A DNA stretch of 64,000 bases from Sandaracinobacteroides saxicola (GTDB taxonomy: Bacteria > Pseudomonadota > Alphaproteobacteria > Sphingomonadales > Sphingomonadaceae): contig NZ_CP059851.1 in NCBI RefSeq assembly GCF_014117445.1, positions 3,274,501-3,338,500 of the forward strand, read 5' to 3'. The translations under genes and the position numbers were made by a program. The notes beneath the pieces were generated by a model. The model worked only from the letters and a program-made list of their open reading frames with translations. It ran no database searches and was not told the origin of the DNA. This document shows, one piece after another, positions 1-64,000 of this stretch; positions within the stretch are counted from its first letter, which is position 1; each line of letters begins with the position of its first letter.

Positions 1-634
1 CCTGCCTCCCGGGGGGATCGTGGGGGTGATCGGGCCGAATGGCGCGGGGAAGACCACGCTGTTCCGGCTGATCACCGGGCAGGACACGCCGGACAGCGGG
101 ACCATCCGGATCGGCGAGACGGTGCATCTGGGCTATGTCGACCAGAGCCGCGATGACCTGTCGCCCAACAAGAATGTCTGGGAGGAAGTGAGCGGCGGCA
201 ACGACCGCTTCTATTTCGGCAAGCAGGAAGTCTCGACGCGGGCCTATGTGGGCGCTTTCGGCTTCAAGGGCGGCGACCAGCAGAAGAAGGTGGGCGTGCT
301 TTCGGGCGGGGAGCGCAACCGGGTGCATCTGGCGAAGATGCTGAAGGACGGCGGCAATGTGCTGCTGCTGGACGAGCCCACCAACGACCTGGACGTGGAG
401 ACGTTGCGCGCGCTGGAGGAGGCACTGGAGAATTTCGCCGGCTGCGCAGTGGTGATCAGCCACGACCGCTTCTTCCTCGACCGGCTGGCGACGCATATCC
501 TGGCGTTCGAGGGCGACAGCCATGTGGAATGGTTCGAGGGCAATTTCGAAGCCTATGAGGCGGACAAGGTGCGCCGCCTGGGCGATGCCGCGACGCGGCC
601 ACACCGGGTGAGCTACAAGAGGCTCACCCGGTAA
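1..634 (+). CDS. ettA: Energy-dependent translational throttle protein EttA, 3' part
   Basis: This is the C-terminal ABC domain of a duplicated ABC-F ATPase; the reading frame is open from the first bases, so the 5' part (about 350 residues) lies outside the window. Visible are Walker A (GPNGAGKTT), the signature [12 protein letters not shown], Walker B ([12 protein letters not shown]) and the switch histidine ([10 protein letters not shown]). ABC-F proteins of the EttA type bind the ribosomal E site and gate the first elongation steps according to ATP level. The C-terminus ([11 protein letters not shown]) is of EttA type. The last codons and stop are built into a perfect hairpin that is repeated 85 bases downstream. 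Confidence 0.93.
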
Positions 635-725
635 AGTGGCCGCGCAACAAGCGACTCCGACGATGCCCTGCATCGTCGGGGGGCCACACCGGGTGAGCTA
701 CAAGAGGCTCACCCGGTAAAGTGGC
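597..725. repeat. Duplicated ettA tail: two 44-base direct repeats, each a hairpin, around a third hairpin
   Basis: Bases 597-640 recur exactly at 682-725. Each copy folds: arm ACCGGGTGAGC (603-613; 688-698), an eight-base loop, and the complementary arm (622-632; 707-717), extended by GCCAC/GTGGC outside an AAA bulge. Between them lies a 10-bp perfect stem with a CCT loop (657-666/670-679). The first copy contains the ettA stop codon (632-634); the second ends just before the stop of the convergent Uma2 gene. There is no T-tract. Probably a two-way transcription end; the duplication itself is unusual. Confidence 0.8.
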
Positions 726-727
726 GG

Positions 728-1318
728 CTATGCCGGCGTCAGGACGACGCTGACACCGGGGTTCGTGATCGAGGCGAGCGGCTGGGTGAGCGGTTGTTCC
801 CGCCGGGTGCGATAGCCTGCCGCGGCCGGGGCGGCGTGCTGCCACAGGCGCCGGCATTCGATGTCGATCACCCAATATTCCGGGATGCCCGCCGCGGCGT
901 AGAGCTGGGCCTTGCGGCCGAGGTCGTGGGAGAGGGTGGTGTCGGCGACCTCGATGACGATGGCCGCCTGTTCGGCGGGAACCGCGCCGTCGCCGCGATA
1001 GCCGGTGAGCGTGATGTCGGGTTCCAGCAGCGAGGTGGGCGACAGGCGAACGGCGACCTCGACCTGAGGTTCGAGCGGGGACGCGATGGCACGCAAGGCG
1101 AGCGCCAGTTCGACCGCGAGGCGGGATTTCAGGCGCGCATGCGGGCTGCATTGCGCGTTCATGACCTGGATTTCCCCATCGACCAGCTCGCTCTTGGCAT
1201 AGCCCTCGAACAGGCCCTGGTCGCTCATCGAGAGGAACTGGTCCACCGTGAAGCGGTAGGGCATGGGGGTGGTCGCAGCGAGGGATACAGCGGCGTTCAT
1301 GGAGAGAGGATAGCGCAT
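728..1318 (-). CDS. Uma2 family (DUF820) restriction-endonuclease-like protein
   Basis: The protein of 196 residues matches the Uma2/DUF820 family, a PD-(D/E)xK nuclease fold found in many copies in cyanobacteria and some proteobacteria; biological role unknown. Recognisable parts are the N-terminal MPYRFTVDQFLSM segment, the LVDGEIQVMNA strand, EPDITLTGYRGD, the AIVIEVADTTLSHD core with the acidic residue, a lysine in RKAQLYAAAGIPEYWVID, and the C-terminal VVLTPA. The start could be the first ATG (1318) or the internal one at 1300. It stands alone, convergent to ettA, with no nuclease partner or methylase beside it. Nuclease activity is inferred from the family only. Confidence 0.85.
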   Translation of the reverse strand: MRYPLSMNAAVSLAATTPMPYRFTVDQFLSMSDQGLFEGYAKSELVDGEIQVMNAQCSPHARLKSRLAVELALALRAIASPLEPQVEVAVRLSPTSLLEPDITLTGYRGDGAVPAEQAAIVIEVADTTLSHDLGRKAQLYAAAGIPEYWVIDIECRRLWQHAAPAAAGYRTRREQPLTQPLASITNPGVSVVLTPA

Positions 1319-1369
1319 GTCGCCAGGGAGGCCAATGGTACAGGGGGCAATGGGGCGGATGATGAAGAC

Positions 1370-2023
1370 ATGACGGACCTGTCAGGGTCCATGATGGACC
1401 GTGACCATCGCATCATCGCGCTGTGGCTGCCCGCCCCGGCGCGCGCGGTTTTCCAGGCGGTAACCGCGTTCGACGCCGAGCTGGCGCGGGTGGCGACCGG
1501 GGCGAAGGAGCCGATGCTGGGCGCGATCCGGCTGGCGTGGTGGCGGGAGCGGGTGGAGGATCTGGCGAACGGGCGCGACGCGCCAGCGCAGCCGATCCTG
1601 GCGGCGCTGGCCGCCGTTCGGGCGCAGGTGGATCTGCGGCTGCTGGCGCAGCTGGACGAGGCCTGGCTGCCGCTGCTGGAGGAGGGGGTGGCGGACTGGG
1701 CCGGGCATGCCGCGGTGCGCGGCCGGCTGCTGTTCGCGGCGCTGGGGGAGGCCGGCGCGTTCGGCGCGGCGGCGGGCGCCAGCTGGGCGGCGGGCGAGGT
1801 GGCGCGCGGCGCGCTGGGCGCGGCGGCCGGGGAGCCGGTGCTGGCGTCGCTGCGGCATCTGGCGACCCCGCCACGGACGACCGAAGGCGCGGCGCGGGCC
1901 TTGCTGGCGCTGGCGCGGCTGGGGGCGCGGGATCTGGCGCGGGCGGTGGCGGGGCGCGGGGTGGAGCCGCGTGGCACCGCGGGGCGGCAGTGGCTGATCG
2001 CGCGCACGATGCTGGCGGGATGA
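1370..2023 (+). CDS. Squalene/phytoene synthase family protein, short form
   Basis: About 217 residues. The segment EPMLGAIRLAWWRERVEDL is the hallmark of the short squalene/phytoene synthase-like proteins related to NDUFAF6, a mitochondrial complex I assembly factor. The Asp-rich DxxxD motifs that bind diphosphate in true synthases are not visible, so a prenyl-transfer reaction is unlikely; a role in respiratory complex assembly is only an inference from NDUFAF6. The start was placed at ATG 1370, with ATG 1391 or 1394 as alternatives, because upstream sequence in frame is antisense to the Uma2 gene and lacks family similarity. The protein is very rich in Ala, Arg and Gly. Confidence 0.75.
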   Translation: MTDLSGSMMDRDHRIIALWLPAPARAVFQAVTAFDAELARVATGAKEPMLGAIRLAWWRERVEDLANGRDAPAQPILAALAAVRAQVDLRLLAQLDEAWLPLLEEGVADWAGHAAVRGRLLFAALGEAGAFGAAAGASWAAGEVARGALGAAAGEPVLASLRHLATPPRTTEGAARALLALARLGARDLARAVAGRGVEPRGTAGRQWLIARTMLAG

Positions 2024-2071
2024 GCTGACAGGGTGATTGACGGAAAAGTCGCGGCGGCATAGCCTGGGGCC

Positions 2072-2581
2072 ATGGCCAAGAACCCGCCGTCCGCTGCCAC
2101 CATCGCGCTGCGCATCGGCGCGGGCTGTCATTTCGGCGCCGGGATGATGGCGCACATGATGCATGGCGGGCAGGTGGCGGGCAACGGGCCGCACAGCGGG
2201 CTGCACAGCCTGAACCTGGCGGCGGGCATGTATCCGGGGCTGCACGAGGTGGCGCGGATCGACACCGATGCGCGGGTGCCGGGGATCTATTGCGCCGATG
2301 TGGCGCTGACAGGGGCGAAGGCGGCGAAACGCAGTTCCTTCTTTCCGGCGATCATGACCTGGGTGCAGATCCAGGCGGCGATCACCGCCGCCTGGGAGGA
2401 CAGCCATGTCTATGCGCCGCAATCCGAGGTCTATGGGCAGATCGCCGCCAAATATGGGCTTTCCTGGGCCGGGCTGGCGACCATCGGCGGGCACCGCATC
2501 TGGGTGGGCGGCACGCGCGCCGGCACGATGGCCAACCCGCTGGACACCGCCTTTCCGGCGGTGAACAACAAGTTCCTGTAG
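2072..2581 (+). CDS. Hypothetical protein, weak resemblance to bacterial EndoU nuclease domain
   Basis: A 169-residue protein without a clear signal peptide. The order HMMHGG, a Gly/His stretch GNGPHSGLHS, an aspartate-rich VARIDTD strand and SSFFPAIMTWVQIQAAI resembles the bacterial EndoU fold (HI..G, GGxH, FFP.W...I..AI), and the C-terminal GHRIWVGGTRAGTMANPLDTAFPAV could be the last strands. The similarity is by eye and weak. EndoU domains are RNases often used as toxins, but no immunity gene or secretion domain is seen here; the next gene is an EF-hand protein. A profile search would decide. The function should be regarded as unknown. Confidence 0.6.
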   Translation: MAKNPPSAATIALRIGAGCHFGAGMMAHMMHGGQVAGNGPHSGLHSLNLAAGMYPGLHEVARIDTDARVPGIYCADVALTGAKAAKRSSFFPAIMTWVQIQAAITAAWEDSHVYAPQSEVYGQIAAKYGLSWAGLATIGGHRIWVGGTRAGTMANPLDTAFPAVNNKFL

Positions 2582-2627
2582 CGCGGCGGCGCGTGCCGCG
2601 ATAGGATTCGGCCGGGTCGATGCAGGA

Positions 2628-3125
2628 ATGCTGCCGATGACCCTTTCCGACCATCTTCGTTCCCTGTCGCCGCGCTGGTGGATCGCCGGTGGCGCGGTCC
2701 TGCTGCTGCTGGTGCTGACGCTCGGCTGGATGCTGGGGCGTGCCGGCGTGGAGCCTTCGGTGGCAAGCCCCGCGGTGGCGAAGGCGGCACTGCCGGCGGC
2801 AGAGGGGCCGGTGCTGCCGTTGCCGGTGGCGGACGTGAAAAGCCGGGAGAAGAAGCGCTTCGCCCGCGCCGACCGGGACGATGACGGGCTGATCGAGCAG
2901 GCAGAATATCTGGCCAACCGGAAGAAGGCGTTCGACAAGCTGGACGCGAATGGCGACGGCCGGCTGGATTTCGCCGAATATGCCGTCAAGACGGTGGCGA
3001 AGTTCGCGGGCGCCGATGCCGACAACAATGGCCGGCTGACCGCGGCGGAGTTCGCGACGACGGCGCCGAAGCCGCGGGTGAAGAAGCCGGTGGATTGTCC
3101 GCCGGTGATGGCGGAGGCGGATTGA
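2628..3125 (+). CDS. Membrane-anchored EF-hand calcium-binding protein
   Basis: A 165-residue protein with an N-terminal transmembrane or signal-anchor helix (about residues 17-38, WWIAGGAVLLLLVLTLGWML), a linker rich in Ala/Pro/Val, and three EF-hand loops: DRDDDGLIEQAE, DANGDGRLDFAE and DADNNGRLTAAE. Loops of this spacing bind Ca2+ through the Asp/Asn and the final Glu. The C-terminal part is basic and ends with a lone Cys. It is probably a periplasmic calcium-binding protein held in the inner membrane; no partner is evident from the neighbours. ATG 2637 (MTLSDHL) is an alternative start. Confidence 0.85.
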   Translation: MLPMTLSDHLRSLSPRWWIAGGAVLLLLVLTLGWMLGRAGVEPSVASPAVAKAALPAAEGPVLPLPVADVKSREKKRFARADRDDDGLIEQAEYLANRKKAFDKLDANGDGRLDFAEYAVKTVAKFAGADADNNGRLTAAEFATTAPKPRVKKPVDCPPVMAEAD

Positions 3126-3137
3126 GGTGAGGTGAGG

Positions 3138-3216
3138 GGCTTGCTGGCCCCCTCCGCTCGGCTGCGCCGAGTCGCTCCCCGGCAGCTTCGCTGGCCTTCG
3201 GCGCCGGGGGAGAGGG
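3138..3216. repeat. Intergenic stem-loop cluster between convergent genes
   Basis: The 94 bases between the EF-hand gene and holA hold three nested hairpins: GGGGC/GCCCC near 3136-3151, CTCGGC-TGC-GCCGAG at 3157-3171, and CCCCGGC/GCCGGGG at 3177-3183/3203-3209 enclosing AGC-TTC-GCT. This looks like a dispersed palindromic repeat of G+C-rich genomes that here also serves as a two-way transcription end; no T-tract follows. Confidence 0.55.
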
Positions 3217-3219
3217 AGG

Positions 3220-4245
3220 TCAGCGACCCCGGGCGGCGAGGCCGAGGAGGCCTTGCCAGGCGAGGATGTCGCCGGGGGACTGTGGCGCCTTGATGGCGCG
3301 TTCCAGCGTCAGCATGCGGTCGAGCGCGGCGGCGAGGGCCGGAGTGCGCCAGCGTTGCAGCTGGGCGGCGGTGCGGTCCTTGTCTTTCCAGAAGACGGGG
3401 GGGCGGGCGGCGTCCACCGCGGCCTGCGCGCTCCTGCCGCCATCCATGGCGGCGCGCAGCTCGGCGAGCTGCATCAGCTTGCGGGCCATGGCGCGCAGGA
3501 CGGGGATGGCGCTGGTGCCGTCGGCCGCGAACAGGGTCAGCTGGCGGTCGACCGCGGCGGTGTCGCCATCGAGCAGGGCGTTCACGAAAGCGTCGATTTC
3601 GGCTTCGCCCGAATCGGCGCCGAGGGCGGCGAGATGATCGGGTTCAAGCGCTTTCGGCGCTTCGGGCGAGGCGTCGAGCCAGAGGGCGAACTTCTCCAGC
3701 TCCTGCGCGATCAGCCCGCGGTCGCCGTTGGTGGCGGCGATCAGCTGCCGCAGCGCGGGCCGGGAGAGTTTGAGGCCGAGGTCGCGCGCGCGGTCGCCGG
3801 CGAGGCGGCCCGATTGGTCGGCGTTCAGGGCATAGTTCTGGAAGGCGAGCGCATGGCCATGCGCCTCGGCGGCGGCTTTCAGCTTGCTGGCCTTGCTGAG
3901 GTCGCCGGCGATGAGGAGGACAGGGTTGCCGGCGGCGGGCGCGGCCAGCAGCAGCTCGACTGCCTGGGTGATGGCGTCGGCGGCGCCGGTCACGCGGATG
4001 ACACGGGCGCCGCCGAACATGCTGATGGCGGCGGCTTCATCCGCCAGGCGCGCCGGATCCTCGGCCAGCTGCGCGGGCGAAAGCTCAGTGATGCTGAGCG
4101 GATCGCCGGGGTCGGCGAGTTTGGCGGCGAGCTGCGCGGCCATGTCGCGGGAGGCGGATTCATCCTCGCCATGGAACAGGGCGAGGCGCAGGGTGGGCGG
4201 CCAGGCGGCGAGAAGCTGGGGGAAGCCGTCCTTCGCGGCCTTCAT
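3220..4245 (-). CDS. holA: DNA polymerase III subunit delta
   Basis: A 341-residue HolA protein, the clamp-loader subunit that opens the beta sliding clamp. Typical features are the N-terminal LALFHGEDESASRDMAAQLAAKL strand, a conserved SMFGGARVIRV segment and the middle ALRQLIAATNGDRGLIAQELEKFALW (hallmark GNDxxxLxxELEKL-like) followed by the collar domain with DGDTAAVDRQLTLF and VFWKDKDRTAAQLQRW. Length is normal for alphaproteobacteria. It is the last gene of the minus-strand group DUF3576-leuS-lptE-holA and overlaps lptE by four bases (ATGA), so it is probably translationally coupled. Confidence 0.92.
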   Translation of the reverse strand: MKAAKDGFPQLLAAWPPTLRLALFHGEDESASRDMAAQLAAKLADPGDPLSITELSPAQLAEDPARLADEAAAISMFGGARVIRVTGAADAITQAVELLLAAPAAGNPVLLIAGDLSKASKLKAAAEAHGHALAFQNYALNADQSGRLAGDRARDLGLKLSRPALRQLIAATNGDRGLIAQELEKFALWLDASPEAPKALEPDHLAALGADSGEAEIDAFVNALLDGDTAAVDRQLTLFAADGTSAIPVLRAMARKLMQLAELRAAMDGGRSAQAAVDAARPPVFWKDKDRTAAQLQRWRTPALAAALDRMLTLERAIKAPQSPGDILAWQGLLGLAARGR

Positions 4246-4727
4246 TGGCCCTGCCGGGCGTAGAGCGAGAGGCGGGCGACGATCTGGTCGGCGACGGTGT
4301 CCGCCAGCCGTTCGAGCGCGGTGGTCTCGGCAGCGACGGTCGCATATTCGGAGCCGACGACATCGATGCCGGCATCCGAGCCGGCGGTGGCGTCGAGCAC
4401 CGGCTTGTCGCTGCCGACCGGCGTGAGCTGATAGCGGGCGCGCAGCGTGCGGCGTTCGCGGATGATCGAATTGTCGCCGCGCACGCCGAAGCCGTCGATG
4501 CGGTCGTCGAGCGCGATCGTCAGGCGGTAGCGGACCTCGCCGCCTGGTTTCAGCCGCTGGTTGAGGCGGTCCCGCATCAGGAAGCCGGCCTTGTCGGGGA
4601 TGGGGGCGATTTCGATCTGCGACAGGAGCGTGGCGGTGGGGCCGGCCTCCCCGCCGGAATAGATGGGCGTGAGGCCGCAGCCGGGCAGCGCCAGCAGCAG
4701 GGCGAGGGCGGCGAGCCTAGGCGACAA
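4242..4727 (-). CDS. lptE: LPS assembly lipoprotein LptE
   Basis: A 161-residue lipoprotein with signal peptide and lipobox LPGC (Cys about residue 17). The sequence GLTPIYSGG after the cysteine, the basic LRARYQLT strand and the C-terminal helix fit LptE, the plug lipoprotein that sits in the LptD barrel and delivers lipopolysaccharide to the outer leaflet of the outer membrane. The leuS-lptE-holA order is widely conserved in proteobacteria and supports the call. The start lies 11 bases inside the end of leuS; the stop overlaps the holA start. Confidence 0.88.
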
Positions 4728-7275
4728 GGTTCACCAGCCGGTCAGGCACGACGATGATCTTCTTCGGCGCCACGCCGTTGAGGGCCGCGGTGATTTTCGG
4801 CAGCGCGAGGATGGTCGCCTCCACGCTATCGCGCGCCAGGCCCTTGGGCAGGGTGGCGGTGTCGCGCAGCTTGCCGTTGACCTGGACGGCGTAGGTGACG
4901 CTGTCCTCCACCAGCAGCGCGGGATCGGCGACGGGCCAGGGGGCGTTGGCGATGAGGCTGGTGTTACCGAGCGACGCCCAGGCTTCCTCCGCCACGTGCG
5001 GGATCATCGGGGCGACGAGGCGCAGCAGCGTGCGGGCGGCGTCGGCGCGGGTGGCGCAGGGTGATGCGCGTTCGATGGCGGTCGCCAGTTCATAGGCGCG
5101 GGCGACCGCCTTGTTGAATTGCAGCCGGTCGATGTCCTGGGTGATGCCGTCGATGGCGCGGTGGAGCGCGCGGGCGAGCGGCAGGTCTTCGCCGCTGCTG
5201 GTGTCAGCCCCCAGCGCCCCGATGCGCCAGACGCGCTGGACGAAGCGCCAGGCGCCTTCGATGCCGGCCAAGGACCAGGCGAGGTCGCGTTCCGGCGGCG
5301 AATCGGAGAGCATGAACCAGCGCGCGGCGTCGGCGCCGAACTGGTCGATGATGGCGTCGGGATCGACGACATTCTTCTTCGACTTCGACATTTTCTCGGT
5401 GCGGCCGATGGTGATGGGGGCGCCGCTGGCGATCTCGACGGCGGTATCGCCGCGTTTTTCGACCAGCGCCGGTTCCAGCCACTGGCCGTCGGCGTTGCTG
5501 TAGGTCTCGTGCGTGACCATCCCCTGCGTGAACAGGCCGGCGAAGGGTTCGGTGAGGCCCAATTGCCCCATGTGCGCCAGCGCGCGCGTCCAGAAGCGGG
5601 CGTAGAGCAGGTGCAGGATCGCATGTTCGACGCCGCCGATATATTGGCCGACGGGAAGCCAGGCCTCCGCCTCGGCACGGTCGAAGGGCCTGTCCGCCGG
5701 CTGGCTGGCGAAGCGGATGAAATACCAGCTGCTGTTGGTGAAGGTGTCGAGCGTGTCGGTCTCCCGCCGGGCGGGTGTGCCGCAGGCGGGGCAGGGGACA
5801 TGTTTCCAGGTCGGATGCCGGTCGAGCGGGTTGCCGGGGACATCGAAGCTGACATCCTGGGGCAGCACCACCGGCAGGTCGGCGCGGGGGACGGGGACGG
5901 CGCCGCAATCCTGGCAATGGATGATCGGGATCGGCGTGCCCCAGTAGCGCTGGCGGCTGACCCCCCAGTCCCGCAGGCGGAACACGGTGGTGCCCTGGCC
6001 CCAGCCTTCGGCCTCGGCCCGGGCGATGACGGCGCGCTTGGCGCTTTCCACGTCCAGGCCGTTCAGGAAATCCGAATTGATGATGCGGCCGGGGCCGACA
6101 TACGCCTCGTCAGCGATGGGCGTGTCCTCGTCCCCGACCTCCGCGACGACGCGCGGCACGGGCAGCATATATTTGCGGGCGAAGTCGAGGTCGCGCTGGT
6201 CATGCGCCGGGCAGCCGAAGATGGCGCCGGTGCCATAGTCCATCAGCACGAAATTGGCGACAAAAACGGGCAGCGTGCGGCCGGGGATCAGCGGGTGGGC
6301 GACGCTGAGGCCGGTGTCGAAGCCCTTCTTCTCCTGTGTCTCGATCTCCGCCGCCGACGTGCCGCCGGCGCGGCATTCCGCGATGAAGGCGGCGAGCAGC
6401 GGCTGCGCGGCGGCGCAGGCGGTGGCCAGCGGGTGGTCGATGGCGACGGCGGCGAAGGAGGCGCCGAAGAGGGTGTCCGGGCGGGTGGTGAAGACGTCGA
6501 AGGCGGCAATGCCGTTGGCGTGAGGGGACTCCCCCACCCCCGGCCCCTCCCCTGAAGGGGAGGGGAGATGGAAGGTGAAGCGCAACCCTTGCGACTTCCC
6601 GATCCAGTTTTCCTGCATCAGGCGGACTTTTTCCGGCCAGGCGTCGAGCGATTTCAGGTCGTCGGCCAGTTCGCCGGCGAAGGCGGTGATGCGCAGGAAC
6701 CATTGGGTGAGCTTGCGGCGCTCGACCGGCGCGCCGGAGCGCCAGCCGCGGCCGTCGATTACCTGTTCGTTGGCCAGCACGGTCATGTCGACCGGGTCCC
6801 AGTTTACCCAGGCGTCCTTCCGCGTCACAAGGCCAGCGTCGAGCATGTCCAGGAACAGCGCCTGTTCGTGGCCGTAATAATCGGGTTCGCAGGTGGCAAG
6901 CTCGCGGCTCCAGTCCAGCGCGAAGCCGAGGCGCTTCAGCTGCGCCTTCATCGCGGCGATGTTGGCGCGGGTCCACTCGCCGGGATGCACCCGTCGTTCG
7001 ATGGCGGCGTTTTCGGCGGGCATGCCGAAGGCGTCCCAGCCCATCGGGTGCAGCACCTCGTGCCCCTGCATGCGCCGCGCGCGGGCGATCACGTCGCCCA
7101 TGGTATAGTTGCGGACATGGCCCATGTGGATGCGGCCCGACGGGTAGGGGAACATCTCCAGCACGAAGCTCTTGGGTTTCGGGCTGGCGCTGTCGGCGCG
7201 AAAGGTGCCCTCCGCCTCCCAGCGCGCCTGCCAGCGGGCATCGGCGGCCGCAGGGTTGAACCGGCTGTCACTCAT
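4717..7275 (-). CDS. leuS: Leucine--tRNA ligase
   Basis: An 852-residue class I synthetase that charges tRNA-Leu in the cytoplasm. The HIGH signature is HMGH (50-53), KMSKS is intact (628-632), and the editing domain contains TTRPDTLFG and [10 protein letters not shown]. The start ATG 7275 overlaps the upstream stop in TGATG; the frame stays open far upstream but that part is unlike any LeuRS. Residues 237-252 (nt 6520-6567) are not native looking: they are encoded by a CCCCTCCCCT palindrome and read [16 protein letters not shown], inserted at the hairpin leading into the editing domain. The frame is kept, so the enzyme is probably functional. Confidence 0.96.
6520..6567 (-). repeat. Palindromic repeat inserted in frame in leuS
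   Basis: The core is a 10-bp perfect palindrome with a two-base loop (CCCCTCCCCT at 6544-6553, its complement at 6556-6565), followed in the gene direction by GGCCGGGGGTGGGGGAG. Sequences of this type are familiar as dispersed intergenic repeats in G+C-rich bacteria. Here one encodes 16 residues rich in Pro, Gly, Ser and Glu between RFTFH and [16 protein letters not shown] of LeuRS, a loop where other LeuRS proteins are shorter. Confidence 0.75.
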
Positions 7276-7730
7276 CAGTTGGCGCCGGCGGCCGCCTGCC
7301 GCAATTCGCGCGCGCGCGTCAGGATGGCTTCCTCCAGCTTCTGCACGGTGCCGGCGCGCACCGGCGCCTCCACCCAGCCGGCGGCGCCCATCGTCTGGCG
7401 CGTGGCACTGACCTGCAGCGCATCCGCGCGCAGCGCGCCATCGAGGATGGCGACGGAGACCTTCACCCGCTCGTTGGGCAGCTGCGGGTTGTTGAACCAG
7501 TCGGTCAGGATGACGCCGCCGTTCGAATCGACCTGGGCGAGCGGCATGAACTTCAGCGTTTCCAGGCTGGCGCGCCACAGGAAGCTGTTGACGCCGATCT
7601 GGGTGACCTTGGTGGCCTGCGCCAGCTCGGTGCGCACGCGATCTTTCTTGCCGCAACCGGCGAGCAGCCCGAGCGCGGCCAGCGCGATGACGGCAACGGT
7701 GGTTGCGTGGCGGGGACGGGCGAGGACCAT
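7275..7730 (-). CDS. DUF3576 domain lipoprotein
   Basis: A 151-residue lipoprotein with lipobox LAGC (Cys about residue 26) followed by a charged GKKDRVR segment. The body ([32 protein letters not shown], then [18 protein letters not shown]) is the DUF3576 signature seen throughout alphaproteobacteria directly upstream of leuS. The protein is expected on the periplasmic face of a membrane; its biochemical role is not known. The stop overlaps the leuS start by one base (TGATG), so the two are likely co-translated together with lptE and holA. Confidence 0.9.
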
Positions 7731-7830
7731 GGGCTACTCCAGCAAGAACAGGGGCACGCCATAGCGGTGCGGAGGGGGAGCACGCAACCATGCAGTCGGG
7801 CGCGTCCCGCCTGATGAGTGTCATGGAAAT

Positions 7831-7853
7831 GTCAAATGCTGTGGGCATTTGGC
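7831..7853. promoter_or_regulatory. Inverted repeat in the divergent DUF3576 / 7924 gap
   Basis: GTCAAATGC at 7831-7839 and GCATTTGGC at 7845-7853 pair with one G-T, around a five-base loop. It is the only clear dyad in the 193 bases between the divergent genes and could be an operator or an RNA stem; nothing in the sequence tells which gene it serves. Confidence 0.35.
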
Positions 7854-7923
7854 AACAGGGTTGTTCGCTTTCCATTCAGGATGGCGGAAATAAGGCACAA
7901 AGGATTGACCGCGCCTGTCGCGT

Positions 7924-8727
7924 ATGGATGATGGAGTCATGGAGTCGTTCGGGGCCTTCGACCGTGCAAAACCGGCTGCCCGCCTGCTGGCGGGGCTGCT
8001 GCTGTGCGCCGCGGTGCTGGCACCGGCGACCGCGAATACCGCGCCGCGGACGAAGGCGAAACCGCAGGTGACGACGGAGAGCGAGACCGCGGCCTATCGC
8101 GTGAAATCCAATGCGCTGCCTGACCTGACGCCGCCGACGCTGGATGTCAGCCGGTTCGCCTTCACCGCGCCCGGCCGCGTGTCCGGCGCGCGGGTGGCGA
8201 CGGTGGAACGGGGATTTCGCTTCACCCCGGCCGGCGCGAGCGACCGGCGGGCGATCGCGGTGGGCGTGACCAGCCGGGTCATCACGGCCAGCGCCGCGCC
8301 GACGGGCAGCGCCGCGGTGCGGGCGGCGAATGCGGCGTCCGCCGCTGATTTCGGCATGATGCCGAGCAGCTATAATGTCGACCTGTCGGTCGGCTGGCTG
8401 GGCTTTGCCGTCAACGGCGGGATCAGCCGGGTGGATCAGGGGCTGGCGCTTGGCCGGCGGGACGGGGTCGATGTCGGACTGAGCTATCGCGGCAGTCGCT
8501 GGCGCACCGCCCTGATGGCGACCGCCGAGCGGGGCGGACCGTTGCTGATCGACCGGCGCAAGCCCGAGGAGCGTTATTCGTTCGAGGCGACCGGCGCCTA
8601 TCTGCTGTCGCCGGGCGTCGCGGTGACGGGCGGCGTGCGCTATCGCCTGACGCCGGTCAACCCGACGCTGCTTGATCCGGACCGCGAGGACCGCGCGGTG
8701 TTCGTGGGCGGCGCGCTGGCGTTCTGA
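7924..8727 (+). CDS. Putative exported beta-strand-rich protein of unknown function
   Basis: A 267-residue protein with an N-terminal signal (LLAGLLLCAAVLAPATA, cleavage probably near residue 38). The C-terminal half alternates hydrophobic and polar residues and ends GGALAF with a terminal Phe, as outer-membrane barrel proteins do (strands YNVDLSVGWLGFAVNGGIS, VDVGLSYRGSRWRTALMAT, YSFEATGAYLLSPGVAVTGGVRYRL). I do not recognise a named family; a small outer-membrane barrel is an inference from this pattern. Two starts are possible, ATG 7924 and ATG 7939. Neither neighbour suggests a function. Confidence 0.65.
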   Translation: MDDGVMESFGAFDRAKPAARLLAGLLLCAAVLAPATANTAPRTKAKPQVTTESETAAYRVKSNALPDLTPPTLDVSRFAFTAPGRVSGARVATVERGFRFTPAGASDRRAIAVGVTSRVITASAAPTGSAAVRAANAASAADFGMMPSSYNVDLSVGWLGFAVNGGISRVDQGLALGRRDGVDVGLSYRGSRWRTALMATAERGGPLLIDRRKPEERYSFEATGAYLLSPGVAVTGGVRYRLTPVNPTLLDPDREDRAVFVGGALAF

Positions 8728-8750
8728 TTGGCTGACGGTCAGTCCGGCCC

Positions 8751-8803
8751 TGCCGTGACACGGCATTCGAAAATCGCCTAACATTCCCGCGATCCTTGCG
8801 GGA
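8751..8803 (+). promoter_or_regulatory. Two inverted repeats before the serine hydrolase gene, one covering its ribosome binding site
   Basis: TGCCGTG-A-CACGGCA is a perfect 15-base palindrome at 8751-8765. A second stem, TCCCGC (8785-8790) with GCGGGA (8798-8803), hides the GGGAGA ribosome binding site that serves ATG 8808/8811. The first may end transcription of the preceding gene; the second could lower or regulate translation. Confidence 0.45.
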
Positions 8804-8807
8804 GACG

Positions 8808-9950
8808 ATGATGCGCGCGATTGCCCTGGCCCTGCTGCTTGCCGCGCCGCTGCGGGCGCAAACCGCGCCGCCCGTCACCGCGCCCGCCGCCCCGCCGGCG
8901 TTCCCGCCCAATGCCGAGGCCGATCGATACGCGCCGCTCGATCCCGTGCCGGGCTGTGGCGAACGGGCGCTGCCGGCGGCCAGCGCGCCACGGCTGCCGG
9001 ATGCGGCGTTCGCGGCGATGCGCGCCTATCATGACAGCCAGAAGGGGCTGGGGCTGCTGGTGATGGTGGACGGCAAGGTGGAGCGCGAACTCTATGCGCC
9101 GGGCATGGGCGCGGCGACGCGGACGGCGACGGCGAGCATGCACAAATCGGTGCTGGCGCTGCTGACCGGGATCGCGATCCAACGGCGGCTGATGCCGGGC
9201 GAGGACCAGCCGCTGTCGGCGTTCCTGCCGGTGGCGGGTGACAAGGGGGCGGTGCCGCTGCGCGCCTTCCTGACCATGTCCTCCGGCATGAGGAATTACC
9301 GTTTTGCCGAGCCGGAATCGCGGCGCATCGCGCTGGGGCCGGGGATCAGCGACGTGGCGCTGGCGGCGCCGATGGAGAAGCCGTTCGACAGCGAGTTCAA
9401 GTACAACAACGCCAACAGCCAGATCCTGGGGGAGGCGCTGAGCGCGGCGGTGGCGAAACGCGGCATGACCTATGCCCAGGCGCTGTCGACGATGCTGTGG
9501 TGCCCGCTGGGCAATGCGCCGGCGACGCTGTGGGTGGAGGCGCCGGGCAAACCACGATTCTATGCCGGGCTGAACGCCAACCTGCGCGACTGGGCGCGGA
9601 TCGGCGAGATGATCCGGCAACAGGGCAAGGTGGGGCGTCGGCAGGTGGTGCCGGCGGCCTGGCTGGCGAAGATGACGGCACCGTCGAAGGCGAGCGCCAA
9701 CTATGGTTACCAGATGTGGCGCGGCTCGCCCTATGTCGCCGTGCGGCGCTATTCCCCCGAATCGCCCACCACCGTCGCGCAATCCGCACCCTATCGCGCG
9801 GATGACGTGCTGTATTTCGACGGGTTCGGCGGCCAGCGCGTTTACATCGTGCCGTCAGCGAAGCTGGTGATCGCGCGGACGGGCGAGACCAGCATGAGCT
9901 GGGATGACGCGGTGCTGGTGAACCTGGCGCTGGACGGGCTGAAGCGGTAG
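8808..9950 (+). CDS. Secreted serine hydrolase, beta-lactamase (class C) family
   Basis: A 380-residue protein with a signal peptide (MMRAIALALLLAAPLRAQ) followed by a Pro/Ala linker. The nucleophile motif S-x-x-K is SMHK (S110-K113) and the second motif Y-x-N is YNN (KYNNANSQILGE); the third motif may lie in the late FDGFGGQRVYIVPS region. This is the PBP/class C beta-lactamase/esterase fold acting in the periplasm on an unknown ester or amide. The ATG at 8808 was taken because GGGAGA lies just upstream; ATG 8811 is equally good. A paralogue is encoded at 29992-31197. Calling it a beta-lactamase would go beyond the evidence. Confidence 0.85.
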   Translation: MMRAIALALLLAAPLRAQTAPPVTAPAAPPAFPPNAEADRYAPLDPVPGCGERALPAASAPRLPDAAFAAMRAYHDSQKGLGLLVMVDGKVERELYAPGMGAATRTATASMHKSVLALLTGIAIQRRLMPGEDQPLSAFLPVAGDKGAVPLRAFLTMSSGMRNYRFAEPESRRIALGPGISDVALAAPMEKPFDSEFKYNNANSQILGEALSAAVAKRGMTYAQALSTMLWCPLGNAPATLWVEAPGKPRFYAGLNANLRDWARIGEMIRQQGKVGRRQVVPAAWLAKMTAPSKASANYGYQMWRGSPYVAVRRYSPESPTTVAQSAPYRADDVLYFDGFGGQRVYIVPSAKLVIARTGETSMSWDDAVLVNLALDGLKR

Positions 9951-9955
9951 GCCGT

Positions 9956-10477
9956 TTAACGAGCCCAGAAATCGATGGCGGCGAAGCCGTGGCTGCCCAG
10001 CGGGGCGAGGCGGTGCTGGCGGGCGGGGGTCATGCCGCCCAGCGCGATGACGGGCACCGGCGAGCGGCGGGCCAGCGTGGCGAAGCGCATGGGGCCGAGG
10101 GCGCGCGCGCCGGGGTGGCTGCGGGTGGCGAACACCGGCGAGAGGAAGATGAGGCCGGCGCCGAGAAGCAGCGCGCGGGACAATTCGCGTGGGGTGTGGG
10201 CACTGGCGGTGAAGGGGCGGGCGGGCGCGCGGCGCGACCAGCGGGGGACGTGGGTGAGCGATGGCAGCGGCAGCGGCTCGCCGGCGATGACCAGCAGCAG
10301 GTCGGGGCGGGCCTTCACGATCCGGCGGGCGAGCGCGAGGCGGCCGGCGGGCGGCAGGCTGTAGTGGCGCAGCACGATGCCGGCGCCGGGCGGCAGGCGG
10401 GCGAGGGCGGGCGACAGCGAGTCGCCCAATCGCTCGTCGGTGAAGAGCCAGTGGCGGGGCCAGTTGCGCAGCGGCAT
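9956..10477 (-). CDS. Thiamine phosphate synthase-like protein (ThiE/TenI family)
   Basis: A short (173 residues) TIM-barrel protein of the ThiE/TenI family. Recognised parts are WLFTDERLGDSL (beta 1), GIVLRHYSLPPAGRLALARRI, SAHTPRELSRALLLGAGLIFLSPVFATRSHPGARALG (the phosphate-loop region with SPVF.T.SHPG) and PVIALGGMTPA. Classical ThiE joins the hydroxymethylpyrimidine and thiazole phosphates to make thiamine phosphate; this form is shorter than typical ThiE (about 210) and no thiamine genes are adjacent, so substrate is uncertain. It is divergent from yggS across a repeat-filled gap. Confidence 0.8.
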   Translation of the reverse strand: MPLRNWPRHWLFTDERLGDSLSPALARLPPGAGIVLRHYSLPPAGRLALARRIVKARPDLLLVIAGEPLPLPSLTHVPRWSRRAPARPFTASAHTPRELSRALLLGAGLIFLSPVFATRSHPGARALGPMRFATLARRSPVPVIALGGMTPARQHRLAPLGSHGFAAIDFWAR

Positions 10478-10490
10478 GCGGGCTTATAGA

Positions 10491-10535
10491 GCGCATCGCG
10501 GAAAAGTGGGAACCGGTTTTCCGCAAAAGATGCGC
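10491..10535 (+). repeat. GTGGGAACC palindromic element, copy 1
   Basis: The 19-base block AAAAGTGGGAACCGGTTTT (10502-10520) is flanked by GCGG/CCGC, giving the stem GCGGAAAA/TTTTCCGC, and by an outer stem GCGCATC (10491-10497)/GATGCGC (10529-10535). The same 19 bases occur at 32740-32758. I recall this core as a frequent dispersed element in alphaproteobacterial genomes, so it is a repeat rather than a local operator. Confidence 0.75.
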
Positions 10536-10547
10536 GACAACAATAAT

Positions 10548-10594
10548 CTAACCCCAGATGCATTTTGATTTCATCAAAATGCATCTGGGGTTAG
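10548..10594. repeat. Perfect 22-bp inverted repeat with 3-base loop upstream of yggS
   Basis: CTAACCCCAGATG...TTTTGAT at 10548-10569 is exactly complementary to 10573-10594, with loop TTC. It ends six bases before the GTG at 10601, so if transcribed it would place a very stable hairpin just before the yggS start region. It is much less G+C-rich than its surroundings and begins 27 bases after the GTGGGAACC block. Confidence 0.8.
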
Positions 10595-10603
10595 GCAAGG
10601 GTG

Positions 10604-11287
10604 ATGCGCAAGGCGAGTTTACCCGATTATGCCGCCGTGGAGGGCGATGCGGCGGCGCGGCTGGCAACCGTGCGGGCGCGGCTGGCCGATGCGGCGGCGT
10701 TGGGCGGCCATGCGCCCCCGGCGCTGATCGCCATCAGCAAGACGTTCGGGGCGGAGGCGATCCGGCCGCTGCTGGAGGCCGGGCAGCGGCGCTTCGGCGA
10801 GAATCGCGTGCAGGAGGCGGCGGCGAAATGGCCGGCGCTGAAGGCGGCGTTTCCCGATGTGGAGCTGCATCTGGTGGGTCAGCTGCAATCCAACAAGGCG
10901 GCCGACGCGGTGGCGCTGTTCGATGCGATCCACAGCGTCGACCGGCCCAGCTTGGTGGCGGCGCTGGCGCGGGTGCGGCGGGAGCCGATGCCGACGCTGT
11001 TCGTGCAGGTGAACATCGGCGACGAGCCGCAGAAAGGCGGCTGCGCGATCGCCGACCTGCCGGCGCTGCTGGCGCAGGCAGCCCAGGCGGGGCTGGCGGT
11101 CACCGGCCTGATGGCGGTGCCGCCGGCCGGGCTGGACCCGGCGCCTTTCTTCGCGCTGCTGGCAAAGCTGGCGCGCAGGCATGGGCTGCCCGGCCTGAGC
11201 ATGGGCATGAGCGCGGATTTCGACACCGCGGCGATGCTGGGCGCCACCCATGTGCGGGTCGGAAGCGCGCTGTTCGGGGAGCGGTAG
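10604..11287 (+). CDS. YggS family pyridoxal phosphate-binding protein
   Basis: A PROSC/YggS protein of about 227 residues that binds PLP and helps keep the free cofactor level in balance. The lysine expected to form the Schiff base lies in LIAISKTFG, followed by RRFGENRVQEAAAKWP, the characteristic ELHLVGQLQSNKA, VNIGDEPQKGGC and the phosphate-binding LSMGMSADFDTAAMLGATHVRVGSALFG. ATG 10604 is taken as start; GTG 10601 is in frame directly before it. It converges with metK, and the two stop codons are adjacent (TAG then TTA). A perfect 22-bp hairpin lies just upstream. Confidence 0.93.
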   Translation: MRKASLPDYAAVEGDAAARLATVRARLADAAALGGHAPPALIAISKTFGAEAIRPLLEAGQRRFGENRVQEAAAKWPALKAAFPDVELHLVGQLQSNKAADAVALFDAIHSVDRPSLVAALARVRREPMPTLFVQVNIGDEPQKGGCAIADLPALLAQAAQAGLAVTGLMAVPPAGLDPAPFFALLAKLARRHGLPGLSMGMSADFDTAAMLGATHVRVGSALFGER

Positions 11288-12499
11288 TTACACCGCCGCG
11301 CGCAGGGCCTCCACCAGGTCGGTCTTTTCCCAGCTGAAGCCGCCGTCGGCGTCGGGCGTGCGGCCGAAATGCCCATAGGCGGCGCTGCGGCGATAGATCG
11401 GCCGGTTGAGCTGGAGGTGGGTGCGGATGCCCTTGGGCGTCAGCCGGACGAGCGCCGGCAGCACGGCTTCCAGCCGGTCCTCCCCAACGGTGCCGGTGCC
11501 GTGCAGGTCGACGTGCAGGCTCAGCGGTTCGGCGACGCCGATGGCGTAGCTGATCTGGATGGTGCAGCGCTTGGCGAGGCCGGCGGCGACGATGTTCTTG
11601 GCAAGGTAGCGGCACATGTAGGCGGCGGAGCGGTCGACCTTGGTGGGGTCCTTGCCGCTGAAGGCACCGCCGCCGTGCGGCGCGGCGCCACCATAGGTGT
11701 CGACGATGATCTTGCGGCCAGTGAGGCCGGCGTCGCCATCGGGGCCGCCGATCTCGAACAGGCCGGTGGGGTTGACATAGATGTCGGCGTCGTCGGCCGG
11801 CATCCAGCCGTCGGGCAGCACGTCCGCCATCACCCCCTTCACATAGTCGCGCAGTTTCGCCTGGTCGTAACCCGCGGCGTGCTGCGTGCTGACCACCAGC
11901 TTGACGGCGCGCACCGGCACTTCGTTTTCATAGGCGAGCGTCACCTGGCTCTTGGCGTCGGGCTCCAGGAAGGGCGCGACGCCGCTGTGGCGCAGTTCGG
12001 CGAGGCGTTGCAGGATCTTGTGGCTGTAATCCAGCGTCGCCGGCATCAGGTCGGGCGTCTCGTCGGTGGCATAGCCGAACATGATGCCCTGGTCGCCGGC
12101 GCCCTCATCCTTGTTGCCGCTCTCGTCCACGCCCTGCGCGATGTGCGCGGACTGACCGTGCAGGTGGTTTTCATAATGGGCACTGTTCCAGTGGAAGCCG
12201 GTCTGTTCATAGCCGATGTCGCGCACCACCTTGCGGACGGCGGCCTCGATCTCGTCGCGCACGCCGGGGGCCCAGCCGGCGGTGTCGGGATATTTCTGCT
12301 CGTCGAAGCAGGGGGCGCAGCGGATTTCGCCGGCCAGCAGGATGCGCTGCGTGGTGACCATGGTTTCGCAGGCGACGCGGGACTGCGGATCCTTCCCCAG
12401 GAAATAATCGACGACTGCGTCGCTGATCTGGTCGGCGACCTTGTCGGGATGGCCTTCGCTCACTGATTCGCTGGTGAAGATGAAATTCCGGCGGGGCAT
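11288..12499 (-). CDS. metK: S-adenosylmethionine synthase
   Basis: A 403-residue MetK that makes S-adenosylmethionine from ATP and methionine. The N-terminal [22 protein letters not shown], the signature [15 protein letters not shown] and the glycine-rich [19 protein letters not shown] are all intact, as is the C-terminal [19 protein letters not shown]. The start was set at ATG 12499 ([12 protein letters not shown]), where homology begins; the open frame extends 16 codons further without similarity. It lies 78 bases downstream of lnt. No known SAM riboswitch is evident in that gap, but an A+T-rich dyad is. Confidence 0.97.
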
Positions 12500-12555
12500 G
12501 GGCGTTCCTTGTCGCAAAGCTGCCGGAGCGCATAGCGGCGACGCCATGGGGAGGC

Positions 12556-12586
12556 AAGATTTGACTTAAAGACTTGCTTAAATCTT
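12556..12586 (-). promoter_or_regulatory. A+T-rich dyad upstream of metK
   Basis: Between lnt and metK, AAGATTT (12556-12562) and AAATCTT (12580-12586) form an inverted repeat, with GACTT repeated twice inside and TTAAG/CTTAA half-sites. The stretch is about 30% G+C in a 70% G+C genome and reaches into the last codons of lnt. It is a plausible operator or promoter for metK; I cannot match it with confidence to a known SAM or SAH regulator. Confidence 0.4.
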
Positions 12587-14122
12587 TCTCTCCCGTTGCA
12601 AAGCGAGGGTTGCGCCCAGCAGCAGCAGGCCGAAGACCAGCGTCAGGCCATGGCCCCAGCGGGCGAAGGGCGTGGCGGGCGCGGCGCCGGGGACGCTGGC
12701 GGGCAACACCGCGGCCTGCGCCATGCCGACGCGGGCGAGGACCTGCCCCCGCGCATCGATCACCCCGCTGATGCCGGTGGGGGTGACGCGCACCACGGGC
12801 AGCCCTTCCTCGATGGCCCGCAGCCGCGCCTGCGCGAAATGCTGCGGCGGGCCGGAGGCGCCGAACCAGGCATCGTTGGAGACGGTCAGCAGCCAGGCCG
12901 GCCGGTCCGCGGCGACGACGCGCGCAGGAAAGATGATCTCGTAACAGATCTGCACGCCGAAGGGCGGGATGCCGGGCAGGCGCAGCGTGCGCGGGCCGGG
13001 GCCGGGGCGGAAATCGAGGCTGCCGGGCACCAGGCGGGCGAGGCCGAGCGGTTCCGCGAGCCAGCGCAGCGGCAGATATTCGCCGCCGGGCACCAGATGC
13101 GCCTTGTCATAACGGGCGCGGATGCGGCCCTTCGGATCGAGCGCGAACAGGCTGTTGGTGGCGGCGGTGGCGGCGCCGCTGCCATCCCGAAGGACGGCGA
13201 CGCCGCCGGTGAGCAGCATGCCGCGCGGCGGCAGCGCGGAACCGATCACGGCGCGGAGCGCGGGTTCCTCCTCCAGCAGCATTTCGATCGCGGCCTCGGG
13301 CCAGATGATGACCGGCGTGCCGCTGCCGGGCGTGATCGACTGGGTGAGCGCGAGGTAGCGGGTGAGGATGGTGGCATCGCTGTTGGGGGCGAGTTTCTGG
13401 GCCTGGTCGATGTTGGCCTGGACGAGGAAGAGCTGCACGCCGGGGAGCGGCGGCGGGGGCGCGGGGCGGATGCGGGGCCACAGCAGGCCCAGCGCCAGCA
13501 CGAGGGGGAAGACGGCGACCAGCGCCGCACGGCCGCGCTCGCCACGCCCGCCGATCAGCGCGGCGAAGCTGCCGGCACAGAGCAGGGCAAGGCCGGAAAG
13601 GCCGATGGCGCCGATGACCGCCGCCAGCGCGGCGACACCGGGCAGTTGCAGCCAGGGCGCGCCGAGCGGGTTCCAGGCGAAACCGGTGAACAGCGTGCCG
13701 CGCAGCCACTCGCCCGCCATCCAGGCGGCGGCGAACAGCAGCGCCCGGGTGACGGCGGTGCGGGCGAAGCGGACGGTCAGCGCGGCGGCAAGGCCGGGAT
13801 AGACGGCGAGGAAGGCCGACAGGCCGACGACCGCGACCCAGCCCATCCACACCGGCATCGCCGCCTGGAAGCCGAAGGCGGTGGCGATCCAATCGAACCC
13901 CAGCGCGAAATGGGCAAGGCCGAACGCCCAGCCGAGCGCGAAGCCGGCGCGGGCGGTGGTGGCCCCGTTCAGCAGCAGCAACAGCAAGGTGCCGCCGAGC
14001 AGCACAGGGGCGATATTTTCCAGCGGCGCGAAGCCGGTGGCGGCGATCAACCCGGCCAGCGCCGCCAGCAGCAGGCGCGCGGGCGGCGGCAGGGCGGCGA
14101 GGCGCGCGGCGGGCGGCGTCAT
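12578..14122 (-). CDS. lnt: Apolipoprotein N-acyltransferase
   Basis: A 514-residue inner-membrane enzyme that adds the third acyl chain to lipoproteins. The N-terminal half has about eight hydrophobic helices; the C-terminal half is a nitrilase-type domain with the catalytic Glu in VIIWPEAAIEMLL, Lys in RYDKAHLVPGGEYLPLR and Cys in FGVQICYEIIFP. The start ATG 14122 overlaps the stop of the DUF1489 gene (ATGA). It belongs to a group mgtE-DUF1489-lnt, with metK following after 78 bases. Its product would mature lipoproteins such as those encoded elsewhere in this window. Confidence 0.95.
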   Translation of the reverse strand: MTPPAARLAALPPPARLLLAALAGLIAATGFAPLENIAPVLLGGTLLLLLLNGATTARAGFALGWAFGLAHFALGFDWIATAFGFQAAMPVWMGWVAVVGLSAFLAVYPGLAAALTVRFARTAVTRALLFAAAWMAGEWLRGTLFTGFAWNPLGAPWLQLPGVAALAAVIGAIGLSGLALLCAGSFAALIGGRGERGRAALVAVFPLVLALGLLWPRIRPAPPPPLPGVQLFLVQANIDQAQKLAPNSDATILTRYLALTQSITPGSGTPVIIWPEAAIEMLLEEEPALRAVIGSALPPRGMLLTGGVAVLRDGSGAATAATNSLFALDPKGRIRARYDKAHLVPGGEYLPLRWLAEPLGLARLVPGSLDFRPGPGPRTLRLPGIPPFGVQICYEIIFPARVVAADRPAWLLTVSNDAWFGASGPPQHFAQARLRAIEEGLPVVRVTPTGISGVIDARGQVLARVGMAQAAVLPASVPGAAPATPFARWGHGLTLVFGLLLLGATLALQRERKI

Positions 14123-14520
14123 ATCAGGTCCAGCGCGCCCAGTTTCGCCGCGAGCTCGGGGGGCAACGCCGCCGCGTCGCCGGCGTCGGCGAGATCGGGC
14201 GGCGCGTCCTCGGGCGTCAGATAGCGCCAGCCCTGGTGCGAGCGGCGGGCGCTGGCCAGCGTCGGGATGACAGGCGGGTGCAGCAGGATCGCGGTGGCGC
14301 CGTCGAGCGGGCGGAAGCCGACCAACGCCTGGCGCGCGACGATGCGGTGCTTGATGATCCAGAACAGCGAGCCGCCGGCCATTTCCGCGGCGCGGGTGGG
14401 GCCGTTGCGGGTGGTGAGGATGACGGCGCCGTCCGGTCCGCGCCCGGCGAACTGCGCCTGGCGTTCGGCGATCTCGGTCCACTCGGTGCAGCCGAACGCC
14501 ACCCTGCTCATGTGCAGCAT
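14119..14520 (-). CDS. DUF1489 family protein
   Basis: A 133-residue cytoplasmic protein of the alphaproteobacterial DUF1489 family. The start MLHMSRVAFGCTEWTEIAERQ, the GGSLFWIIKHRIVARQALVGF core and HQGWRYLTPEDAPPDL match the family pattern very well. Its function is not established. The start codon overlaps the mgtE stop (TGATG) and its stop overlaps the lnt start (ATGA), so translation of the three is coupled. ATG 14511 (MSRVAF) is an alternative start. Confidence 0.88.
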   Translation of the reverse strand: MLHMSRVAFGCTEWTEIAERQAQFAGRGPDGAVILTTRNGPTRAAEMAGGSLFWIIKHRIVARQALVGFRPLDGATAILLHPPVIPTLASARRSHQGWRYLTPEDAPPDLADAGDAAALPPELAAKLGALDLI

Positions 14521-15902
14521 CAGCCGGTCAGCCCGGCGAGGGAAGCGAGCGTGAGGAAGGCCAAAAAGCCCATGGTGTCGGTGGTCATGGTGACGAAGAC
14601 GCTGCTGGCGACCGCCGGGTCGGCGCGGAAATGGTTGAGCGTGACCGGCACCAGCACGCCCGCCAGCCCCGCCACCATGATGTTGAACAGCGCGGCAGCC
14701 GCGATCACCGCGCCCAGCTGCATGTTGCCGAGCAGCACCGCCACGCCCAGCCCGAGCAGCGCCGCGATGGTCAGGCCGTTCAGCAGCGCGACGCGGATTT
14801 CCCGGCGGATCGTGCGCCAGGTGTTCGCCTCGGTCAGCTGGTCGGTGGCGAGCGCGCGCACGGCGACCGCCATCGTCTGCGTGCCGGCGTTGCCCCCGAT
14901 CGAGGCGACGATGGGGGTGAGCGCGGCGAGGATGACCATCTTCTCGATCGTGCCTTCGAACTGCGCGATCACCGTGCTGCTGATGAGCGCCGTGCCGAGG
15001 TTGGCGATCAGCCATTTCACCCGGGCCTTGTAGCTGTCCAGCACCGGCTCGTTGATGTCGCCGTCGCCGGCGCCGGTCATCTTCAAAATGTCCTCGCCGG
15101 CCTCCTGGCTGATGATGTGGACGATGTCATCGACGGTGATCACCCCCACCAGCCGGCCGTCTTCATCCACCACCGCGGCCGAGATCAGCGCATATTTCTG
15201 GAAGCGCAGTGCCACTTCCTCCTGGTCCATGGTGACCGGGATCAGCGTCTGTTCGCGCTGCATGACGTCGGCCACGGGAATGTCGCGCGGGGTGGTGAGC
15301 ACCCAGGACAGGCGCATGGTGCCGACCGGCTTGTGCGCCGGATCGACGACGAAGATTTCCCAGAAATCCATGCCGGTTTCGGGATGGTCGCGCAACCAGT
15401 CGATCACCTGGCCGATGCCCAGATGTTCGGGCACGGCAATCAGCTCGCGCTGCATCAGCCGGCCGGCGGATTCCTCGGGGTAGGACAGCGCGGTCTCGAT
15501 GGCGACGCGGTCGTCGGGCGCCATCTCGTCGAGGACCGCCTGCGCGTCCTCCGGCTCCATCTCCTCGATCAGGGCGACGGCGTCGTCGGTGTCCATCTCC
15601 GACACCGCCTCGGCCACCTGCGCGGGTTCCAGCGTGGCGATCACCTCGTCCCGCACCCACTCGTTCATCTCAGAGAGGGTGTCGGCGTCGAGCATGTCGC
15701 CCAGTGCGGCGGCCAGCGGTTCCCGCCAGTCGGTCGCCAGCTGTTCGAACAGGTCGGCCAGGTCGGCGGGGTGCAGCGGCGTGGCCAGTTCGCGCACCCG
15801 GGCGGCATCGTCGGCCTCCAGCGCCGCCTCCACCGCGCGCAGGAAGTCGCCACGGAGGCGGTTGTCCTCGACGGCGGGCGTGGTGGCGGCGTCGCTCATC
15901 AT
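14520..15902 (-). CDS. mgtE: Magnesium transporter MgtE
   Basis: A 460-residue Mg2+ channel/transporter. The N-terminal acidic superhelical domain (LHPADLADLFEQL, EMDTDDAVALIEEMEPEDAQAVLDEM) is followed by a pair of CBS domains (GTMRLSWVLTTPRDIPVADVM, VVDEDGRLVGVITVDDIVHII) and five transmembrane helices with the selectivity segment IGGNAGTQTMAVAVRALA. The cytosolic domains sense Mg2+ and close the pore when it is high. Homology begins around MMSDAATTP, so ATG 15902 (or 15899) is taken; the frame is open further upstream but that stretch is low-complexity. Confidence 0.95.
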   Translation of the reverse strand: MMSDAATTPAVEDNRLRGDFLRAVEAALEADDAARVRELATPLHPADLADLFEQLATDWREPLAAALGDMLDADTLSEMNEWVRDEVIATLEPAQVAEAVSEMDTDDAVALIEEMEPEDAQAVLDEMAPDDRVAIETALSYPEESAGRLMQRELIAVPEHLGIGQVIDWLRDHPETGMDFWEIFVVDPAHKPVGTMRLSWVLTTPRDIPVADVMQREQTLIPVTMDQEEVALRFQKYALISAAVVDEDGRLVGVITVDDIVHIISQEAGEDILKMTGAGDGDINEPVLDSYKARVKWLIANLGTALISSTVIAQFEGTIEKMVILAALTPIVASIGGNAGTQTMAVAVRALATDQLTEANTWRTIRREIRVALLNGLTIAALLGLGVAVLLGNMQLGAVIAAAALFNIMVAGLAGVLVPVTLNHFRADPAVASSVFVTMTTDTMGFLAFLTLASLAGLTG

Positions 15903-15939
15903 TCTGGCATTAGGCGCGCGCGCGGCCGGTTGAAAGGGG

Positions 15940-17307
15940 TCAGACGGTCGCCCGCCGCGCCGCGGCGGTGCCGGCGAGGCGGCCGAGCGTGGTGGCGGTA
16001 AGCAGGCCATTGCCGGCAAGGTAGCCGCCGGCGCCGCGCCCGCTGATGCCGCGCGCCGCGCCGCCGGCGGCGAACAGGTTGGGCAGCGCGCCGCCACCGC
16101 CGCGCAGCACCCGGGCGTCGGGGTCCACCACCAGGCCGCCCTGGGTGTGGAACAGCGCGCCGGTGACGCGGGCGGCGAACCAGGGGGCTTGCAACGGCGT
16201 TTTACCAGTGAAATCCCGGCCGAAGGGGCAGGTGGCGGCGCCGTTCACGCAGGCTTCCACCTGCGCGGCGGTGCGTTCCAGCGCCTCGGCGGGCAGGCCG
16301 CAGCGGGCAGCAAGCTCGGCGAGGCTGTCGGCCTGAATGATGGCGCCGGCAGACAGCGCGTCGCGATAATCGTCGAACTGGCGCATGACGGTGTCGCAGC
16401 GCGCGTCGAAGACGCTCCAGGCGGACTTTTCCGGCTGGGCGACGACCTTCACCGCCTGCTCGCTGTAGCCGAGCGACTCGTTGCTGAAGCGTTCACCGCG
16501 GCGGTTCACCTGAAAGCCGCCCTCCATGATGAGCGGCCACAGGATCGGGATGCCATGGCCCCAGGCGAGGCCGCCATGGCCCTGGTAGGCGTCCATGTCG
16601 GCAAGCGCGGCGCCCAGCGCCTCCCCCCAGCGCAGCGCATCGCCGGTGTTGCCCGGGTGGCCGTGGAAGGTCGCCTCCAGCATCTCCGGGATGTGGCGGG
16701 CGACGAGGTCGCGGTTGCCGGCGAAGCCGCAGCAGGCGAGGATGAGCGTGGTGCAGGCGATGGTCTCGCGCGCGCCGTCGGGGCGCTCCACGGTGACGCG
16801 GCGGACAAGGCCATCGGCGTCGGCATCGAGCGCATCGGCGCGGGCATCGGTGAGCAGGTCGACCCCGGCGCGGCTGGCGGCGGCGGCAAGCGCGGCCATC
16901 AGCTCCTCTCCGGTGCGGTTGGGCGTGCCCATCATCCGCCGGGCGCTGTGGCCCGGATAGAGGAAGCCGTCGACGAGCGACAAGGGCACGGCGTGCGATT
17001 GCAGGAAGGCGATGGTGGCGGCGCTTTCGGCGGCCAGATGGGCCGCCATCACCGGATCGGTGCTGCCCTTCGTCTTGGCGATGATGTCCGCGGCGAAGCG
17101 CGCCGGGCTGTCGGCGATGCCGGCGGCGGCCTGTTCCGGCGTGCCGGCGGCGGGGATCAGGCCGGTGGACATGGCCGTGGTGCCGCGCGGGCTGCCGTCG
17201 CGCTCGATCACCAGCACGTCTGCACCCGCGCCGCGCGCCGCGAGTGCCGCCGTCAACCCGGCGGCGCCCGCGCCGATGATCACGACGGGGTAATGAATGT
17301 CGTCCAT
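15940..17307 (-). CDS. FAD-dependent oxidoreductase, fumarate reductase/ketosteroid dehydrogenase-like
   Basis: A 455-residue flavoprotein. The N-terminus VVIIGAGAAGLTAALAARGAG with VIERD is the FAD dinucleotide fold; PRGTTAMSTGLIPAAGT and HGHPGNTGDALRWGEALGA are typical of the FAD_binding_2 family (fumarate reductase, 3-ketosteroid delta1-dehydrogenase). The C-terminal HTQGGLVVDPDARVLR...LFAAGGAARGISGRGAGGYLAGNGL is the second flavin-binding segment. It most likely reduces or dehydrogenates a small, perhaps steroid-like, substrate; the exact reaction cannot be read. It follows a TetR-type regulator gene after seven bases and is probably under its control. Confidence 0.85.
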   Translation of the reverse strand: MDDIHYPVVIIGAGAAGLTAALAARGAGADVLVIERDGSPRGTTAMSTGLIPAAGTPEQAAAGIADSPARFAADIIAKTKGSTDPVMAAHLAAESAATIAFLQSHAVPLSLVDGFLYPGHSARRMMGTPNRTGEELMAALAAAASRAGVDLLTDARADALDADADGLVRRVTVERPDGARETIACTTLILACCGFAGNRDLVARHIPEMLEATFHGHPGNTGDALRWGEALGAALADMDAYQGHGGLAWGHGIPILWPLIMEGGFQVNRRGERFSNESLGYSEQAVKVVAQPEKSAWSVFDARCDTVMRQFDDYRDALSAGAIIQADSLAELAARCGLPAEALERTAAQVEACVNGAATCPFGRDFTGKTPLQAPWFAARVTGALFHTQGGLVVDPDARVLRGGGGALPNLFAAGGAARGISGRGAGGYLAGNGLLTATTLGRLAGTAAARRATV

Positions 17308-17314
17308 GCCCCCC

Positions 17315-17974
17315 TTATGGGGCGGGATCGGCGCCCTTCACCAGCGCGAACACCATTTTCCTCAGGATGCGGACAGCTTCCGGGACCGACAGGTTCTGCT
17401 GTTCGCGCAGGCGCTGCCAGGTTTCGATGGAGAGCAGGGCGTTGAGTGCCTCGAACAGGTCGAAGTCGGCGCTGACCCAGGCCGGGAACACGCGCGTCAG
17501 TAAATCCCGCTGGATGGCGGTGAGGCGGCGCGATTCGGCGGCGACAGCGTGGCTGCGGTGTCGGTAGATGTCCATCGACGCCTTGTAGGGCATGACCTGC
17601 TCGAACAGCGCGCTGCGGCGTTCGATCACCGCGTCGAGCACGCCGGGCCAGTCCAGGGTGGCAAAGGGGGCCGCTATGGCGGGCGCGACGCGCTTGTTGA
17701 TCTCGTTGGCGATCTCCAGCTGCAACGACCCCATGTCGTCGAAGTGGCGGAACACCGACCGCAGCGAGACCTCGGCATGGGCGGCGATCTGTTCCGCGGT
17801 GGGGGAGACCTGGCCGCGGTCGATCAGCGCGATCATCGCGGCAAGGATGCGGCGGCGCGATTCCGCGCTGCGTTCCCGCCGGCCATCGACCTTCGGTGCG
17901 GGGGTGGGGGTGCGCAGCGTCGTCGCCACGCCATGTGCTGCCAGGGTCGCCATACGCCTCGTCCTCTGCTGCAT
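17315..17974 (-). CDS. TetR/AcrR family transcriptional regulator
   Basis: A 219-residue one-component regulator. The N-terminal helix-turn-helix is AESRRRILAAMIALIDRGQVSPTAEQIAAHAEVSLRSVFRHFDDMGSL, preceded by a basic, Pro-rich tail. The rest is a helical ligand domain with no named subfamily. The first ATG (17974) or the one at 17953 (MATLAAHG) could be used. It is the first gene of a two-gene unit with the FAD oxidoreductase and presumably represses it. The upstream gap (17975-18228) contains a large imperfect dyad. Confidence 0.85.
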   Translation of the reverse strand: MQQRTRRMATLAAHGVATTLRTPTPAPKVDGRRERSAESRRRILAAMIALIDRGQVSPTAEQIAAHAEVSLRSVFRHFDDMGSLQLEIANEINKRVAPAIAAPFATLDWPGVLDAVIERRSALFEQVMPYKASMDIYRHRSHAVAAESRRLTAIQRDLLTRVFPAWVSADFDLFEALNALLSIETWQRLREQQNLSVPEAVRILRKMVFALVKGADPAP

Positions 17975-18084
17975 GAAGCTTGTGACAGGAGCCTAGGCAT
18001 AATCCGCCGGGCGGGCATAGCGGGGGGAGCGGCCCGACATGGTGAAACGGGCAGTTCGCGCGCCGGATGACGGCACGACGGTCC

Positions 18085-18228
18085 GAGACCGTTCGAGAAA
18101 TTGTTCAGGCCGTTGGCGAGAACGTTGATTTGTGAGCACCGGAGCGCAGCGTGCTTAGGGCACGTGAGCACCGGAGCACAGCAAATCGACGTTCGCAGCC
18201 CGGCATGGACGATTTATCGGACGGTCTC
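18085..18228. repeat. Nested dyad with internal direct repeats between prsR and the tetR-type gene
   Basis: The 254-base gap 17975-18228 has no gene. Within it GAGACCGT (18085-18092) can pair with ACGGTCTC (18221-18228) and AACGTTGATTTG (18121-18132) with CAAATCGACGTT (18182-18193, one mismatch). Inside, GTGAGCACCGGAGC occurs twice (18132-18145, 18164-18177) around a CGTGC/GCACG stem. The outer arm abuts the prsR stop, so it may end prsR transcription and carry the promoter of the regulator gene. Confidence 0.45.
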
Positions 18229-19587
18229 TCAGTGTTGCACCTCGATCCCCAGGTCGCGGATCAGGTCATAGAGGGTGGGACGGCTGATGCCGAGGATCTT
18301 GGCGGCGCCGCTGATGCTGTTGTCGCTGGCCATCAGCGCGGCGGTGACGGTGCGGCGATCGGACAGGGTGCGGGACTGGCGGAGCGTCATCAGGCTGTTT
18401 TCGACACCGTCGGCAAGGTCGAGGTCGGCGGGCGTGATGGCGGCGCCGTCGGCCATGATGATGGCGCGCTTCACCCGGTTTTCCAGTTCGCGGACATTGC
18501 CCGGCCAGCTGTGGGTGGAAATCGCGGCGGCGGCCTGCGGGCTGAAGCGGAAGGGGGCGCTGGGACGGTCGGCGCGGAAGCGTTGCAGGAAATGGTGGGC
18601 GAGCAGCAGGGCATCGCCCTCCCGTTCCTTCAGCGACGGGATGTTGATGCTGATTTCGGCGATGCGATAGAAGAGATCGTCGCGGAAACGGCCGTCGGCG
18701 ATCATCTTCTTCAAATTCTGGTGGGTGGCGCAGACGATGCGCACGTCGACCTCGATCGGCTTTCGGCCGCCGATGCGTTCGACCACCCGTTCCTGGATGA
18801 AGCGCAGCAGCTTGACCTGAAGCGGCAGCGGAATGTCGCCGACCTCGTCCAGGAACAGCGTGCCGCCCTCGGCCAGCTCGATCTTGCCCGGCGTGGTCTT
18901 GATGGCGCCGGTGAAGGCCCCCTTTTCATAGCCGAACAGTTCGGCTTCGAGCAGGTTTTCAGGGATGGCGGCGCAGTTGATGGCGACGAACGGCGCCTTG
19001 GCCCGGCGCGACGTGGCATGCAGGCCCTGCGCCAGCACTTCCTTGCCGGTGCCCGAGGCGCCGAGCAGCAGCACCGAGACATCAGTGGACGCCACCCGTT
19101 CCACCATGGTGGCGACCTTCAGCATCTCCGGCGAGCCGGTGATCAGCCGGGCGAAGGGCGTGGCGGTGGCGCTTTGCAGCAGGCGGCGGTTCTCCGCCTC
19201 GATCTCGGCGACATGGAAGGCGCGGCCGACGATGAAGCCCAGGTCGTCGATGTCGACCGGCTTCTGGTAGAAGTCGTAGGCGCCCATGCCGATGGCGCGG
19301 CGCGCGCTTTCGCGGGCGCCGTGGCCGGACGCGACGATCACCCGGGTATCGGGATAGCCCGACAGGATGGCTTCGAGCGTGGCGAACCCCTCGCTGGTGC
19401 CATCGGGGTCCGGCGGCAGGCCCAGGTCGAGAGTGACCACGGCGGGGGTGTGGGTGGCCATGGCGGCCAGCGCGCTTTCCCGGTCGCCGGCGACCACCAC
19501 CTCATAGGCCTCATAGGCCCAGCGCAGCTGGCGCTGCAGTCCGGGGTCGTCCTCGACCACCAGCAATATGGGCTTGCTCTCACTCAA
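18229..19587 (-). CDS. prsR: PEP-CTERM-box response regulator PrsR (sigma-54 activator)
   Basis: A 452-residue NtrC-type activator: receiver domain with acidic pocket VVEDD and phospho-acceptor Asp in VVTLDLGLP, an AAA+ sigma-54 domain with Walker A GASGTGKE, the [13 protein letters not shown] (GAFTGA) loop and Walker [12 protein letters not shown], and a C-terminal Fis-type helix-turn-helix [19 protein letters not shown]. The receiver sequence [21 protein letters not shown] is typical of PrsR of the exosortase/PEP-CTERM system. In-frame with the preceding stop, the first usable start is TTG 19587, three codons after the prsK stop region (TGA GGA TTG). No exosortase, EPS or PEP-CTERM protein gene is in the window. 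Confidence 0.92.
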
Positions 19588-19590
19588 TCC

Positions 19591-21696
19591 TCATGTCCTC
19601 GACAAGGCCGGCCGACCGGCGCGCTGGCGGTGCAGCGGCAAGGTGATGGTAAAGGTGCTGCCTTCGCCCGGCGTGCTGCTCACCTCCATCCGGCCGCCAT
19701 GCTGGCGGACGATTTCCCGCGCCTCGTGCGCGCCGATGCCGAAGCCGCCGGTCTTGGTGGAGCGGAAGGGTTTGAACAATTCCTCGCGGATGAAGCCGGC
19801 GGTCATGCCATGGCCGCGGTCCGCCACGGTCAGTTCCGCCAGGGCGCCCCGCCGCCCGAGCGTGACCGTGACCGGCGCCTCGGGCGCGCTGGCGTCGATG
19901 GCGTTCTGCACCAGATGGGTGAGCATCGCCTCCAGCCGGCCCTCGTCGCCGGGCAGCGGCAGCGGCAGGTCCGCCCCCTCCAGCCGCATCGCCCCATGGG
20001 CACGGCGCTTGGCGGCGATCACCATGGTGGCGATGCGGGCGAGATCGGCGCTGCCGGCCTGCGGCTCCGGCGCGCTGCCGCTTGCCTTGCCCATCAGCGC
20101 GAGCAGGTCGTTCATCTTGGTGACGCTGTTGTTCAGCGTCGCCACCATGTCGGCGCGGAATTCCGGGTTGTCAGCGTGGCGTTCGGCGTTGCGCGCAACC
20201 AGGCCGACCTGGCTGATCAGGTTCTTGATGTCGTGCATGACGAAGGCGAAGCGGCGGTTGAACTCGTCGAAGCGGCGCGATTCCTCCAGCCGCGCCTGCG
20301 CCGATGCTTCGGCAAGGTAGCTGGCGCCCTGGCTGCCGAGGGTACGCAGCAGGTCGAAATCCTCCCAGTTGAGGTCGCGCAGCACCAGGCTGCGTTGCAG
20401 CAGCAGGATGCCGCACAGCTGCTCGGCGCGGATCAGCGGGATGGCGAGCCAGATGTCGGGAGAGGCGGCCGCCCAGGCCGGCAGGCCGAGGCCGGCATAG
20501 TCGCCGCGGCCGTCGCGGATCTCGTCGAACGCCACGACGCGGCCGCTTTCGGCCAGGAACAGCGGCAGCGCGGCGCCCTCGGCGATCACCGGGGAGGGCA
20601 GCGCATCCCATTGCCAGCGCGCGGTTTCGGCAAAGCCCCGGCCGTCGACCGGCTCCAGCAGCAGCGCGCCGGGGCTTTCCATGATGCGGGCGATCGCCAT
20701 CGCCAGCCGCTCCCGGATCGGTTCGGCGCCGGTTTCCGAGCTGATGGTGTCGATGAAGCGCAGCCATTCGCGGCGGTAATCATAACGGTAGCGGTAGAAG
20801 TTGCGGGCGATGCGCACGCGCATTTCGGCGCGGAAGCGCGGCGACAGCGTGACCAGTGCGCCGAAGATCAGCGTGGTGGCGAGGAAGGTGACCTGAAGCA
20901 GTTCCCCCCAGTCCCCGCCGGTCAGCCGCAGGCCATAGGCGAGCAGCGACATGGCGATGAGATAGGCGCCGATGACCAGGAAGCTGATGGTGTGGAAGGC
21001 GGCCTGGCGGCTGATGCGCAGGCGGGCGACATGGTCGCGGCGCGTGGCGAGCCACAGGATCGGCACCGCGAGCGCGTTCACCGCGCCGCGGATCTCAATG
21101 AGGTCGGCACTGCTCTGGCCGAGCAGGAACTGCAGGGTGTAGAGGTTGAGATCATAGGCGAAAATGGCGCCCAGACCGACGCAGAGCAGGCGCGGCGCCA
21201 GCGTCACCTGCTGCGCGCTGTTGCTGTAGAGGTTGTGCACCAGCACCAGGCCGGAGATGGCGACCACCAGGCGCGAGGCGATGAACAGCAGCGCGGCGGC
21301 GGATTGCTGGTCCAGCGGCAGCGCGCCGCTGAAATCGATGAAGCTGTCGATCACCAGTTGCAGCGCGATGACGAAGCCGAGCATAAGCGCGACGAAGAAG
21401 GAGGAGGAGGGCCGGTCGTCGAGGCCGAAGCTGTCCTTCAGGATGAACACCAGCACGCCCACCCAGGCCGCCGTGCGCAGCGTTTCCGCCTGCGACAGCC
21501 ACAGGCCATAATCGCCGCCATAACGGGCGGCGAGGACATAGATGGCGGCCCAGGCGGCGGTGATGATGGCGGAGAAGGCAATCGCCAGCCGCATCGGCTC
21601 GATCCCGCGACGCAGGCAGAGCAGCAGCGCGAGCGTGAGGAAGCCGGCGCAGGCAATGGCGTGGCTGAACAATCCGATTGTCTGTGAAACGGCCAT
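19591..21696 (-). CDS. prsK: PEP-CTERM system histidine kinase PrsK
   Basis: A 701-residue membrane histidine kinase. The first 300 residues contain about eight hydrophobic helices; then comes a GAF-like domain (GAEPIRERLAMAIARIMESPGALLLEP...LLRAEQLCGILLLQ type), the phospho-acceptor box RFAFVMHDIKNLISQ and a HATPase domain (HLVQNAIDASAPEAPV, GHGMTAGFIREELFKPFRSTKTGGFGIG). This is the PrsK architecture; with PrsR it controls genes of exopolysaccharide and PEP-CTERM protein sorting. ATG 21696 fits homology; a good sigma-70-like promoter lies 56-84 bases upstream. The kinase and regulator genes are in one transcription unit. Confidence 0.93.
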   Translation of the reverse strand: MAVSQTIGLFSHAIACAGFLTLALLLCLRRGIEPMRLAIAFSAIITAAWAAIYVLAARYGGDYGLWLSQAETLRTAAWVGVLVFILKDSFGLDDRPSSSFFVALMLGFVIALQLVIDSFIDFSGALPLDQQSAAALLFIASRLVVAISGLVLVHNLYSNSAQQVTLAPRLLCVGLGAIFAYDLNLYTLQFLLGQSSADLIEIRGAVNALAVPILWLATRRDHVARLRISRQAAFHTISFLVIGAYLIAMSLLAYGLRLTGGDWGELLQVTFLATTLIFGALVTLSPRFRAEMRVRIARNFYRYRYDYRREWLRFIDTISSETGAEPIRERLAMAIARIMESPGALLLEPVDGRGFAETARWQWDALPSPVIAEGAALPLFLAESGRVVAFDEIRDGRGDYAGLGLPAWAAASPDIWLAIPLIRAEQLCGILLLQRSLVLRDLNWEDFDLLRTLGSQGASYLAEASAQARLEESRRFDEFNRRFAFVMHDIKNLISQVGLVARNAERHADNPEFRADMVATLNNSVTKMNDLLALMGKASGSAPEPQAGSADLARIATMVIAAKRRAHGAMRLEGADLPLPLPGDEGRLEAMLTHLVQNAIDASAPEAPVTVTLGRRGALAELTVADRGHGMTAGFIREELFKPFRSTKTGGFGIGAHEAREIVRQHGGRMEVSSTPGEGSTFTITLPLHRQRAGRPALSRT

Positions 21697-21751
21697 GCGG
21701 CTTCGAGCGACCCCCCAGTGGACAAAATGCGCGCGCGACCGACTTTTGCCG

Positions 21752-21780
21752 ATGATAGCGCGAAAGTCCAAGAAGTTCAA
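21752..21780 (-). promoter_or_regulatory. Likely sigma-70 promoter of prsK-prsR
   Basis: On the minus strand TTGAAC (21775-21780) and TATCAT (21752-21757) are separated by 17 bases, a near-ideal housekeeping promoter, 55 bases before the prsK ATG. The surrounding stretch is noticeably A+T-rich. No other candidate is as good in the 127-base gap. Confidence 0.6.
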
Positions 21781-21823
21781 AGAGGTTTGATGCCGTTAAC
21801 CATTCGCTATGGTTTCGCGGTCT

Positions 21824-23386
21824 TCAGGAGACCTTGGATATCGGCAGGCGGGCCGCGATCGCCTGCGCCAGCGCCCGTGCCGCGAGCGCGCGGCCGGTCG
21901 GCCCGGGGGCGCCGGCATAGACCAGTTCGGTGCCGCCCAGGCGATGCCGGCGGACATAGGGCCGGTTCCAGTCGGTTCCCGGCGGCGGCGCGGCATAGGG
22001 AATGGCATCAGGCAGGCCGGCGAACATCAGCGTCGAATGCAGGAACAGCGTGTCGGTGTTCTCCGCCATGAACTCGATGGGCAGCGCCACCGCCAGCCGG
22101 TCGCCGCGCGCCGCCGCCTGGCGGAACACTTCCCCGGTGGAAAGCAGCCGGTCGTGCGGATCCTCCCGGCCGTCGGCGAAGGCCTCCTGCGCGCTGACCA
22201 CCGTGACCCGCGACCAGCCGCGCGCGCGCGCCACCGCCGCCAGGCGCGGTTGCAGCGCCGCGGTCAGGCGCGCGGCATTGCGCGTCCACAGGTCGCGTTT
22301 CAGCGTGGCTTCGGGCAGGCCGTGCAGCGACATGATGACGGTGACCCCGGCGCCGGGCGGGGCGGCGGCGGGCAGGGCGTTGGCCAGCTGTTCCTGCCAC
22401 AGCGTCAGGAAGGCGGGGCTGTCCGCCATCTGCGCGGCGATGAGCAGCCGCGGCCGCTGGCGGCCGGGCTTTGCCGCCACCCAGTCGTCGATCATCGCCA
22501 CCAGCGGCGGATAGCTGCCGCGCAGCTCCTCGAAGCTCGACTTGATCGGCAGCGCACTGGCAAGGACGAGCGTGTCGATGCCCTGGTCCAGCACGGCGTT
22601 GACCGCGCGCCGCTTGGCGGCCTTGTCGAAGGCGTCGACCAGCGCGGCGCCCGCGAGCGCCGGATGGGCGGCGCGCAGCTCGGCGAAGGCCTGCGCCACC
22701 ATCGCCTCGGTCTCCGCCTGCTGCGGCAGGATGCCGCCCGGCAGCCGGCCGTAATAGAGGTAGCGCGCCTTCAGCATCGCCCGCTGCGCGGTGCCCGACG
22801 TGCCGCCGGCGCGGAAGCGATAGACGAAGCTGCCGATGTCGGCCGCGGTGCCGTCGCTGGGGGGGACCCAGTCCACCTTGCCCTCCCGCCACTTGTCCAC
22901 CCAGGGCACACCGTCGATGTCGGCGGTGCGGCCCCAGATGTCGGCGAGCAGGCGCGGCGTGAAGGGTTCGGTGCGCGCCGGCTGCGTCGGGTCGAGCAGC
23001 GCGACGCCGGTATCGCGCAGCGCGATCAGGTTGATGGGCCAGGGGATGGCGACGCGGCTGAGCTTCTCGACGAAATTCTCGTAGAACACCGGCGAATAGC
23101 GGGTCGGCTGGATGAGCGCGACGACCAGCACGCCGGTGCGGCCGGTGGCGCGGGCGTTCGGCGGCTGTGCCCGCCACGCGGCGACGGCATCGAAGCCTTT
23201 CGGCTGATTCTGCCACCAGACCAGCCCCGCCAAGCCGGCAAGGATGAGCGCGACGGCGGCGACGACCAGCGGCCAGCGGCGGCGTGGCGTTTCGTCCAGC
23301 GGATGGACTGGGGGGGATGAGGCGCGACGTCCGTAGCGACCAGCAAGCCGGCTCCGGTCGCCGCGCCTTCCTCCCCCCGGAGGCAC
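21824..23386 (-). CDS. Membrane-anchored ferrochelatase-like protein
   Basis: About 520 residues if it starts at GTG 23386, five bases after the TonB receptor stop. One transmembrane helix (about residues 39-60, WPLVVAAVALILAGLAGLVWW) anchors a large soluble domain, probably periplasmic. Two spots resemble class II chelatases: MSLHGLP (His355), like the S-x-HG-x-P strand of ferrochelatase, and LPIEFMAENTDTLF (about 436-449), like the PxxFVxDxxETLxE helix. The similarity is by eye. It may bind or metalate a tetrapyrrole, or be a divergent member with another task. The start is uncertain since no good ribosome binding site is seen. It is co-transcribed with the receptor. Confidence 0.65.
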   Translation of the reverse strand: MPPGGGRRGDRSRLAGRYGRRASSPPVHPLDETPRRRWPLVVAAVALILAGLAGLVWWQNQPKGFDAVAAWRAQPPNARATGRTGVLVVALIQPTRYSPVFYENFVEKLSRVAIPWPINLIALRDTGVALLDPTQPARTEPFTPRLLADIWGRTADIDGVPWVDKWREGKVDWVPPSDGTAADIGSFVYRFRAGGTSGTAQRAMLKARYLYYGRLPGGILPQQAETEAMVAQAFAELRAAHPALAGAALVDAFDKAAKRRAVNAVLDQGIDTLVLASALPIKSSFEELRGSYPPLVAMIDDWVAAKPGRQRPRLLIAAQMADSPAFLTLWQEQLANALPAAAPPGAGVTVIMSLHGLPEATLKRDLWTRNAARLTAALQPRLAAVARARGWSRVTVVSAQEAFADGREDPHDRLLSTGEVFRQAAARGDRLAVALPIEFMAENTDTLFLHSTLMFAGLPDAIPYAAPPPGTDWNRPYVRRHRLGGTELVYAGAPGPTGRALAARALAQAIAARLPISKVS

Positions 23387-23391
23387 CGAAA

Positions 23392-25983
23392 TCAGAATTT
23401 AAACCCGGCGCGCACCCCGAAGGTGCGCGGTCGGGGCAGATAGGCGATGAAGGCACGGCCCGGCGCGAACCCCTCGGGGCGGCCGAAATCGACGTTGCGC
23501 TGGGCACTTTCGATGCGGCGGTCGTCGAACACATTGTCCAGATAGGCGGTGACGCTGAAGCCCGCCACCTCGATGCCGGCGCGCAGGTTCATGCGCCAAT
23601 AGCCGGGCAGGAAGGCGAGGTTGCTTTCGTCGGTGAAGCGTTTCGACCGGTGGCTGGCGTCTGCTTGCAGGAACCAGTTGTCGCGGCCCGAGCCGAAGCC
23701 CTGCCGCCAGGTGGCGCCCAGGTTGAGCGAATGTTTCGGCGACTTGCCCACCACATTGCCGCTGAAATCGGCGCAGATGTTGCCGGCCTCGGCACGGTTC
23801 TGGTCCGACGAGGTCTGGCCGGCGGGCACGCCGCAGGCGGCAAAGGCGGCAGCATTGGACCCCGGCGGCGGGCCCTGGACATAGGATTTGAACTTGCTGT
23901 CGGTATAAGCATAGCTGGCGAACAGGCTGAGCTGTTCGGTGGCGCGAAGGTCGGCGTCGAGCTCGAAGCCATAGACCCGCACCCGGCCGGCGTTGACGAT
24001 GCCCGCGGTGGTCACCACCTGTCCCGACGGCGTGATGTTGGTGTTCTGCACGCCGATCTGCTGGTCCTTATAGTCGTTGTAATAGACGTCGGCGTTGAGG
24101 GTCAGGCGGCGGTCGAGCCACTGGGTCTTCGCGCCTGCCTCCCAGGCGTTGACGCGTTCCGGGCGATAGCCCTGGCCGGTGAAGCTGACGATCTCGTTGG
24201 TGTTGAAGCCGCCGGGCTTCGAGCCCTGCGCGAAGGAGGCATAGAGCAGCGCGTCGGGCGTCGCCTTATACTCCAGCGTGACGCGCGGGGTGAACTTCTC
24301 GCTGATGAGCTGGTTGTTGATCGGGCAGGCGGCGACGACGCCTGGGGGCGGCGTGCCGGCGGGGTTGGTCGGGCTGAAGGTGGCGCCATTGGCGAATTGC
24401 GGCAGGCAGAGCGGGCGCAGGCGCGACAGCGAGGTGTCCTGCCGCCGCCAGCCGCTGGCGAGGTAGGTGATCTTGTCGCGGCCGAAGCGACCCTCCAGCG
24501 ACAGCTTCAGCTGGTCGCTGATCTGCCAGGCGAGGCTGCCGAACAGGCCGAGATATTTGGTTTCCCGGCTGTTCACCACCGGGAACAGCCCCAGGTTGTT
24601 GGGCGCGGTCGCCAGGTTGAACGGCGGGCCGGCGAGCGGTGAGGCCGGATTGCGCAGCCAGAATTGCGAGCCGTTGGACAGGCTGCTGTCCTCGACGAAA
24701 TATTGCGCGCCCACCACCAGGTCGATGCGCCCCAGCTTCTGCGAATAGCGCAGCTCGTTGTCGATATGCCGGTTGTCGTAGCGCAGCTGTTGCAGCACCT
24801 GCAGCGCCAGCACCGGGCCGGGCGCGGCCGGAAAATCGCTGAAATCGCCATCGGTTTCGATGTCGCTGCGGTTCTTCAGATAGCCGAAGCGATAGTCGAG
24901 CGAGCCGTCGCCGAAATCCCAGCCGATCTTGACATCGCCGATATGCTGCTTGAGGCGCATGCCATAGGGGGCCTGGCCGGTCAGCGGGTTGAGGCTCATC
25001 TGGACATTGGAGACGCCGGCGCCGATCGGGCCCACAAGCGTGCCGCGCGTGCACTGCGTCTGCTGCGCCGGCGTCAGGCCGGAAACGACCGACGGGCAGG
25101 GAATGGTGGCCGGCGGACCGGGGAAGGGCGAGTAGAGCGCCCCGGGCGCGACCAGCCGGGTGTTGGCACCGATGAAGGCGGTCGCCATGTCGGACATCTT
25201 GTCCAGGCTGTACTGATAGCGGGCGCTGATGCGGACGTCGGGCGCCGGGGTCAGCAGCAGCGAAACCGCCGCGCCCTGCGATTCGGCGGCATCCAGCCGG
25301 CTGCCGTTCACCGGATGACGATAAAAGCCGTTGTTCTCGCGATAGGCGCCGTTGACGCGGATGGCGAGCAGTTCGGGGATCAGCGGGCCCGTGACGCTGG
25401 CGGAGACGGCGCGGGTGCCATATTCGGCGACTTCGCCGTTGATCTTGGCGCCCAGCGTGAAGCTGGGCGGCGCGGTGATGTAATTGATCGCGCCGGCAAA
25501 GGCGCTGCGGCCATAGAGCGTCGATTGCGGGCCTTTCACCACCTCGATCCGTTCCAGGTCGAACAGCGCGGCGTTCAGGCTGGCGCTGCCGCCGGCGATC
25601 GAGAGATTCTCGCCCGACAGGTCCTGCCCGTCGATCAGCACGGCGACGCTGGGCCGGCCGCGTTCGGCCTGCATGCCGCGCAGCGCCGGCCTTGTGTCGT
25701 TCGGGAAGCCGCCGATGTCGAAGGTCAGCCCGGCGGTGCGGCGTGCGATGTCGTCGATGCGCACCACGCCCTCGCGCTCGATGGTGTCGGCGGTGATGGC
25801 GCGGATGGCGAGCGGCACGTCCTGGAGATTCTCGCTGCGCTTGCGCGCCGTCACGATGATGTCGCCGATGTCGCCGCCGTCGGCCCCGGCCGCCTGATTC
25901 TGGGCGCCCGCGCTGCCCGCCATGATCATCGCCAGCAGGCTGCATCCCGCCACCCGCATGCCCCGCGCGCCTGTCCGCATCAT
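23392..25983 (-). CDS. TonB-dependent outer-membrane receptor
   Basis: An 863-residue receptor: signal peptide ending GSAGAQ, TonB box GDIIVTARKRSENLQDVP, plug domain (IDDIARRTAGLTFDIGGF, SVAVLIDGQDL, LERIEVVKGPQSTLYGRSAFAGAINYIT) and a 22-stranded barrel ending in the usual aromatic residue (FGVRAGFKF). It takes up a bulky, unknown compound with energy from TonB-ExbBD. ATG 25983 follows an AAGGGGA ribosome binding site; upstream in-frame codons are not needed. It is divergent from a TetR regulator, with a shared operator in the gap, and transcribed with the chelatase-like gene. Subfamily sequence alone does not give the substrate. Confidence 0.92.
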   Translation of the reverse strand: MMRTGARGMRVAGCSLLAMIMAGSAGAQNQAAGADGGDIGDIIVTARKRSENLQDVPLAIRAITADTIEREGVVRIDDIARRTAGLTFDIGGFPNDTRPALRGMQAERGRPSVAVLIDGQDLSGENLSIAGGSASLNAALFDLERIEVVKGPQSTLYGRSAFAGAINYITAPPSFTLGAKINGEVAEYGTRAVSASVTGPLIPELLAIRVNGAYRENNGFYRHPVNGSRLDAAESQGAAVSLLLTPAPDVRISARYQYSLDKMSDMATAFIGANTRLVAPGALYSPFPGPPATIPCPSVVSGLTPAQQTQCTRGTLVGPIGAGVSNVQMSLNPLTGQAPYGMRLKQHIGDVKIGWDFGDGSLDYRFGYLKNRSDIETDGDFSDFPAAPGPVLALQVLQQLRYDNRHIDNELRYSQKLGRIDLVVGAQYFVEDSSLSNGSQFWLRNPASPLAGPPFNLATAPNNLGLFPVVNSRETKYLGLFGSLAWQISDQLKLSLEGRFGRDKITYLASGWRRQDTSLSRLRPLCLPQFANGATFSPTNPAGTPPPGVVAACPINNQLISEKFTPRVTLEYKATPDALLYASFAQGSKPGGFNTNEIVSFTGQGYRPERVNAWEAGAKTQWLDRRLTLNADVYYNDYKDQQIGVQNTNITPSGQVVTTAGIVNAGRVRVYGFELDADLRATEQLSLFASYAYTDSKFKSYVQGPPPGSNAAAFAACGVPAGQTSSDQNRAEAGNICADFSGNVVGKSPKHSLNLGATWRQGFGSGRDNWFLQADASHRSKRFTDESNLAFLPGYWRMNLRAGIEVAGFSVTAYLDNVFDDRRIESAQRNVDFGRPEGFAPGRAFIAYLPRPRTFGVRAGFKF

Positions 25984-26038
25984 CGTCCCCTTCTTCCCTG
26001 TGCCGGCCCACCGCTGCCGCATTTTTGTGGCTTGCAAA

Positions 26039-26056
26039 GTGGACTGACTGGTCAAT
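26039..26056. promoter_or_regulatory. Putative TetR operator 1 (receptor/regulator gap)
   Basis: GTGGACTGACTGGTCAAT lies in the 116-base gap between the divergent receptor and TetR genes. It matches 14 of 18 bases of the second site at 26767-26784 and contains the dyad TGAC-TG-GTCA. The position fits repression of both divergent genes by the regulator. Confidence 0.6.
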
Positions 26057-26099
26057 ATGATTGAATAGCGCGTAGGGCACGTCAAGCGGAAAGTTGACC

Positions 26100-26771
26100 A
26101 TGGCGGATATCGGCGTCGAAAAGGCCAGCAAGACCACGGCCCCGCGGCGGACGCAGGCGGAGCGGCGCGCCGCCACCGAAAATGCCATCATCGACGCCTT
26201 CGGCCGGCTGCTGTCGCGGGAGGGCATCGGCGGGCTGGGGCTGAACGCGCTGGTGAAGGAGGCCGGCGTCGGCAAGAAGCAGGTCTATGACTATTTCGAA
26301 GGGCTGGCGGGTGTCGCCGGCGCCTGGGTGCGGGCGCGCACGGTCTGGCGCAGCCTGGAGGACATCATCGGCGAACCGTGGCAGACCTTCGTGGCGCGTG
26401 GCCCGGCGGAAAAGCTGCGGCATGTCGCGCTCGCCTATGCCGCTTCCCTCAGGAACAATCCGGAGCTGTGCGCCCTGCTGTCGGGCGAGCTGATCGGTTC
26501 GCCGGAAGTGCGCGCGGCGGTGGAGCATGTGCGCAACCTGGTGCGCGCCGATTTCGAGCGGGTGCTGGCGAGCGACCCCCGCCTGTCCCACCCCGACATG
26601 CTGAGCCTGAACCTGATCGCCTATTCCGCCGCCACCTATCTGGGGCTGCGGGCGCACCACCAGCCGCGCTATTTCGGCTTCGACCTGTCCGCCGACATGA
26701 GCTGGGGGATGGTGATGGGCATGTTCGACCGGGTGCTGACGCTCGCCGATCCCGACCGGCCAACAAGTTGA
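26100..26771 (+). CDS. TetR/AcrR family regulator of the receptor/Rieske cluster
   Basis: A 223-residue regulator starting at ATG 26100. The DNA-binding domain is RAATENAIIDAFGRLLSREGIGGLGLNALVKEAGVGKKQVYDYFEGLAGV. The remainder is a helical ligand-binding domain (LRHVALAYAASLRNNPELCALLSGEL). It lies between the divergent TonB receptor and the downstream lactonase operon, and near-identical dyads flank the gene on both sides, the second overlapping its own stop codon. This strongly suggests that it controls both halves of the cluster and itself, releasing DNA when the taken-up compound or a product binds. Confidence 0.88.
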   Translation: MADIGVEKASKTTAPRRTQAERRAATENAIIDAFGRLLSREGIGGLGLNALVKEAGVGKKQVYDYFEGLAGVAGAWVRARTVWRSLEDIIGEPWQTFVARGPAEKLRHVALAYAASLRNNPELCALLSGELIGSPEVRAAVEHVRNLVRADFERVLASDPRLSHPDMLSLNLIAYSAATYLGLRAHHQPRYFGFDLSADMSWGMVMGMFDRVLTLADPDRPTS

Positions 26772-26784
26772 CTGCCCGGTCAAC
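26767..26784. promoter_or_regulatory. Putative TetR operator 2 (before the lactonase operon)
   Basis: GTTGACTGCCCGGTCAAC is a perfect dyad (GTTGAC-N6-GTCAAC). It overlaps the regulator's stop codon (26769-26771) and lies 20 bases before the ATG of the SMP-30 gene, the place expected for control of the downstream operon. The inner bases GACTGNCYGGTCAA are shared with site 1. Confidence 0.7.
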
Positions 26785-26803
26785 GAATGTCTAAGGCAGA
26801 ACC

Positions 26804-27676
26804 ATGACCCTGCTTCCCTTCGCACCCGGCGATGTCTTCGTGCCCGCCACCGTCCTGGAGCCCGAGGCCCGTTACCCGACCGGCATGGGGCGCATCCTGC
26901 AACTGGCCGCCGACGGCTCGGCACGGGCCTCGGTCGACACCGGGCGGCGCGGCCTGATCTCCGGCCTGGGCCTCGGCCCTGATGGCGTGCTGTGGGTGCT
27001 GGACGCGCAGGCGCGCGGGCTGGACCGTTTCGCGCCCGATGGCCGCCGCCTGCCGACGCCGCATGCCATGACCGACATGCCGTTCGGCTCCGTGCTGTTT
27101 CCCGCCGACGGCACCATCCTGCTGGCGGAGCATCTGTGCGGCGCCACCGGGCCGTTCGCCGGCGGCGGGCGCGTGTACCGGTTCGATGCCGACGGCAGGC
27201 CGCTCGCCGTCTATGCCACCGAGACCAACGGGGGCGTCTCGGGCTTCCTGGGCGTTACCCACATGGCGCTGTCGGCGGACGGGCAGACCCTGTTCCATGT
27301 CAGCGAGACCGGCAGCCACATCTATGCCCATGACCTGATCGCCGACCGGCGGCTGGGCGCGATCCATACGCGCGAGGATCCGCCGGGCTTTCTTTTCGGC
27401 CTGGCGGCCTTGCCCTGTGGCGGGATCGTGGTGGCGACCGGTGGCGGGGCGCGCCGCCTCTCGACGCATGGCGAGGTCAGCGAACTGCCGCTGCCGCCGG
27501 GGCGGGGCTGGGCGAATCTGGTGGTTCGGGCGGCCGGCTTCGGGGGCGGGCTTTGGGCCTGCGATTTCTTCGCGGGGCGATTGGTCGCGCTTGACCTGTC
27601 GACCGGCGCGGTGCTGGCTGACAGGGCGCTGGGGCTGGAGAAAGCGCTGACCAGTGTGGCGGAGGTGCCGGCATGA
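26804..27676 (+). CDS. SMP-30/gluconolactonase-like beta-propeller protein
   Basis: A 290-residue protein of the SMP-30/LRE family, six-bladed propellers that hydrolyse lactones with one divalent metal ion. Blade motifs with the DGxLW/DADG pattern are visible (GLGLGPDGVLWVLDAQARGLDRF, YRFDADGRPLAVYATE, THMALSADGQTLFHVSETGSHIYAHDL, GGGLWACDFFAGRLVALDLSTG). No signal peptide, so cytoplasmic. It is the first gene of the coupled operon and its stop overlaps the Rieske gene start (ATGA). A lactone intermediate of the degraded compound is an attractive but unproven substrate. Confidence 0.8.
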   Translation: MTLLPFAPGDVFVPATVLEPEARYPTGMGRILQLAADGSARASVDTGRRGLISGLGLGPDGVLWVLDAQARGLDRFAPDGRRLPTPHAMTDMPFGSVLFPADGTILLAEHLCGATGPFAGGGRVYRFDADGRPLAVYATETNGGVSGFLGVTHMALSADGQTLFHVSETGSHIYAHDLIADRRLGAIHTREDPPGFLFGLAALPCGGIVVATGGGARRLSTHGEVSELPLPPGRGWANLVVRAAGFGGGLWACDFFAGRLVALDLSTGAVLADRALGLEKALTSVAEVPA

Positions 27677-28812
27677 TCATCAACCAATGGTATGTCGCGG
27701 AAGAAGACGCGCAAATTGGCGCGACCCCCCGCCGGGTGCGTATGCTGGGGCTGGATTTCGCGCTGTTCCGCGACGCCGCCGGCCAGGTGCACTGCCTGTC
27801 CGACGTGTGCGTGCACAAGGGCGCTTCGCTGGGCGCCGGGCGCACCGTCGGCAACTGTGTCGAATGCCCCTATCACGGCTGGCGTTTCGGCGGCGACGGC
27901 GCGGTGAATTACATCCCGTCGCTGGGGCCGGAGGCGAAAATCCCCACCCGGGCGCGGGTGGACAGCTATCCAGTCGAGATCCGCTATGGCTGGGTGTGGG
28001 TGTTCCTGGGCGACCTGCCCGAGGCGGAGCGGCCGCCGCTGCCCGACTTCCCGGAATATGACGACCCGGCGAACTGGCGCACCATCCGCGGTGAGTGGGA
28101 GTGGAAGGCGAACTATGCGCGCATCGTCGAAAACGGCCTGGATTTCGCCCATGCGCCCTTCGTCCACCCCAGCTTCGGCGACCGCGACAATGCGACGATC
28201 CATGATTTCGAGATCGCCGCCGATGAATGGAGCGCCAAGGCCAAGGTGACCTATATCCCGCCGCTGCCGCGCGGCATCTGGAAGCTGGTGCGCAAGGAGC
28301 GCACGCCGGTGGAGGCCAGCCCCGGCTTCCACCTGTCCGGCGCGACGATGCGGCTGGACGTGTGGCTGACGCAGACCTGGCGGATGGTGATCTTCGACGT
28401 GAACACGCCGATCGACGAGCACAACACCATCACCCGCTGGATCATGGCGCGCAGCTTCTTCCGCCGGAAGATGTGGGACGGCGACAGCGCCAGGCGCACG
28501 CTGAAAATCTTCGCGCAGGACACGCGCATCGTCGAGGAAATCTGCCCGGAGATCGTGCCGACCGACCTGCGCGAGGAGCTGAGCGTCAAGTCCGACGGGC
28601 TGATGAACGCCTTCCGCCTGAAGCGCCGGGAGCTGATCGAGCGCGGCTGGGCCATCGACGTGAAGCGGCTGCGCGAGGAGGTGGACGGCACGCGCGCGAT
28701 GGTGATCCCCTCGCCCGCGCGGGCCGAGGCGCAGGGGCGCAATTTCGTGCTGAAGACGGTGCCGCTGGTGCCCGCGCGCTCGCTGCCGCCGCTCGCCGAA
28801 GCCGCCGAATGA
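27673..28812 (+). CDS. Rieske non-heme iron oxygenase (alpha subunit type)
   Basis: A 379-residue oxygenase. The Rieske cluster ligands are C46-x-H48 and C65-x2-H68 (CVHKG, CPYHGW). The catalytic iron motif is ENGLDFAHAPFVH with bridging Asp157, His160 and His165; the third iron ligand is expected in the C-terminal part. Enzymes of this kind hydroxylate, demethylate or desaturate aromatic, terpenoid or tetrapyrrole compounds and need a separate reductase, which is not encoded in the cluster. It is translationally coupled on both sides (ATGA overlaps). Monooxygenase or demethylase activity is as likely as ring dihydroxylation because there is no beta subunit gene. Confidence 0.9.
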   Translation: MIINQWYVAEEDAQIGATPRRVRMLGLDFALFRDAAGQVHCLSDVCVHKGASLGAGRTVGNCVECPYHGWRFGGDGAVNYIPSLGPEAKIPTRARVDSYPVEIRYGWVWVFLGDLPEAERPPLPDFPEYDDPANWRTIRGEWEWKANYARIVENGLDFAHAPFVHPSFGDRDNATIHDFEIAADEWSAKAKVTYIPPLPRGIWKLVRKERTPVEASPGFHLSGATMRLDVWLTQTWRMVIFDVNTPIDEHNTITRWIMARSFFRRKMWDGDSARRTLKIFAQDTRIVEEICPEIVPTDLREELSVKSDGLMNAFRLKRRELIERGWAIDVKRLREEVDGTRAMVIPSPARAEAQGRNFVLKTVPLVPARSLPPLAEAAE

Positions 28813-30005
28813 AGGCGGCGCCCAGCCCGATCCTGATGCTGTTCCTGGTCGTGTTCGTGAACATGGCGGGGTTCGGGGTGGTGCTGCCGGTGTTCCCGTT
28901 CATCGGCACGGCGCTGGGCGCGGACCCGGCCGCGGTGACGCTCGCCATGGGCACCTATTCGCTGGGGCAGTTCCTGGGGGCGCCGCTGTGGGGGAAGCTT
29001 TCCGACCGCACGGGGCGGCGGCCGGTGCTCCTGCTCTGCCTGGTCGGCTCGATCCTGGCCTATGTCGCGATGGCGTTCGCGCACGACATCCTTGCGCTGG
29101 GCGCGGCGCGGCTGTTCGCCGGGCTGATGGCCGGCAACATCGGGGTCGCCTTCGCCTATGCCGGCGACGTCAGCGCGCCGGCGGATCGCCCGAAGGCGAT
29201 GGGCATTTTGGGCGCGGCCTTCGGGCTGGGCTTCATCATGGGGCCGGCGATCGGGGGCCTGATCGCCGGGCAGAACCCGGGGCTCGCCGATTTCGCCCGG
29301 GTCTGCTGGGCCGGCGCGGCGCTGACCGGCGTGGCGACGCTGCTGGTGCTGGCCCTGCTGCGCGAGAGCCTGACACCGGAACGGCGGGCGGCGGTGCTGG
29401 CGGCGGGCGGCGGGCCGGGCATGGGCCAATTGTTCGGCACGAAGCCGGTGGTCATCGCCCTGATGGCGCTCAGCTTCCTGATGATCGGCGCCGCGGCCAT
29501 GATGGAAACGGTGTTCGCCATCTTCGTGCATGACCGCTTCGCCTGGGGCGCGCGCGACGTCGGGCTGTCCTTCGCGCTGTTCGGCGTGATCACCGCCGGG
29601 CTGCAAGGGGGCGCCGCCGCACCGTTGATGCGCCGTTTCGGCGCGCGCGCCATGGCCGGCGCGGGCATTGCCGCCTATGGCGTGGGCGTTGCCGCCACCG
29701 CGCTGATGCCCACGCCCGCGCTGATGCTGGTCGCCTCCTGCGTCACCGCGGTCGGCGTCGGGCTGTTCAGCCCGGCCTATCAGGTGATGGTAGCGGACGT
29801 GTCGGAGGATCGCGACCGCGGCCTGATCAACGGGCTGACCCAGGGCATTTCCAGCCTGGGCCGCTTCGTCGGGCCGGCGGTGTCGGGCAGCTTCTATCAG
29901 GGGATCGGGCCGGCGGCGCCCTTCCTGATCGGCGCCGGGGTGATGGCGGTGGCGTTGCTGTTGCTGCTGTCGATGCGGCCGAAGGTGGCGCATGCGCATC
30001 CTTAG
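28809..30005 (+). CDS. MFS transporter, TCR/Tet type
   Basis: A 398-residue protein with 12 predicted helices. The loop 2-3 motif GKLSDRTGRRPVLL and the motif C-like GAAFGLGFIMGPAIGG mark the DHA1/TetA branch of drug/H+ antiporters. The start ATG 28809 overlaps the Rieske gene stop; the frame upstream of this is the antisense-free shadow of the Rieske gene. It probably moves the substrate or a product of this cluster across the inner membrane. A second TetA-like transporter is encoded at 43610-44824. Tetracycline export should not be assumed. Confidence 0.88.
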   Translation: MKAAPSPILMLFLVVFVNMAGFGVVLPVFPFIGTALGADPAAVTLAMGTYSLGQFLGAPLWGKLSDRTGRRPVLLLCLVGSILAYVAMAFAHDILALGAARLFAGLMAGNIGVAFAYAGDVSAPADRPKAMGILGAAFGLGFIMGPAIGGLIAGQNPGLADFARVCWAGAALTGVATLLVLALLRESLTPERRAAVLAAGGGPGMGQLFGTKPVVIALMALSFLMIGAAAMMETVFAIFVHDRFAWGARDVGLSFALFGVITAGLQGGAAAPLMRRFGARAMAGAGIAAYGVGVAATALMPTPALMLVASCVTAVGVGLFSPAYQVMVADVSEDRDRGLINGLTQGISSLGRFVGPAVSGSFYQGIGPAAPFLIGAGVMAVALLLLLSMRPKVAHAHP

Positions 30006-31197
30006 GCTGACGCTGCTCGTTTTGCTGATGATCGGCTATTTCGCCAATAAAACCTATATGGATCGTTATCTGCGGATGGCGGTGGCGCAGGCGATGGGGA
30101 AGCCGCAGCGGGCGGACTGGTATGAGCCGGTGGACCCGGTGCCCGGCGCGGCCTGGGCGCCGCTGCCGGTGGCGGCCACGCCGGCGATCGATGCCGGCGC
30201 ACTGTCGAAGGCGTCGGCCTACGCCAAACAGTCGAAGGCCGACGGCTTCCTGGTGTGGCACGGGCCGCAGCAGGGCGGCGCGATCCAGACCGCCGGCTAC
30301 TGGAACGGTTTCCGCCAGACCGAGCTGCTGGCGTCGAAAAGCATGGCGAAGATGGTGGTGGGCATCGTCATCGGCCGCGCGGTGAGCCAAGGCTTCATCC
30401 GCAGCATCGACCAGCCGGTCAGCGATTTCATCACCGAATGGAAGGGCACGCCGAAGGCGGCGCCGACCATCCGACAGTTCCTGCAGAACAGCAGCGGCAT
30501 CAGCCGCTTCAGCTATAACGATTTCAAGCCCTGGTCGCTGACCATGCGCGAATATCTGTCCGAGCATCATGAGCGCATCCTGATCGACGAGACGACGCTC
30601 GATTACCCGCCGGGCAGCGAATATGATTATTCGATGATCACCAGCGACGTGCTGGCGATCGTGATCGAGCGGGCGACGAAGCAGCGCTACGCCGATTACC
30701 TGGGCCATGCTCTGCTGAAACCGATCGGTGCCGCCGGCGGCACCGTCTATGTCAACCGGCCGGGCGGGCTGGCGCACACCGGCTGCTGCCTGATGCTGCC
30801 GGCGGAAAGCTTCCTGCGGCTGGGCGTGCTGCTGATGAACCGCGGCCTGTGGAACGCCGAGCAAATTTTGCCGCCGACATGGGTTGCCGAGACGGTGACG
30901 CCGTCGCCGGCCAATCCGCATTGGGGACTTCATATGTGGATCGGCAAACCATGTGTGAAACGCCTGCGCTGGTTCCCGCGCCGCAGCCAGGAGGTGGGGG
31001 TGCTGCACGGTGAATGTTATGCAGCGGACGACCTGTTCCTGTTCGATGGCAGCGGCAACCAGGCGATGTGGATCATACCCTCCCGCCAGCTGGTGGTGCT
31101 GCGCGTCGGCCCGCCGCCCACACGGCGCCCGGGCGACCCGGGCGAGTTCGACAACAGCATCCTGCCCAACCTGATGATCCGGGGACTGCGCCCATGA
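29992..31197 (+). CDS. Serine hydrolase, beta-lactamase family, membrane-anchored
   Basis: A 401-residue protein with an N-terminal hydrophobic anchor (ILRLTLLVLLMIGYFA). The S-x-x-K motif is SMAK (S117-K120). The second motif, normally YSN, reads YSM here (EYDYSMITSDVL), so the usual Asn is missing; the paralogue at 8808-9950 keeps YNN. The C-terminal part contains a Cys pair GCC and a third-motif candidate near HGECYAADDLFLFDG. It overlaps the MFS gene by 14 bases and the DUF2141 gene by four. An esterase or lactonase acting on the cluster's substrate in the periplasm is plausible. Confidence 0.85.
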   Translation: MRILRLTLLVLLMIGYFANKTYMDRYLRMAVAQAMGKPQRADWYEPVDPVPGAAWAPLPVAATPAIDAGALSKASAYAKQSKADGFLVWHGPQQGGAIQTAGYWNGFRQTELLASKSMAKMVVGIVIGRAVSQGFIRSIDQPVSDFITEWKGTPKAAPTIRQFLQNSSGISRFSYNDFKPWSLTMREYLSEHHERILIDETTLDYPPGSEYDYSMITSDVLAIVIERATKQRYADYLGHALLKPIGAAGGTVYVNRPGGLAHTGCCLMLPAESFLRLGVLLMNRGLWNAEQILPPTWVAETVTPSPANPHWGLHMWIGKPCVKRLRWFPRRSQEVGVLHGECYAADDLFLFDGSGNQAMWIIPSRQLVVLRVGPPPTRRPGDPGEFDNSILPNLMIRGLRP

Positions 31198-31601
31198 AGA
31201 TGATCATGACCGCCGCGCTGCTGATGGCGGCGCCGGCGCTGGCGGACAGCCTGACCGTGGAGCTGACCGGCGCGAAGGGCGAGGGCACGGCGGTGGTGAG
31301 CCTGTGGAAGACCGACAGCGGCTTCAGCAGTTTCGACAGCGCCAGGGCCGCCGCCACCCTGCGCGCGCCCATCAGGGCGGGCGTGGCGAGCGTGACCTTC
31401 GAGGGGCTGGCGCCGGGCACCTATGCCGTCAGCGCCTTCCATGACGGTGATGGCAACGGCAAGATGAAGACCAATTTCATCGGCATGCCCAAGGAAGGCG
31501 TGGCGGTCAGCGGCACGGCGGGCGGCATGCCGCGCTTCAGCAAATCGGCGATTCCGGTCAGCGGCAAGGCGCGCATCAGCATGGCGTTCCGCTACCTCTG
31601 A
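31194..31601 (+). CDS. DUF2141 family secreted protein
   Basis: A 135-residue protein with signal peptide (MKMIMTAALLMAAPALA) and the DUF2141 pattern: SLTVELTGAKGEGTAVVSLW, VTFEGLAPGTYAVSAFHDGDGNGKMKTNFIGMPKEGVAVS. The acidic DGDGNG loop is a possible Ca2+ site. Members are small periplasmic beta-sandwich proteins of unknown role, often near TonB receptors. It is the last of five coupled genes (overlap ATGA with the hydrolase). The frame is open upstream but the family begins at ATG 31194. Confidence 0.85.
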   Translation: MKMIMTAALLMAAPALADSLTVELTGAKGEGTAVVSLWKTDSGFSSFDSARAAATLRAPIRAGVASVTFEGLAPGTYAVSAFHDGDGNGKMKTNFIGMPKEGVAVSGTAGGMPRFSKSAIPVSGKARISMAFRYL

Positions 31602-31616
31602 CGCTATCCCGGCGGC

Positions 31617-31739
31617 ATGGGCAAGGAAGACACGGCGCGGAGCGAGCGGCTGAAGGCGGCGCTGCGCGACAATCTGCGCAAGCGGAAGGCACCGCGAGAG
31701 ATTTCGGAAGAGCCGGAGGTCAAGCCGAAAGACGACTGA
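31617..31739 (+). CDS. Small basic/acidic conserved protein (40 residues)
   Basis: A 40-codon frame, MGKEDTARSERLKAALRDNLRKRKAPREISEEPEVKPKDD, here cited in parts: SERLKAALRDNLRKRK forms a basic amphipathic helix and the tail is acidic (EEPEVKPKDD). Small proteins with an SERL-AALR-NLRRRK helix occur widely in sphingomonads, so I regard it as real. It starts 15 bases after the DUF2141 stop and converges with rsfS. No function is known. Confidence 0.6.
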   Translation: MGKEDTARSERLKAALRDNLRKRKAPREISEEPEVKPKDD

Positions 31740-31742
31740 GCT

Positions 31743-32117
31743 TTACGCCGCCGCCCCTTCGGCGCGCGTCGGCGCGCCGGCTTCGTCGAACGCCCACATT
31801 TTTTCCAGCGCGTAGAAGCTGCGCACCTCCGGCCGGAACAGGTGGACGATGACGTCCTTGGCGTCGATCAGCACCCAGTCGGCGGCGGCGAGGCCCTCCA
31901 GCCGCGTGCTGACGCCCAGCTCCTCCTTCGCCTTCGCGGCGATCTTCTGCGCCATGCTGGCGACCTGGCGCGTGCTGCGGCCGGATGCGATCACCATATA
32001 GTCGGCGATCGTGCTCTTGCCGGCGAGCGGCACCGAGACGACGTCCACAGCCTGGTCGTCGTCGAGGGTTTTCAGGATCAGCGCATGCAGCGCATCGACA
32101 CGGTCGGGGGTGGTCAA
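31743..32117 (-). CDS. rsfS: Ribosome silencing factor RsfS
   Basis: A 124-residue RsfS/DUF143 protein that binds ribosomal protein uL14 and blocks subunit joining in slow growth. Diagnostic segments are DDDQAVDVVSVPLAGKSTIADYMVIASGRSTRQVASMAQKI, ADWVLIDAKDVIVHLFRPEVRSFYALEKMW. The first codon with homology is TTG 32117, overlapping the nadD stop (TTGA); no ATG or GTG in frame is nearby, so a TTG start with translational coupling to nadD is inferred. The nadD-rsfS order is conserved in many bacteria. Confidence 0.92.
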   Translation of the reverse strand: MTTPDRVDALHALILKTLDDDQAVDVVSVPLAGKSTIADYMVIASGRSTRQVASMAQKIAAKAKEELGVSTRLEGLAAADWVLIDAKDVIVHLFRPEVRSFYALEKMWAFDEAGAPTRAEGAAA

Positions 32118-32707
32118 GCGGGGGTTTCCTCTGCCCAACGGGGCATGATCTGGCGGATTTGCGTGGCCGAGCGCGGGTCGTAGCCCAGGTTCAGGGTGAC
32201 GAATGCGGGCAGCGACCAACTCCTCCAGCCGGCGGGGGTAGGGTGGCGGAAGCGCCGCAGCCACGACAGCGCCGGTGCGGCGTGGCGACGGCCACTATAG
32301 CCCGGCCGGTCGAGAACGACAATCGGCACCATCGCGGCGATGGCCCGCCAGGCGACCCAGCGGTGGAATTGCAACAGATTGTCCGCGCCCATCAGCCAGA
32401 CGAAGCGCACCTGGGGGTGGCGGGCCTTCAGCGCGGCAATCGTGTCCACGGTCAGCGTGGTGTCCAGCGCGGCCTCGATCCCGCTGACGCGGAGGCGCGG
32501 GTGGCGCGCGACGCGGCGGGCGCTTTCGAGTCGCGCGGCGAAGGGCGCCATGCCGGCCACCGGTTTCAGCGGGTTCTGCGGGCTGACCAGCCACCAGATT
32601 TCATCGAGCTTCAGCCGCCGCATCGCCTGCAGGCTGATGTGCCGGTGGCCGCCATGCGCCGGGTTGAAACTGCCGCCCAGCAGGCCGACCGCTTGGCCCT
32701 TCCTCAA
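32114..32707 (-). CDS. nadD: Nicotinate-nucleotide adenylyltransferase
   Basis: About 197 residues. The adenylyltransferase signature GLLGGSFNPAHGGHRHIS contains the (H/T)xGH motif, and ADGRGQ-type NAD pocket residues (WLMGADNLLQFHRW) are visible. It makes deamido-NAD in NAD synthesis. Homology starts only at AVGLLGG; the nearest in-frame start is TTG 32707 (LRKGQAVGLL). The frame continues upstream to GTG 32821 through the GTGGGAACC repeat and proA hairpin, which would add a repeat-encoded tail and is considered unlikely. Coupled to rsfS. Confidence 0.9.
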   Translation of the reverse strand: MRKGQAVGLLGGSFNPAHGGHRHISLQAMRRLKLDEIWWLVSPQNPLKPVAGMAPFAARLESARRVARHPRLRVSGIEAALDTTLTVDTIAALKARHPQVRFVWLMGADNLLQFHRWVAWRAIAAMVPIVVLDRPGYSGRRHAAPALSWLRRFRHPTPAGWRSWSLPAFVTLNLGYDPRSATQIRQIMPRWAEETPA

Positions 32708-32737
32708 CCGGGGCGCACCTGTCCGGAGGCCGCCGCA

Positions 32738-32760
32738 GCAAAAGTGGGAACCGGTTTTGC
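32738..32760 (+). repeat. GTGGGAACC palindromic element, copy 2
   Basis: AAAAGTGGGAACCGGTTTT at 32740-32758, identical over 19 bases to copy 1, with GC/GC closing the stem GCAAAA/TTTTGC. It lies between proA and nadD. The following bases share CGCGAC and CAAT with copy 1, and a long hairpin begins 25 bases later, as in copy 1. Confidence 0.75.
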
Positions 32761-32783
32761 ATCCGCGACGGCCCAATGAAGGA

Positions 32784-32820
32784 TGACGGGCAGGTTCGTC
32801 ATGGACGAACCTGCCCGTCA
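32784..32820. repeat. Perfect 17-bp hairpin containing the proA stop
   Basis: TGACGGGCAGGTTCGTC (32784-32800), loop ATG, and its exact complement (32804-32820). The right arm on the plus strand encodes the native proA C-terminus (GDGQVRP), and the stop TGA (minus strand, 32801-32799) sits at the loop. It may end proA transcription or weaken read-through to nadD; it lacks a T-tract. Confidence 0.75.
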
Positions 32821-34052
32821 CCCCGGACGAGATATTTGTAGGTGGTCAATCCTTCCAGCGCGACCGGCCCGCGCGCGTGCAGGCGGCCGGTGGAGATGCC
32901 GATCTCGGCGCCGAAGCCGAACTCGGCGCCGTCGGCGAACTGCGTGCTGGCATTGTGCAGCACGATGGCCGAATCGACCTCTTGGAGGAAGGTTTCGGCG
33001 GCGCCCGCATCCTCGGTGACGATGCTGTCGGTATGGTGGCTGCCGTGGCGGTTGATGTGCCGGACCGCGCCGACGACGCCATCGACGACGCCGACGGTCA
33101 GGATCGCATCGAGATATTCCGTGTCCCAGTCGGCATCGACGGCGGGTTTCAGGCGCGGGTCGAGGGCGCGCAGCTCGTCGGAGACCCGCAGCTCGCAGCC
33201 GGCATCGAGCAGGGCCGCGAGGATGGCCGGCGCCATGGCCAGCGCCGCCCGGTCGATCAGCAGCGTTTCCGCCGCGCCGCACACGCCGGTACGGCGCAGC
33301 TTGGCATTGACCGCGATGGCGGCGGCCTTCGCCGGGTCGGCGGCGGCATCGACATAGACATGGCAGAGGCCGTCCAGATGCGCGAGCACCGGCACCCGCG
33401 CCTCGTTCTGCACGCGCGCGACCAGCGATTTGCCGCCGCGCGGGATGATGATGTCGATGAGGCCGTGCGCCGCCAGCATTGCGCCCACCGCGGCGCGGTC
33501 GGTCGTCGGCACCAGCTGCACGGCATCGGCGGGAAGGCCGCTCGCCGCGATGCCCGCGGCCATGGCGGCGTGGATGGCGCGGTTGCTGTGCGCCGCCTCG
33601 CTGCCGCCGCGCAGGATGGCGGCATTGCCGCTCATCAGGCAGAGCGCGCCGGCATCGGCGGTGACATTGGGGCGCGATTCGAAGATGATGCCGATGACGC
33701 CCAGCGGCACGCGCACGCGCGAGAATCGGAGGCCGTTCGGCCGTTCCCAGCCATCAATGGTGGCGCCGACCGGATCGGGCAGGCCGGCGACCGATTCCAG
33801 CGCGGCGGCGATGCCTTCGACGCGCTTCGCATCCAGCATCAGCCGGTCGAGCATCGCGGACGAAAGCCCGTTCGCTGCGCCGGCCGCCATGTCCGTGGCA
33901 TTGGCGGCGACGATGGCATGGGCGCGGGCGCGGATTTCGCCGGCGGCCGCGCGGATGGCGGCCGCCTTTGCAGCGGTAGCCGCCTTCGCTAGGACGCCAG
34001 CTGCAAGTCGCGCACGTTCCGAAATTCCTGAAATATCAAAGCTTAGATTCAT
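32799..34052 (-). CDS. proA: Glutamate-5-semialdehyde dehydrogenase (gamma-glutamyl phosphate reductase)
   Basis: A 417-residue ProA, the second enzyme of proline synthesis, reducing glutamyl-5-phosphate with NADPH. Typical segments are [38 protein letters not shown], the active-site strand [14 protein letters not shown] with its Cys and [17 protein letters not shown]. The start ATG 34052 overlaps the stop of the inserted A+T-rich gene (ATGA), which separates it from proB. Its last codons form one arm of a perfect hairpin. GTG 34061 is a less likely start. Confidence 0.96.
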
Positions 34053-34579
34053 CTCGGCCACCCGTGAACACCTACAATTTCACATAATGCATTGTAGCCT
34101 AATAATACAGCGGCCAATAGGCCAGTGGTCAATGATACATAGAAAGTAGGTGCCCACAACCACTTTTGTGACAAAACAGAATATTTGTATCGTTCATTTT
34201 GTGCGCTTTGCCAAGCTTTTAAAAAAACTTCTTCATTGTCAACGGATTTGAACGCCTTACCAATTAGAGAGACAGCTTCTATCTGGACAATCATTAGTAC
34301 AACATTCCATATGATGAATGATGTAAGTGAAACACACATCAATATGACTGTCCAAAGTTTTGCTTGAGTTTCCATATGGCCGGCGACTCCGCTCCAAAGA
34401 GCGAAGAATGCGGCATATCCTGCGACTATAATAATGTTATTATAGTTTTTGGCAGCACTGTCTGTAAGTGACGCGTATTCTAGCTGCTTATCAAAAATCA
34501 GTTTATTGAGTGATGTGACTGATTCATTATATTTTGCCGCATCGGAATAGCTTTTTGGCTGATCAATCGTCATATTCAT
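34049..34579 (-). CDS. A+T-rich membrane protein gene inserted between proB and proA
   Basis: A 176-residue protein of unknown function. It has a soluble N-terminal part ([35 protein letters not shown], probably helical) and three hydrophobic helices (about 49-65, 75-97, 141-163) with a charged loop between. The gene is roughly 40% G+C with many AT-ending codons (ATA, TTT, AAT), against about 70% in its neighbours. Yet it fits the operon exactly: start overlaps the proB stop (ATGA) and its stop overlaps the proA start (ATGA). Layout recalls SLATT-type membrane effectors, but I see no firm family match. Probably acquired by transfer. Confidence 0.75.
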
Positions 34580-35706
34580 AGCATTACCATCTGGTCCCGG
34601 TGGATCATCGCGCTGCGCGGTGCATAGCCCAGGATTGCCGCCTGTGCATCACTCCGTTTGCCGGCGATGGCGCGGGCGTCGGCGATGTCATAGCCGGCAA
34701 GGCCGCGCGCCACCGGGCCGGCGGGGCCAATGACGTCCACGGGATCGCCGCGCTGGAAGCGGCCGTCCACCCGGCGCACGCCGGCGGCGAGTAGGCTCTT
34801 GCCGCTGCGCAGCGCCGTGACGGCGCCGGCGTCGACATGCAGCGCACCCATCACCGTCAGCCGCCCGGCAAGCCAGGCCTTGCGCGCCGATTCGCGGTCT
34901 CCCGCCACGAAGATGGTGCCGACACCATCGCCCAGGAAGCGCGCCAGCGGGTGCGCGCCGTGCCCGGCGGCGATGGCCAGGTGGGCGCCGGCGGCAACGG
35001 CGATCCGCGCCGCCTGCACCTTTGCCAGCATGCCGCCGCTGCCCAGCCCGCTGCCGCTGCTGGCGTCCGCAGCGCCGTCCACGGCGGCGAGGTCGGTGAC
35101 GGTCGGGATCATCGTCGCGCCGGGGTCGAGCGCGGGATTGGCGGTGTACAGCCCGTCGACATCGGAGAGCAGCACCACCGCGCCGGCGCCCGCCGCCTGC
35201 GCCACCCGCGCGGCCAGGCGGTCGTTGTCGCCAAAGCGGATTTCCTCGGTCGCCACCGAATCATTCTCGTTCAGCACCGGCACCACGCCCAGCGACAGCA
35301 GCCGGTCGAGCGTGGCGCTGGCGTTCAGGTAGCGCCGCCGGTCCTCCAGATCGCCCAGCGTCACCAGCATCTGCGCGGCGGTCAGGCCATGCGCCGCCAG
35401 CAGCTCCGCATACAGCCCGGCGAGCAGGATCTGGCCGGTGGCGGCGGCGGCCTGCGCATCCTCCAGGCTGGCGCGCCCGCCCCTTGCCAGGCCCAGCCGC
35501 TTCGCCCCCAGCGCGATCGCGCCCGAGGAGACGATGGCGACCTGCTGACCGGCGGCAACGCGCGCGGCGACATCGGCGATGACGCTTGCGAGCCACTCGC
35601 GCCGCACGCCGCCGTCCGCCGCGACCAGCAGCGCGGAGCCGATCTTCACCACCAGCCGCGCCGCGCCGGTGAAAGGCGCGACCCGCGCCGCTACAGCGGG
35701 GTCCAT
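34576..35706 (-). CDS. proB: Glutamate 5-kinase
   Basis: A 376-residue ProB, the first and feedback-controlled enzyme of proline synthesis. The kinase domain starts RLVVKIGSALL and contains VIVSSGAIALGAKRLG, PVLNENDSV, FGDNDRLAARVAQAAGAGAVVLLSDVDGLYTANP and GSGGMLAKVQAA; the C-terminal PUA domain (GALHVDAGAVTALRSGKSLLAAGVRRVDG) is present. It overlaps obgE by 16 bases. The usual partner proA is displaced by one gene. Confidence 0.95.
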   Translation of the reverse strand: MDPAVAARVAPFTGAARLVVKIGSALLVAADGGVRREWLASVIADVAARVAAGQQVAIVSSGAIALGAKRLGLARGGRASLEDAQAAAATGQILLAGLYAELLAAHGLTAAQMLVTLGDLEDRRRYLNASATLDRLLSLGVVPVLNENDSVATEEIRFGDNDRLAARVAQAAGAGAVVLLSDVDGLYTANPALDPGATMIPTVTDLAAVDGAADASSGSGLGSGGMLAKVQAARIAVAAGAHLAIAAGHGAHPLARFLGDGVGTIFVAGDRESARKAWLAGRLTVMGALHVDAGAVTALRSGKSLLAAGVRRVDGRFQRGDPVDVIGPAGPVARGLAGYDIADARAIAGKRSDAQAAILGYAPRSAMIHRDQMVML

Positions 35707-36731
35707 GCCGCCACGTCCTTCGCCACCTGTCCTTTCGCCACCAGTTCCGTCACCGCGTCCAGCATCGGCGGCAGGCCGGCCCGCGTGGCGGCGCTGATCG
35801 CGAACACCTCCGCATCGCTTCGCCGGGCGAGCGCGCGGCGGATGTTCGCCAGCTGGCGCCCGTCCACCAGGTCGGTCTTGGTGAGGAGGATGATCTCCGC
35901 CTTGTCCTCCAGCCCCGCGCCATAGGCCTCCAGCTCGCCGCGCACGATGTCATAGGCGTCCGTCGGCGCGTCGCCGGCGGCATCGACCAGGTGCAGCAGC
36001 ACGCGGCAGCGCTCGACATGGCCCAGGAAGCGGTCACCGATGCCGGCGCCATCCGCCGCGCCCTCGATCAGGCCGGGGATGTCCGCCAGCACGAATTCGC
36101 GGCCGGCATGGCTGACGACGCCGAGCTGCGGCTTCAACGTGGTGAAGGCATAGGCGCCGACCTTCGCCTGGGCATTGGTGAGCGCGTTCAGCAAACTCGA
36201 TTTGCCGGCGTTGGGCAGGCCGACCAGCCCGGCATCCGCCAGCAGCTTCAGCCGCAGCCAGACGCTGAGTTCCTGCCCGGGAAAGCCCTTCTGGAACTGC
36301 CGCGGGGCGCGGTTGGTGCTGGTCTTGTAGTGGGTGTTGCCCTTGCCGCCATCGCCGCCGCGCAGCAGCACCACGCGCTGGCCCTCGGCCGTCAGGTCGG
36401 CGAGCAGCGTGCGCTCGTTGGGATCCTCGGCATCATCCGCCAGGATCTGCGTGCCGATGGGCACGGGGATCAGCAGGTCGCCGCCGTGCGCGCCGGTGCG
36501 GTTGGTGCCCATGCCATGGCCGCCGCGCGCCGCCTTGAAATGCTGGGCATAGCGGAAATCGATGAGCGTGTTGAGGCCGGCGACGGCGTGGAAGATGATG
36601 TCCCCGCCCTTGCCGCCGTCGCCGCCGTTGGGGCCGCCATATTCGATGAACTTCTCCCGCCGGAAGGCGACGGCGCCGTCCCCGCCCCAGCCGGAGCGCA
36701 GGTGAATCTTGGCTTGGTCGAGGAACATCAT
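35691..36731 (-). CDS. obgE: GTPase ObgE/CgtA
   Basis: A 346-residue Obg GTPase: N-terminal glycine-rich Obg fold (MMFLDQAKIHLRSGWGGDGAVAFRREKFIEYGGPNGGDGGKGGDI), then the G domain with GLPNAGKSSLLNALT (P-loop), DIPGLIEGAADGAGIGDRFL (switch II), LTKTDLVDG (NKxD-type). It acts in large-subunit ribosome assembly and stress control. ATG 36731 or the next ATG may start it. It heads the minus-strand run obgE-proB-(A+T-rich gene)-proA-nadD-rsfS. Confidence 0.97.
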   Translation of the reverse strand: MMFLDQAKIHLRSGWGGDGAVAFRREKFIEYGGPNGGDGGKGGDIIFHAVAGLNTLIDFRYAQHFKAARGGHGMGTNRTGAHGGDLLIPVPIGTQILADDAEDPNERTLLADLTAEGQRVVLLRGGDGGKGNTHYKTSTNRAPRQFQKGFPGQELSVWLRLKLLADAGLVGLPNAGKSSLLNALTNAQAKVGAYAFTTLKPQLGVVSHAGREFVLADIPGLIEGAADGAGIGDRFLGHVERCRVLLHLVDAAGDAPTDAYDIVRGELEAYGAGLEDKAEIILLTKTDLVDGRQLANIRRALARRSDAEVFAISAATRAGLPPMLDAVTELVAKGQVAKDVAAWTPL

Positions 36732-36843
36732 CTGAACGGGCCTTTAATCGCGGCTTACGAAAAATTGTGGGGGTTGTCGAACCGGTGACAGGCGCGGCGC
36801 CGACAAGGAACGGGCAGGAGGAACTGCACGAAGGAGAGTGAGC

Positions 36844-37068
36844 ATGACGAAAACCCCCCTGATCGCGACGCTGGCGGCGCTGGCGCTGTCAACGGGCGCC
36901 TTTGCCCAGGCGCCCGCCGCGGCCGAACATGCCGCCAAGGCGCAGGAGCATGCGACCGCCGCGGCGAGCGCGACCGGCGCCAAGAAGGCCGAGCATCACC
37001 GCATGGCGGCGAAGCATCACAAGGAAGCCGCGAAGGCGCATGAAAAGGCGGCCGCCGCACCGAAATGA
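36844..37068 (+). CDS. Small secreted Ala/His/Lys-rich helical protein
   Basis: A 74-residue precursor with a signal peptide (MTKTPLIATLAALALSTGAFA, cut after AFA) and a mature part of helical repeats rich in Ala, His and Lys (AAEHAAKAQEHATAAASATGAKKAEHHRMAAKHHKEAAKAHEKAA). Histidines spaced along the helix could bind metal. It starts at ATG 36844 with ribosome binding site AAGGAG seven to eight bases before; GTG 36838 is in frame too. A strong intrinsic terminator follows. Sphingomonads often carry such small periplasmic proteins; the role is unknown. Confidence 0.7.
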   Translation: MTKTPLIATLAALALSTGAFAQAPAAAEHAAKAQEHATAAASATGAKKAEHHRMAAKHHKEAAKAHEKAAAAPK

Positions 37069-37084
37069 TCGCCGCTCGACACGC

Positions 37085-37121
37085 AAAGGGCCGGGAGAGT
37101 CGCCTCTCCCGGCCCTTTTTT
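37085..37121 (+). terminator. Intrinsic terminator
   Basis: AAAGGGCCGGGAGAG (37085-37099), loop TCGC, exact complement (37104-37118) and a run of six T (37116-37121). It serves the small secreted protein gene; the AAA at its left base makes weaker termination possible for rpmA coming from the other side. It is the only classical hairpin plus T-tract terminator I found. Confidence 0.9.
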
Positions 37122-37134
37122 CGTGCCTCAGCCC

Positions 37135-37404
37135 TTATTCGGCGGCCAGCGCCACCGCGTCGATGCTGACATATTTGCGGCCCTGCTTGCCGTCGTGGAA
37201 GCGGACCTTGCCGTGCGCGGTCGCGAACAGGGTGTGATCCTTGCCCAGGCCGACGTTGACGCCCGGATAGACGCGGGTGCCGCGCTGGCGGATGATGATG
37301 TTGCCGGCGACCGCATCCTGGCCGCCGAAAATCTTCACGCCGAGGCGCTTCGCGTTCGAATCGCGGCCGTTGCGCGACGAGCCGCCTGCCTTTTTATGTG
37401 CCAT
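37135..37404 (-). CDS. rpmA: 50S ribosomal protein L27 (bL27)
   Basis: An 89-residue bL27 with the conserved N-terminus [24 protein letters not shown] that reaches the peptidyl transferase centre, then [22 protein letters not shown] and DHTLFA. No N-terminal processing extension is present. It follows rplU after 20 bases, the usual order, upstream of the obgE-proBA region. Confidence 0.97.
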
Positions 37405-37424
37405 GGTGGGGTCTCGCTTTCAGC

Positions 37425-37715
37425 TCAGGCGATGGAAAGGATTTTCAGCACCGTCTGGTGCTGGCGGTGGCCGTTCTTGCGGCGATAGTTGTGGCGGCGG
37501 CGCTTCTTGAAGATGATGACCTTGTCGGCCTTGTCATGCATCAGGATTTCCGCCGTCACCGCGCCGCCGCTCTTCAGCGTGCCGCCGTCGCTGACCATCA
37601 GCACGTCATCCAGCGTGATGGTCTCGCCGGGCTCGCCGCCCAGGCGCTCCACGATGATCTTGTCATTGGCGGCAACCCGATATTGTTTGCCACCGGTGCG
37701 AACAACCGCGAACAT
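37425..37715 (-). CDS. rplU: 50S ribosomal protein L21 (bL21)
   Basis: A 96-residue bL21 starting [25 protein letters not shown]; other typical parts are [43 protein letters not shown]. It binds 23S rRNA and is transcribed with rpmA. ATG 37715 is chosen because the family begins there, although the frame is open for 37 further codons. A good -35/-10 pair lies upstream in the gap shared with the divergent amidohydrolase gene. Confidence 0.97.
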
Positions 37716-37775
37716 CTTCTGTCCAATCTTCAAACATGCGTGCGCGACACGGCAGGGCCGTCCGCGGGAGGGCGC

Positions 37776-37805
37776 CGCATAAGGGAGAGGGGCCTTGCTT
37801 GTCAA
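37776..37805 (-). promoter_or_regulatory. Likely promoter of rplU-rpmA
   Basis: On the minus strand TTGACA (37800-37805), 18 bases, TATGCG (37776-37781). The -35 box is perfect; the -10 is moderate. The start of transcription would be about 55 bases before the rplU ATG. Confidence 0.5.
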
Positions 37806-37855
37806 CCGGGCGTCGGCGTGAAACAAAGCAGAAAAGCTGTCAGGGAGATAAGAGG

Positions 37856-39136
<1,281 letters not shown>

Positions 39137-39178
39137 CCGTTGCGAGAGGGGGAATTCTCGTAACCTGTGGAGTGAGTG

Positions 39179-41047
39179 ATGAAAAAGACAGTGATGCTTG
39201 GAACGTCCGGTCTGGCGTTGTTGCTGACCGGGTGCATGAACGCGCGTGAAATGGCGGCGACCGCCGCGGTGCTGCCCACCCCGCAGGCAGCGGCGGCCCC
39301 CGCCGCCCCGGTCGCCCCGCCGGCCCCGGTCATGTCCGCGTCCGAACGGCTGGCGAAGCTGTTCAAGGACAGCGACGAGGACAATCTTCGCCGCAACCCG
39401 ATCGGCGCGCTGTTCCGCGGCGACCTGCGCTATGCCGACCAGTTCGGCGATTATATCACCGACGCCTATCTCGCCGCCGAGAAGAAGGCGGCGGAGGATG
39501 AGCTGGCAGCCTTGAACGCCATCCCGCGCGATGCCCTGGGCGCGGATGAGAAGGTCAGCTACGACACCTTCAAATGGCAGCGGGAGATGGACCTGAAGGG
39601 GTTTGAGCCGGCGCTGCTGTCGGCCAGCATCGTGCGCCCGATCGACCATTTCAACGGCTTCCACGCCTTCTTCGCCGACCTTTCCAGCGGGCAGAGCGCG
39701 GCACCGTTCAAGACCGTCAAGGATTATGAGGACAATCTGAAGCGGATCGACGGCTGGGTGATCGCGATGGACCGCGCCATCGGCCGCATGCAGGAAGGGC
39801 TGAAGGCCGGCGTGGTGCAGCCGAAAGTGGTTTCCACCCGCGTGCTCGACCAGTTGAACCGCTTCGTCGAGCAGGGCGTCGAGAAGTCCCCTTTCATGAT
39901 GCCGGTCGCCAAATTCCCCGAGGCCGTGCCACCGGCCGACCAGGCGCGGTTGCGGGGCGCCTATGCGGCGACCGTGAAGGACAAGATCCTGCCGGCCTAC
40001 ACGCGGATGCGCGATTTCTTCCGCGACCGCTATCTGCCCGCCAGCCGCGAAGCGCCTGGCCTGTCGGCGATGCCCGGCGGCGCGGCGCTCTATGCCTATA
40101 TGGTGCAGACCCAGACCACCACCGACATGACGCCCGACGAGATCCACGCGCTGGGCCTTTCCGAAGTGGCGCGCATCACCGCGGCGATGGAGAGCGTGAA
40201 GAAACAGGTCGGCTTCAAGGGCACGCTTCGGCAGTTCTTCAACCATATCCGCACCGACAAGCAGTTCCAGCCGGCGAGCGTGCAGGCGCTGGGCGACGGC
40301 TATCGCGCCATCGGCAAGCGGGTGGACGTGACCATCCCGCTGCTGTTCTCCGCCGTCCCGAAATCGCCGCTGGAGATCAAGCCGGTGCCGGCCTTCCTGG
40401 AGAAGGACCAGGCCGCCGCCTATTACCAGCAGGGAACGCCCGACGGAAAACGCCCCGGCACCTTCTATTTCAACACCTATGACCTGAAATCGCGCAGCAC
40501 GCCGGGGATGGAGACGCTGTACCTGCACGAAGCGGTGCCCGGCCACCATTTCCAGATTTCGCTGGCGATGGAGAATGAGAAGCTGCCACCCTTCCAGCGC
40601 TTCGGCGGCAACACCGCCTTTGTCGAGGGCTGGGCGCTCTATGCCGAATCGCTGGGGCCGGAGCTGGGCCTGTTCAAGGATCCCTACCAGCTTTACGGCC
40701 ATCTGGACGACGAGATGCTGCGCGCCATCCGCCTGGTGGTGGACACCGGGCTGCATGCCAAGGGCTGGAGCCGGCAGCAGGCCATCAACTATATGCTGAA
40801 CAACAGCGCGCAGGGCCGCACGGATGCCGTGAACGAGATCGACCGCTACATCGCAATGCCGGCGCAGGCGCTGGCCTACAAGGTGGGCCAGATCAAAATC
40901 CGCGAGCTGCGGACCCGGGCCGAGAAAGCACTGGGCCCGAAGTTCGACGTGCGCGAATTCCACGCCCAGGTGCTGATGACCGGCGCGCTGCCGCTGAAGG
41001 TGCTGGAGGCGAAGATTGATGGGTGGATTGCGGCCAAGGCGGCCTGA
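39179..41047 (+). CDS. DUF885 family lipoprotein, probable zinc metalloprotease
   Basis: A 622-residue lipoprotein: lipobox LLTGC (Cys about 19), an Ala/Pro linker, then the DUF885 domain. The zinc motif is LYLHEAVPGHHFQ (HExxPGHH) with the glutamate-bearing AFVEGWALYAESLG as third ligand region; YFNTYDLKSRST and LDDEMLRAIRLVVDTGLHAKGWS also match. The family contains peptidase-like enzymes of the M3/M32 zincin type with unclear natural substrates. ATG 39179 is preferred over GTG 39176. The stop lies in the left arm of a perfect hairpin that opens a composite repeat. Confidence 0.9.
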   Translation: MKKTVMLGTSGLALLLTGCMNAREMAATAAVLPTPQAAAAPAAPVAPPAPVMSASERLAKLFKDSDEDNLRRNPIGALFRGDLRYADQFGDYITDAYLAAEKKAAEDELAALNAIPRDALGADEKVSYDTFKWQREMDLKGFEPALLSASIVRPIDHFNGFHAFFADLSSGQSAAPFKTVKDYEDNLKRIDGWVIAMDRAIGRMQEGLKAGVVQPKVVSTRVLDQLNRFVEQGVEKSPFMMPVAKFPEAVPPADQARLRGAYAATVKDKILPAYTRMRDFFRDRYLPASREAPGLSAMPGGAALYAYMVQTQTTTDMTPDEIHALGLSEVARITAAMESVKKQVGFKGTLRQFFNHIRTDKQFQPASVQALGDGYRAIGKRVDVTIPLLFSAVPKSPLEIKPVPAFLEKDQAAAYYQQGTPDGKRPGTFYFNTYDLKSRSTPGMETLYLHEAVPGHHFQISLAMENEKLPPFQRFGGNTAFVEGWALYAESLGPELGLFKDPYQLYGHLDDEMLRAIRLVVDTGLHAKGWSRQQAINYMLNNSAQGRTDAVNEIDRYIAMPAQALAYKVGQIKIRELRTRAEKALGPKFDVREFHAQVLMTGALPLKVLEAKIDGWIAAKAA

Positions 41048-41170
41048 AACAGCCATGCTGTTTCAGGACACGCCGCCGTGCCCGGACGGCGGGGCTTCGT
41101 GGCAAGCCGATCCGGCGGCTTTGCCGACCGGACGGCTGGCCGCGAAGAACCCGTCCGACGGCGCGAGCCC
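41043..41170 (+). repeat. Degenerate composite repeat after the DUF885 gene (copy D)
   Basis: Hairpin CCTGAAACAGC-CAT-GCTGTTTCAGG (41043-41067) contains the gene's stop codon. It is followed by ACACGCCGCCGTGCCCGGACGG, resembling the tail after the NYN-gene hairpin (ACATGCCGC.GCGCCCGG), then GGCGGCTTTGCCGA and GTCCGACGG blocks. The pyrimidine tract of the full copies is missing. It fills the gap to brnT. Confidence 0.6.
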
Positions 41171-41201
41171 TTGACCTCCGCCAATTCCGCATCCACATAA
41201 T
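41171..41201 (+). promoter_or_regulatory. Likely promoter of brnT-brnA
   Basis: TTGACC (41171-41176), 19 bases, CATAAT (41196-41201). Transcription would start about at 41208, exactly the GTG proposed as brnT start, so the toxin mRNA may be leaderless or nearly so. Confidence 0.5.
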
Positions 41202-41207
41202 GCTGCG

Positions 41208-41474
41208 GTGAAAATCAGCTACGACTCCGCCAAACGCCTGCGGACGCTGGCGGAGCGCGGGCTGGATTTCAACGATGCGCCACTGCTGTTCGGCGGTCGG
41301 GTGCGAACGCTGGTCGATGACCGGGCAGATTATGGCGAAGTCCGCTCGATCACCCATGGTTATCTGAACGGGCGTGCGGTGGTGCTGGTGTGGACGCAGC
41401 GGAACGAAGGCATTCGCATCATTTCGATGCGGCATGCCCATGCGCAGGAGATGGCCCGTGTCGGACTGGATTGA
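41208..41474 (+). CDS. brnT: BrnT family toxin
   Basis: An 88-residue BrnT-type toxin, an RNase with a RelE-like fold. Matching segments are KISYDSAKRLRTLAERGLDF (usual F.WD..K...N..KHG..F), VDDRADYGEVRSITHGYLNGRAVVLVWTQRNEGIRIISMRHAHAQE (R-x-IS-R-A...E). The catalytic set in BrnT uses Arg/His/Glu residues in these strands. Start is GTG 41208; no ribosome binding site is needed if the transcript is leaderless. It is followed by brnA, which overlaps by 17 bases, so toxin precedes antitoxin as usual for BrnTA. Confidence 0.85.
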   Translation: MKISYDSAKRLRTLAERGLDFNDAPLLFGGRVRTLVDDRADYGEVRSITHGYLNGRAVVLVWTQRNEGIRIISMRHAHAQEMARVGLD

Positions 41475-41718
41475 CCCGGATGATGCCCCGATGCTGACGG
41501 CGGATTTCTTCGCCCGCGCGGAAATCCGCGAAAACGGCCGGCTGATCCGGCCCGCGAACGGCACGCTGACCCGCCCCGGCCGGCCGCCGGTGGGGGATGC
41601 GCCCAAGCAGCAGGTCAGCCTGCGGCTGGACCGCGAGGTCGTCGCCTGGTTCCGCGCGCAGGGTGCCGGCTGGCAGACGCGGATGAACGAGGCCCTGCGG
41701 CAGAAGGCGGGGCTTTAA
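41458..41718 (+). CDS. brnA: BrnA family antitoxin
   Basis: An 86-residue BrnA-like antitoxin. The C-terminal ribbon-helix-helix is KQQVSLRLDREVVAWFRAQGAGWQTRMNEALRQKAGL, very close to the BrnA pattern; the N-terminal acidic segment WIDPDDAPMLTADFFARAEI wraps the toxin. GTG 41458 has AGGAG eight bases upstream, inside brnT. BrnA normally binds BrnT and represses the pair's own promoter. Its TAA (41716-41718) shares two bases with the TAA of the convergent monooxygenase gene. Confidence 0.85.
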   Translation: MSDWIDPDDAPMLTADFFARAEIRENGRLIRPANGTLTRPGRPPVGDAPKQQVSLRLDREVVAWFRAQGAGWQTRMNEALRQKAGL

Positions 41719-43565
41719 GCCGCGATCAGGTCATCCGGGTTCGGCGCGCGGGTGGCCGCCCAATAATCCACCAGCGCGAACGGCCAGTTCTGCGTCACGC
41801 GCCCGTTGGCGCCCTTGTACCAGCTGCTGACGCCCGGCTGGCCCCAGGCCATGCGGGCGTTTTCGGCATCGACGCGCGCATTGAAGGCGTCGTGGACGTG
41901 CGGCTTCACCGAAACCGGCCCGCGCTCGGCGATCAGCCGCGCCGCCTCGACAATGTAGTTCACGCCGCATTCGGACAGGAAAATGATCGAGCCGTTGACG
42001 ACGATATTGGTGTTCGGGCCATAGACCATGAAGAAATTGGGGAAGTCCGGCACCATCAGGCCCAGGTAGGCGCGCGGGTCGCCGGCCCAGCGGTCGTGCA
42101 GGTCCACGCCGCCGGAACCGGTGACGCGGAAACTGCCCAGGAAATTGCTGGCGTGGAAGCCGGTGCCATAGATCAGCACGTCGGCCGGACGGTGCACGCC
42201 GTCCGCGGTCACCACGCCGTCCGCCACGATGCGCTCGATCGGCGTCGTCACCAGGTCGACATGCTCGCGCGCGATCGCCCGCAGCCAGACGCCATTGTCG
42301 CGCAGCGAGCGTTTCCCGCCCAGCACATAGTTGGGGATCACGCGGTCGAGGAGGTCGCGGCGGTCGGCCAGCTGCGCCTCGATCTTCTCAATGAGCGCGG
42401 CGCGCAGCTCGGCATTGGCGGCGCCGATGGTGTGTTCCGGGCCGTTCCAGCCGTCGTCGACGCGGACATTGGGCAGCACGCCGTCGGTCAGCATCCAGAA
42501 CAGCCAGAAGCGATACCATTTGTCATAGGCGGGGATATGTTCGACCGCCCACTGGAAGCCTTCGGGCACCGGATCATGATAATTGTCGGTCGGCCCCAGC
42601 CAGGGCGCGCTGCGCTGGAACACGTCCATGTGCACGACCCGGTCGACGATGGCCGGCACGAACTGGAAGGCGCTGGCGCCGGTGCCGATCACCGCGACCC
42701 GCTTGCCCGTGAGGTCGACGCCATCGTCCCAGCGCGCGGAGTGAAACGCCGGCCCGGCGAAATCCTGACGGCCGGGAATGTCGGGGTAGCGCGGCTGGTT
42801 GAGCTGGCCGACCGCGCTGACGAAGATGTCCGCGGACAATGTGCCGCCGCTGGTCTCCACCTGCCAGCGCGCGCCGTCCCAGCGGGCATGCTCCACCCTG
42901 GTGTCGAAGCGCGTCACCTCATACAACCCATGGGCCCTGGCGAAGCGCTGGAAATAGCCGAGCAGCACATCGCCCTGGCTGTAGAATTCCGGCCAGTCAT
43001 GGTTCGGCTCGAACGAGTAGCTGTAGAGGTGGTTCGGCGTGTCGACGCGCACGCCCGGATAGCGGTTCAGATACCAGGTGCCGCCAACATCGCCGTTGGC
43101 CTCCACGATCGTCACCTCCACGCCGGCCTGCCGCAGCCGGTGCGCGGCGAGCAGCCCGGACATGCCGGCGCCGCAGACGATGGCGCTGAGTTTCCGCGCC
43201 TCGATGGCCGCCGGCGCGCGCCGGTCGCGGCCGTCAAGCGCCAGCTCCTCCAGCAGGAAGGGCAGATAATGGTCGGGCACCTCGCCGCCCGCCAGCCAGA
43301 TCACCATGCGTTTCAGCATGGCATCATCCGGCAGCGGCGCCGGCTGCGCGGCGCCGGTGATGATCGGCCACAGCACCCGGTCGGCCTCGTTTCGGATATG
43401 AGACGCGAATTCATCACTGAAACCGCCCATGCCGTCGCCGAAGAAGTCATAGACCGGCGTTTCGGCATCCAGCAGCGACGGGTCGCCCGACGCCTGCACC
43501 GTCACCACCGCCAGTGTCGGCAGATGGGTGCTGACCAAGGCCAGTTCGAACGCGGCACGATTCAT
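41715..43565 (-). CDS. Flavin-containing Baeyer-Villiger monooxygenase, hydroxyacetophenone-monooxygenase-like
   Basis: A 616-residue class B flavoprotein monooxygenase. After a 127-residue N-terminal extension come the FAD fold (AIVCGAGMSGLLAAHRL), the BVMO fingerprint FAGPAFHSARWDD (F-x-G-x3-H-x3-W-D) and the NADPH fold VAVIGTGASAFQFVP. Such an N-terminal extension is known from 4-hydroxyacetophenone monooxygenase. It would insert oxygen beside a ketone, giving an ester or lactone, in the cytoplasm. ATG 43565 with AGGAG nearby is the start. It follows the MFS gene 43610-44824 after 44 bases and may be transcribed with it. Confidence 0.9.
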   Translation of the reverse strand: MNRAAFELALVSTHLPTLAVVTVQASGDPSLLDAETPVYDFFGDGMGGFSDEFASHIRNEADRVLWPIITGAAQPAPLPDDAMLKRMVIWLAGGEVPDHYLPFLLEELALDGRDRRAPAAIEARKLSAIVCGAGMSGLLAAHRLRQAGVEVTIVEANGDVGGTWYLNRYPGVRVDTPNHLYSYSFEPNHDWPEFYSQGDVLLGYFQRFARAHGLYEVTRFDTRVEHARWDGARWQVETSGGTLSADIFVSAVGQLNQPRYPDIPGRQDFAGPAFHSARWDDGVDLTGKRVAVIGTGASAFQFVPAIVDRVVHMDVFQRSAPWLGPTDNYHDPVPEGFQWAVEHIPAYDKWYRFWLFWMLTDGVLPNVRVDDGWNGPEHTIGAANAELRAALIEKIEAQLADRRDLLDRVIPNYVLGGKRSLRDNGVWLRAIAREHVDLVTTPIERIVADGVVTADGVHRPADVLIYGTGFHASNFLGSFRVTGSGGVDLHDRWAGDPRAYLGLMVPDFPNFFMVYGPNTNIVVNGSIIFLSECGVNYIVEAARLIAERGPVSVKPHVHDAFNARVDAENARMAWGQPGVSSWYKGANGRVTQNWPFALVDYWAATRAPNPDDLIAA

Positions 43566-43609
43566 GGCTGATCTCCTGTTGCACCTATGAAGCCTTGCCC
43601 GCGGCCGCG

Positions 43610-44824
43610 TCACCCCGGCTTTTTGACGGGCGGGGCGCGGCGCACCATCAGAAAGGTGAAGGCCGCCAGCGCCGCCGCCAGGAAATAGGGCACGCCCGGC
43701 GCCTCAGCGATCGCGCCGGCACCGCTGAACAGGGCGAACAGCTGCGTCATCAGCGGCGGCCCGATGATGACCGCCAGGCTGCTCAGCGCCGACATCGCCC
43801 CTTGCAACTCGCCCTGCGCGTCTTCGGGCGTCATCATGCTCATCATCGCCTGAATGGAAGGGTAGGCCATGCCGGCGATTGAACCGAAGACAATGCCGAC
43901 CAGCCCGATCCACGGCACAAAGGCCGCGCCATAAAGGGTAAAGGCGATCACCCCGCAGACGATGCCCAGCAGCGCCGTCCGGCGCTCGCCCAGCCGGGCG
44001 ATGGCGCGCTTGATCAGGAACCATTGCACCAGCACGCTGCCGACACCGACCGCGGTCAGGCTCCAGCCGACTTCCTTCGCGCCCCAGCCATAGCGATAGC
44101 TGGCGTAGAAATTCCACAGCCCCTGCAGGCTCTGGTGCGCGATGAACCAGGCGAACAGCCCCACCGCGATCCAGCCGATGGCACCACCCAGCGCCCGCAC
44201 CTGTTTCAGCGCGCCGAGCGGGTTGGCGCGCCGCCAGTCGAACGGCCGGCGCTTTTCGGCCGAGAGGCTCTCCGGCAGCACCAGCGCGCCCAGCAGGAAG
44301 TTCAGCGCCGCCAGTCCCGCCGCCAGCAGGAAGGGCGCGTGCACGCCCCATGCCGCCACCAGCCCGCCCAGCGCCGGCCCGACGATGAAGCCGATGCCGA
44401 ACGCCACGCTGAGCAGCCCGAAGGTTTCCGCGCGCTTTGCAGGCGGCGTGATGTCGGCGATATAGGCATAGGCGACCGAGAAGCTGGCGCCGGTGATGCC
44501 GGCGATCAGCCGTGCCAGCAGCAGCCAGCCGATGCTGGGGGCGAAGGCGGCGATCAGGTAATCGACGGTGAAGGCGGCAAGGCAGGCAAGCAGCACGGGT
44601 TTCCGCCCGAATCGGTCCGACAGATTGCCCATCACCGGGGCGAACAGGAACTGAATGACGGCATAGGCCATGCCCAGCCAGCCGCCGATGGTGGCGGCCT
44701 CCGCCAGGCCCTTGCCGGTGAGGTCGGTGATGAGGCTGGGAAACACCGGGATGACGATGCCGAAGCCGATGGAATCGAGAAGGACGGTGAGGACGATGAA
44801 GGTGAGGGGCAGGTTGCGGGGCAT
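43610..44824 (-). CDS. TCR/Tet family MFS transporter
   Basis: A 404-residue 12-helix transporter of the DHA1 drug:H+ antiporter family, with LLDSIGFGIVIPVFPSLI in helix 1, GNLSDRFGRKPVLL (motif A), and VAFGIGFIVGPALGG (motif C). It is closely similar in type to TetA. Its partner gene downstream encodes a Baeyer-Villiger monooxygenase, so export of toxic ketones or phenolics is one possibility. It is a paralogue of the MFS protein at 28809-30005. Confidence 0.9.
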   Translation of the reverse strand: MPRNLPLTFIVLTVLLDSIGFGIVIPVFPSLITDLTGKGLAEAATIGGWLGMAYAVIQFLFAPVMGNLSDRFGRKPVLLACLAAFTVDYLIAAFAPSIGWLLLARLIAGITGASFSVAYAYIADITPPAKRAETFGLLSVAFGIGFIVGPALGGLVAAWGVHAPFLLAAGLAALNFLLGALVLPESLSAEKRRPFDWRRANPLGALKQVRALGGAIGWIAVGLFAWFIAHQSLQGLWNFYASYRYGWGAKEVGWSLTAVGVGSVLVQWFLIKRAIARLGERRTALLGIVCGVIAFTLYGAAFVPWIGLVGIVFGSIAGMAYPSIQAMMSMMTPEDAQGELQGAMSALSSLAVIIGPPLMTQLFALFSGAGAIAEAPGVPYFLAAALAAFTFLMVRRAPPVKKPG

Positions 44825-44864
44825 GGAAGGGCGTTGGTGCGGGAAGTGGGGGCATGTGTCTAGG

Positions 44865-45025
44865 GCCGGCCGGCGGCGAAGCCGCCGAGTCCGGCTGGGT
44901 TAGAAGGGGGAAGGGAGAAAGGAAAAGAGGGTCGGCAAAGCCGACTCGTCGGACACGTCGGTCGGCGTCGCCGACCGCGTGCCGGCCGGGCGCTGCGGCA
45001 TGTCTTGAAATAGCTGCGCTATTTC
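44865..45025 (-). repeat. Composite palindromic repeat, copy A
   Basis: Read on the minus strand: hairpin GAAATAGC-GCA-GCTATTTC (45025-45007) holding the TAG stop of the NYN gene; then AAGACATGCCGCAGCGCCCGG; stems CGGTCGGC/GCCGACCG and GTCGGC/GCCGAC with GACGTGTCCGACGAGTCGGC; a pyrimidine tract (44930-44896); and GCCGGACTCGGCGGC-TTC-GCCGCCGGC. It occupies almost the whole 194-base gap between the MFS and NYN genes. Confidence 0.75.
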
Positions 45026-45618
45026 TCGCTGCCTTGGCCTGGCCACTCAAACTCCCTGATCAGATCAAACGCCCCCTCCAATTCCCCATGCACCGGACCA
45101 TTGGGGAAATCGACGCCCACGGTCTGCAACCCCGATTGCCGCGCCACGGCCAGCGCCGGCGCCAGTTCGCCGTCGCTCGATACCAGGATCACGCGTTCGG
45201 CGGCTTTGGAGGCGACCAGCGCGGCGAGGTCGAGCGCCAGCATGATGCCGTCGCCCTTCTGCTCGAAATCGGGGCGGAAATCCTGGTCGCTGATCGTGCC
45301 GGACAGCGGCAGGCGTACCGGTTTCCAGCCGCGGAAGCGCAACTGGCCGACGCGCACCGCGAAGTAATTGCGCCGCGCCAGCTCCTCCAGCCAGCCGCCG
45401 CCGGCCTTGAAGCTCCAGGGATCGCCGCTGACCGGCAGCGCGACATCGCCGGAATAGGGCCGGCAGTCATAATAGACCACGCGCACCAGCGTCTCGTTGG
45501 CGCGCACCAGGGCATGCGCCACATCCTCGATCAGGTCGACATTGTAATCCAGCCCCTCCCGCCGGGCCTGGGCGCGCAGATGGCCGCCATCGATCAGGAT
45601 GATCACGCGTGTGGACAT
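45019..45618 (-). CDS. NYN domain protein (LabA/DUF88-like)
   Basis: A 199-residue protein of the NYN/PIN-like nuclease fold. Acidic residues typical for the site are IILIDGGHLR (Asp), YYDCRPY, KGDGIMLALDLAALV (Asp pair) and VILVSSDGELAPALA (SxDxD-type). NYN proteins are presumed RNases; the family role in proteobacteria is not settled. ATG 45618 is chosen. The stop TAG is enclosed in a hairpin of repeat copy A. No partner gene is evident. Confidence 0.85.
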   Translation of the reverse strand: MSTRVIILIDGGHLRAQARREGLDYNVDLIEDVAHALVRANETLVRVVYYDCRPYSGDVALPVSGDPWSFKAGGGWLEELARRNYFAVRVGQLRFRGWKPVRLPLSGTISDQDFRPDFEQKGDGIMLALDLAALVASKAAERVILVSSDGELAPALAVARQSGLQTVGVDFPNGPVHGELEGAFDLIREFEWPGQGSEK

Positions 45619-45678
45619 GCGGAACCTCAATAAGAATGCGTCAGAACATGAGCATCATGCGCGGCCGGGGATGGGCGG

Positions 45679-46071
45679 TCAACCGGCGGCCGCCTCGATT
45701 GCCTCCATGTCCGCGTCGGACAGGCCGAAATGATGGCCGACCTCATGCACCAGCACATGCGTCACCAGCGTCTCCAGCGCCTCGCCACTGTCCGCCCATT
45801 CATCCAGCAGCGGCCGACGGTAGAGGAAGATGATGTCCGGCAGCGCGCCCGACAGCTCGACCGATTTGTCCCCCACCGGCCGGCCCTGATAGAGACCGAG
45901 CAGGTCGAACGGGCTTTCGCAGCCCATCGCCTCCAGCGTCTCCTCGTCCGGGAAATCCTGCACGCGCAGCAGCACCGTGCCCAGATGGTCGCGGAACAGC
46001 GCCGGCAGCCGCTCGACGGCGGCCTGCGCCAGCCGCTCGATATCGTCGAGACTCGGTGCTAGGGTCTGCAT
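45679..46071 (-). CDS. Minimal zincin metallopeptidase family protein (DUF1025 type)
   Basis: A 130-residue protein with the zinc motif HEVGHHFG (H109-E110-x2-H113), and the conserved C-terminus [11 protein letters not shown] supplying the third ligand. Other family parts are [27 protein letters not shown] and [16 protein letters not shown]. These minimal gluzincins are cytoplasmic and their substrates are not known. The gene is divergent from the pterin dehydratase gene 27 bases away. Confidence 0.9.
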
Positions 46072-46098
46072 GACGATGACTTAGCGAGGGGATCGGCG

Positions 46099-46389
46099 AT
46101 GGTCGAGCGGCTGAAGAAAAAGGCGCGCAGCGCGGCGCTCCAGGAGCTGCCGGACTGGACCTATGACAAGGGCCGCGACGCCATCACCCGCCAGTTCAAG
46201 TTCGCCAGCTTCGTGGCGGCGTTCGGCTTCATGAGCAAGGTGGCGCTGCTGGCGGAAAAGGCCGACCATCACCCCGAATGGTCGAACGTCTATAACCGGG
46301 TGGACGTGCTGCTGACCACGCACGACGCCGGCGGGTTGAGCGAGCGCGATGTGGCGCTGGCGAAGGAGATTGATCAGTTGGGTGTGTAG
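46099..46389 (+). CDS. phhB: 4a-hydroxytetrahydrobiopterin dehydratase (PCD/DCoH)
   Basis: A 96-residue pterin-4a-carbinolamine dehydratase. The motif [35 protein letters not shown] contains the three His/Trp active-site residues. It regenerates dihydropterin after aromatic amino-acid hydroxylation; no phenylalanine hydroxylase gene is in the window. Followed by a 388-base gap filled with repeats. Confidence 0.93.
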
Positions 46390-46392
46390 CGG

Positions 46393-46563
46393 CTGGCCGA
46401 TGGAGCAGGATTGCGCAGCAATCGTGCGAAGCGGCCAGACTCGCGCAACACCCGGACGGCACGCGCCGGGTGTTGCCCGGCGACGTGTCCGACGAGTCGG
46501 CTTTGCCGACTTTTTCCTCTTCGTTTTTTGCTGCCAGACTCGGCGGCTTTGCCGCCGGCTGGC
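46393..46563 (+). repeat. Composite palindromic repeat, copy B
   Basis: Plus strand: outer stem CTGGCC/GGCCAG (46393-46398/46433-46438) around hairpin GATTGC-GCA-GCAATC (46409-46423); a 10-bp stem CAACACCCGG/CCGGGTGTTG (46446-46455/46466-46475); the block GACGTGTCCGACGAGTCGGC with TTTGCCGAC (46482-46510), identical to copy A; a pyrimidine-rich tract (46511-46530); and GACTCGGCGGC-TTT-GCCGCCGGC. It follows the phhB stop. Confidence 0.75.
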
Positions 46564-46596
46564 TCTGTCCGGTCAACGCTTGTTTATGACGATCGA

Positions 46597-46788
46597 AGCG
46601 GCCGGCAGCAAAGCCGCCGAGTCCGCTTGAGATGGGAAGAAGAAAGGGTTGCGGGCAAAGCCCGCCGTCGGACGGGCTCGGCGGGGGGATCCCGCCGCCC
46701 CGCCGGCCGCGCTTCGCGGGAGTCGGCGGACTTTCGGACGATTGCCATGCAATCGTCCTCCAAGCCGCTCGCCCCGCTCAGCGGGGCG
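46597..46788 (-). repeat. Composite palindromic repeat, copy C, with the SDR stop-codon hairpin
   Basis: Minus strand: hairpin CGCCCCGC-TGA-GCGGGGCG (46788-46770) whose loop is the SDR stop codon; hairpin GGACGATTGC-ATG-GCAATCGTCC (46758-46736); G+C stems; GTCCGACGGCGGGC-TTT-GCCCGC; the pyrimidine tract CCTTTCTTCTTCCCATCTC; and GCGGACTCGGCGGCTTTGCTGCCGGCC. It faces copy B tail to tail with about 33 bases between. Together B and C fill the gap 46390-46777; no gene is seen there. Confidence 0.75.
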
Positions 46789-47557
46789 CCATCCTGATCG
46801 CCCCGTCCAGCCGTACATCCTCGCCGTTGAAATAGCTGTTGCGGCACATCTCGACCGCCAGGCTGGCATATTCCTCCGGCATGCCCAGCCGTTTCGGGAA
46901 GGGCACGCTGGCGCTGAGCGCCGCCTTCACATTGTCCGGCGCCGCCGCCAGCAGCGGCGTGTTGAAGATGCCCGGCAGGATGGTGTTCACCCGGATGCCC
47001 TCGCCCGACAGGTCGCGCGCGATCGGCAGCGTCATGCCGACCACGCCGCCCTTCGAGGCCGAATAGGCCGCCTGGCCGATCTGGCCGTCCTCCGCCGCCA
47101 CGCTCGCGGTGTTCACGATGGCGCCGCGCTCCCCGAATTCGCCGGGTTCCAGCGTCATCATCCCCGCCGCGCTCTTCGCGATGCAGCGGAAGGTGCCGAC
47201 CAGGTTGATCTGGATGATCATGTTGAAGGCATCCAGCGGGAAATGCTTGATCGCGCCCGTTTCCTTGCTGCGGCTGGCGGTCTTCACCGCATTGCCGGTG
47301 CCGGCGCAGTTGATCAGGATCGCTTCCTGCCCATGCGCCGCGCGGGCTTTCTCGAACCCGGCATCGACGCTGGCATCGTCGCAGACATTCACCTGGCAGA
47401 AGATGCCGCCGATTTCAGCGGCGACGGCCTCGCCCTTCTCCGCATTCAGGTCGAACAGCGCGACCTTCACGCCCTCGGCCGCCAGCAGCCTCGCGGTGGC
47501 GGCGCCCAGACCCGATGCGCCCCCGGTGACGACGGCGGCCTTGCCCTTCAGTTCCAT
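46778..47557 (-). CDS. SDR family 3-hydroxyacyl-CoA dehydrogenase-like oxidoreductase
   Basis: A 259-residue short-chain dehydrogenase. NAD-binding [11 protein letters not shown] with an Asp after beta 2 ([10 protein letters not shown]), NCAGTG, and the catalytic Ser/Tyr/Lys in [25 protein letters not shown]. The sequence is close to HSD17B10-type 3-hydroxyacyl-CoA dehydrogenases used in fatty acid or branched-chain degradation. It acts on NAD(H), given the acidic residue. The stop codon is the loop of a perfect 8-bp hairpin. No other beta-oxidation gene is adjacent, though a thiolase is encoded about 5.5 kb away. Confidence 0.88.
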
Positions 47558-47627
47558 GCTCTGTCTCCATGTCAGTGTGGCGGGGGTTATGGCGATGGCG
47601 GTGGCAAGCCTTAAGCTGGGAAAGCCG

Positions 47628-48521
47628 TCAGGTATCGGGGCTGCTGGCGGTGGCGTTGCGGCTTTTCACCTCCCGCTCCCGCACCGCCAGGAAGATCGTG
47701 GCGGACAGGATGATGGCGCCGCCCGCCAGCGTGAACACGTCATAACGCTCCCGGAACAGCAGGATGCCGGCGAGCGTGATCAGGCCGAAGCGCACGAAAT
47801 CATAGGGCATCACCGCACCCGCATCGGCGGCCGCGAACGCCTGCGCCAGCGCCAGTTGCCCCGCCGCGGCGCACGCCCCCAGCGCCACCAGCAGCGGCCA
47901 CAGGTGCGGTTGCGGCCAGGTCCAGACGGGGATGGCCAGCAGGAAGCTGACCGGCGTCGTGAGGATGAAGCTCCAGGCGGCAACCGCGCGCGGATCGTCC
48001 TGCCCGGTCAGGGCCTTGATCGCCACCATCGAGAAGGCGGTGGCCAGCGCGCTGACGATGGCGGCGATGATCGGCAGGTCGAGCGCCGCCGCCCCGGGCC
48101 GCAGCACCAGCAGCATGCCGGCGAATCCCACCAGCAGCGCGATGATGCGGGTGCGGTGGATGCGCTCCCCCAGGAACAGCACCGCGCCGATGGTGGCGAA
48201 CAGCGGCGCGGTGTAGTTGATGGACAGCACCGTCGCCAACGGCGCGTTGGCGACGGCGTAGAAGGTGGCGAAGGTGGCGATGATGCCCGAGGACGCCCGC
48301 CGGACATGGCCGAGGAAACGCTCCATCCGCAGCAGGCCGGGCGTCAGCAGCAGCATCGGCGCCAGCCACAACAGCCCCATGAAATTGCGCCAGACCACCA
48401 CGGCGAAGGGGTGCAGTTCCTCGCTGATCAGCCGGATCAGCACCCACAGGCCGGCAAAGGCGAAACAGGCGACCACCATCCACAGCGGCCCGCGGATGTG
48501 CGGCGGCAGCGACGCCAGCAC
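47628..48521 (-). CDS. DMT family (EamA) transporter
   Basis: A 297-residue membrane protein with ten hydrophobic helices in two EamA repeats ([22 protein letters not shown]..., [26 protein letters not shown]...). Members export amino acids, nucleotides or metabolites. It starts with GTG 48521, two bases after the purH stop, so it is likely read with purH. A purine-related export role is suggested only by this position. Confidence 0.85.
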
Positions 48522-48523
48522 CG

Positions 48524-50101
48524 TCAGTGCCGGAAGTGGCGGATGCCGGTGAAGGCCATGGTCAGGCCCAGCCGGTCGGCGGCGGCGATGACCTCCGCAT
48601 CGCGCATCGATCCGCCCGGCTGGATGACGGCGGTGGCGCCGGCGGCGGCGGCGGCCTCCAGCCCGTCGGCAAAGGGGAAGAAGGCGTCGCTGGCGACCGC
48701 GCTGCCGATCGTTCGCGGCGTGGCCCAGCCATTGGCCTCCGCGGCGTCGCGCGCCTTCCAGGCGGCGATGCGCGCGCTGTCCACCCGGCTCATCTGGCCG
48801 GCGCCGATGCCCGCGGTGGCGCCGCCGCTGGCATAGACGATGGCGTTGGATTTGACATGCTTCGCCACCTTCCAGGCGAAATCCATGTCGGCGCGCTCGC
48901 TGTCCGTCGGTTGCCGCGCGGTCACGACGGTGAGGCCGTCATGCAGCCGGTTGTCGCGGCTCTGCACCAGCACGCCGCCGCCGATGCTGCGCAGCGTCAG
49001 GCCGGGGCGCGCCGGGTCGGGCAGCGGGCTCAGCAGCAGGCGGACATTGGGTTTCCTTGCGAACAGGGCGCGCGCCTCCGGGCTGGCGTCGGGCGCGATC
49101 ACCACTTCGGTGAACAGTTCCAGGATGGCGGCCGCCGTTGCTTCATCGATGGCGCGGTTGGCGGCGATGATGCCGCCGAACGCGCTGACGGGGTCGCACG
49201 CCTTCGCCGCGGCATAGGCGTCCGCCAAGGTCGCCGCGGTGGCAACGCCACAGGGATTGGCGTGCTTGATGATGGCGATGGTCGGCGCCGCGTCGCGGAA
49301 CTCGGCGATCAGGTCGAAGGCGCCGTCGGCATCGTTCAGGTTGTTGTAGCTGAGCGGCTTGCCCTGGGCGAGGCTGGCCGACGCCACGCCGCCGCCCCCG
49401 GCCTGCGGGCGATAGACGGCGGCGGCCTGGTGCGGGTTCTCGCCATAGCGCAGCGGCTCCCCCGCGCGGGTCAGCGCCAGCGGCAGCAGGTCCGGGAACA
49501 TCGCGCCCTGGTCGGCGAAGGCGAACCAGCTGGCGATGGCGGCGTCATAGGCGGCGGTCGCGGCGAAGGCCTTGGCCGCCAGCCGCCTGCGCGTGGCCAG
49601 CGACAGCGCGCCGCTGGCCGCCATCTCCTCCGCCAGCGCCGCATAATCCACGGGATTGGTGACGCAGGCGACGAAAGCATGGTTCTTGGCGGCGGAGCGC
49701 ACCATCGAGGGCCCGCCGATGTCGATATTCTCGATGACCTCAGGTCGGTCCGCGCCGCGCGCGACCGTCGCCTGGAACGGGTAGAGGTTCACCACCACCA
49801 GATCGATGGGCGGGATGCCATGCTCGGCGGCGCTGGCCTGGTGGCCGGCATCGTCGCGCAGCGCCAGCAGCCCGCCGTGCACCTTCGGGTGCAGTGTCTT
49901 CACCCGGCCGTCCATCATCTCTGGAAAGCCGGTATGGTCGGCGACGTCGGTCACGGTCAGGCCAGCGTCGCGCAGCGCCCGGGCGGTGCCGCCGGTGGAG
50001 AGCAGCTCGACGCCATGGCCGGCAAGCGTCCGGGCGAAATCGACGAGGCCGTCCTTGTCTGACACCGACAGCAGGGCGCGGGAAATCCGAATCATGTCCA
50101 T
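48524..50101 (-). CDS. purH: Bifunctional AICAR transformylase/IMP cyclohydrolase
   Basis: A 525-residue PurH carrying out the last two steps of IMP synthesis. The N-terminal IMPCH domain has [35 protein letters not shown] and [15 protein letters not shown]; the C-terminal AICARFT domain has [28 protein letters not shown] and [12 protein letters not shown] 50101 or 50095 may start it. purN and purM are elsewhere in the window (57520-59215), so purine genes are scattered. Confidence 0.97.
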
Positions 50102-50157
50102 CGCGGCGCTTTACGGGGTTTGGCCGCGCGCGGCAGCGGTTTTCCTCAGGGAGTCTC

Positions 50158-50403
50158 TCAGATTTCCGTCAGTGCCGGTGGGGGCGTGGGTTGCGGCTGT
50201 TCCATGCGCACCGGCTGTTTCGGCGGCGGCGACACCTCCACCGGGGTGTCCGGCTGGCTGGGCGCCACGCCCAGCACGGCGAGCGGCTCCCCGGGCGCCT
50301 TCGCGGGCACCACGGTTTTCGACGGCGAGATGAGGATGGAGGCGACGAGCACCACCAGAAAAACCAGTCCCAGTCCGGTCAGCCCGGCACGAATCCTCTG
50401 CAT
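50158..50403 (-). CDS. Small membrane-anchored proline-rich protein
   Basis: An 81-residue protein: an N-terminal hydrophobic helix (GLTGLGLVFLVVLVASIL), then a Pro/Val-rich tail (SQPDTPVEVSPPPKQPVRMEQPQPTPPPA) expected in the periplasm. Short proteins of this design lie upstream of purH in some sphingomonads; no function is known. It lies 56 bases upstream of purH, after a gap (50404-50530) without genes. Confidence 0.65.
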   Translation of the reverse strand: MQRIRAGLTGLGLVFLVVLVASILISPSKTVVPAKAPGEPLAVLGVAPSQPDTPVEVSPPPKQPVRMEQPQPTPPPALTEI

Positions 50404-50530
50404 CTACCCATGTCCTTCAGCGCCGGGTCAGAGGTCCCGGTGTTGGTGCAGCCTGTTCCATCATCCCCCCGGATTTTGGCCGACTGTGACTTTTCTGTAA
50501 CAGCGTCGCCGCCGCTTGTCGAGAGCAGGG

Positions 50531-51517
50531 TTAGCGGAACCAGGGCGGCAGCGCCAAGCCCTTGGAAAGCAACCATTCCCTGTTCCACAGCGTGGACAGG
50601 TAACGGCTGCCCGGATCGCACAGGATCGTCACCACGGTGGACCCCGCCCCCAGCTCGCGCGCCAGACGCTCCGCGCCCGCCACGTTGATCGCCGAGGACA
50701 GCCCCAGATGCAGGCCGTCCCGCGCCATCAGCTCGTGCAGCACCGGCATCGCGTCCGCATCGCTGACCCTATAGGCGACATCGATCGGCGCGCCCTCCAG
50801 ATTGGCGGTGATGCGCGACTGGCCGATGCCTTCGGAGACGCTGCTCCCCTCCGCCTTCAGCTCGCCATGGGCGAACCAGCTGTACAGCGCCGCGCCATCG
50901 GGGTCGGTCAGCGCGATGCGGATGTCGGCGCGCCGTTCCTTCAGCCCCAGGCCCACGCCGGCGATGGTGCCACCGGTGCCCGCCGCGCAGGTGAACCCGT
51001 CGACGCGCCCGGCTGTCGCGTCCCAGATCTCCGGCGCGGTGGTCTTGATGTGCGCCAGCCGGTTGGCGATGTTGTCGAACTGGTTGGCCCAGACCGCGCC
51101 CGGCGTCTCCTCCGCCAGCCGCCGGCTGGTGTGCACATAATGGCCGGGGTTGGCGTAGCTGGTCGCCGGCACCAGCACCAGCTCCGCCCCCAGCGCGCGC
51201 AGTGCGTCCTTCTTCTCCTGGCTCTGCGTTTCCGGCATCACGATGATCGTGCGATAGCCGCGCGACGCGCCCACCACGGCCAGGCCGATGCCGGTGTTGC
51301 CCGCCGTCCCCTCCACGATGGTGCCGCCGGGTTGCAGCGTGCCCGCCGCCTCCGCCGCCTGGATGATATAGAGCGCGGCGCGGTCCTTCACGCTGCCGCC
51401 GGGGTTCATGAACTCGCACTTGCCCAGCACCGTCGCCCCGGTGCGCTCGGAGGGGCCCTTCAGCCGCACCAGCGGCGTGTTGCCGATCAGCGCGGCGATA
51501 TCGGTCGCAACAGTCAT
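50531..51517 (-). CDS. cysK: Cysteine synthase A
   Basis: A 328-residue PLP enzyme making cysteine from O-acetylserine and sulfide. The Schiff-base Lys is in FMNPGGSVKDRAA, the substrate loop is EGTAGNTGIGLA, and the phosphate site is AGTGGTIAG. The PVRLKGPSERTGA-type N-terminus and the C-terminal LCDPGSRYLSTLWNREWL are typical of the sphingomonad form. It is divergent from the substrate-binding lipoprotein gene, 110 bases apart. Confidence 0.92.
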   Translation of the reverse strand: MTVATDIAALIGNTPLVRLKGPSERTGATVLGKCEFMNPGGSVKDRAALYIIQAAEAAGTLQPGGTIVEGTAGNTGIGLAVVGASRGYRTIIVMPETQSQEKKDALRALGAELVLVPATSYANPGHYVHTSRRLAEETPGAVWANQFDNIANRLAHIKTTAPEIWDATAGRVDGFTCAAGTGGTIAGVGLGLKERRADIRIALTDPDGAALYSWFAHGELKAEGSSVSEGIGQSRITANLEGAPIDVAYRVSDADAMPVLHELMARDGLHLGLSSAINVAGAERLARELGAGSTVVTILCDPGSRYLSTLWNREWLLSKGLALPPWFR

Positions 51518-51627
51518 TGTTTCGGCTTAGCGAGCACCGACGCGCCTTGCCAGCCCGCTTTCTTTGCGCGAAACGAAGCGCGGCTTTCACGGGAGTGTCG
51601 GATGCGACGGCGAACAGGGGGCGGGCG

Positions 51628-53097
51628 GTGACACGCGCGATTCCCGTCCTGCTGTTGGCGCTCGCCCTGCCGCTTGCCGGCTGCGGCAATGGCAATGATG
51701 GCCGTGCGCTCCGCGTCGACAGCAGCGTCGATCCGACGCCGCTGGTGGCGCAGTCCACGCGGCTCGGGCTGACCGCGCTCGACGGTGAGGGCCAGGTGGT
51801 GCCCGGCCTGGCGCAGAGCTGGCGCGTGTCGGACGATGGCCTCAGCATCGTCTTCCGCCTGCGCCGCGCCAGCTTCGCCAACGGCATGCCGGTCACCGCG
51901 GCGCAGGCGGTGGCCGCGGTGCAGGCCGCGCGGACCCGCCGCGCCCATCCCTTTTTCGGCCTGCTCGCCGGCGTCACCGCGATCTCCGCGCCGCTGGACG
52001 ACGTGATCGAGATGCGCCTGACCACGCCGCAGCCCGAGCTGCTGGCACTGCTCGCCGCGCCCGAGCTGGCGGTGCTGCCGCCAGCGCGCAACCCGCCGGC
52101 GCTGGGCCCCTTCATGCCCGCCGGGGACGAGGCCGGCGTCATCACGCTGGGCCGCAACCCGCGCTTTCACGCCACCGCCGACGTGCCGCTCGACCGCGTG
52201 ACCCTGCGGCGGCTGGACGCCACCGCCGCCATCGCCGGCTTCGCGCGCGGCGAAAGCGACCTGGTGCTCGGCGGGCTGGGGCCGGGGATCAACGACGCGC
52301 GCACCTCGCCCGCCGCCGCGGGGCTGCGGCTGGAGCCCGCGCGCGCCACCGCCATGCTGCTGGTCAACATGACCGGTGGGCCGCTGAAGGACCTGCGCGT
52401 GCGGCGCGCGCTGTCGCTCGCCATCGACCGGCAGACGCTGGGCAGCGCGCTGTTCGGCAGCGCCGCCGCCCGTCCGGTCTATGGCCTCGCGCCCGAGGGG
52501 CTGGCCAGCTTTCCCGAGACCTTTGTGCCGGACTGGGCCGGTGCGCCGCTGGTCGCCCGGCAGGAGGATGCCCGCCGCCTGCTGAGCGAAGCGGGCTTCG
52601 GCGCCGAACGGCCGCTGGCGCTGACCGTCGCCATCCCCGACGACGCGCTCAGCCGCGCCATGGCGGCGCGCATCGGCAATGATCTTGCCGCGATCGGCGT
52701 GACGCTGAGCGCCGACATCCGCGACCCGGCCTTCCACGCCAGCACGCTGGCGCGCGGCGGCTATGCGCTGGCGCTGACCGTGCGGGAGGCGCCGACCGAT
52801 TCGCCGCTCGCCCTGCTGTTGCCGCTGCGCTGCGGCGCCAACCCCGCCGGCGTCTGCCTGAAGGAGGCCGACCGCCTGCTGGCGCAGAGCTGGCGCGCCG
52901 CCAGCCTGTCCGCCCGCGCCGGCCATTATGCCCAGGCCGAACGGCTGTGGGCGGAGGATGGCGCGGTGATCGGCCTGGTCACGCCACTGCGCTGGGCGCT
53001 GGTATCGCCGCGCGTCGCGGGATGGGTTGACAATGCCGCCGGCGCGCATCCCTTGGCGAAACTGGACCTGTTGCCGGAAGGAAGGCTGTTCAAATGA
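51628..53097 (+). CDS. ABC transporter substrate-binding lipoprotein (family 5, peptide/opine type)
   Basis: A 489-residue lipoprotein, GTG start 51628, lipobox LAGC. The SBP_bac_5 pattern is present: VVPGLAQSWRVSDDGLSIVFRLR, FANGMPVTAAQAVAAV, LRVRRALSLAIDRQTL, and ARRLLSEAGF. The ABC permease and ATPase genes are not adjacent, so it is an orphan receptor or works with a remote system. Its stop overlaps the thiolase start (ATGA). Upstream codons in frame show no family similarity. Confidence 0.85.
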   Translation: MTRAIPVLLLALALPLAGCGNGNDGRALRVDSSVDPTPLVAQSTRLGLTALDGEGQVVPGLAQSWRVSDDGLSIVFRLRRASFANGMPVTAAQAVAAVQAARTRRAHPFFGLLAGVTAISAPLDDVIEMRLTTPQPELLALLAAPELAVLPPARNPPALGPFMPAGDEAGVITLGRNPRFHATADVPLDRVTLRRLDATAAIAGFARGESDLVLGGLGPGINDARTSPAAAGLRLEPARATAMLLVNMTGGPLKDLRVRRALSLAIDRQTLGSALFGSAAARPVYGLAPEGLASFPETFVPDWAGAPLVARQEDARRLLSEAGFGAERPLALTVAIPDDALSRAMAARIGNDLAAIGVTLSADIRDPAFHASTLARGGYALALTVREAPTDSPLALLLPLRCGANPAGVCLKEADRLLAQSWRAASLSARAGHYAQAERLWAEDGAVIGLVTPLRWALVSPRVAGWVDNAAGAHPLAKLDLLPEGRLFK

Positions 53098-54260
53098 GCG
53101 AGATCGTCATCGTCGCGGCGCGCCGCACGCCGATGGGCGGGTTTCAGGGCGATTTCGCCGGCCTTGCCGCGTCCGACCTGGGCGCCGCCGCGCTGAAGGC
53201 CGCGGTGGACGACGCCGGCCTGGCGGCGGACGCGGTGGAGCAGGTGGTGATGGGCTGCGTGCTTCCCGCCGGGCAGGGCCAGGCGCCCGCGCGGCAGGCG
53301 GCGCGCAAGGCCGGGCTGTCGGACGCCACCGCCGCGGTCACGCTGAACAAGATGTGCGGCAGCGGCATGAAGGCGGTGATGGACGCGCACGACCTGCTGC
53401 GCGCCGGCAGCGCCGACATTATCGCCGCCGGCGGCATGGAGAGCATGTCGAACGCCCCCTATCTGCTGCCGAAGGCCCGCGCGGGCTATCGCATGGGCCA
53501 TGGCCGCGTCATCGACCACATGTTCATGGATGGCCTGGAGGACGCCTATGAGAGCGGTCGGCTGATGGGCAGCTTCGCCGAGGATTGCGCCCGCCACTAT
53601 CAGTTCACCCGCGCCGCGCAGGATGATTTCGCGCTCGCCAGCCTGTCCCGCGCCAGTTCCGCGATCCAGCAGGGCGCCTTCGCCGCCGAGGTGGTGCCGG
53701 TGACCGCCGGCAAGGTGCAGGTGAGCATCGACGAGCAGCCGGGGAAGGCGCGGCCCGACAAGATCCCGACGCTGAAACCCGCCTTCGCCGCCGACGGCAC
53801 CGTCACCGCCGCCAACGCCAGCAGCATCAGCGATGGCGCCGCCGCCCTGGTGCTGATGCGCGCCGACACCGCCCGCGAACACGGCCTGACGCCGCTCGCC
53901 ACCATCCTCGGCCATGCCACCCACGCGCAGGAACCGGCGTGGTTTTCAACGGCACCGGTGCCGGCGATGCGGAAACTGCTGGCAAAGACCGGCCTGGACG
54001 TGGCCGCCATCGACCTGTGGGAGGTGAACGAGGCCTTCGCCGTCGTCACCATGGCCGCCATGCACGACCTCGGGCTGGACCATGCCAAGGTCAACATCAA
54101 CGGCGGCGCCTGCGCGCTCGGCCACCCCATCGGTGCCAGCGGCGCGCGCATCCTCGTCACGCTGCTCCACGCGCTCCGCGCGCGCGGCGGCGGCACCGGT
54201 GTCGCCAGCCTGTGCATCGGCGGCGGCGAGGCAACCGCCATGGCGATCCGCGTGCCCTGA
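53094..54260 (+). CDS. Acetyl-CoA C-acetyltransferase (thiolase)
   Basis: A 388-residue thiolase. The nucleophile Cys is in LNKMCGSGMKAV; the second domain has VNEAFAVV, the His in GGACALGHPIGASGARI and the general-base Cys in SLCIGGGEA. It condenses or cleaves acetoacetyl-CoA or longer ketoacyl-CoA. Coupling to the substrate-binding lipoprotein gene is unexpected for function. The following membrane-protein gene starts one base after its stop. Confidence 0.92.
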   Translation: MSEIVIVAARRTPMGGFQGDFAGLAASDLGAAALKAAVDDAGLAADAVEQVVMGCVLPAGQGQAPARQAARKAGLSDATAAVTLNKMCGSGMKAVMDAHDLLRAGSADIIAAGGMESMSNAPYLLPKARAGYRMGHGRVIDHMFMDGLEDAYESGRLMGSFAEDCARHYQFTRAAQDDFALASLSRASSAIQQGAFAAEVVPVTAGKVQVSIDEQPGKARPDKIPTLKPAFAADGTVTAANASSISDGAAALVLMRADTAREHGLTPLATILGHATHAQEPAWFSTAPVPAMRKLLAKTGLDVAAIDLWEVNEAFAVVTMAAMHDLGLDHAKVNINGGACALGHPIGASGARILVTLLHALRARGGGTGVASLCIGGGEATAMAIRVP

Positions 54261-54261
54261 C

Positions 54262-54816
54262 ATGGCGCGTCCGCAACCGTCGATGCCGCTCGATGCCGCC
54301 CAGCGCGAGCTGTCGCGGGCCTATGTCGGCGGCGCGCCGGGGGTGCTGATCTCCGGGCTGGTCTGGCTGGCCGCCGGCACCGTGTGGGCCACCAGGGGCG
54401 CGCCCGCGGGCTTCCTCACCCTGTTCGTCGGCGGCATGCTGATCATGCCGGGATCGGTCGCGCTTTCCCGCCTGCTGTTCCGCGCGCCGAAGATCGCGCC
54501 GGGCAACCCGCTCGAACGGCTGGGATTCGAATCGACGGTGATGCTGTTCGCCGGCCTGTTGATCGCCTATGCCCTGCTGCGCAGCGACCCCGCCATGGCC
54601 TTCGCCACCCTCGCGGTCGCCATCGGCGCGCGCTATTTCGTCTTCCGCACCCTGTACAACGAGCCGCTCTACTGGCTGCTCGGCGCGCTGCTTGCCGCCC
54701 TCGGCATGGCGGTGCTGCTGCGCTGGACGACCATGCCGGTCAATGTCGCCGTGGCGGTGGGCGCCGTCGAACTCCTGATGGCCCTCCTCCTGCTGCTGCG
54801 GCATCGGCGTCGCTGA
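54262..54816 (+). CDS. Conserved integral membrane protein
   Basis: A 184-residue protein with about six hydrophobic helices (GVLISGLVWLAAGTVWAT, GFLTLFVGGMLIMPGSVALSRLLF, STVMLFAGLLIAYALL, AMAFATLAVAIGARYFVF, LYWLLGALLAALGMAVLL, VAVAVGAVELLMALLLLL). The start MARPQPSMPLDAAQRELSRAYVGGAPG is soluble. It resembles proteins listed as DUF7010, which I cannot verify. No function can be given. It is probably transcribed with the thiolase gene. Confidence 0.75.
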   Translation: MARPQPSMPLDAAQRELSRAYVGGAPGVLISGLVWLAAGTVWATRGAPAGFLTLFVGGMLIMPGSVALSRLLFRAPKIAPGNPLERLGFESTVMLFAGLLIAYALLRSDPAMAFATLAVAIGARYFVFRTLYNEPLYWLLGALLAALGMAVLLRWTTMPVNVAVAVGAVELLMALLLLLRHRRR

Positions 54817-54826
54817 CAGCGCGAAC

Positions 54827-54855
54827 TTGCCAATCCGCCCGTCCTGCCCTATCGC
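54827..54855 (+). promoter_or_regulatory. Likely promoter of tRNA-Pro
   Basis: TTGCCA (54827-54832), 17 bases, TATCGC (54850-54855), ten bases before the tRNA 5' end, with a G+C-rich discriminator (GCGCGG) as in stringently controlled stable-RNA promoters. Confidence 0.6.
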
Positions 54856-54864
54856 GCGCGGTGT

Positions 54865-54941
54865 CGGAGCGTGGCGCAGCCTGGTAGCGCATTAGACTGG
54901 GGGTCTAAGGGTCGCAGGTTCGAATCCTGTCGCTCCGACCA
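54865..54941 (+). tRNA. tRNA-Pro (anticodon GGG)
   Basis: A complete 77-base cloverleaf: acceptor CGGAGCG/CGCTCCG, D-arm GCGC/GCGC, anticodon stem TTAGA/TCTAA with loop CTGGGGG (anticodon GGG, reading CCC and CCT), T-arm GCAGG TTCGAAT CCTGT and encoded CCA end. The first base C1 is typical of bacterial tRNA-Pro. Confidence 0.97.
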
Positions 54942-55075
54942 TGTTTCAAGGCCGGGCTGCGCCCGGAGAAGGCGGCGCACTCGCGCCGGCGCCCGGTCGG
55001 GCTTGCGGCCTTCGGCCGAGGCGGCGCTGCCACAATGGGGTCGCGCGGTTTGCCATTTCCCCCTACACCCGCTCC

Positions 55076-55660
55076 ATGTCCGTGCTGGATGTCACCACCC
55101 TCGCCTGCGTGCGCAGCGGCCGGCTGCTGTTCGAAAACCTGTCCTTCACCGTGCCCAGGGGTGGCGCGCTGATCGTCACCGGGCCGAACGGCGCGGGCAA
55201 GTCCAGCCTGCTGCGCCTGCTCGCCGGCCTGCTGGAGCCCGCCGCCGGCACCATCCACCGCCCCGACCGCCTTGCCTATCTGGGCCATGACAGCGCGCTG
55301 AAGCCCGATCGCACGCTCGCCGGCGAACTCGCCTTCTGGGCCGCGCTGGACGGCGCCGACACCGCCACGCGCAACAGCGCCGCAAGCGCGATGGCGCTCG
55401 ACGGCCTGCTCGACCTGCCCGTCCGCCTGCTGTCCGCCGGCCAGAAGCGCCGCGCCGCGCTGGCCCGCACGCTCGCCGCCGGCGCCACGCTCTGGCTGCT
55501 CGACGAGCCCACCGTCGGCCTTGATGCCGCCGCCTGCGAACGGCTGGCGACCGCCATCGCCGGGCACCGCGAACGCGGCGGCGCGGTGGTGGCCGCCACC
55601 CATGTCGATCTCGGCCTGGCGCACGCCGCCACGCTGCCGCTGGGTGTCGGCCATGGCTGA
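55076..55660 (+). CDS. ccmA: Heme exporter ATP-binding protein CcmA-like
   Basis: A 194-residue ABC ATPase: Walker [15 protein letters not shown], signature [14 protein letters not shown] (the SxGQ form typical of CcmA), Walker [13 protein letters not shown], switch His in [42 protein letters not shown] is close to CcmA of cytochrome c maturation. CcmA normally acts with CcmB and CcmC, whose genes usually follow. Here the next gene, overlapping by eight bases, encodes a ferric-reductase-like membrane protein instead, so the partner is unclear. ATG 55076 is the start. Confidence 0.85.
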
Positions 55661-56222
55661 CCGCCGCCTGCCCTGGCTGCTGTCGCTGCTGCTGATCGCC
55701 ACGGCGCTGCTCGCGGCCACCCTGCTGCCCGGCGACGACCGCGTGCTCGCCGCGCGCTACACCGCCCGCGCCTCGTTCGCGATGTTCATGCCGCTGTTCC
55801 TGGCGACCCCGCTCGCGCGGCTGGGGTGGACGCGCGCGCTGGCGGCGCACCGCCGCGATTGGGGCCTTGCCTTTGCGCTCGCGCACTTCGTCCACCTCGC
55901 CGCGCTCATCAACCAGCAGATCGCCGCCGGCGTGCCCCCCGCCGTCATCACGATCACAGTGGGCGGCGGCGGCTATGTGATCCTGGCGGCGATGGCGCTC
56001 ACCTCGAACGCCGCCGCGATGCGGGCGCTGGGGCGGCGCTGGAAATGGCTGCACCGCACCGGGCTGTGGTGGCTGTGGTTTGTCTTCTTCGTCACCTACG
56101 CCGGCCGGATCGCCGAACCGCCGGCGATGATCGTCGGCATCATCGGCACCGGCCTGGCAGGCGGCGCCGCCCTGCTGCGGCTCGGCCTGTGGTGGCGCGC
56201 CCGCAGGCGACAGCCGGCATGA
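55653..56222 (+). CDS. Ferric-reductase-like transmembrane protein
   Basis: A 189-residue protein with about six helices. Histidines and the spacing in HRRDWGLAFALAHFVHLAALI and the conserved SNAAAMRALGRRWKWLHRTGLWWLWFVFFV closely follow the pattern of the MsrQ/ferric-reductase-like b-heme membrane family (RR.LG...ALLH...; TS....LG..WK.LHR..Y). It may carry one or two hemes b in the inner membrane. Overlap with ccmA (8 bases) suggests joint expression. It is not CcmB, which is larger and lacks these histidines. Confidence 0.7.
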   Translation: MADRRLPWLLSLLLIATALLAATLLPGDDRVLAARYTARASFAMFMPLFLATPLARLGWTRALAAHRRDWGLAFALAHFVHLAALINQQIAAGVPPAVITITVGGGGYVILAAMALTSNAAAMRALGRRWKWLHRTGLWWLWFVFFVTYAGRIAEPPAMIVGIIGTGLAGGAALLRLGLWWRARRRQPA

Positions 56223-56257
56223 GCGGCCCATTGCAAGCCTGCGTTTCCCCCTTGCAG

Positions 56258-56272
56258 TTGACCCAGCGTCAC
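56258..56272 (+). promoter_or_regulatory. Dyad upstream of the MerR-type gene
   Basis: TGAC-CCAGC-GTCA (56259-56271) inside TTGACCCAGCGTCAC, 18 bases before the ATG 56290. MerR proteins bind such dyads between spaced -35 and -10 boxes; TTGACC could be the -35. Probable autoregulatory operator. Confidence 0.5.
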
Positions 56273-56289
56273 CTGCTACGACTCGGGGC

Positions 56290-57054
56290 ATGGCCGCGCT
56301 CACCCTCACCGATCTGTCCCGCCGTACCGGCGTTTCCCCACGCGCGCTGCGCTTTTACGAGGCGCGCGGGCTGCTGGCGCCGCTGCGGCTGAACAATGGC
56401 CGGCGGCTCTATGCCCAGGCCGACGCCGCCCGCCTGCTGCAGATCCTGGCGCTGAAGCGCGCCGGCTTCAGCCTGGACCGCATCGCCGCGCTGCTGCGGC
56501 AGACACCGGACAATCTGGCAGGGGTGATCGGCGCGCAGCGCGATCAACTGCGCCAGGAACGGGATCAGCTCGACCAGGCGCTGGCGGCCCTCACCGCGGC
56601 GCTCGGCGAGCTGAACCGCGGCACCGCGCTGTCGCTCGACACGCTCTGCCGCCTCATCCGCGAAGGAGACAGACGCATGACACAGGCTGCCTGGCAATCG
56701 GTCTATGACCGTTACTATACCCCCGAACAGCAGGCCGAATGGCGCGCCGCGAAACAGGCGATGGCCGACGGTCTCGACCTCGACGCCTACAACGCGAAAT
56801 GGAAGGAATTGACCGACCGGATCGAGGCCGCGCTGCCGCTCGACGCGGGGTCGGCGCAATCGGCCGCCTTTCTCGCGGAATGGCGCGTGTTGCAGCAACC
56901 CATGAACGACACGCTGGGGCCGCTGATCCAGCGCGACCCCATCCGCCTGTTCGACCGCATGGCGGAATGGCAGGACATGGTCAGCCCGCCGTTCAGCGCC
57001 GCCGTCTGGGCCTGGGCCAAGGCCGCCAGCGCGGCGCAACCGGTCAGCGGCTGA
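56290..57054 (+). CDS. MerR family regulator with TipAS-like antibiotic-recognition domain
   Basis: A 254-residue regulator. Winged helix: LTLTDLSRRTGVSPRALRFYEARGLLAPLRLNNGRRLYAQADAARLLQILALKRAGFSLDRIAALL; then a coiled coil (QRDQLRQERDQLDQALAALTAALGEL); and a C-terminal helical domain with YTPEQQAEWRAAKQAMADG resembling TipAS, which traps peptide antibiotics. Acts as a one-component sensor. Nearby genes show no obvious target beyond its own promoter. Confidence 0.85.
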   Translation: MAALTLTDLSRRTGVSPRALRFYEARGLLAPLRLNNGRRLYAQADAARLLQILALKRAGFSLDRIAALLRQTPDNLAGVIGAQRDQLRQERDQLDQALAALTAALGELNRGTALSLDTLCRLIREGDRRMTQAAWQSVYDRYYTPEQQAEWRAAKQAMADGLDLDAYNAKWKELTDRIEAALPLDAGSAQSAAFLAEWRVLQQPMNDTLGPLIQRDPIRLFDRMAEWQDMVSPPFSAAVWAWAKAASAAQPVSG

Positions 57055-57075
57055 CGCGACCGCGGCGCGCGCGCC

Positions 57076-57507
57076 TTATGCCGCGCGTCCCTCCACGACC
57101 ATCGTGCCCGGATGATGCCGGTCCAGATGCGCACGCAGCAGCCGCATGTTCTTCGATGTCGAGCGGAACATCAGGTCGAAAATGTCGCCGGCGATCGGGA
57201 TCATGCCGATGGCCGTGTCCACGCCCAGGTTCATCATCATCCGCGCGCGGGTCCAGCGGCTGATGCCCAGATTGCCCGCTTCCCACACCAGATAGCTGCC
57301 GATCAGGCCGGACAGCAGGTCGCCCACCACCGGCACCAGGCCGATGACCGCGTCCAGCCCGATCCGCCGGCTGGTGCCGGGCAGCTGGATCGCGCCTTCC
57401 ATCACCCGTTCCAGCAGTTCCAGCCGCGCGCGGATTGCCGCCGGGTCACGCGGCAGGTTGGCGGCGGCGGCGAAATCCTCGAAGCGGGCATAGCGGCTGG
57501 CAGTCAC
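57076..57507 (-). CDS. DUF4112 family protein
   Basis: A 143-residue protein with the DUF4112 pattern LLERVMEGAIQLPGTSRRIGLDAVIGLVPVVGDLLSGLIGSYLVWEA, then WTRARMMMNLGVDTAIGMIPIAGDIFDLMFRSTSKNMRLLRAHL. Two glycine/proline-rich hydrophobic hairpins (VPVVGD, IPIAGD) point to membrane insertion. Function unknown. It is the last of the minus-strand run purM-purN-DUF4112, 12 bases after purN. Confidence 0.92.
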   Translation of the reverse strand: MTASRYARFEDFAAAANLPRDPAAIRARLELLERVMEGAIQLPGTSRRIGLDAVIGLVPVVGDLLSGLIGSYLVWEAGNLGISRWTRARMMMNLGVDTAIGMIPIAGDIFDLMFRSTSKNMRLLRAHLDRHHPGTMVVEGRAA

Positions 57508-57519
57508 GGGGCGATCCTT

Positions 57520-58125
57520 TCAGGATTGCAACATGGCCTCGCCGCCTTCTCTTTCAAGTCCCCGCGCCACCGCGGCCACCGCCGCCGGATAGAGGTCATG
57601 TTCGGCGCCCAGCACCCGGGCCGCCAGCGTCTCCGGCGTGTCGCCGGGCAGGATCGGCACCCGCGCCTGCGCGATCACCGCACCGCCGTCCAGCTCGGCG
57701 GTCACATGGTGCACGCTGCACCCGGCCTCGCGATCGCCCGCGGCAATCGCCCGGGCGTGCGTGTCCAGCCCCTTGTAGGCCGGCAGCAGCGAGGGGTGGA
57801 TGTTCAGCAGCCGCCCCTGCCAGCGCGCGATGAACCAGGGCGTCAGGATGCGCATGAACCCCGCCAGCGCCACCAGCTCGACATGGGCGGCGCGCAACGC
57901 CGCGTCCAGCTCCACCTCGAACGCCGCGCGGTCCTTGCGCCGGGGCACCAGCAGCGCCGGCACGCCCGCGTCGCGCGCCGTCGCCAGCCCGGCCGCTTCC
58001 GCCAGGTCGCTGACCACCAGCACCAGCGCATAGGGGCAGTCCGCCGCGCGCGACGCCGCCAGCAGCGCCGCCATGTTGCTGCCCCGGCCGCTGATGATCG
58101 CGGCCAGCCGCACCCTATCCGTCAT
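57520..58125 (-). CDS. purN: Phosphoribosylglycinamide formyltransferase
   Basis: A 201-residue PurN, transferring formyl from 10-formyl-THF to GAR in purine synthesis. Motifs: [13 protein letters not shown] (phosphate loop), [20 protein letters not shown] (catalytic Asn and His) and [15 protein letters not shown] (catalytic Asp). ATG 58125 lies 11 bases inside purM. The preceding in-frame stretch lacks similarity. Confidence 0.96.
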
Positions 58126-59215
58126 GCTCGGCCGTCCAATCGGCGCGAGCTGACCAGGTTTCGGTGCTGCCGCGCACCGTGCAGCCCTTCGCACCCGCCA
58201 CGATGGCGCCGATGCGGTGCACCGTCTCGCCCGCGGCCGTCAGCGTCGCCGCCACCGCCTCGGCCTGGTCGGCGGCCACCACCAGCACCATGCCGATGCC
58301 GCAGTTGAACGTCCGCGCCAGTTCGGCGGGTTCGATCCGGCCCAGCGCCTGCAACCAGGCGAACAATCGCGGCAGCGGCCAGCCGTCCGCGTCCACCACC
58401 GCCCGCGCGCCGTCCGGCAGCACGCGCGGGATATTCTCCAGCAGCCCGCCACCGGTGATGTGCGCGCAGGCCTTTACACGACCCGCGCGGATTTCCGGCA
58501 GCAGCGAGCGGACATAGATGCGCGTCGGCACCATCAGATGATCGATCAGCAGCGCGTCCGCGTCGAACATCGCCGGCCGGTCGAGCGCCGCGCCGCTCTC
58601 CGCCACCAGCTTGCGGATCAGCGAATAGCCGTTGCTGTGCGCGCCGGAGGATGCCAGCCCCAGCAGCACGTCGCCGGGAACCACGTCCGCCCCCGTCAGC
58701 TGCCCGCCGCGCTCCACCGCGCCCACCGCGAAGCCGGCAAGGTCATAGTCGCCGGCCGCGTACATGCCCGGCATCTCCGCCGTCTCGCCGCCCACCAGCG
58801 CGCAGCCGGCGATGCGGCAGCCCTCCGCGATGCCGGCCACCACCCGCGCCGCCACGCCTTCGTCCAGCTTTCCGGTGGCGAAATAGTCAAGGAAGAACAG
58901 CGGCTCCGCCCCCTGCACGATCAGGTCGTTGACGCACATCGCCACCAGGTCCTGGCCGACGCTGTCATGCCGCCCGCTGTCGATCGCCAGCTTCAGCTTG
59001 GTGCCCACGCCGTCGGTCGCCGCCACCAGCAGCGGATCGTGATAGCCCGCCGCCTTCGGGTCGAAGAAGGCGCCGAAGCCGCCGATCTCGGCATCGGCGC
59101 CGGGCCGGCGCGTGGCGCGCACCAGCGGCGCGATGGCGCGCACCAGGGCGTTGCCGGCGGCGATGGAAACGCCGGCATCGGCGTAGGTGGCGGGCTTGCG
59201 GTCGGCGCTCATCAT
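58115..59215 (-). CDS. purM: Phosphoribosylformylglycinamidine cyclo-ligase
   Basis: A 366-residue PurM (AIR synthetase). [94 protein letters not shown] and [16 protein letters not shown] are intact. Either of two consecutive ATGs may start it. It is divergent from the DUF2066-like gene, 57 bases apart, and is followed by purN. Confidence 0.97.
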
Positions 59216-59272
59216 CGCCCTTTAACCAGAAGCGGCTTGGAATAACACCGCCCATGCGCCAGAATATGCGGC

Positions 59273-60577
59273 ATGCGCCTGCTCCTGTGGCTGTTCCTGC
59301 TCCTCGCCGCCCCGACGCTCGCGCAGGCCCCCAAGCCCGGCAGCGCCGGCAGCGGCCTCATCATCAGCGGCATCAAGGTCGATGTCGCCGGCAAGGGCGC
59401 GGCGGACGCGCGATTGAACGGCTGGCGCGATGCCCAGCGCCAGGCCTGGCCGCAGCTGTGGGCGCGGCTGACCGGGGAGATGGCCGGCGCCGCGCCGCGC
59501 CTGACGGACGACGCGCTGGACGGCATCGTCAGCGCCATCGAGGTCGAGCAGGAACAGGTCAGCGCCAAACGCTACATCGCCAGCCTGGCGGTGGTGTTCG
59601 ACCGTGTCCGCGCCGCCCGCTATCTCGGCAGCGCAGGCAGCGTCATCCGCTCGCCGCCCTTCCTGCTGCTGCCGGTGCTGCAGGACGCCGGCGTGCGCAT
59701 GGCCTATGAGCCCACCTCGCCCTGGCTCGCCGCCTGGGGGCGGCTGCGGGCCGGCGAATCGACGGTCGACTATGTCCGCATCAGCCCGACACCGGGCGAC
59801 GTCATCCTGCTGTCCGCCTGGCAGGCGCTGCGCCGCGACGCCGCCGGCTGGCGCGACCTGGTGGACCGTTACCAAGTGGCGGACGTGCTGATCCCCGAAC
59901 TGATCCTGGAACGCAGCTTTCCCGGCGGCCCGGTCAGCGCGCTGCTGATCGCGCGCGGCGGCACCGAAGGCGCGGACTATGGCCGGCTGCGGCTGGTGAA
60001 TCGCGGCGGCGACGTCGACAACCTCCTCGCCACCGCGGTGCGGGAGGCCGACCGGCTCTACACCGCCGCCATCCGCAGCGGCGCGCTGAAGGCCGATCCC
60101 GGCCTGCTCGAAGAGGTCAAGATCGTCGAAAGCGCCGCCCCCAGCCTTGTCGTGCCGACCCTCTCCGCGGTCGAGATGCGCGTCGCCACGCCCGACGAAG
60201 CCGCCTGGCAGCGCTGGGCGGCGCAGCTGCGCGCGGTACCGGGTGTAACCGCGGTGCGCATGCTCGCGTTCGTCGCGGGCGGGGAATCCGCGATCGCGCT
60301 CGACGCCCCCGCCGGCATCGAGGCGCTGCGCTACGCCCTCGACCAGCGCGGCCTGACGCTGGCGGAGGATCTGCAGGGCGTGCTGCTGCGCCCGCGCCGT
60401 CCCACCGACCCGCGCGTCGAGCCGCCGGCGGCGCCTGAAACCACGCCGCCCGCGCCGCCTGCGGTCACGCCCGCCGCCCCGGCCGCCACCGCGCCACCGC
60501 CGGGCAAACCGCCGGCGCCGGCGGCCAAACCCGCCGCCCCGCCCAAGCCGCTGCTGCCACCGGGCACCGGCGCATGA
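59273..60577 (+). CDS. DUF2066-like exported protein upstream of hdaA
   Basis: A 434-residue protein with signal peptide (LLLWLFLLLAAPTLAQA). The order IKVDVAGKGAADARLNGWRDAQRQAWPQLWARLTG, then VVFDRVRAARYLG and FLLLPVLQDAGVRMAYEPTSPWLAAWGRL recalls DUF2066 proteins, which precede hda in proteobacteria. A late ferredoxin-like section (AVPGVTAVRMLAFVAGGESAIAL) and a Pro/Ala-rich tail follow. Role unknown. The stop overlaps hdaA (ATGA), so the pair is coupled. Confidence 0.75.
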   Translation: MRLLLWLFLLLAAPTLAQAPKPGSAGSGLIISGIKVDVAGKGAADARLNGWRDAQRQAWPQLWARLTGEMAGAAPRLTDDALDGIVSAIEVEQEQVSAKRYIASLAVVFDRVRAARYLGSAGSVIRSPPFLLLPVLQDAGVRMAYEPTSPWLAAWGRLRAGESTVDYVRISPTPGDVILLSAWQALRRDAAGWRDLVDRYQVADVLIPELILERSFPGGPVSALLIARGGTEGADYGRLRLVNRGGDVDNLLATAVREADRLYTAAIRSGALKADPGLLEEVKIVESAAPSLVVPTLSAVEMRVATPDEAAWQRWAAQLRAVPGVTAVRMLAFVAGGESAIALDAPAGIEALRYALDQRGLTLAEDLQGVLLRPRRPTDPRVEPPAAPETTPPAPPAVTPAAPAATAPPPGKPPAPAAKPAAPPKPLLPPGTGA

Positions 60578-61176
60578 GCGGCCAGATGGCGCTCCCGCTC
60601 GGCTGGCAGGCCGCGCGCACCCAGGCGACCTTCCTAGTCAGCCCGGCCAACGCCGATGCCGTGCGCTACCTCGACGCCTGGGCCACCTGGCCGCTGCCGG
60701 TGGCGCTGCTGGTCGGCCCGGCCGGCAGCGGCAAGAGCCACCTCGCCGCCATCTTCGCCCGCCGCGCCAACGCCCGCCTGTGGGACGATGCCGACCGCAG
60801 CGGCAGCGATGAAGCTCTGTTTCATGCCTGGAACGACGCCGTCGCCGACCGGCGCCCGCTGCTGCTCACCGCCCGCAGCGCGCCCGCCGACTGGCACCTC
60901 GCGCTGCCCGACCTCCGCTCCCGCCTCGCCGCCACGCCCCTGGTGCGCATCCACCCGCCGGATGACGCGCTGCTCGCCGGCCTGTTCGAAAAACTGTTCC
61001 GCGACCGCGGCATCGAGGTCCCGCCCGAGCTCACCCACTATGTCACCACCCGCATCGAGCGCAGTTTCGAGGCGGTCGCCCGCGCCGTCGCGGCGCTCGA
61101 TGCCGCCAGCCTCGCCGGCCAGCGCCCGCTCACCATCCCGCTCGCCCGCACCGTGCTGGTGGAAGCGGGCCTTTAG
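60574..61176 (+). CDS. hdaA: DnaA-related regulatory protein HdaA
   Basis: A 200-residue AAA+ protein. The N-terminal QMALPLGW is the clamp-binding peptide (QxxLPL), followed by Walker A GPAGSGKSHLAAI, WDDADRS (Walker-B-like) and an arginine-finger region DLRSRLAATPLVRI. HdaA binds the sliding clamp and promotes ATP hydrolysis by DnaA, stopping re-initiation. The form is short compared with DnaA, with no DNA-binding domain. Confidence 0.92.
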   Translation: MSGQMALPLGWQAARTQATFLVSPANADAVRYLDAWATWPLPVALLVGPAGSGKSHLAAIFARRANARLWDDADRSGSDEALFHAWNDAVADRRPLLLTARSAPADWHLALPDLRSRLAATPLVRIHPPDDALLAGLFEKLFRDRGIEVPPELTHYVTTRIERSFEAVARAVAALDAASLAGQRPLTIPLARTVLVEAGL

Positions 61177-61228
61177 GCACCGCGGGGAGTTCATCGATTT
61201 GTCATGCGACATCCGCTATGGCGGTGCG

Positions 61229-63358
61229 ATGGCCAGCAAATCCCGATCCGCGGCGCCCGCGCCCGAAGCGCCGGTGCAACGCTATTTCAACCGTGAACTG
61301 TCCTGGCTCGGTTTCAACAGTCGCGTCCTTGAGGAGGCGATGAACCCCGCCCACCCGCTGCTCGAACGGCTGCGCTTCCTGTCGATCTCCGGCAACAATC
61401 TCGATGAATTCTACATGGTGCGCGTCGCCGGCCTGCGCGGGCAGGTGGACGAGGGGATCGAAACCCCCAGCCCCGAAGGCACCACGCCCGCCCAGCAGCT
61501 CGCCGCCATCGCGCTCGCCGCCGACGCGCTGATGAGCGACCAGCAGCGCGCCTGGGTGGCGCTGAAAACCCTGCTGAAGGCCGCCGACGTGACCGTGGTC
61601 GCCGCCGACGAACTGACACCCGCGGAGGCCGGCTGGCTGGAGGGCTGGTTCCTCGACAATATCTTCCCCGTCCTCACCCCCCAGGCCATCGACCCGGCCC
61701 ACCCTTTCCCCTTCATCCCGAACAAGGGCTTCAGCCTGGTGTTCGACATGACCCGCGGCGGCGACCGGCTGTCCGCGCTGCTGATGCTGCCCGCCATGCT
61801 GCCGCGCTTCGTCCGCCTGCCCGGCGCGCACGCCCGCTTCATCGCCATGGAACAGATATTGCGCCGCTTCTTCGGCCTGATCTTCCCCGGCTTCACCCAT
61901 CAGGGCGACGGCGCCTTCCGTATCATCCGCGACAGCGACATCGAGATCGAGGAAGAGGCCGAAGACCTGGTCCGCTATTATCAGAGCGCGATCAAGCAAC
62001 GCCGCCGCGGCCAGGTGATCCGGCTGAAGATCGAAAGCGCCACGCCGCTGGCGCTGCGCAGCATGGTGCAGCAGGCGCTGCGCGTGGACGAGCGCGACGT
62101 CACCGCGGTCGAGGGCATATTGGGCATCGCCGACCTGGGGGAACTGGTCGACGAGGACCGCCCCGACCTGAAGTTCGACCCCTATACGCCGCGCTTCCCG
62201 GAGCGCATCCGCGACTATGGCGGCGACTGTTTCGCCGCCATTCGCGCCAAGGACATCGTCGTCCACCACCCCTATGAGAGTTTCGACGTCGTCCTCGCCT
62301 TCCTGCGCCAGGCTGCCGCCGACCCGGATGTCGTTGCCATCAAGCAGACGCTGTACCGCACCGGCAAGAACAGCCCGATCGTGCGCGCCCTGATCGACGC
62401 CGCCGAGGCCGGCAAGAGCGTCACCGCCATCGTCGAGCTGAAGGCCCGGTTCGACGAGGAGCAGAACCTGACCTGGGCCGCCGCACTGGAACGCGCCGGC
62501 GTGCAGGTCGTCTATGGCTTCATCGAATGGAAGACCCACGCCAAGGTCAGCATGGTCGTTCGCCGCGAATCCGGCGCGCTCGTCACCTACCTCCACCTCG
62601 GCACCGGCAACTATCACCCCGTCACCGCGCGCATCTACACCGACCTCAGCTTCTTCACGGCGAACCCGGTGCTGGCGCGCGACGCGGCGCAGGTGTTCAA
62701 CTATATCACCGGCTATATCGAGCCGCAGCGGCTGGAAAAGCTGGCGATCAGCCCGGTCAGCCTGCGCCGCACCCTGTTCGAGGGCATCGACGCCGAGATC
62801 GCCCATGCCCAGGCCGGCAGGCCCGCCCACATCTGGGCCAAGATGAACAGCCTGGTGGACCCGGCGATCATCGACAAGCTGTACGAGGCCAGCGCGGCCG
62901 GCGTCGAGGTGGAACTGGTCATCCGCGGCATCTGTTGCCTGCGTCCGCAGGTGCCTGGCCTGTCGGACAACATCTGGGTGCGCAGCGTCATCGGCCGTTT
63001 CCTGGAGCACAGCCGCATCGTCGCCTTCGGCAACGGCCACGCACTGCCCAGCCGCCACGCCAGGCTCTACATCACCAGCGCCGACTGGATGCCGCGCAAC
63101 TTCGACCGCCGCGTCGAGCTGCTGATCCCCATCGAGAACCCCACGGTGCACGCGCAGATCCTGGACCAGGTGATGGTCGCCAACCTGAAGGACACCGAGC
63201 AGAGCTGGGAGCTGGACGGCAACGGCCGCTACGTCCGCATCACCGACCAGACCCACCGCTTCAACCTGCACCGCTATTTCATGACCAACCCCAGCCTGTC
63301 CGGTCGCGGCGCCGCGCTGGAAAAGGTGCGCGTGCCGAAACTGGTGGTAGAGGAGTAG
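61229..63358 (+). CDS. ppk: Polyphosphate kinase 1
   Basis: A 709-residue PPK1. RYFNRELSWLGFNSRVLEEA opens the N domain; the catalytic part has KQTLYRTGKNSPIV, VELKARFDEEQNL, ALVTYLHLGTGNYHP (autophosphorylated His region) and the second HKD-type segment HARLYITSADWMPRNFDRRVELL. It makes polyphosphate from ATP. ATG 61229 is chosen at MASKSRS; the frame runs upstream within hdaA but without similarity. hdaA-ppk is a frequent alphaproteobacterial order. Confidence 0.97.
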   Translation: MASKSRSAAPAPEAPVQRYFNRELSWLGFNSRVLEEAMNPAHPLLERLRFLSISGNNLDEFYMVRVAGLRGQVDEGIETPSPEGTTPAQQLAAIALAADALMSDQQRAWVALKTLLKAADVTVVAADELTPAEAGWLEGWFLDNIFPVLTPQAIDPAHPFPFIPNKGFSLVFDMTRGGDRLSALLMLPAMLPRFVRLPGAHARFIAMEQILRRFFGLIFPGFTHQGDGAFRIIRDSDIEIEEEAEDLVRYYQSAIKQRRRGQVIRLKIESATPLALRSMVQQALRVDERDVTAVEGILGIADLGELVDEDRPDLKFDPYTPRFPERIRDYGGDCFAAIRAKDIVVHHPYESFDVVLAFLRQAAADPDVVAIKQTLYRTGKNSPIVRALIDAAEAGKSVTAIVELKARFDEEQNLTWAAALERAGVQVVYGFIEWKTHAKVSMVVRRESGALVTYLHLGTGNYHPVTARIYTDLSFFTANPVLARDAAQVFNYITGYIEPQRLEKLAISPVSLRRTLFEGIDAEIAHAQAGRPAHIWAKMNSLVDPAIIDKLYEASAAGVEVELVIRGICCLRPQVPGLSDNIWVRSVIGRFLEHSRIVAFGNGHALPSRHARLYITSADWMPRNFDRRVELLIPIENPTVHAQILDQVMVANLKDTEQSWELDGNGRYVRITDQTHRFNLHRYFMTNPSLSGRGAALEKVRVPKLVVEE

Positions 63359-63361
63359 CCG

Positions 63362-63862
63362 CTACACACCGCGCGCCATGGCGACGCGACGCGCCGGATC
63401 CAGACCATGCGTCGCCTCGCGCAGCAAAATGCCGGCCAGCCAATCCGGCTGCTCGCCGGCTGCCAGCTCGGCAAAGCCCATGCGCGCATAGGCCGGCGCG
63501 TTCCACTCGATGAACCGGTCGGTCGTCAGGCTCAGGGACCGCAACCCCCGCGCCCGCGCATGTTCGGCGGCCCGCTCGACCAGCGCCCGCCCGATCCCCC
63601 GCCGCTGTGCCGCCTGCGCCACCGACAATTCCAGGATGTGCAGCCATTCGCCTTCCGCCGCTGCCAGCAGGAAGCCGGCTGGTTCGCCGGCCAGATCGCT
63701 CACCCACAGCGACTTTTCGGCAACGCCCGCACAAAGCGCGTCGTCAGGTGTCGTCCCGTGCCCGATCACGAACGCCATCGGCGTGCCCGCGAAACTCAGC
63801 GCCGCGGACCGTTCAACTGCCGCCAGCGCGGCAAAATCCGCCCTTGTGCCCAACCTGATCAT
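63362..63862 (-). CDS. GNAT family N-acetyltransferase
   Basis: A 166-residue GNAT enzyme. The acetyl-CoA site is LHILELSVAQAAQRRGIGRALVERAAEHARARGLRSLSL (Q/RxxGxG/A form RRGIGRA); the C-terminal part NAPAYARMGFAEL is the usual last helix and strand. The substrate cannot be told. Stops of this gene and ppk are three bases apart, with no terminator between. Confidence 0.88.
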   Translation of the reverse strand: MIRLGTRADFAALAAVERSAALSFAGTPMAFVIGHGTTPDDALCAGVAEKSLWVSDLAGEPAGFLLAAAEGEWLHILELSVAQAAQRRGIGRALVERAAEHARARGLRSLSLTTDRFIEWNAPAYARMGFAELAAGEQPDWLAGILLREATHGLDPARRVAMARGV

Positions 63863-63957
63863 GGCCCCCTGTCGCCTGTTCGCGCGCTACCGTCCAGCAC
63901 CCGCTTTCCCGCCGCCGTATCCGCCGCTATTTGTCCGGACAAAGGAGCGTGCACCCC

Positions 63958-64000
63958 ATGCAGCAGGAACGGATCGACTGGCCGAACGGTGCCAAGCTGG
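63958..64000 (+). CDS. Start of a gene, perhaps polysaccharide deacetylase family
   Basis: Only 14 codons are in the window: ATG 63958 after a strong ribosome binding site (AAAGGAG), reading MQQERIDWPNGAKL. The DWPNGAKL sequence is typical of the N-terminus of polysaccharide deacetylase/PuuE-like proteins. The call rests on these few residues and needs the downstream sequence. Confidence 0.4.
   Translation, partial: MQQERIDWPNGAKL

Follow-up and report, generated by a model that had tools for sequence, protein, structure and literature searches.

Palindromic elements of Rickettsia (RPE) lie in frame within many proteins, where they are tolerated; RPE-4 and RPE-6 belong to CGTC families, and RPE-1 is a longer element. 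REPs are defined as palindromic sequences of about 14-40 nt that are highly similar to one another and present in several copies per genome (PMC12306157); they lie mainly outside genes. Two superfamilies of short multi-copy palindromes, GTAG and CGTC, are found in sphingomonads too, as single units or inverted dimers (Di Nocera et al., 2013; PMC3733652). CGTC REPs carry CGTC, TGTC or CCTC at the stem end and have an 8-9-bp stem, with A/T at the first and second positions, and a loop of 4-5 nt. RPE-4 and RPE-6 were assigned to CGTC-4/1 repeats. CGTC-type REPs have no dedicated transposase, and that study too arrived at no mover for them (PMC3733652). Inverted REP doublets that fold as one hairpin are called REPINs, and have been described from extragenic space (PMC3116915). 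The entry of REPs into ORFs is already published: it includes tRNA synthetases of the sphingomonads E. litoralis and S. alaskensis, and recB of two xanthomonads, in which different REPs occupy nearly identical positions (Di Nocera et al., 2013; PMC3733652).

The locus described here lies in a 64-kb stretch of DNA from a sphingomonad (the window, by which we mean the whole stretch that was analysed; its genome is G000). A first-pass annotation had noticed a palindromic repeat in frame in leucyl-tRNA synthetase (LeuRS). In our judgment this is very probably a single copy of a dispersed REP-like element that inserted in a permissive loop of leuS as a selfish or neutral passenger, originating from one strand at the replication fork and moved by an enzyme other than a recognisable Y1/RAYT of this genome.

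The insert in leuS and its copies in the genome

The leuS gene (4717..7275, minus strand) encodes a LeuRS of 852 aa. The ORF matches TIGR00396 (leuS_bact) in a single stretch over residues 10-851 (E 2.3e-286, 952 bits against a cut-off of 548), and its matches in the PDB are LeuRS, the best solved structures being those of Neisseria and E. coli. The annotation had described 6520-6567 as encoding 16 Pro/Gly/Ser residues; these 48 nt do encode 16 residues, of which 11 are Pro, Gly or Ser. The unit in common with other genomic copies, whose extent of about 42 nt was judged from the shared length, occupies 6526..6567 (minus strand) and forms an in-frame, REP-like insert at residues 237-250, following RFTFH and preceding the TTRPDT motif. 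An AlphaFold2 model from a 31-row alignment has a mean pLDDT of 87.8, and the only segment of at least three residues with pLDDT below 50 is 241-251, which in the model sits between predicted strands 227-236 and 258-263. The insert would thus make up the turn of a beta-hairpin before TTRPDT, a turn that in the LeuRS family leads into the CP1 editing domain; a PF13603 match at 222-420 supports this placement.

The core of the element is an inverted repeat with perfect 10-bp arms, CCCCTCCCCT at 6544..6553 and AGGGGAGGGG at 6556..6565 (100% complementary), separated by a 2-nt loop. The stem can alternatively be counted as 9 bp with a 4-nt loop, and its first base is C. Direction is set by an asymmetric C-rich arm, CTCCCCCACCCCCGG (6529..6543, plus strand), which is also present in other copies. 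The outer end of the window copy reads GACT (6527..6530, plus strand). In 13 of the 33 copies read, this end is GACG (CGTC on the other strand), compared with 2.8% of window 7-mers; it is the far end of the asymmetric arm and some 13 nt away from the stem. The copies have in common a directional arm rich in C and the palindrome, and many also end in GAG. The copy in the window is one unit, not an inverted doublet, and five of the six reading frames of the element are without a stop. Within the window the palindrome pattern has one site only, that in LeuRS. The chance expectation for the pattern at up to two mismatches is 0.06 per window (at least one site in 6 of 100 shuffles), and the 23-nt asymmetric part, at up to three mismatches, was matched in none of 100 shuffles of the window.

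A search of the genome for the same repeat, as the annotation had proposed, found dozens of copies. Blastn gave 43 matches at E <= 10, the own site included, and 37 at E <= 1.1e-4. The best of the other sites are 92-100% identical to the LeuRS element across 36-50 nt. At up to two mismatches the palindrome has 49 sites genome-wide and its reversed control 7, although some two-mismatch sites, such as the CCTCTCCCGC types, may come from another family; the directional pattern CCCACCCCNNNCCCCTCCC at up to one mismatch has 38 sites against 3 for its control. In palindromic form, length, similarity and copy number the element agrees with the REP definition. Some copies are composite (loci L033, L034, L036, L038, L041, L047 and L048 of the own genome), with an extra small CGCTCGGCTGCGCCGAGTCG-like hairpin between the arm and the main palindrome.

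Copies lie between as well as within high-GC3 ORFs, as judged from 3-kb loci and mechanical ORFs with GC3. The ORFs covering a copy number 23. Nine of these, chosen by us, and LeuRS as a tenth were scanned, while several of the rest have the copy at an end, possibly outside the true gene. The ten are LeuRS, a UbiH-like hydroxylase, valyl-tRNA synthetase (ValRS), CoaBC, BchB, an FdhF-like oxidoreductase, GlyRS beta, ArgJ, UvrA and an enoyl-CoA hydratase. All but one score above an NCBIfam cut-off for the family expected; the exception is the FdhF-like ORF, which is cut by the locus end and scores 579.8 against 582.15. The suggestion that the repeat family can also enter coding DNA is thus upheld by in-frame copies in other proteins of the same genome, including ValRS, UvrA, GlyRS beta, CoaBC and ArgJ. 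In GlyRS beta (L030, ORF 184-2736) another stretch that resembles a repeat, GTPVKGGATRVASGGGGAIARSGDTPSAAGDASESLPLAGGELG, is found upstream of the one derived from the REP.

The insert is missing in the nearest relatives. Their LeuRS loops (L059, L140/G030, L141/G003 and G136) are 11-12 residues shorter, and the native loop of equal length in close relatives that would have spoken for an endogenous sequence was not seen among them. The genus of the host consists of one genome only, and these relatives share no more than about 82% identity over the part of the LeuRS region that was compared. The length of the loop nonetheless varies naturally: more distant sphingomonads (L062, L177, L179, L180, L182 and L192) have loops of 25-33 aa, at least as long as that of the window, in which our custom patterns found no REP motif, and the turn of Neisseria LeuRS is longer here than that of the near relatives. 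A native variable loop that contains a GC-rich palindrome by chance could draw on this variation; it is highly improbable all the same, since a chance palindrome is contradicted by the 92-100% matches elsewhere in the genome and the loops of near relatives are short.

Recurrence at the LeuRS and ValRS loops

Among 397 genomes of the family (Sphingomonadaceae), 388 have a LeuRS match at E <= 1e-20. These matches were screened by length and coverage. Reading covered those that were flagged plus a sample, which makes the number of insert genomes found a lower bound. In-frame inserts with REP-family motifs occur at the LeuRS loop in at least 12 of the 388 (G000, G028, G098, G114, G192, G223, G254, G277, G303, G341, G348 and G389), 11 of them palindromic and one (G098) decayed. 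In the 11, the insert folds more strongly than its shuffles, with z between -2.5 and -14.9. Left out of the 12 are G117 and G213, with a frameshift in the insert, G264, whose contig is broken there, three palindromes of genus g21 that are short and were noted by eye, and L072 (named Sphingomonas), which is outside the 388 but was kept in the tree described below. The loop set comprised 97 loci, of which 92 were read (L175, L186, L194, L195 and L196 were dropped); loops were delimited by anchor matching, so that STRPDT variants are covered. Members of one genus can differ. In g29, a TCGACTTCGCTCG-type repeat occurs in G028 and doublets of CCCCTCCC type occur in G277 and G341, whereas G133, G194 and G240 have no insert; in g64, the inserts of G348 and G389 belong to different families, and G205 and G248 have none.

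The ValRS loop was surveyed because the own genome has an insert there (L008). ValRS was matched in 145 of 149 genomes, and 81 of the 145 were retrieved, of which 38 had been flagged for the shape of their match, 42 had not, and one was the own; 79 loci were read, the contigs of L248 and L259 ending near the loop. All 42 unflagged loops are of 13-16 aa. Long loops (23-63 aa) were found in 36 of the 79, and 34 of these 36, with lengths of 25-63 aa, contain a REP-family motif, which places REP-family inserts in at least 34 of 145 genomes. The motif groups are CCCCTCCC, the GGTGGAGG type, TCGACTTCGCTCG, GAGCCTGTCGAA, CCCTCTCCC and one CATTCCGA; the patterns were drawn up once the inserts had been read, in some cases to fit a single decayed copy, and serve for sorting, not testing. 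By eye, many of the relatives' LeuRS and ValRS inserts look like inverted doublets. The ValRS loop of G023 (L258) holds a different type of insert (HSELVSESS...ILKHVQDDE), one end of which is marked by CGTCATTCCGA and the opposite end by GGATGACG; it resembles classical alphaproteobacterial CGTC repeats.

On quick trees built without the loops, presence and absence require at least 10 changes for LeuRS and at least 18 for ValRS, and keeping the families apart gives 13 and 29. In 20 shuffles of the labels the changes numbered 11-13 for LeuRS and 20-29 for ValRS. Counted as empty were LeuRS L062, L177, L179, L180, L182 and L192 and ValRS L264 and L265, the last of which has a 9-bp palindrome. 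The inserts are widely scattered, yet somewhat more clustered than random labels, as expected from shared descent. Such changes are mute on gain versus loss; it is the presence of different families at one site that allows gain to be distinguished from loss.

How often the loops are filled bears on whether they are preferred. Random placement would give about 0.002 copies per genome (39 nt x 204 sites, the count in G114, where most were found, over 3.4 Mb), compared with 0.23 in ValRS. Because the ValRS frequency is so far above random, tolerance needs help, be it faster loss elsewhere, preferred loops, or useful inserts and selection. A true hotspot, in which the ValRS and LeuRS loops are preferred at the DNA level through a target motif, structure, or fork or transcription context, would account for this excess. 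It would also fit the three tRNA synthetases among the ten scanned in-frame hosts (hypergeometric 4.9e-5 for an assumed 25 of 3200 genes, a rough figure as the genes were hand-picked), and the ValRS inserts in all five LeuRS-insert genomes of the ValRS sample (G000, G028, G098, G114 and the frameshifted G117). We nevertheless consider such a preference unlikely. The common loops hold six motif groups (by post hoc patterns), and the LeuRS entry points, judged by eye, are spread about 1-5 codons past RF.F, both of which fit tolerance better than a single target motif; several families and scattered entry points together favour tolerance.

The inserts might instead be functional, with an mRNA hairpin that slows or regulates synthetase translation or mRNA decay, or with a disordered peptide that alters editing or localisation. 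Recurrence in two class I synthetases and the RNA fold of the loops would be in keeping with a function: z is -4 or below in 35 of 55 long loops (24 of 36 in ValRS and 11 of 19 in LeuRS), down to -14.9. The excess is modest in the window's own LeuRS loop (z -2.5) and little or none in L176 (1.5), the own ValRS L008 (-1.7) and L267 (-1.3); the decayed insert of G098, whose motif was added to the patterns after the insert was read, has no excess fold (z 1.5). Since sequence, family, length and orientation are not conserved, and near relatives manage without the insert, we rate function as slightly less likely still than a DNA-level preference.

Several draft contigs (L195, L248 and L259) stop at the LeuRS or ValRS loop or close to it, in the case of L195 clearly within an insert, and the contig of G264 breaks inside its LeuRS insert. 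Assemblers seem to break at such loops, and drafts may undercount inserts. In G117 (L175) and G213 (L186) an apparent frameshift falls within the palindromic insert region of LeuRS. These ends and frameshifts in relatives could raise the suspicion that the window's insert is a sequencing or assembly artefact, a suspicion to which we give hardly any weight in view of a single-contig genome, 99.9% complete, and a LeuRS frame that is open throughout. They are also a warning: assemblies break at loops of this kind, and alignments can be led astray by them.

Orientation, repeat supply and the moving enzyme

Element orientation follows the replication arm. In a hand-compiled list of 52 elements, 25 point in the plus and 1 in the minus direction below 1.8 Mb, compared with 9 plus and 17 minus above (Fisher p 3.9e-6). 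When any two breakpoints are allowed, 44 of the 52 agree, a number reached in none of 5000 random draws (p 2e-4). A strict set of 33 exact pattern sites gives 15+/0- and 6+/12- (Fisher p 5.4e-5, free-breakpoint p 0.0022), and removal of three weak or symmetric elements leaves 23+/1- and 8+/17- (Fisher p 3.0e-6). On the right arm only 17 of 26 are minus, and orientation is mixed past 2.7 Mb. Origin and terminus were placed by GC skew only, which is noisy: over 496 sampled 1-kb pieces the mean is positive in the first arm and negative in the second, with noisy bins. By eye, no dnaA was seen at the contig start, where the ORFs inspected were those of 300 aa or more that overlap the first 6 kb. 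Gene direction was considered as a cause of orientation and rejected: of 11 copies within genes, 9 agree with the arm in direction and 5 with the gene.

IS200/IS605 elements show a strand preference at replication forks. The arm bias suggests that the copies originate from a single DNA strand that becomes accessible at the fork, and strand-specific insertion at forks, as described for IS200/IS605 (PMC6006769), would fit by analogy.

The supply of repeats differs among genomes. Family-1 sites on both strands (reversed control in parentheses) number 38 (3) in G000, 79 (0) in G254, 20 (0) in G277, 19 (0) in G348, 11 (0) in G003, 204 (30) in G114, 4 (4) in G133 and 1 (1) in G030; they are at or near the control in G192, 8 (8), G303, 34 (21), and G341, 27 (18). 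Family-2 sites, with controls of 0, number 103 in G389, 96 in G223, 78 in G028, 18 in G098, 16 in G003, 6 in G303 and 0 in G000 and G030. The source family of the LeuRS insert is abundant in 8 of the 12 genomes, G098 with its decayed insert among them; the insert of G114 is mainly of a type other than family 1.

A search of G000 for PF01797 (Y1/RAYT) gave 0 matches. The family was present in only 4 of 20 genomes searched; the search was positive in 5 of 14 control genomes, including E. coli and Caulobacter. RAYT was rejected as the mover on these grounds, the lack of PF01797 in G000 and the few genomes with any, and by this profile the moving enzyme would appear not to be encoded in G000 as a recognisable Y1/RAYT. 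Y1_Tnp (PF01797) genes were seen in three insert-bearing genomes: L207 (G028), L208 and L212 (G114), and L209 and L211 (G223).

Proposed permissive loops and relation to described repeats

The passenger explanation can be put together as follows. A directional element of about 36-42 nt, present in dozens of copies, would have inserted in the hairpin turn leading to the CP1 editing domain, and the insert would have survived because five of its six frames are open, its length preserves the frame and it yields a polar, Pro/Gly/Ser/Glu-rich loop without predicted order; the LeuRS that carries it presumably works. The LeuRS and ValRS loops would be permissive sites, filled independently in related genomes by REP families that, where tested, are mostly abundant in their genome and often form inverted doublets. 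Most probably, then, such elements are passengers, either selfish or neutral, and the filter on them would be the tolerance of disordered loops together with an intact frame.

A bolder claim, possible but rather doubtful to us, is that the CP1-entry turn of LeuRS and, above all, the FATLGW/YPN loop of ValRS are recurrent landing pads for several unrelated repeat families (in ValRS in about 1/4 of Sphingomonadaceae genomes), delivered by replication-strand-specific machinery and kept above the neutral expectation. If so, two essential synthetases would be archives of REP activity. What the survey shows is that short palindromes of a mobile type keep rewriting the same loops of essential enzymes, and that repeat DNA makes up much of the length variation of LeuRS and ValRS loops in sphingomonads. 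Strand bias and trapping at a readable locus would together offer a direct test of what moves RAYT-less REPs.

The new point, relative to the published entry of REPs into ORFs, is that several REP families recurrently fill one and the same loop of LeuRS and of ValRS; repeated use of these loops was not found in the literature searched, which included the main text of Di Nocera et al. (2013; PMC3733652). The element is like CGTC REPs in having no associated transposase (PF01797 0 in G000), but differs from them in form. It lacks CGTC, TGTC or CCTC at the stem end, with GACG lying about 13 nt away instead of a tag beside the stem, and its 10-bp stem with a 2-nt loop starts with C and not with A/T. 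From GTAG REPs it differs in having neither GTAG at the stem end nor a RAYT in the genome. Compared with REPINs, the window copy is a single unit in a genome without a Y1 domain, whereas the doublet inserts of relatives are REPIN-like by eye. The likeness to RPE drawn in the first-pass annotation holds for behaviour, in-frame insertion in host proteins, as judged from descriptions of RPE, and is not supported for family: Rickettsia is another lineage, RPE-4 and RPE-6 are CGTC families, and the element described here differs from CGTC repeats in its stem, the position of its tag and its tail.
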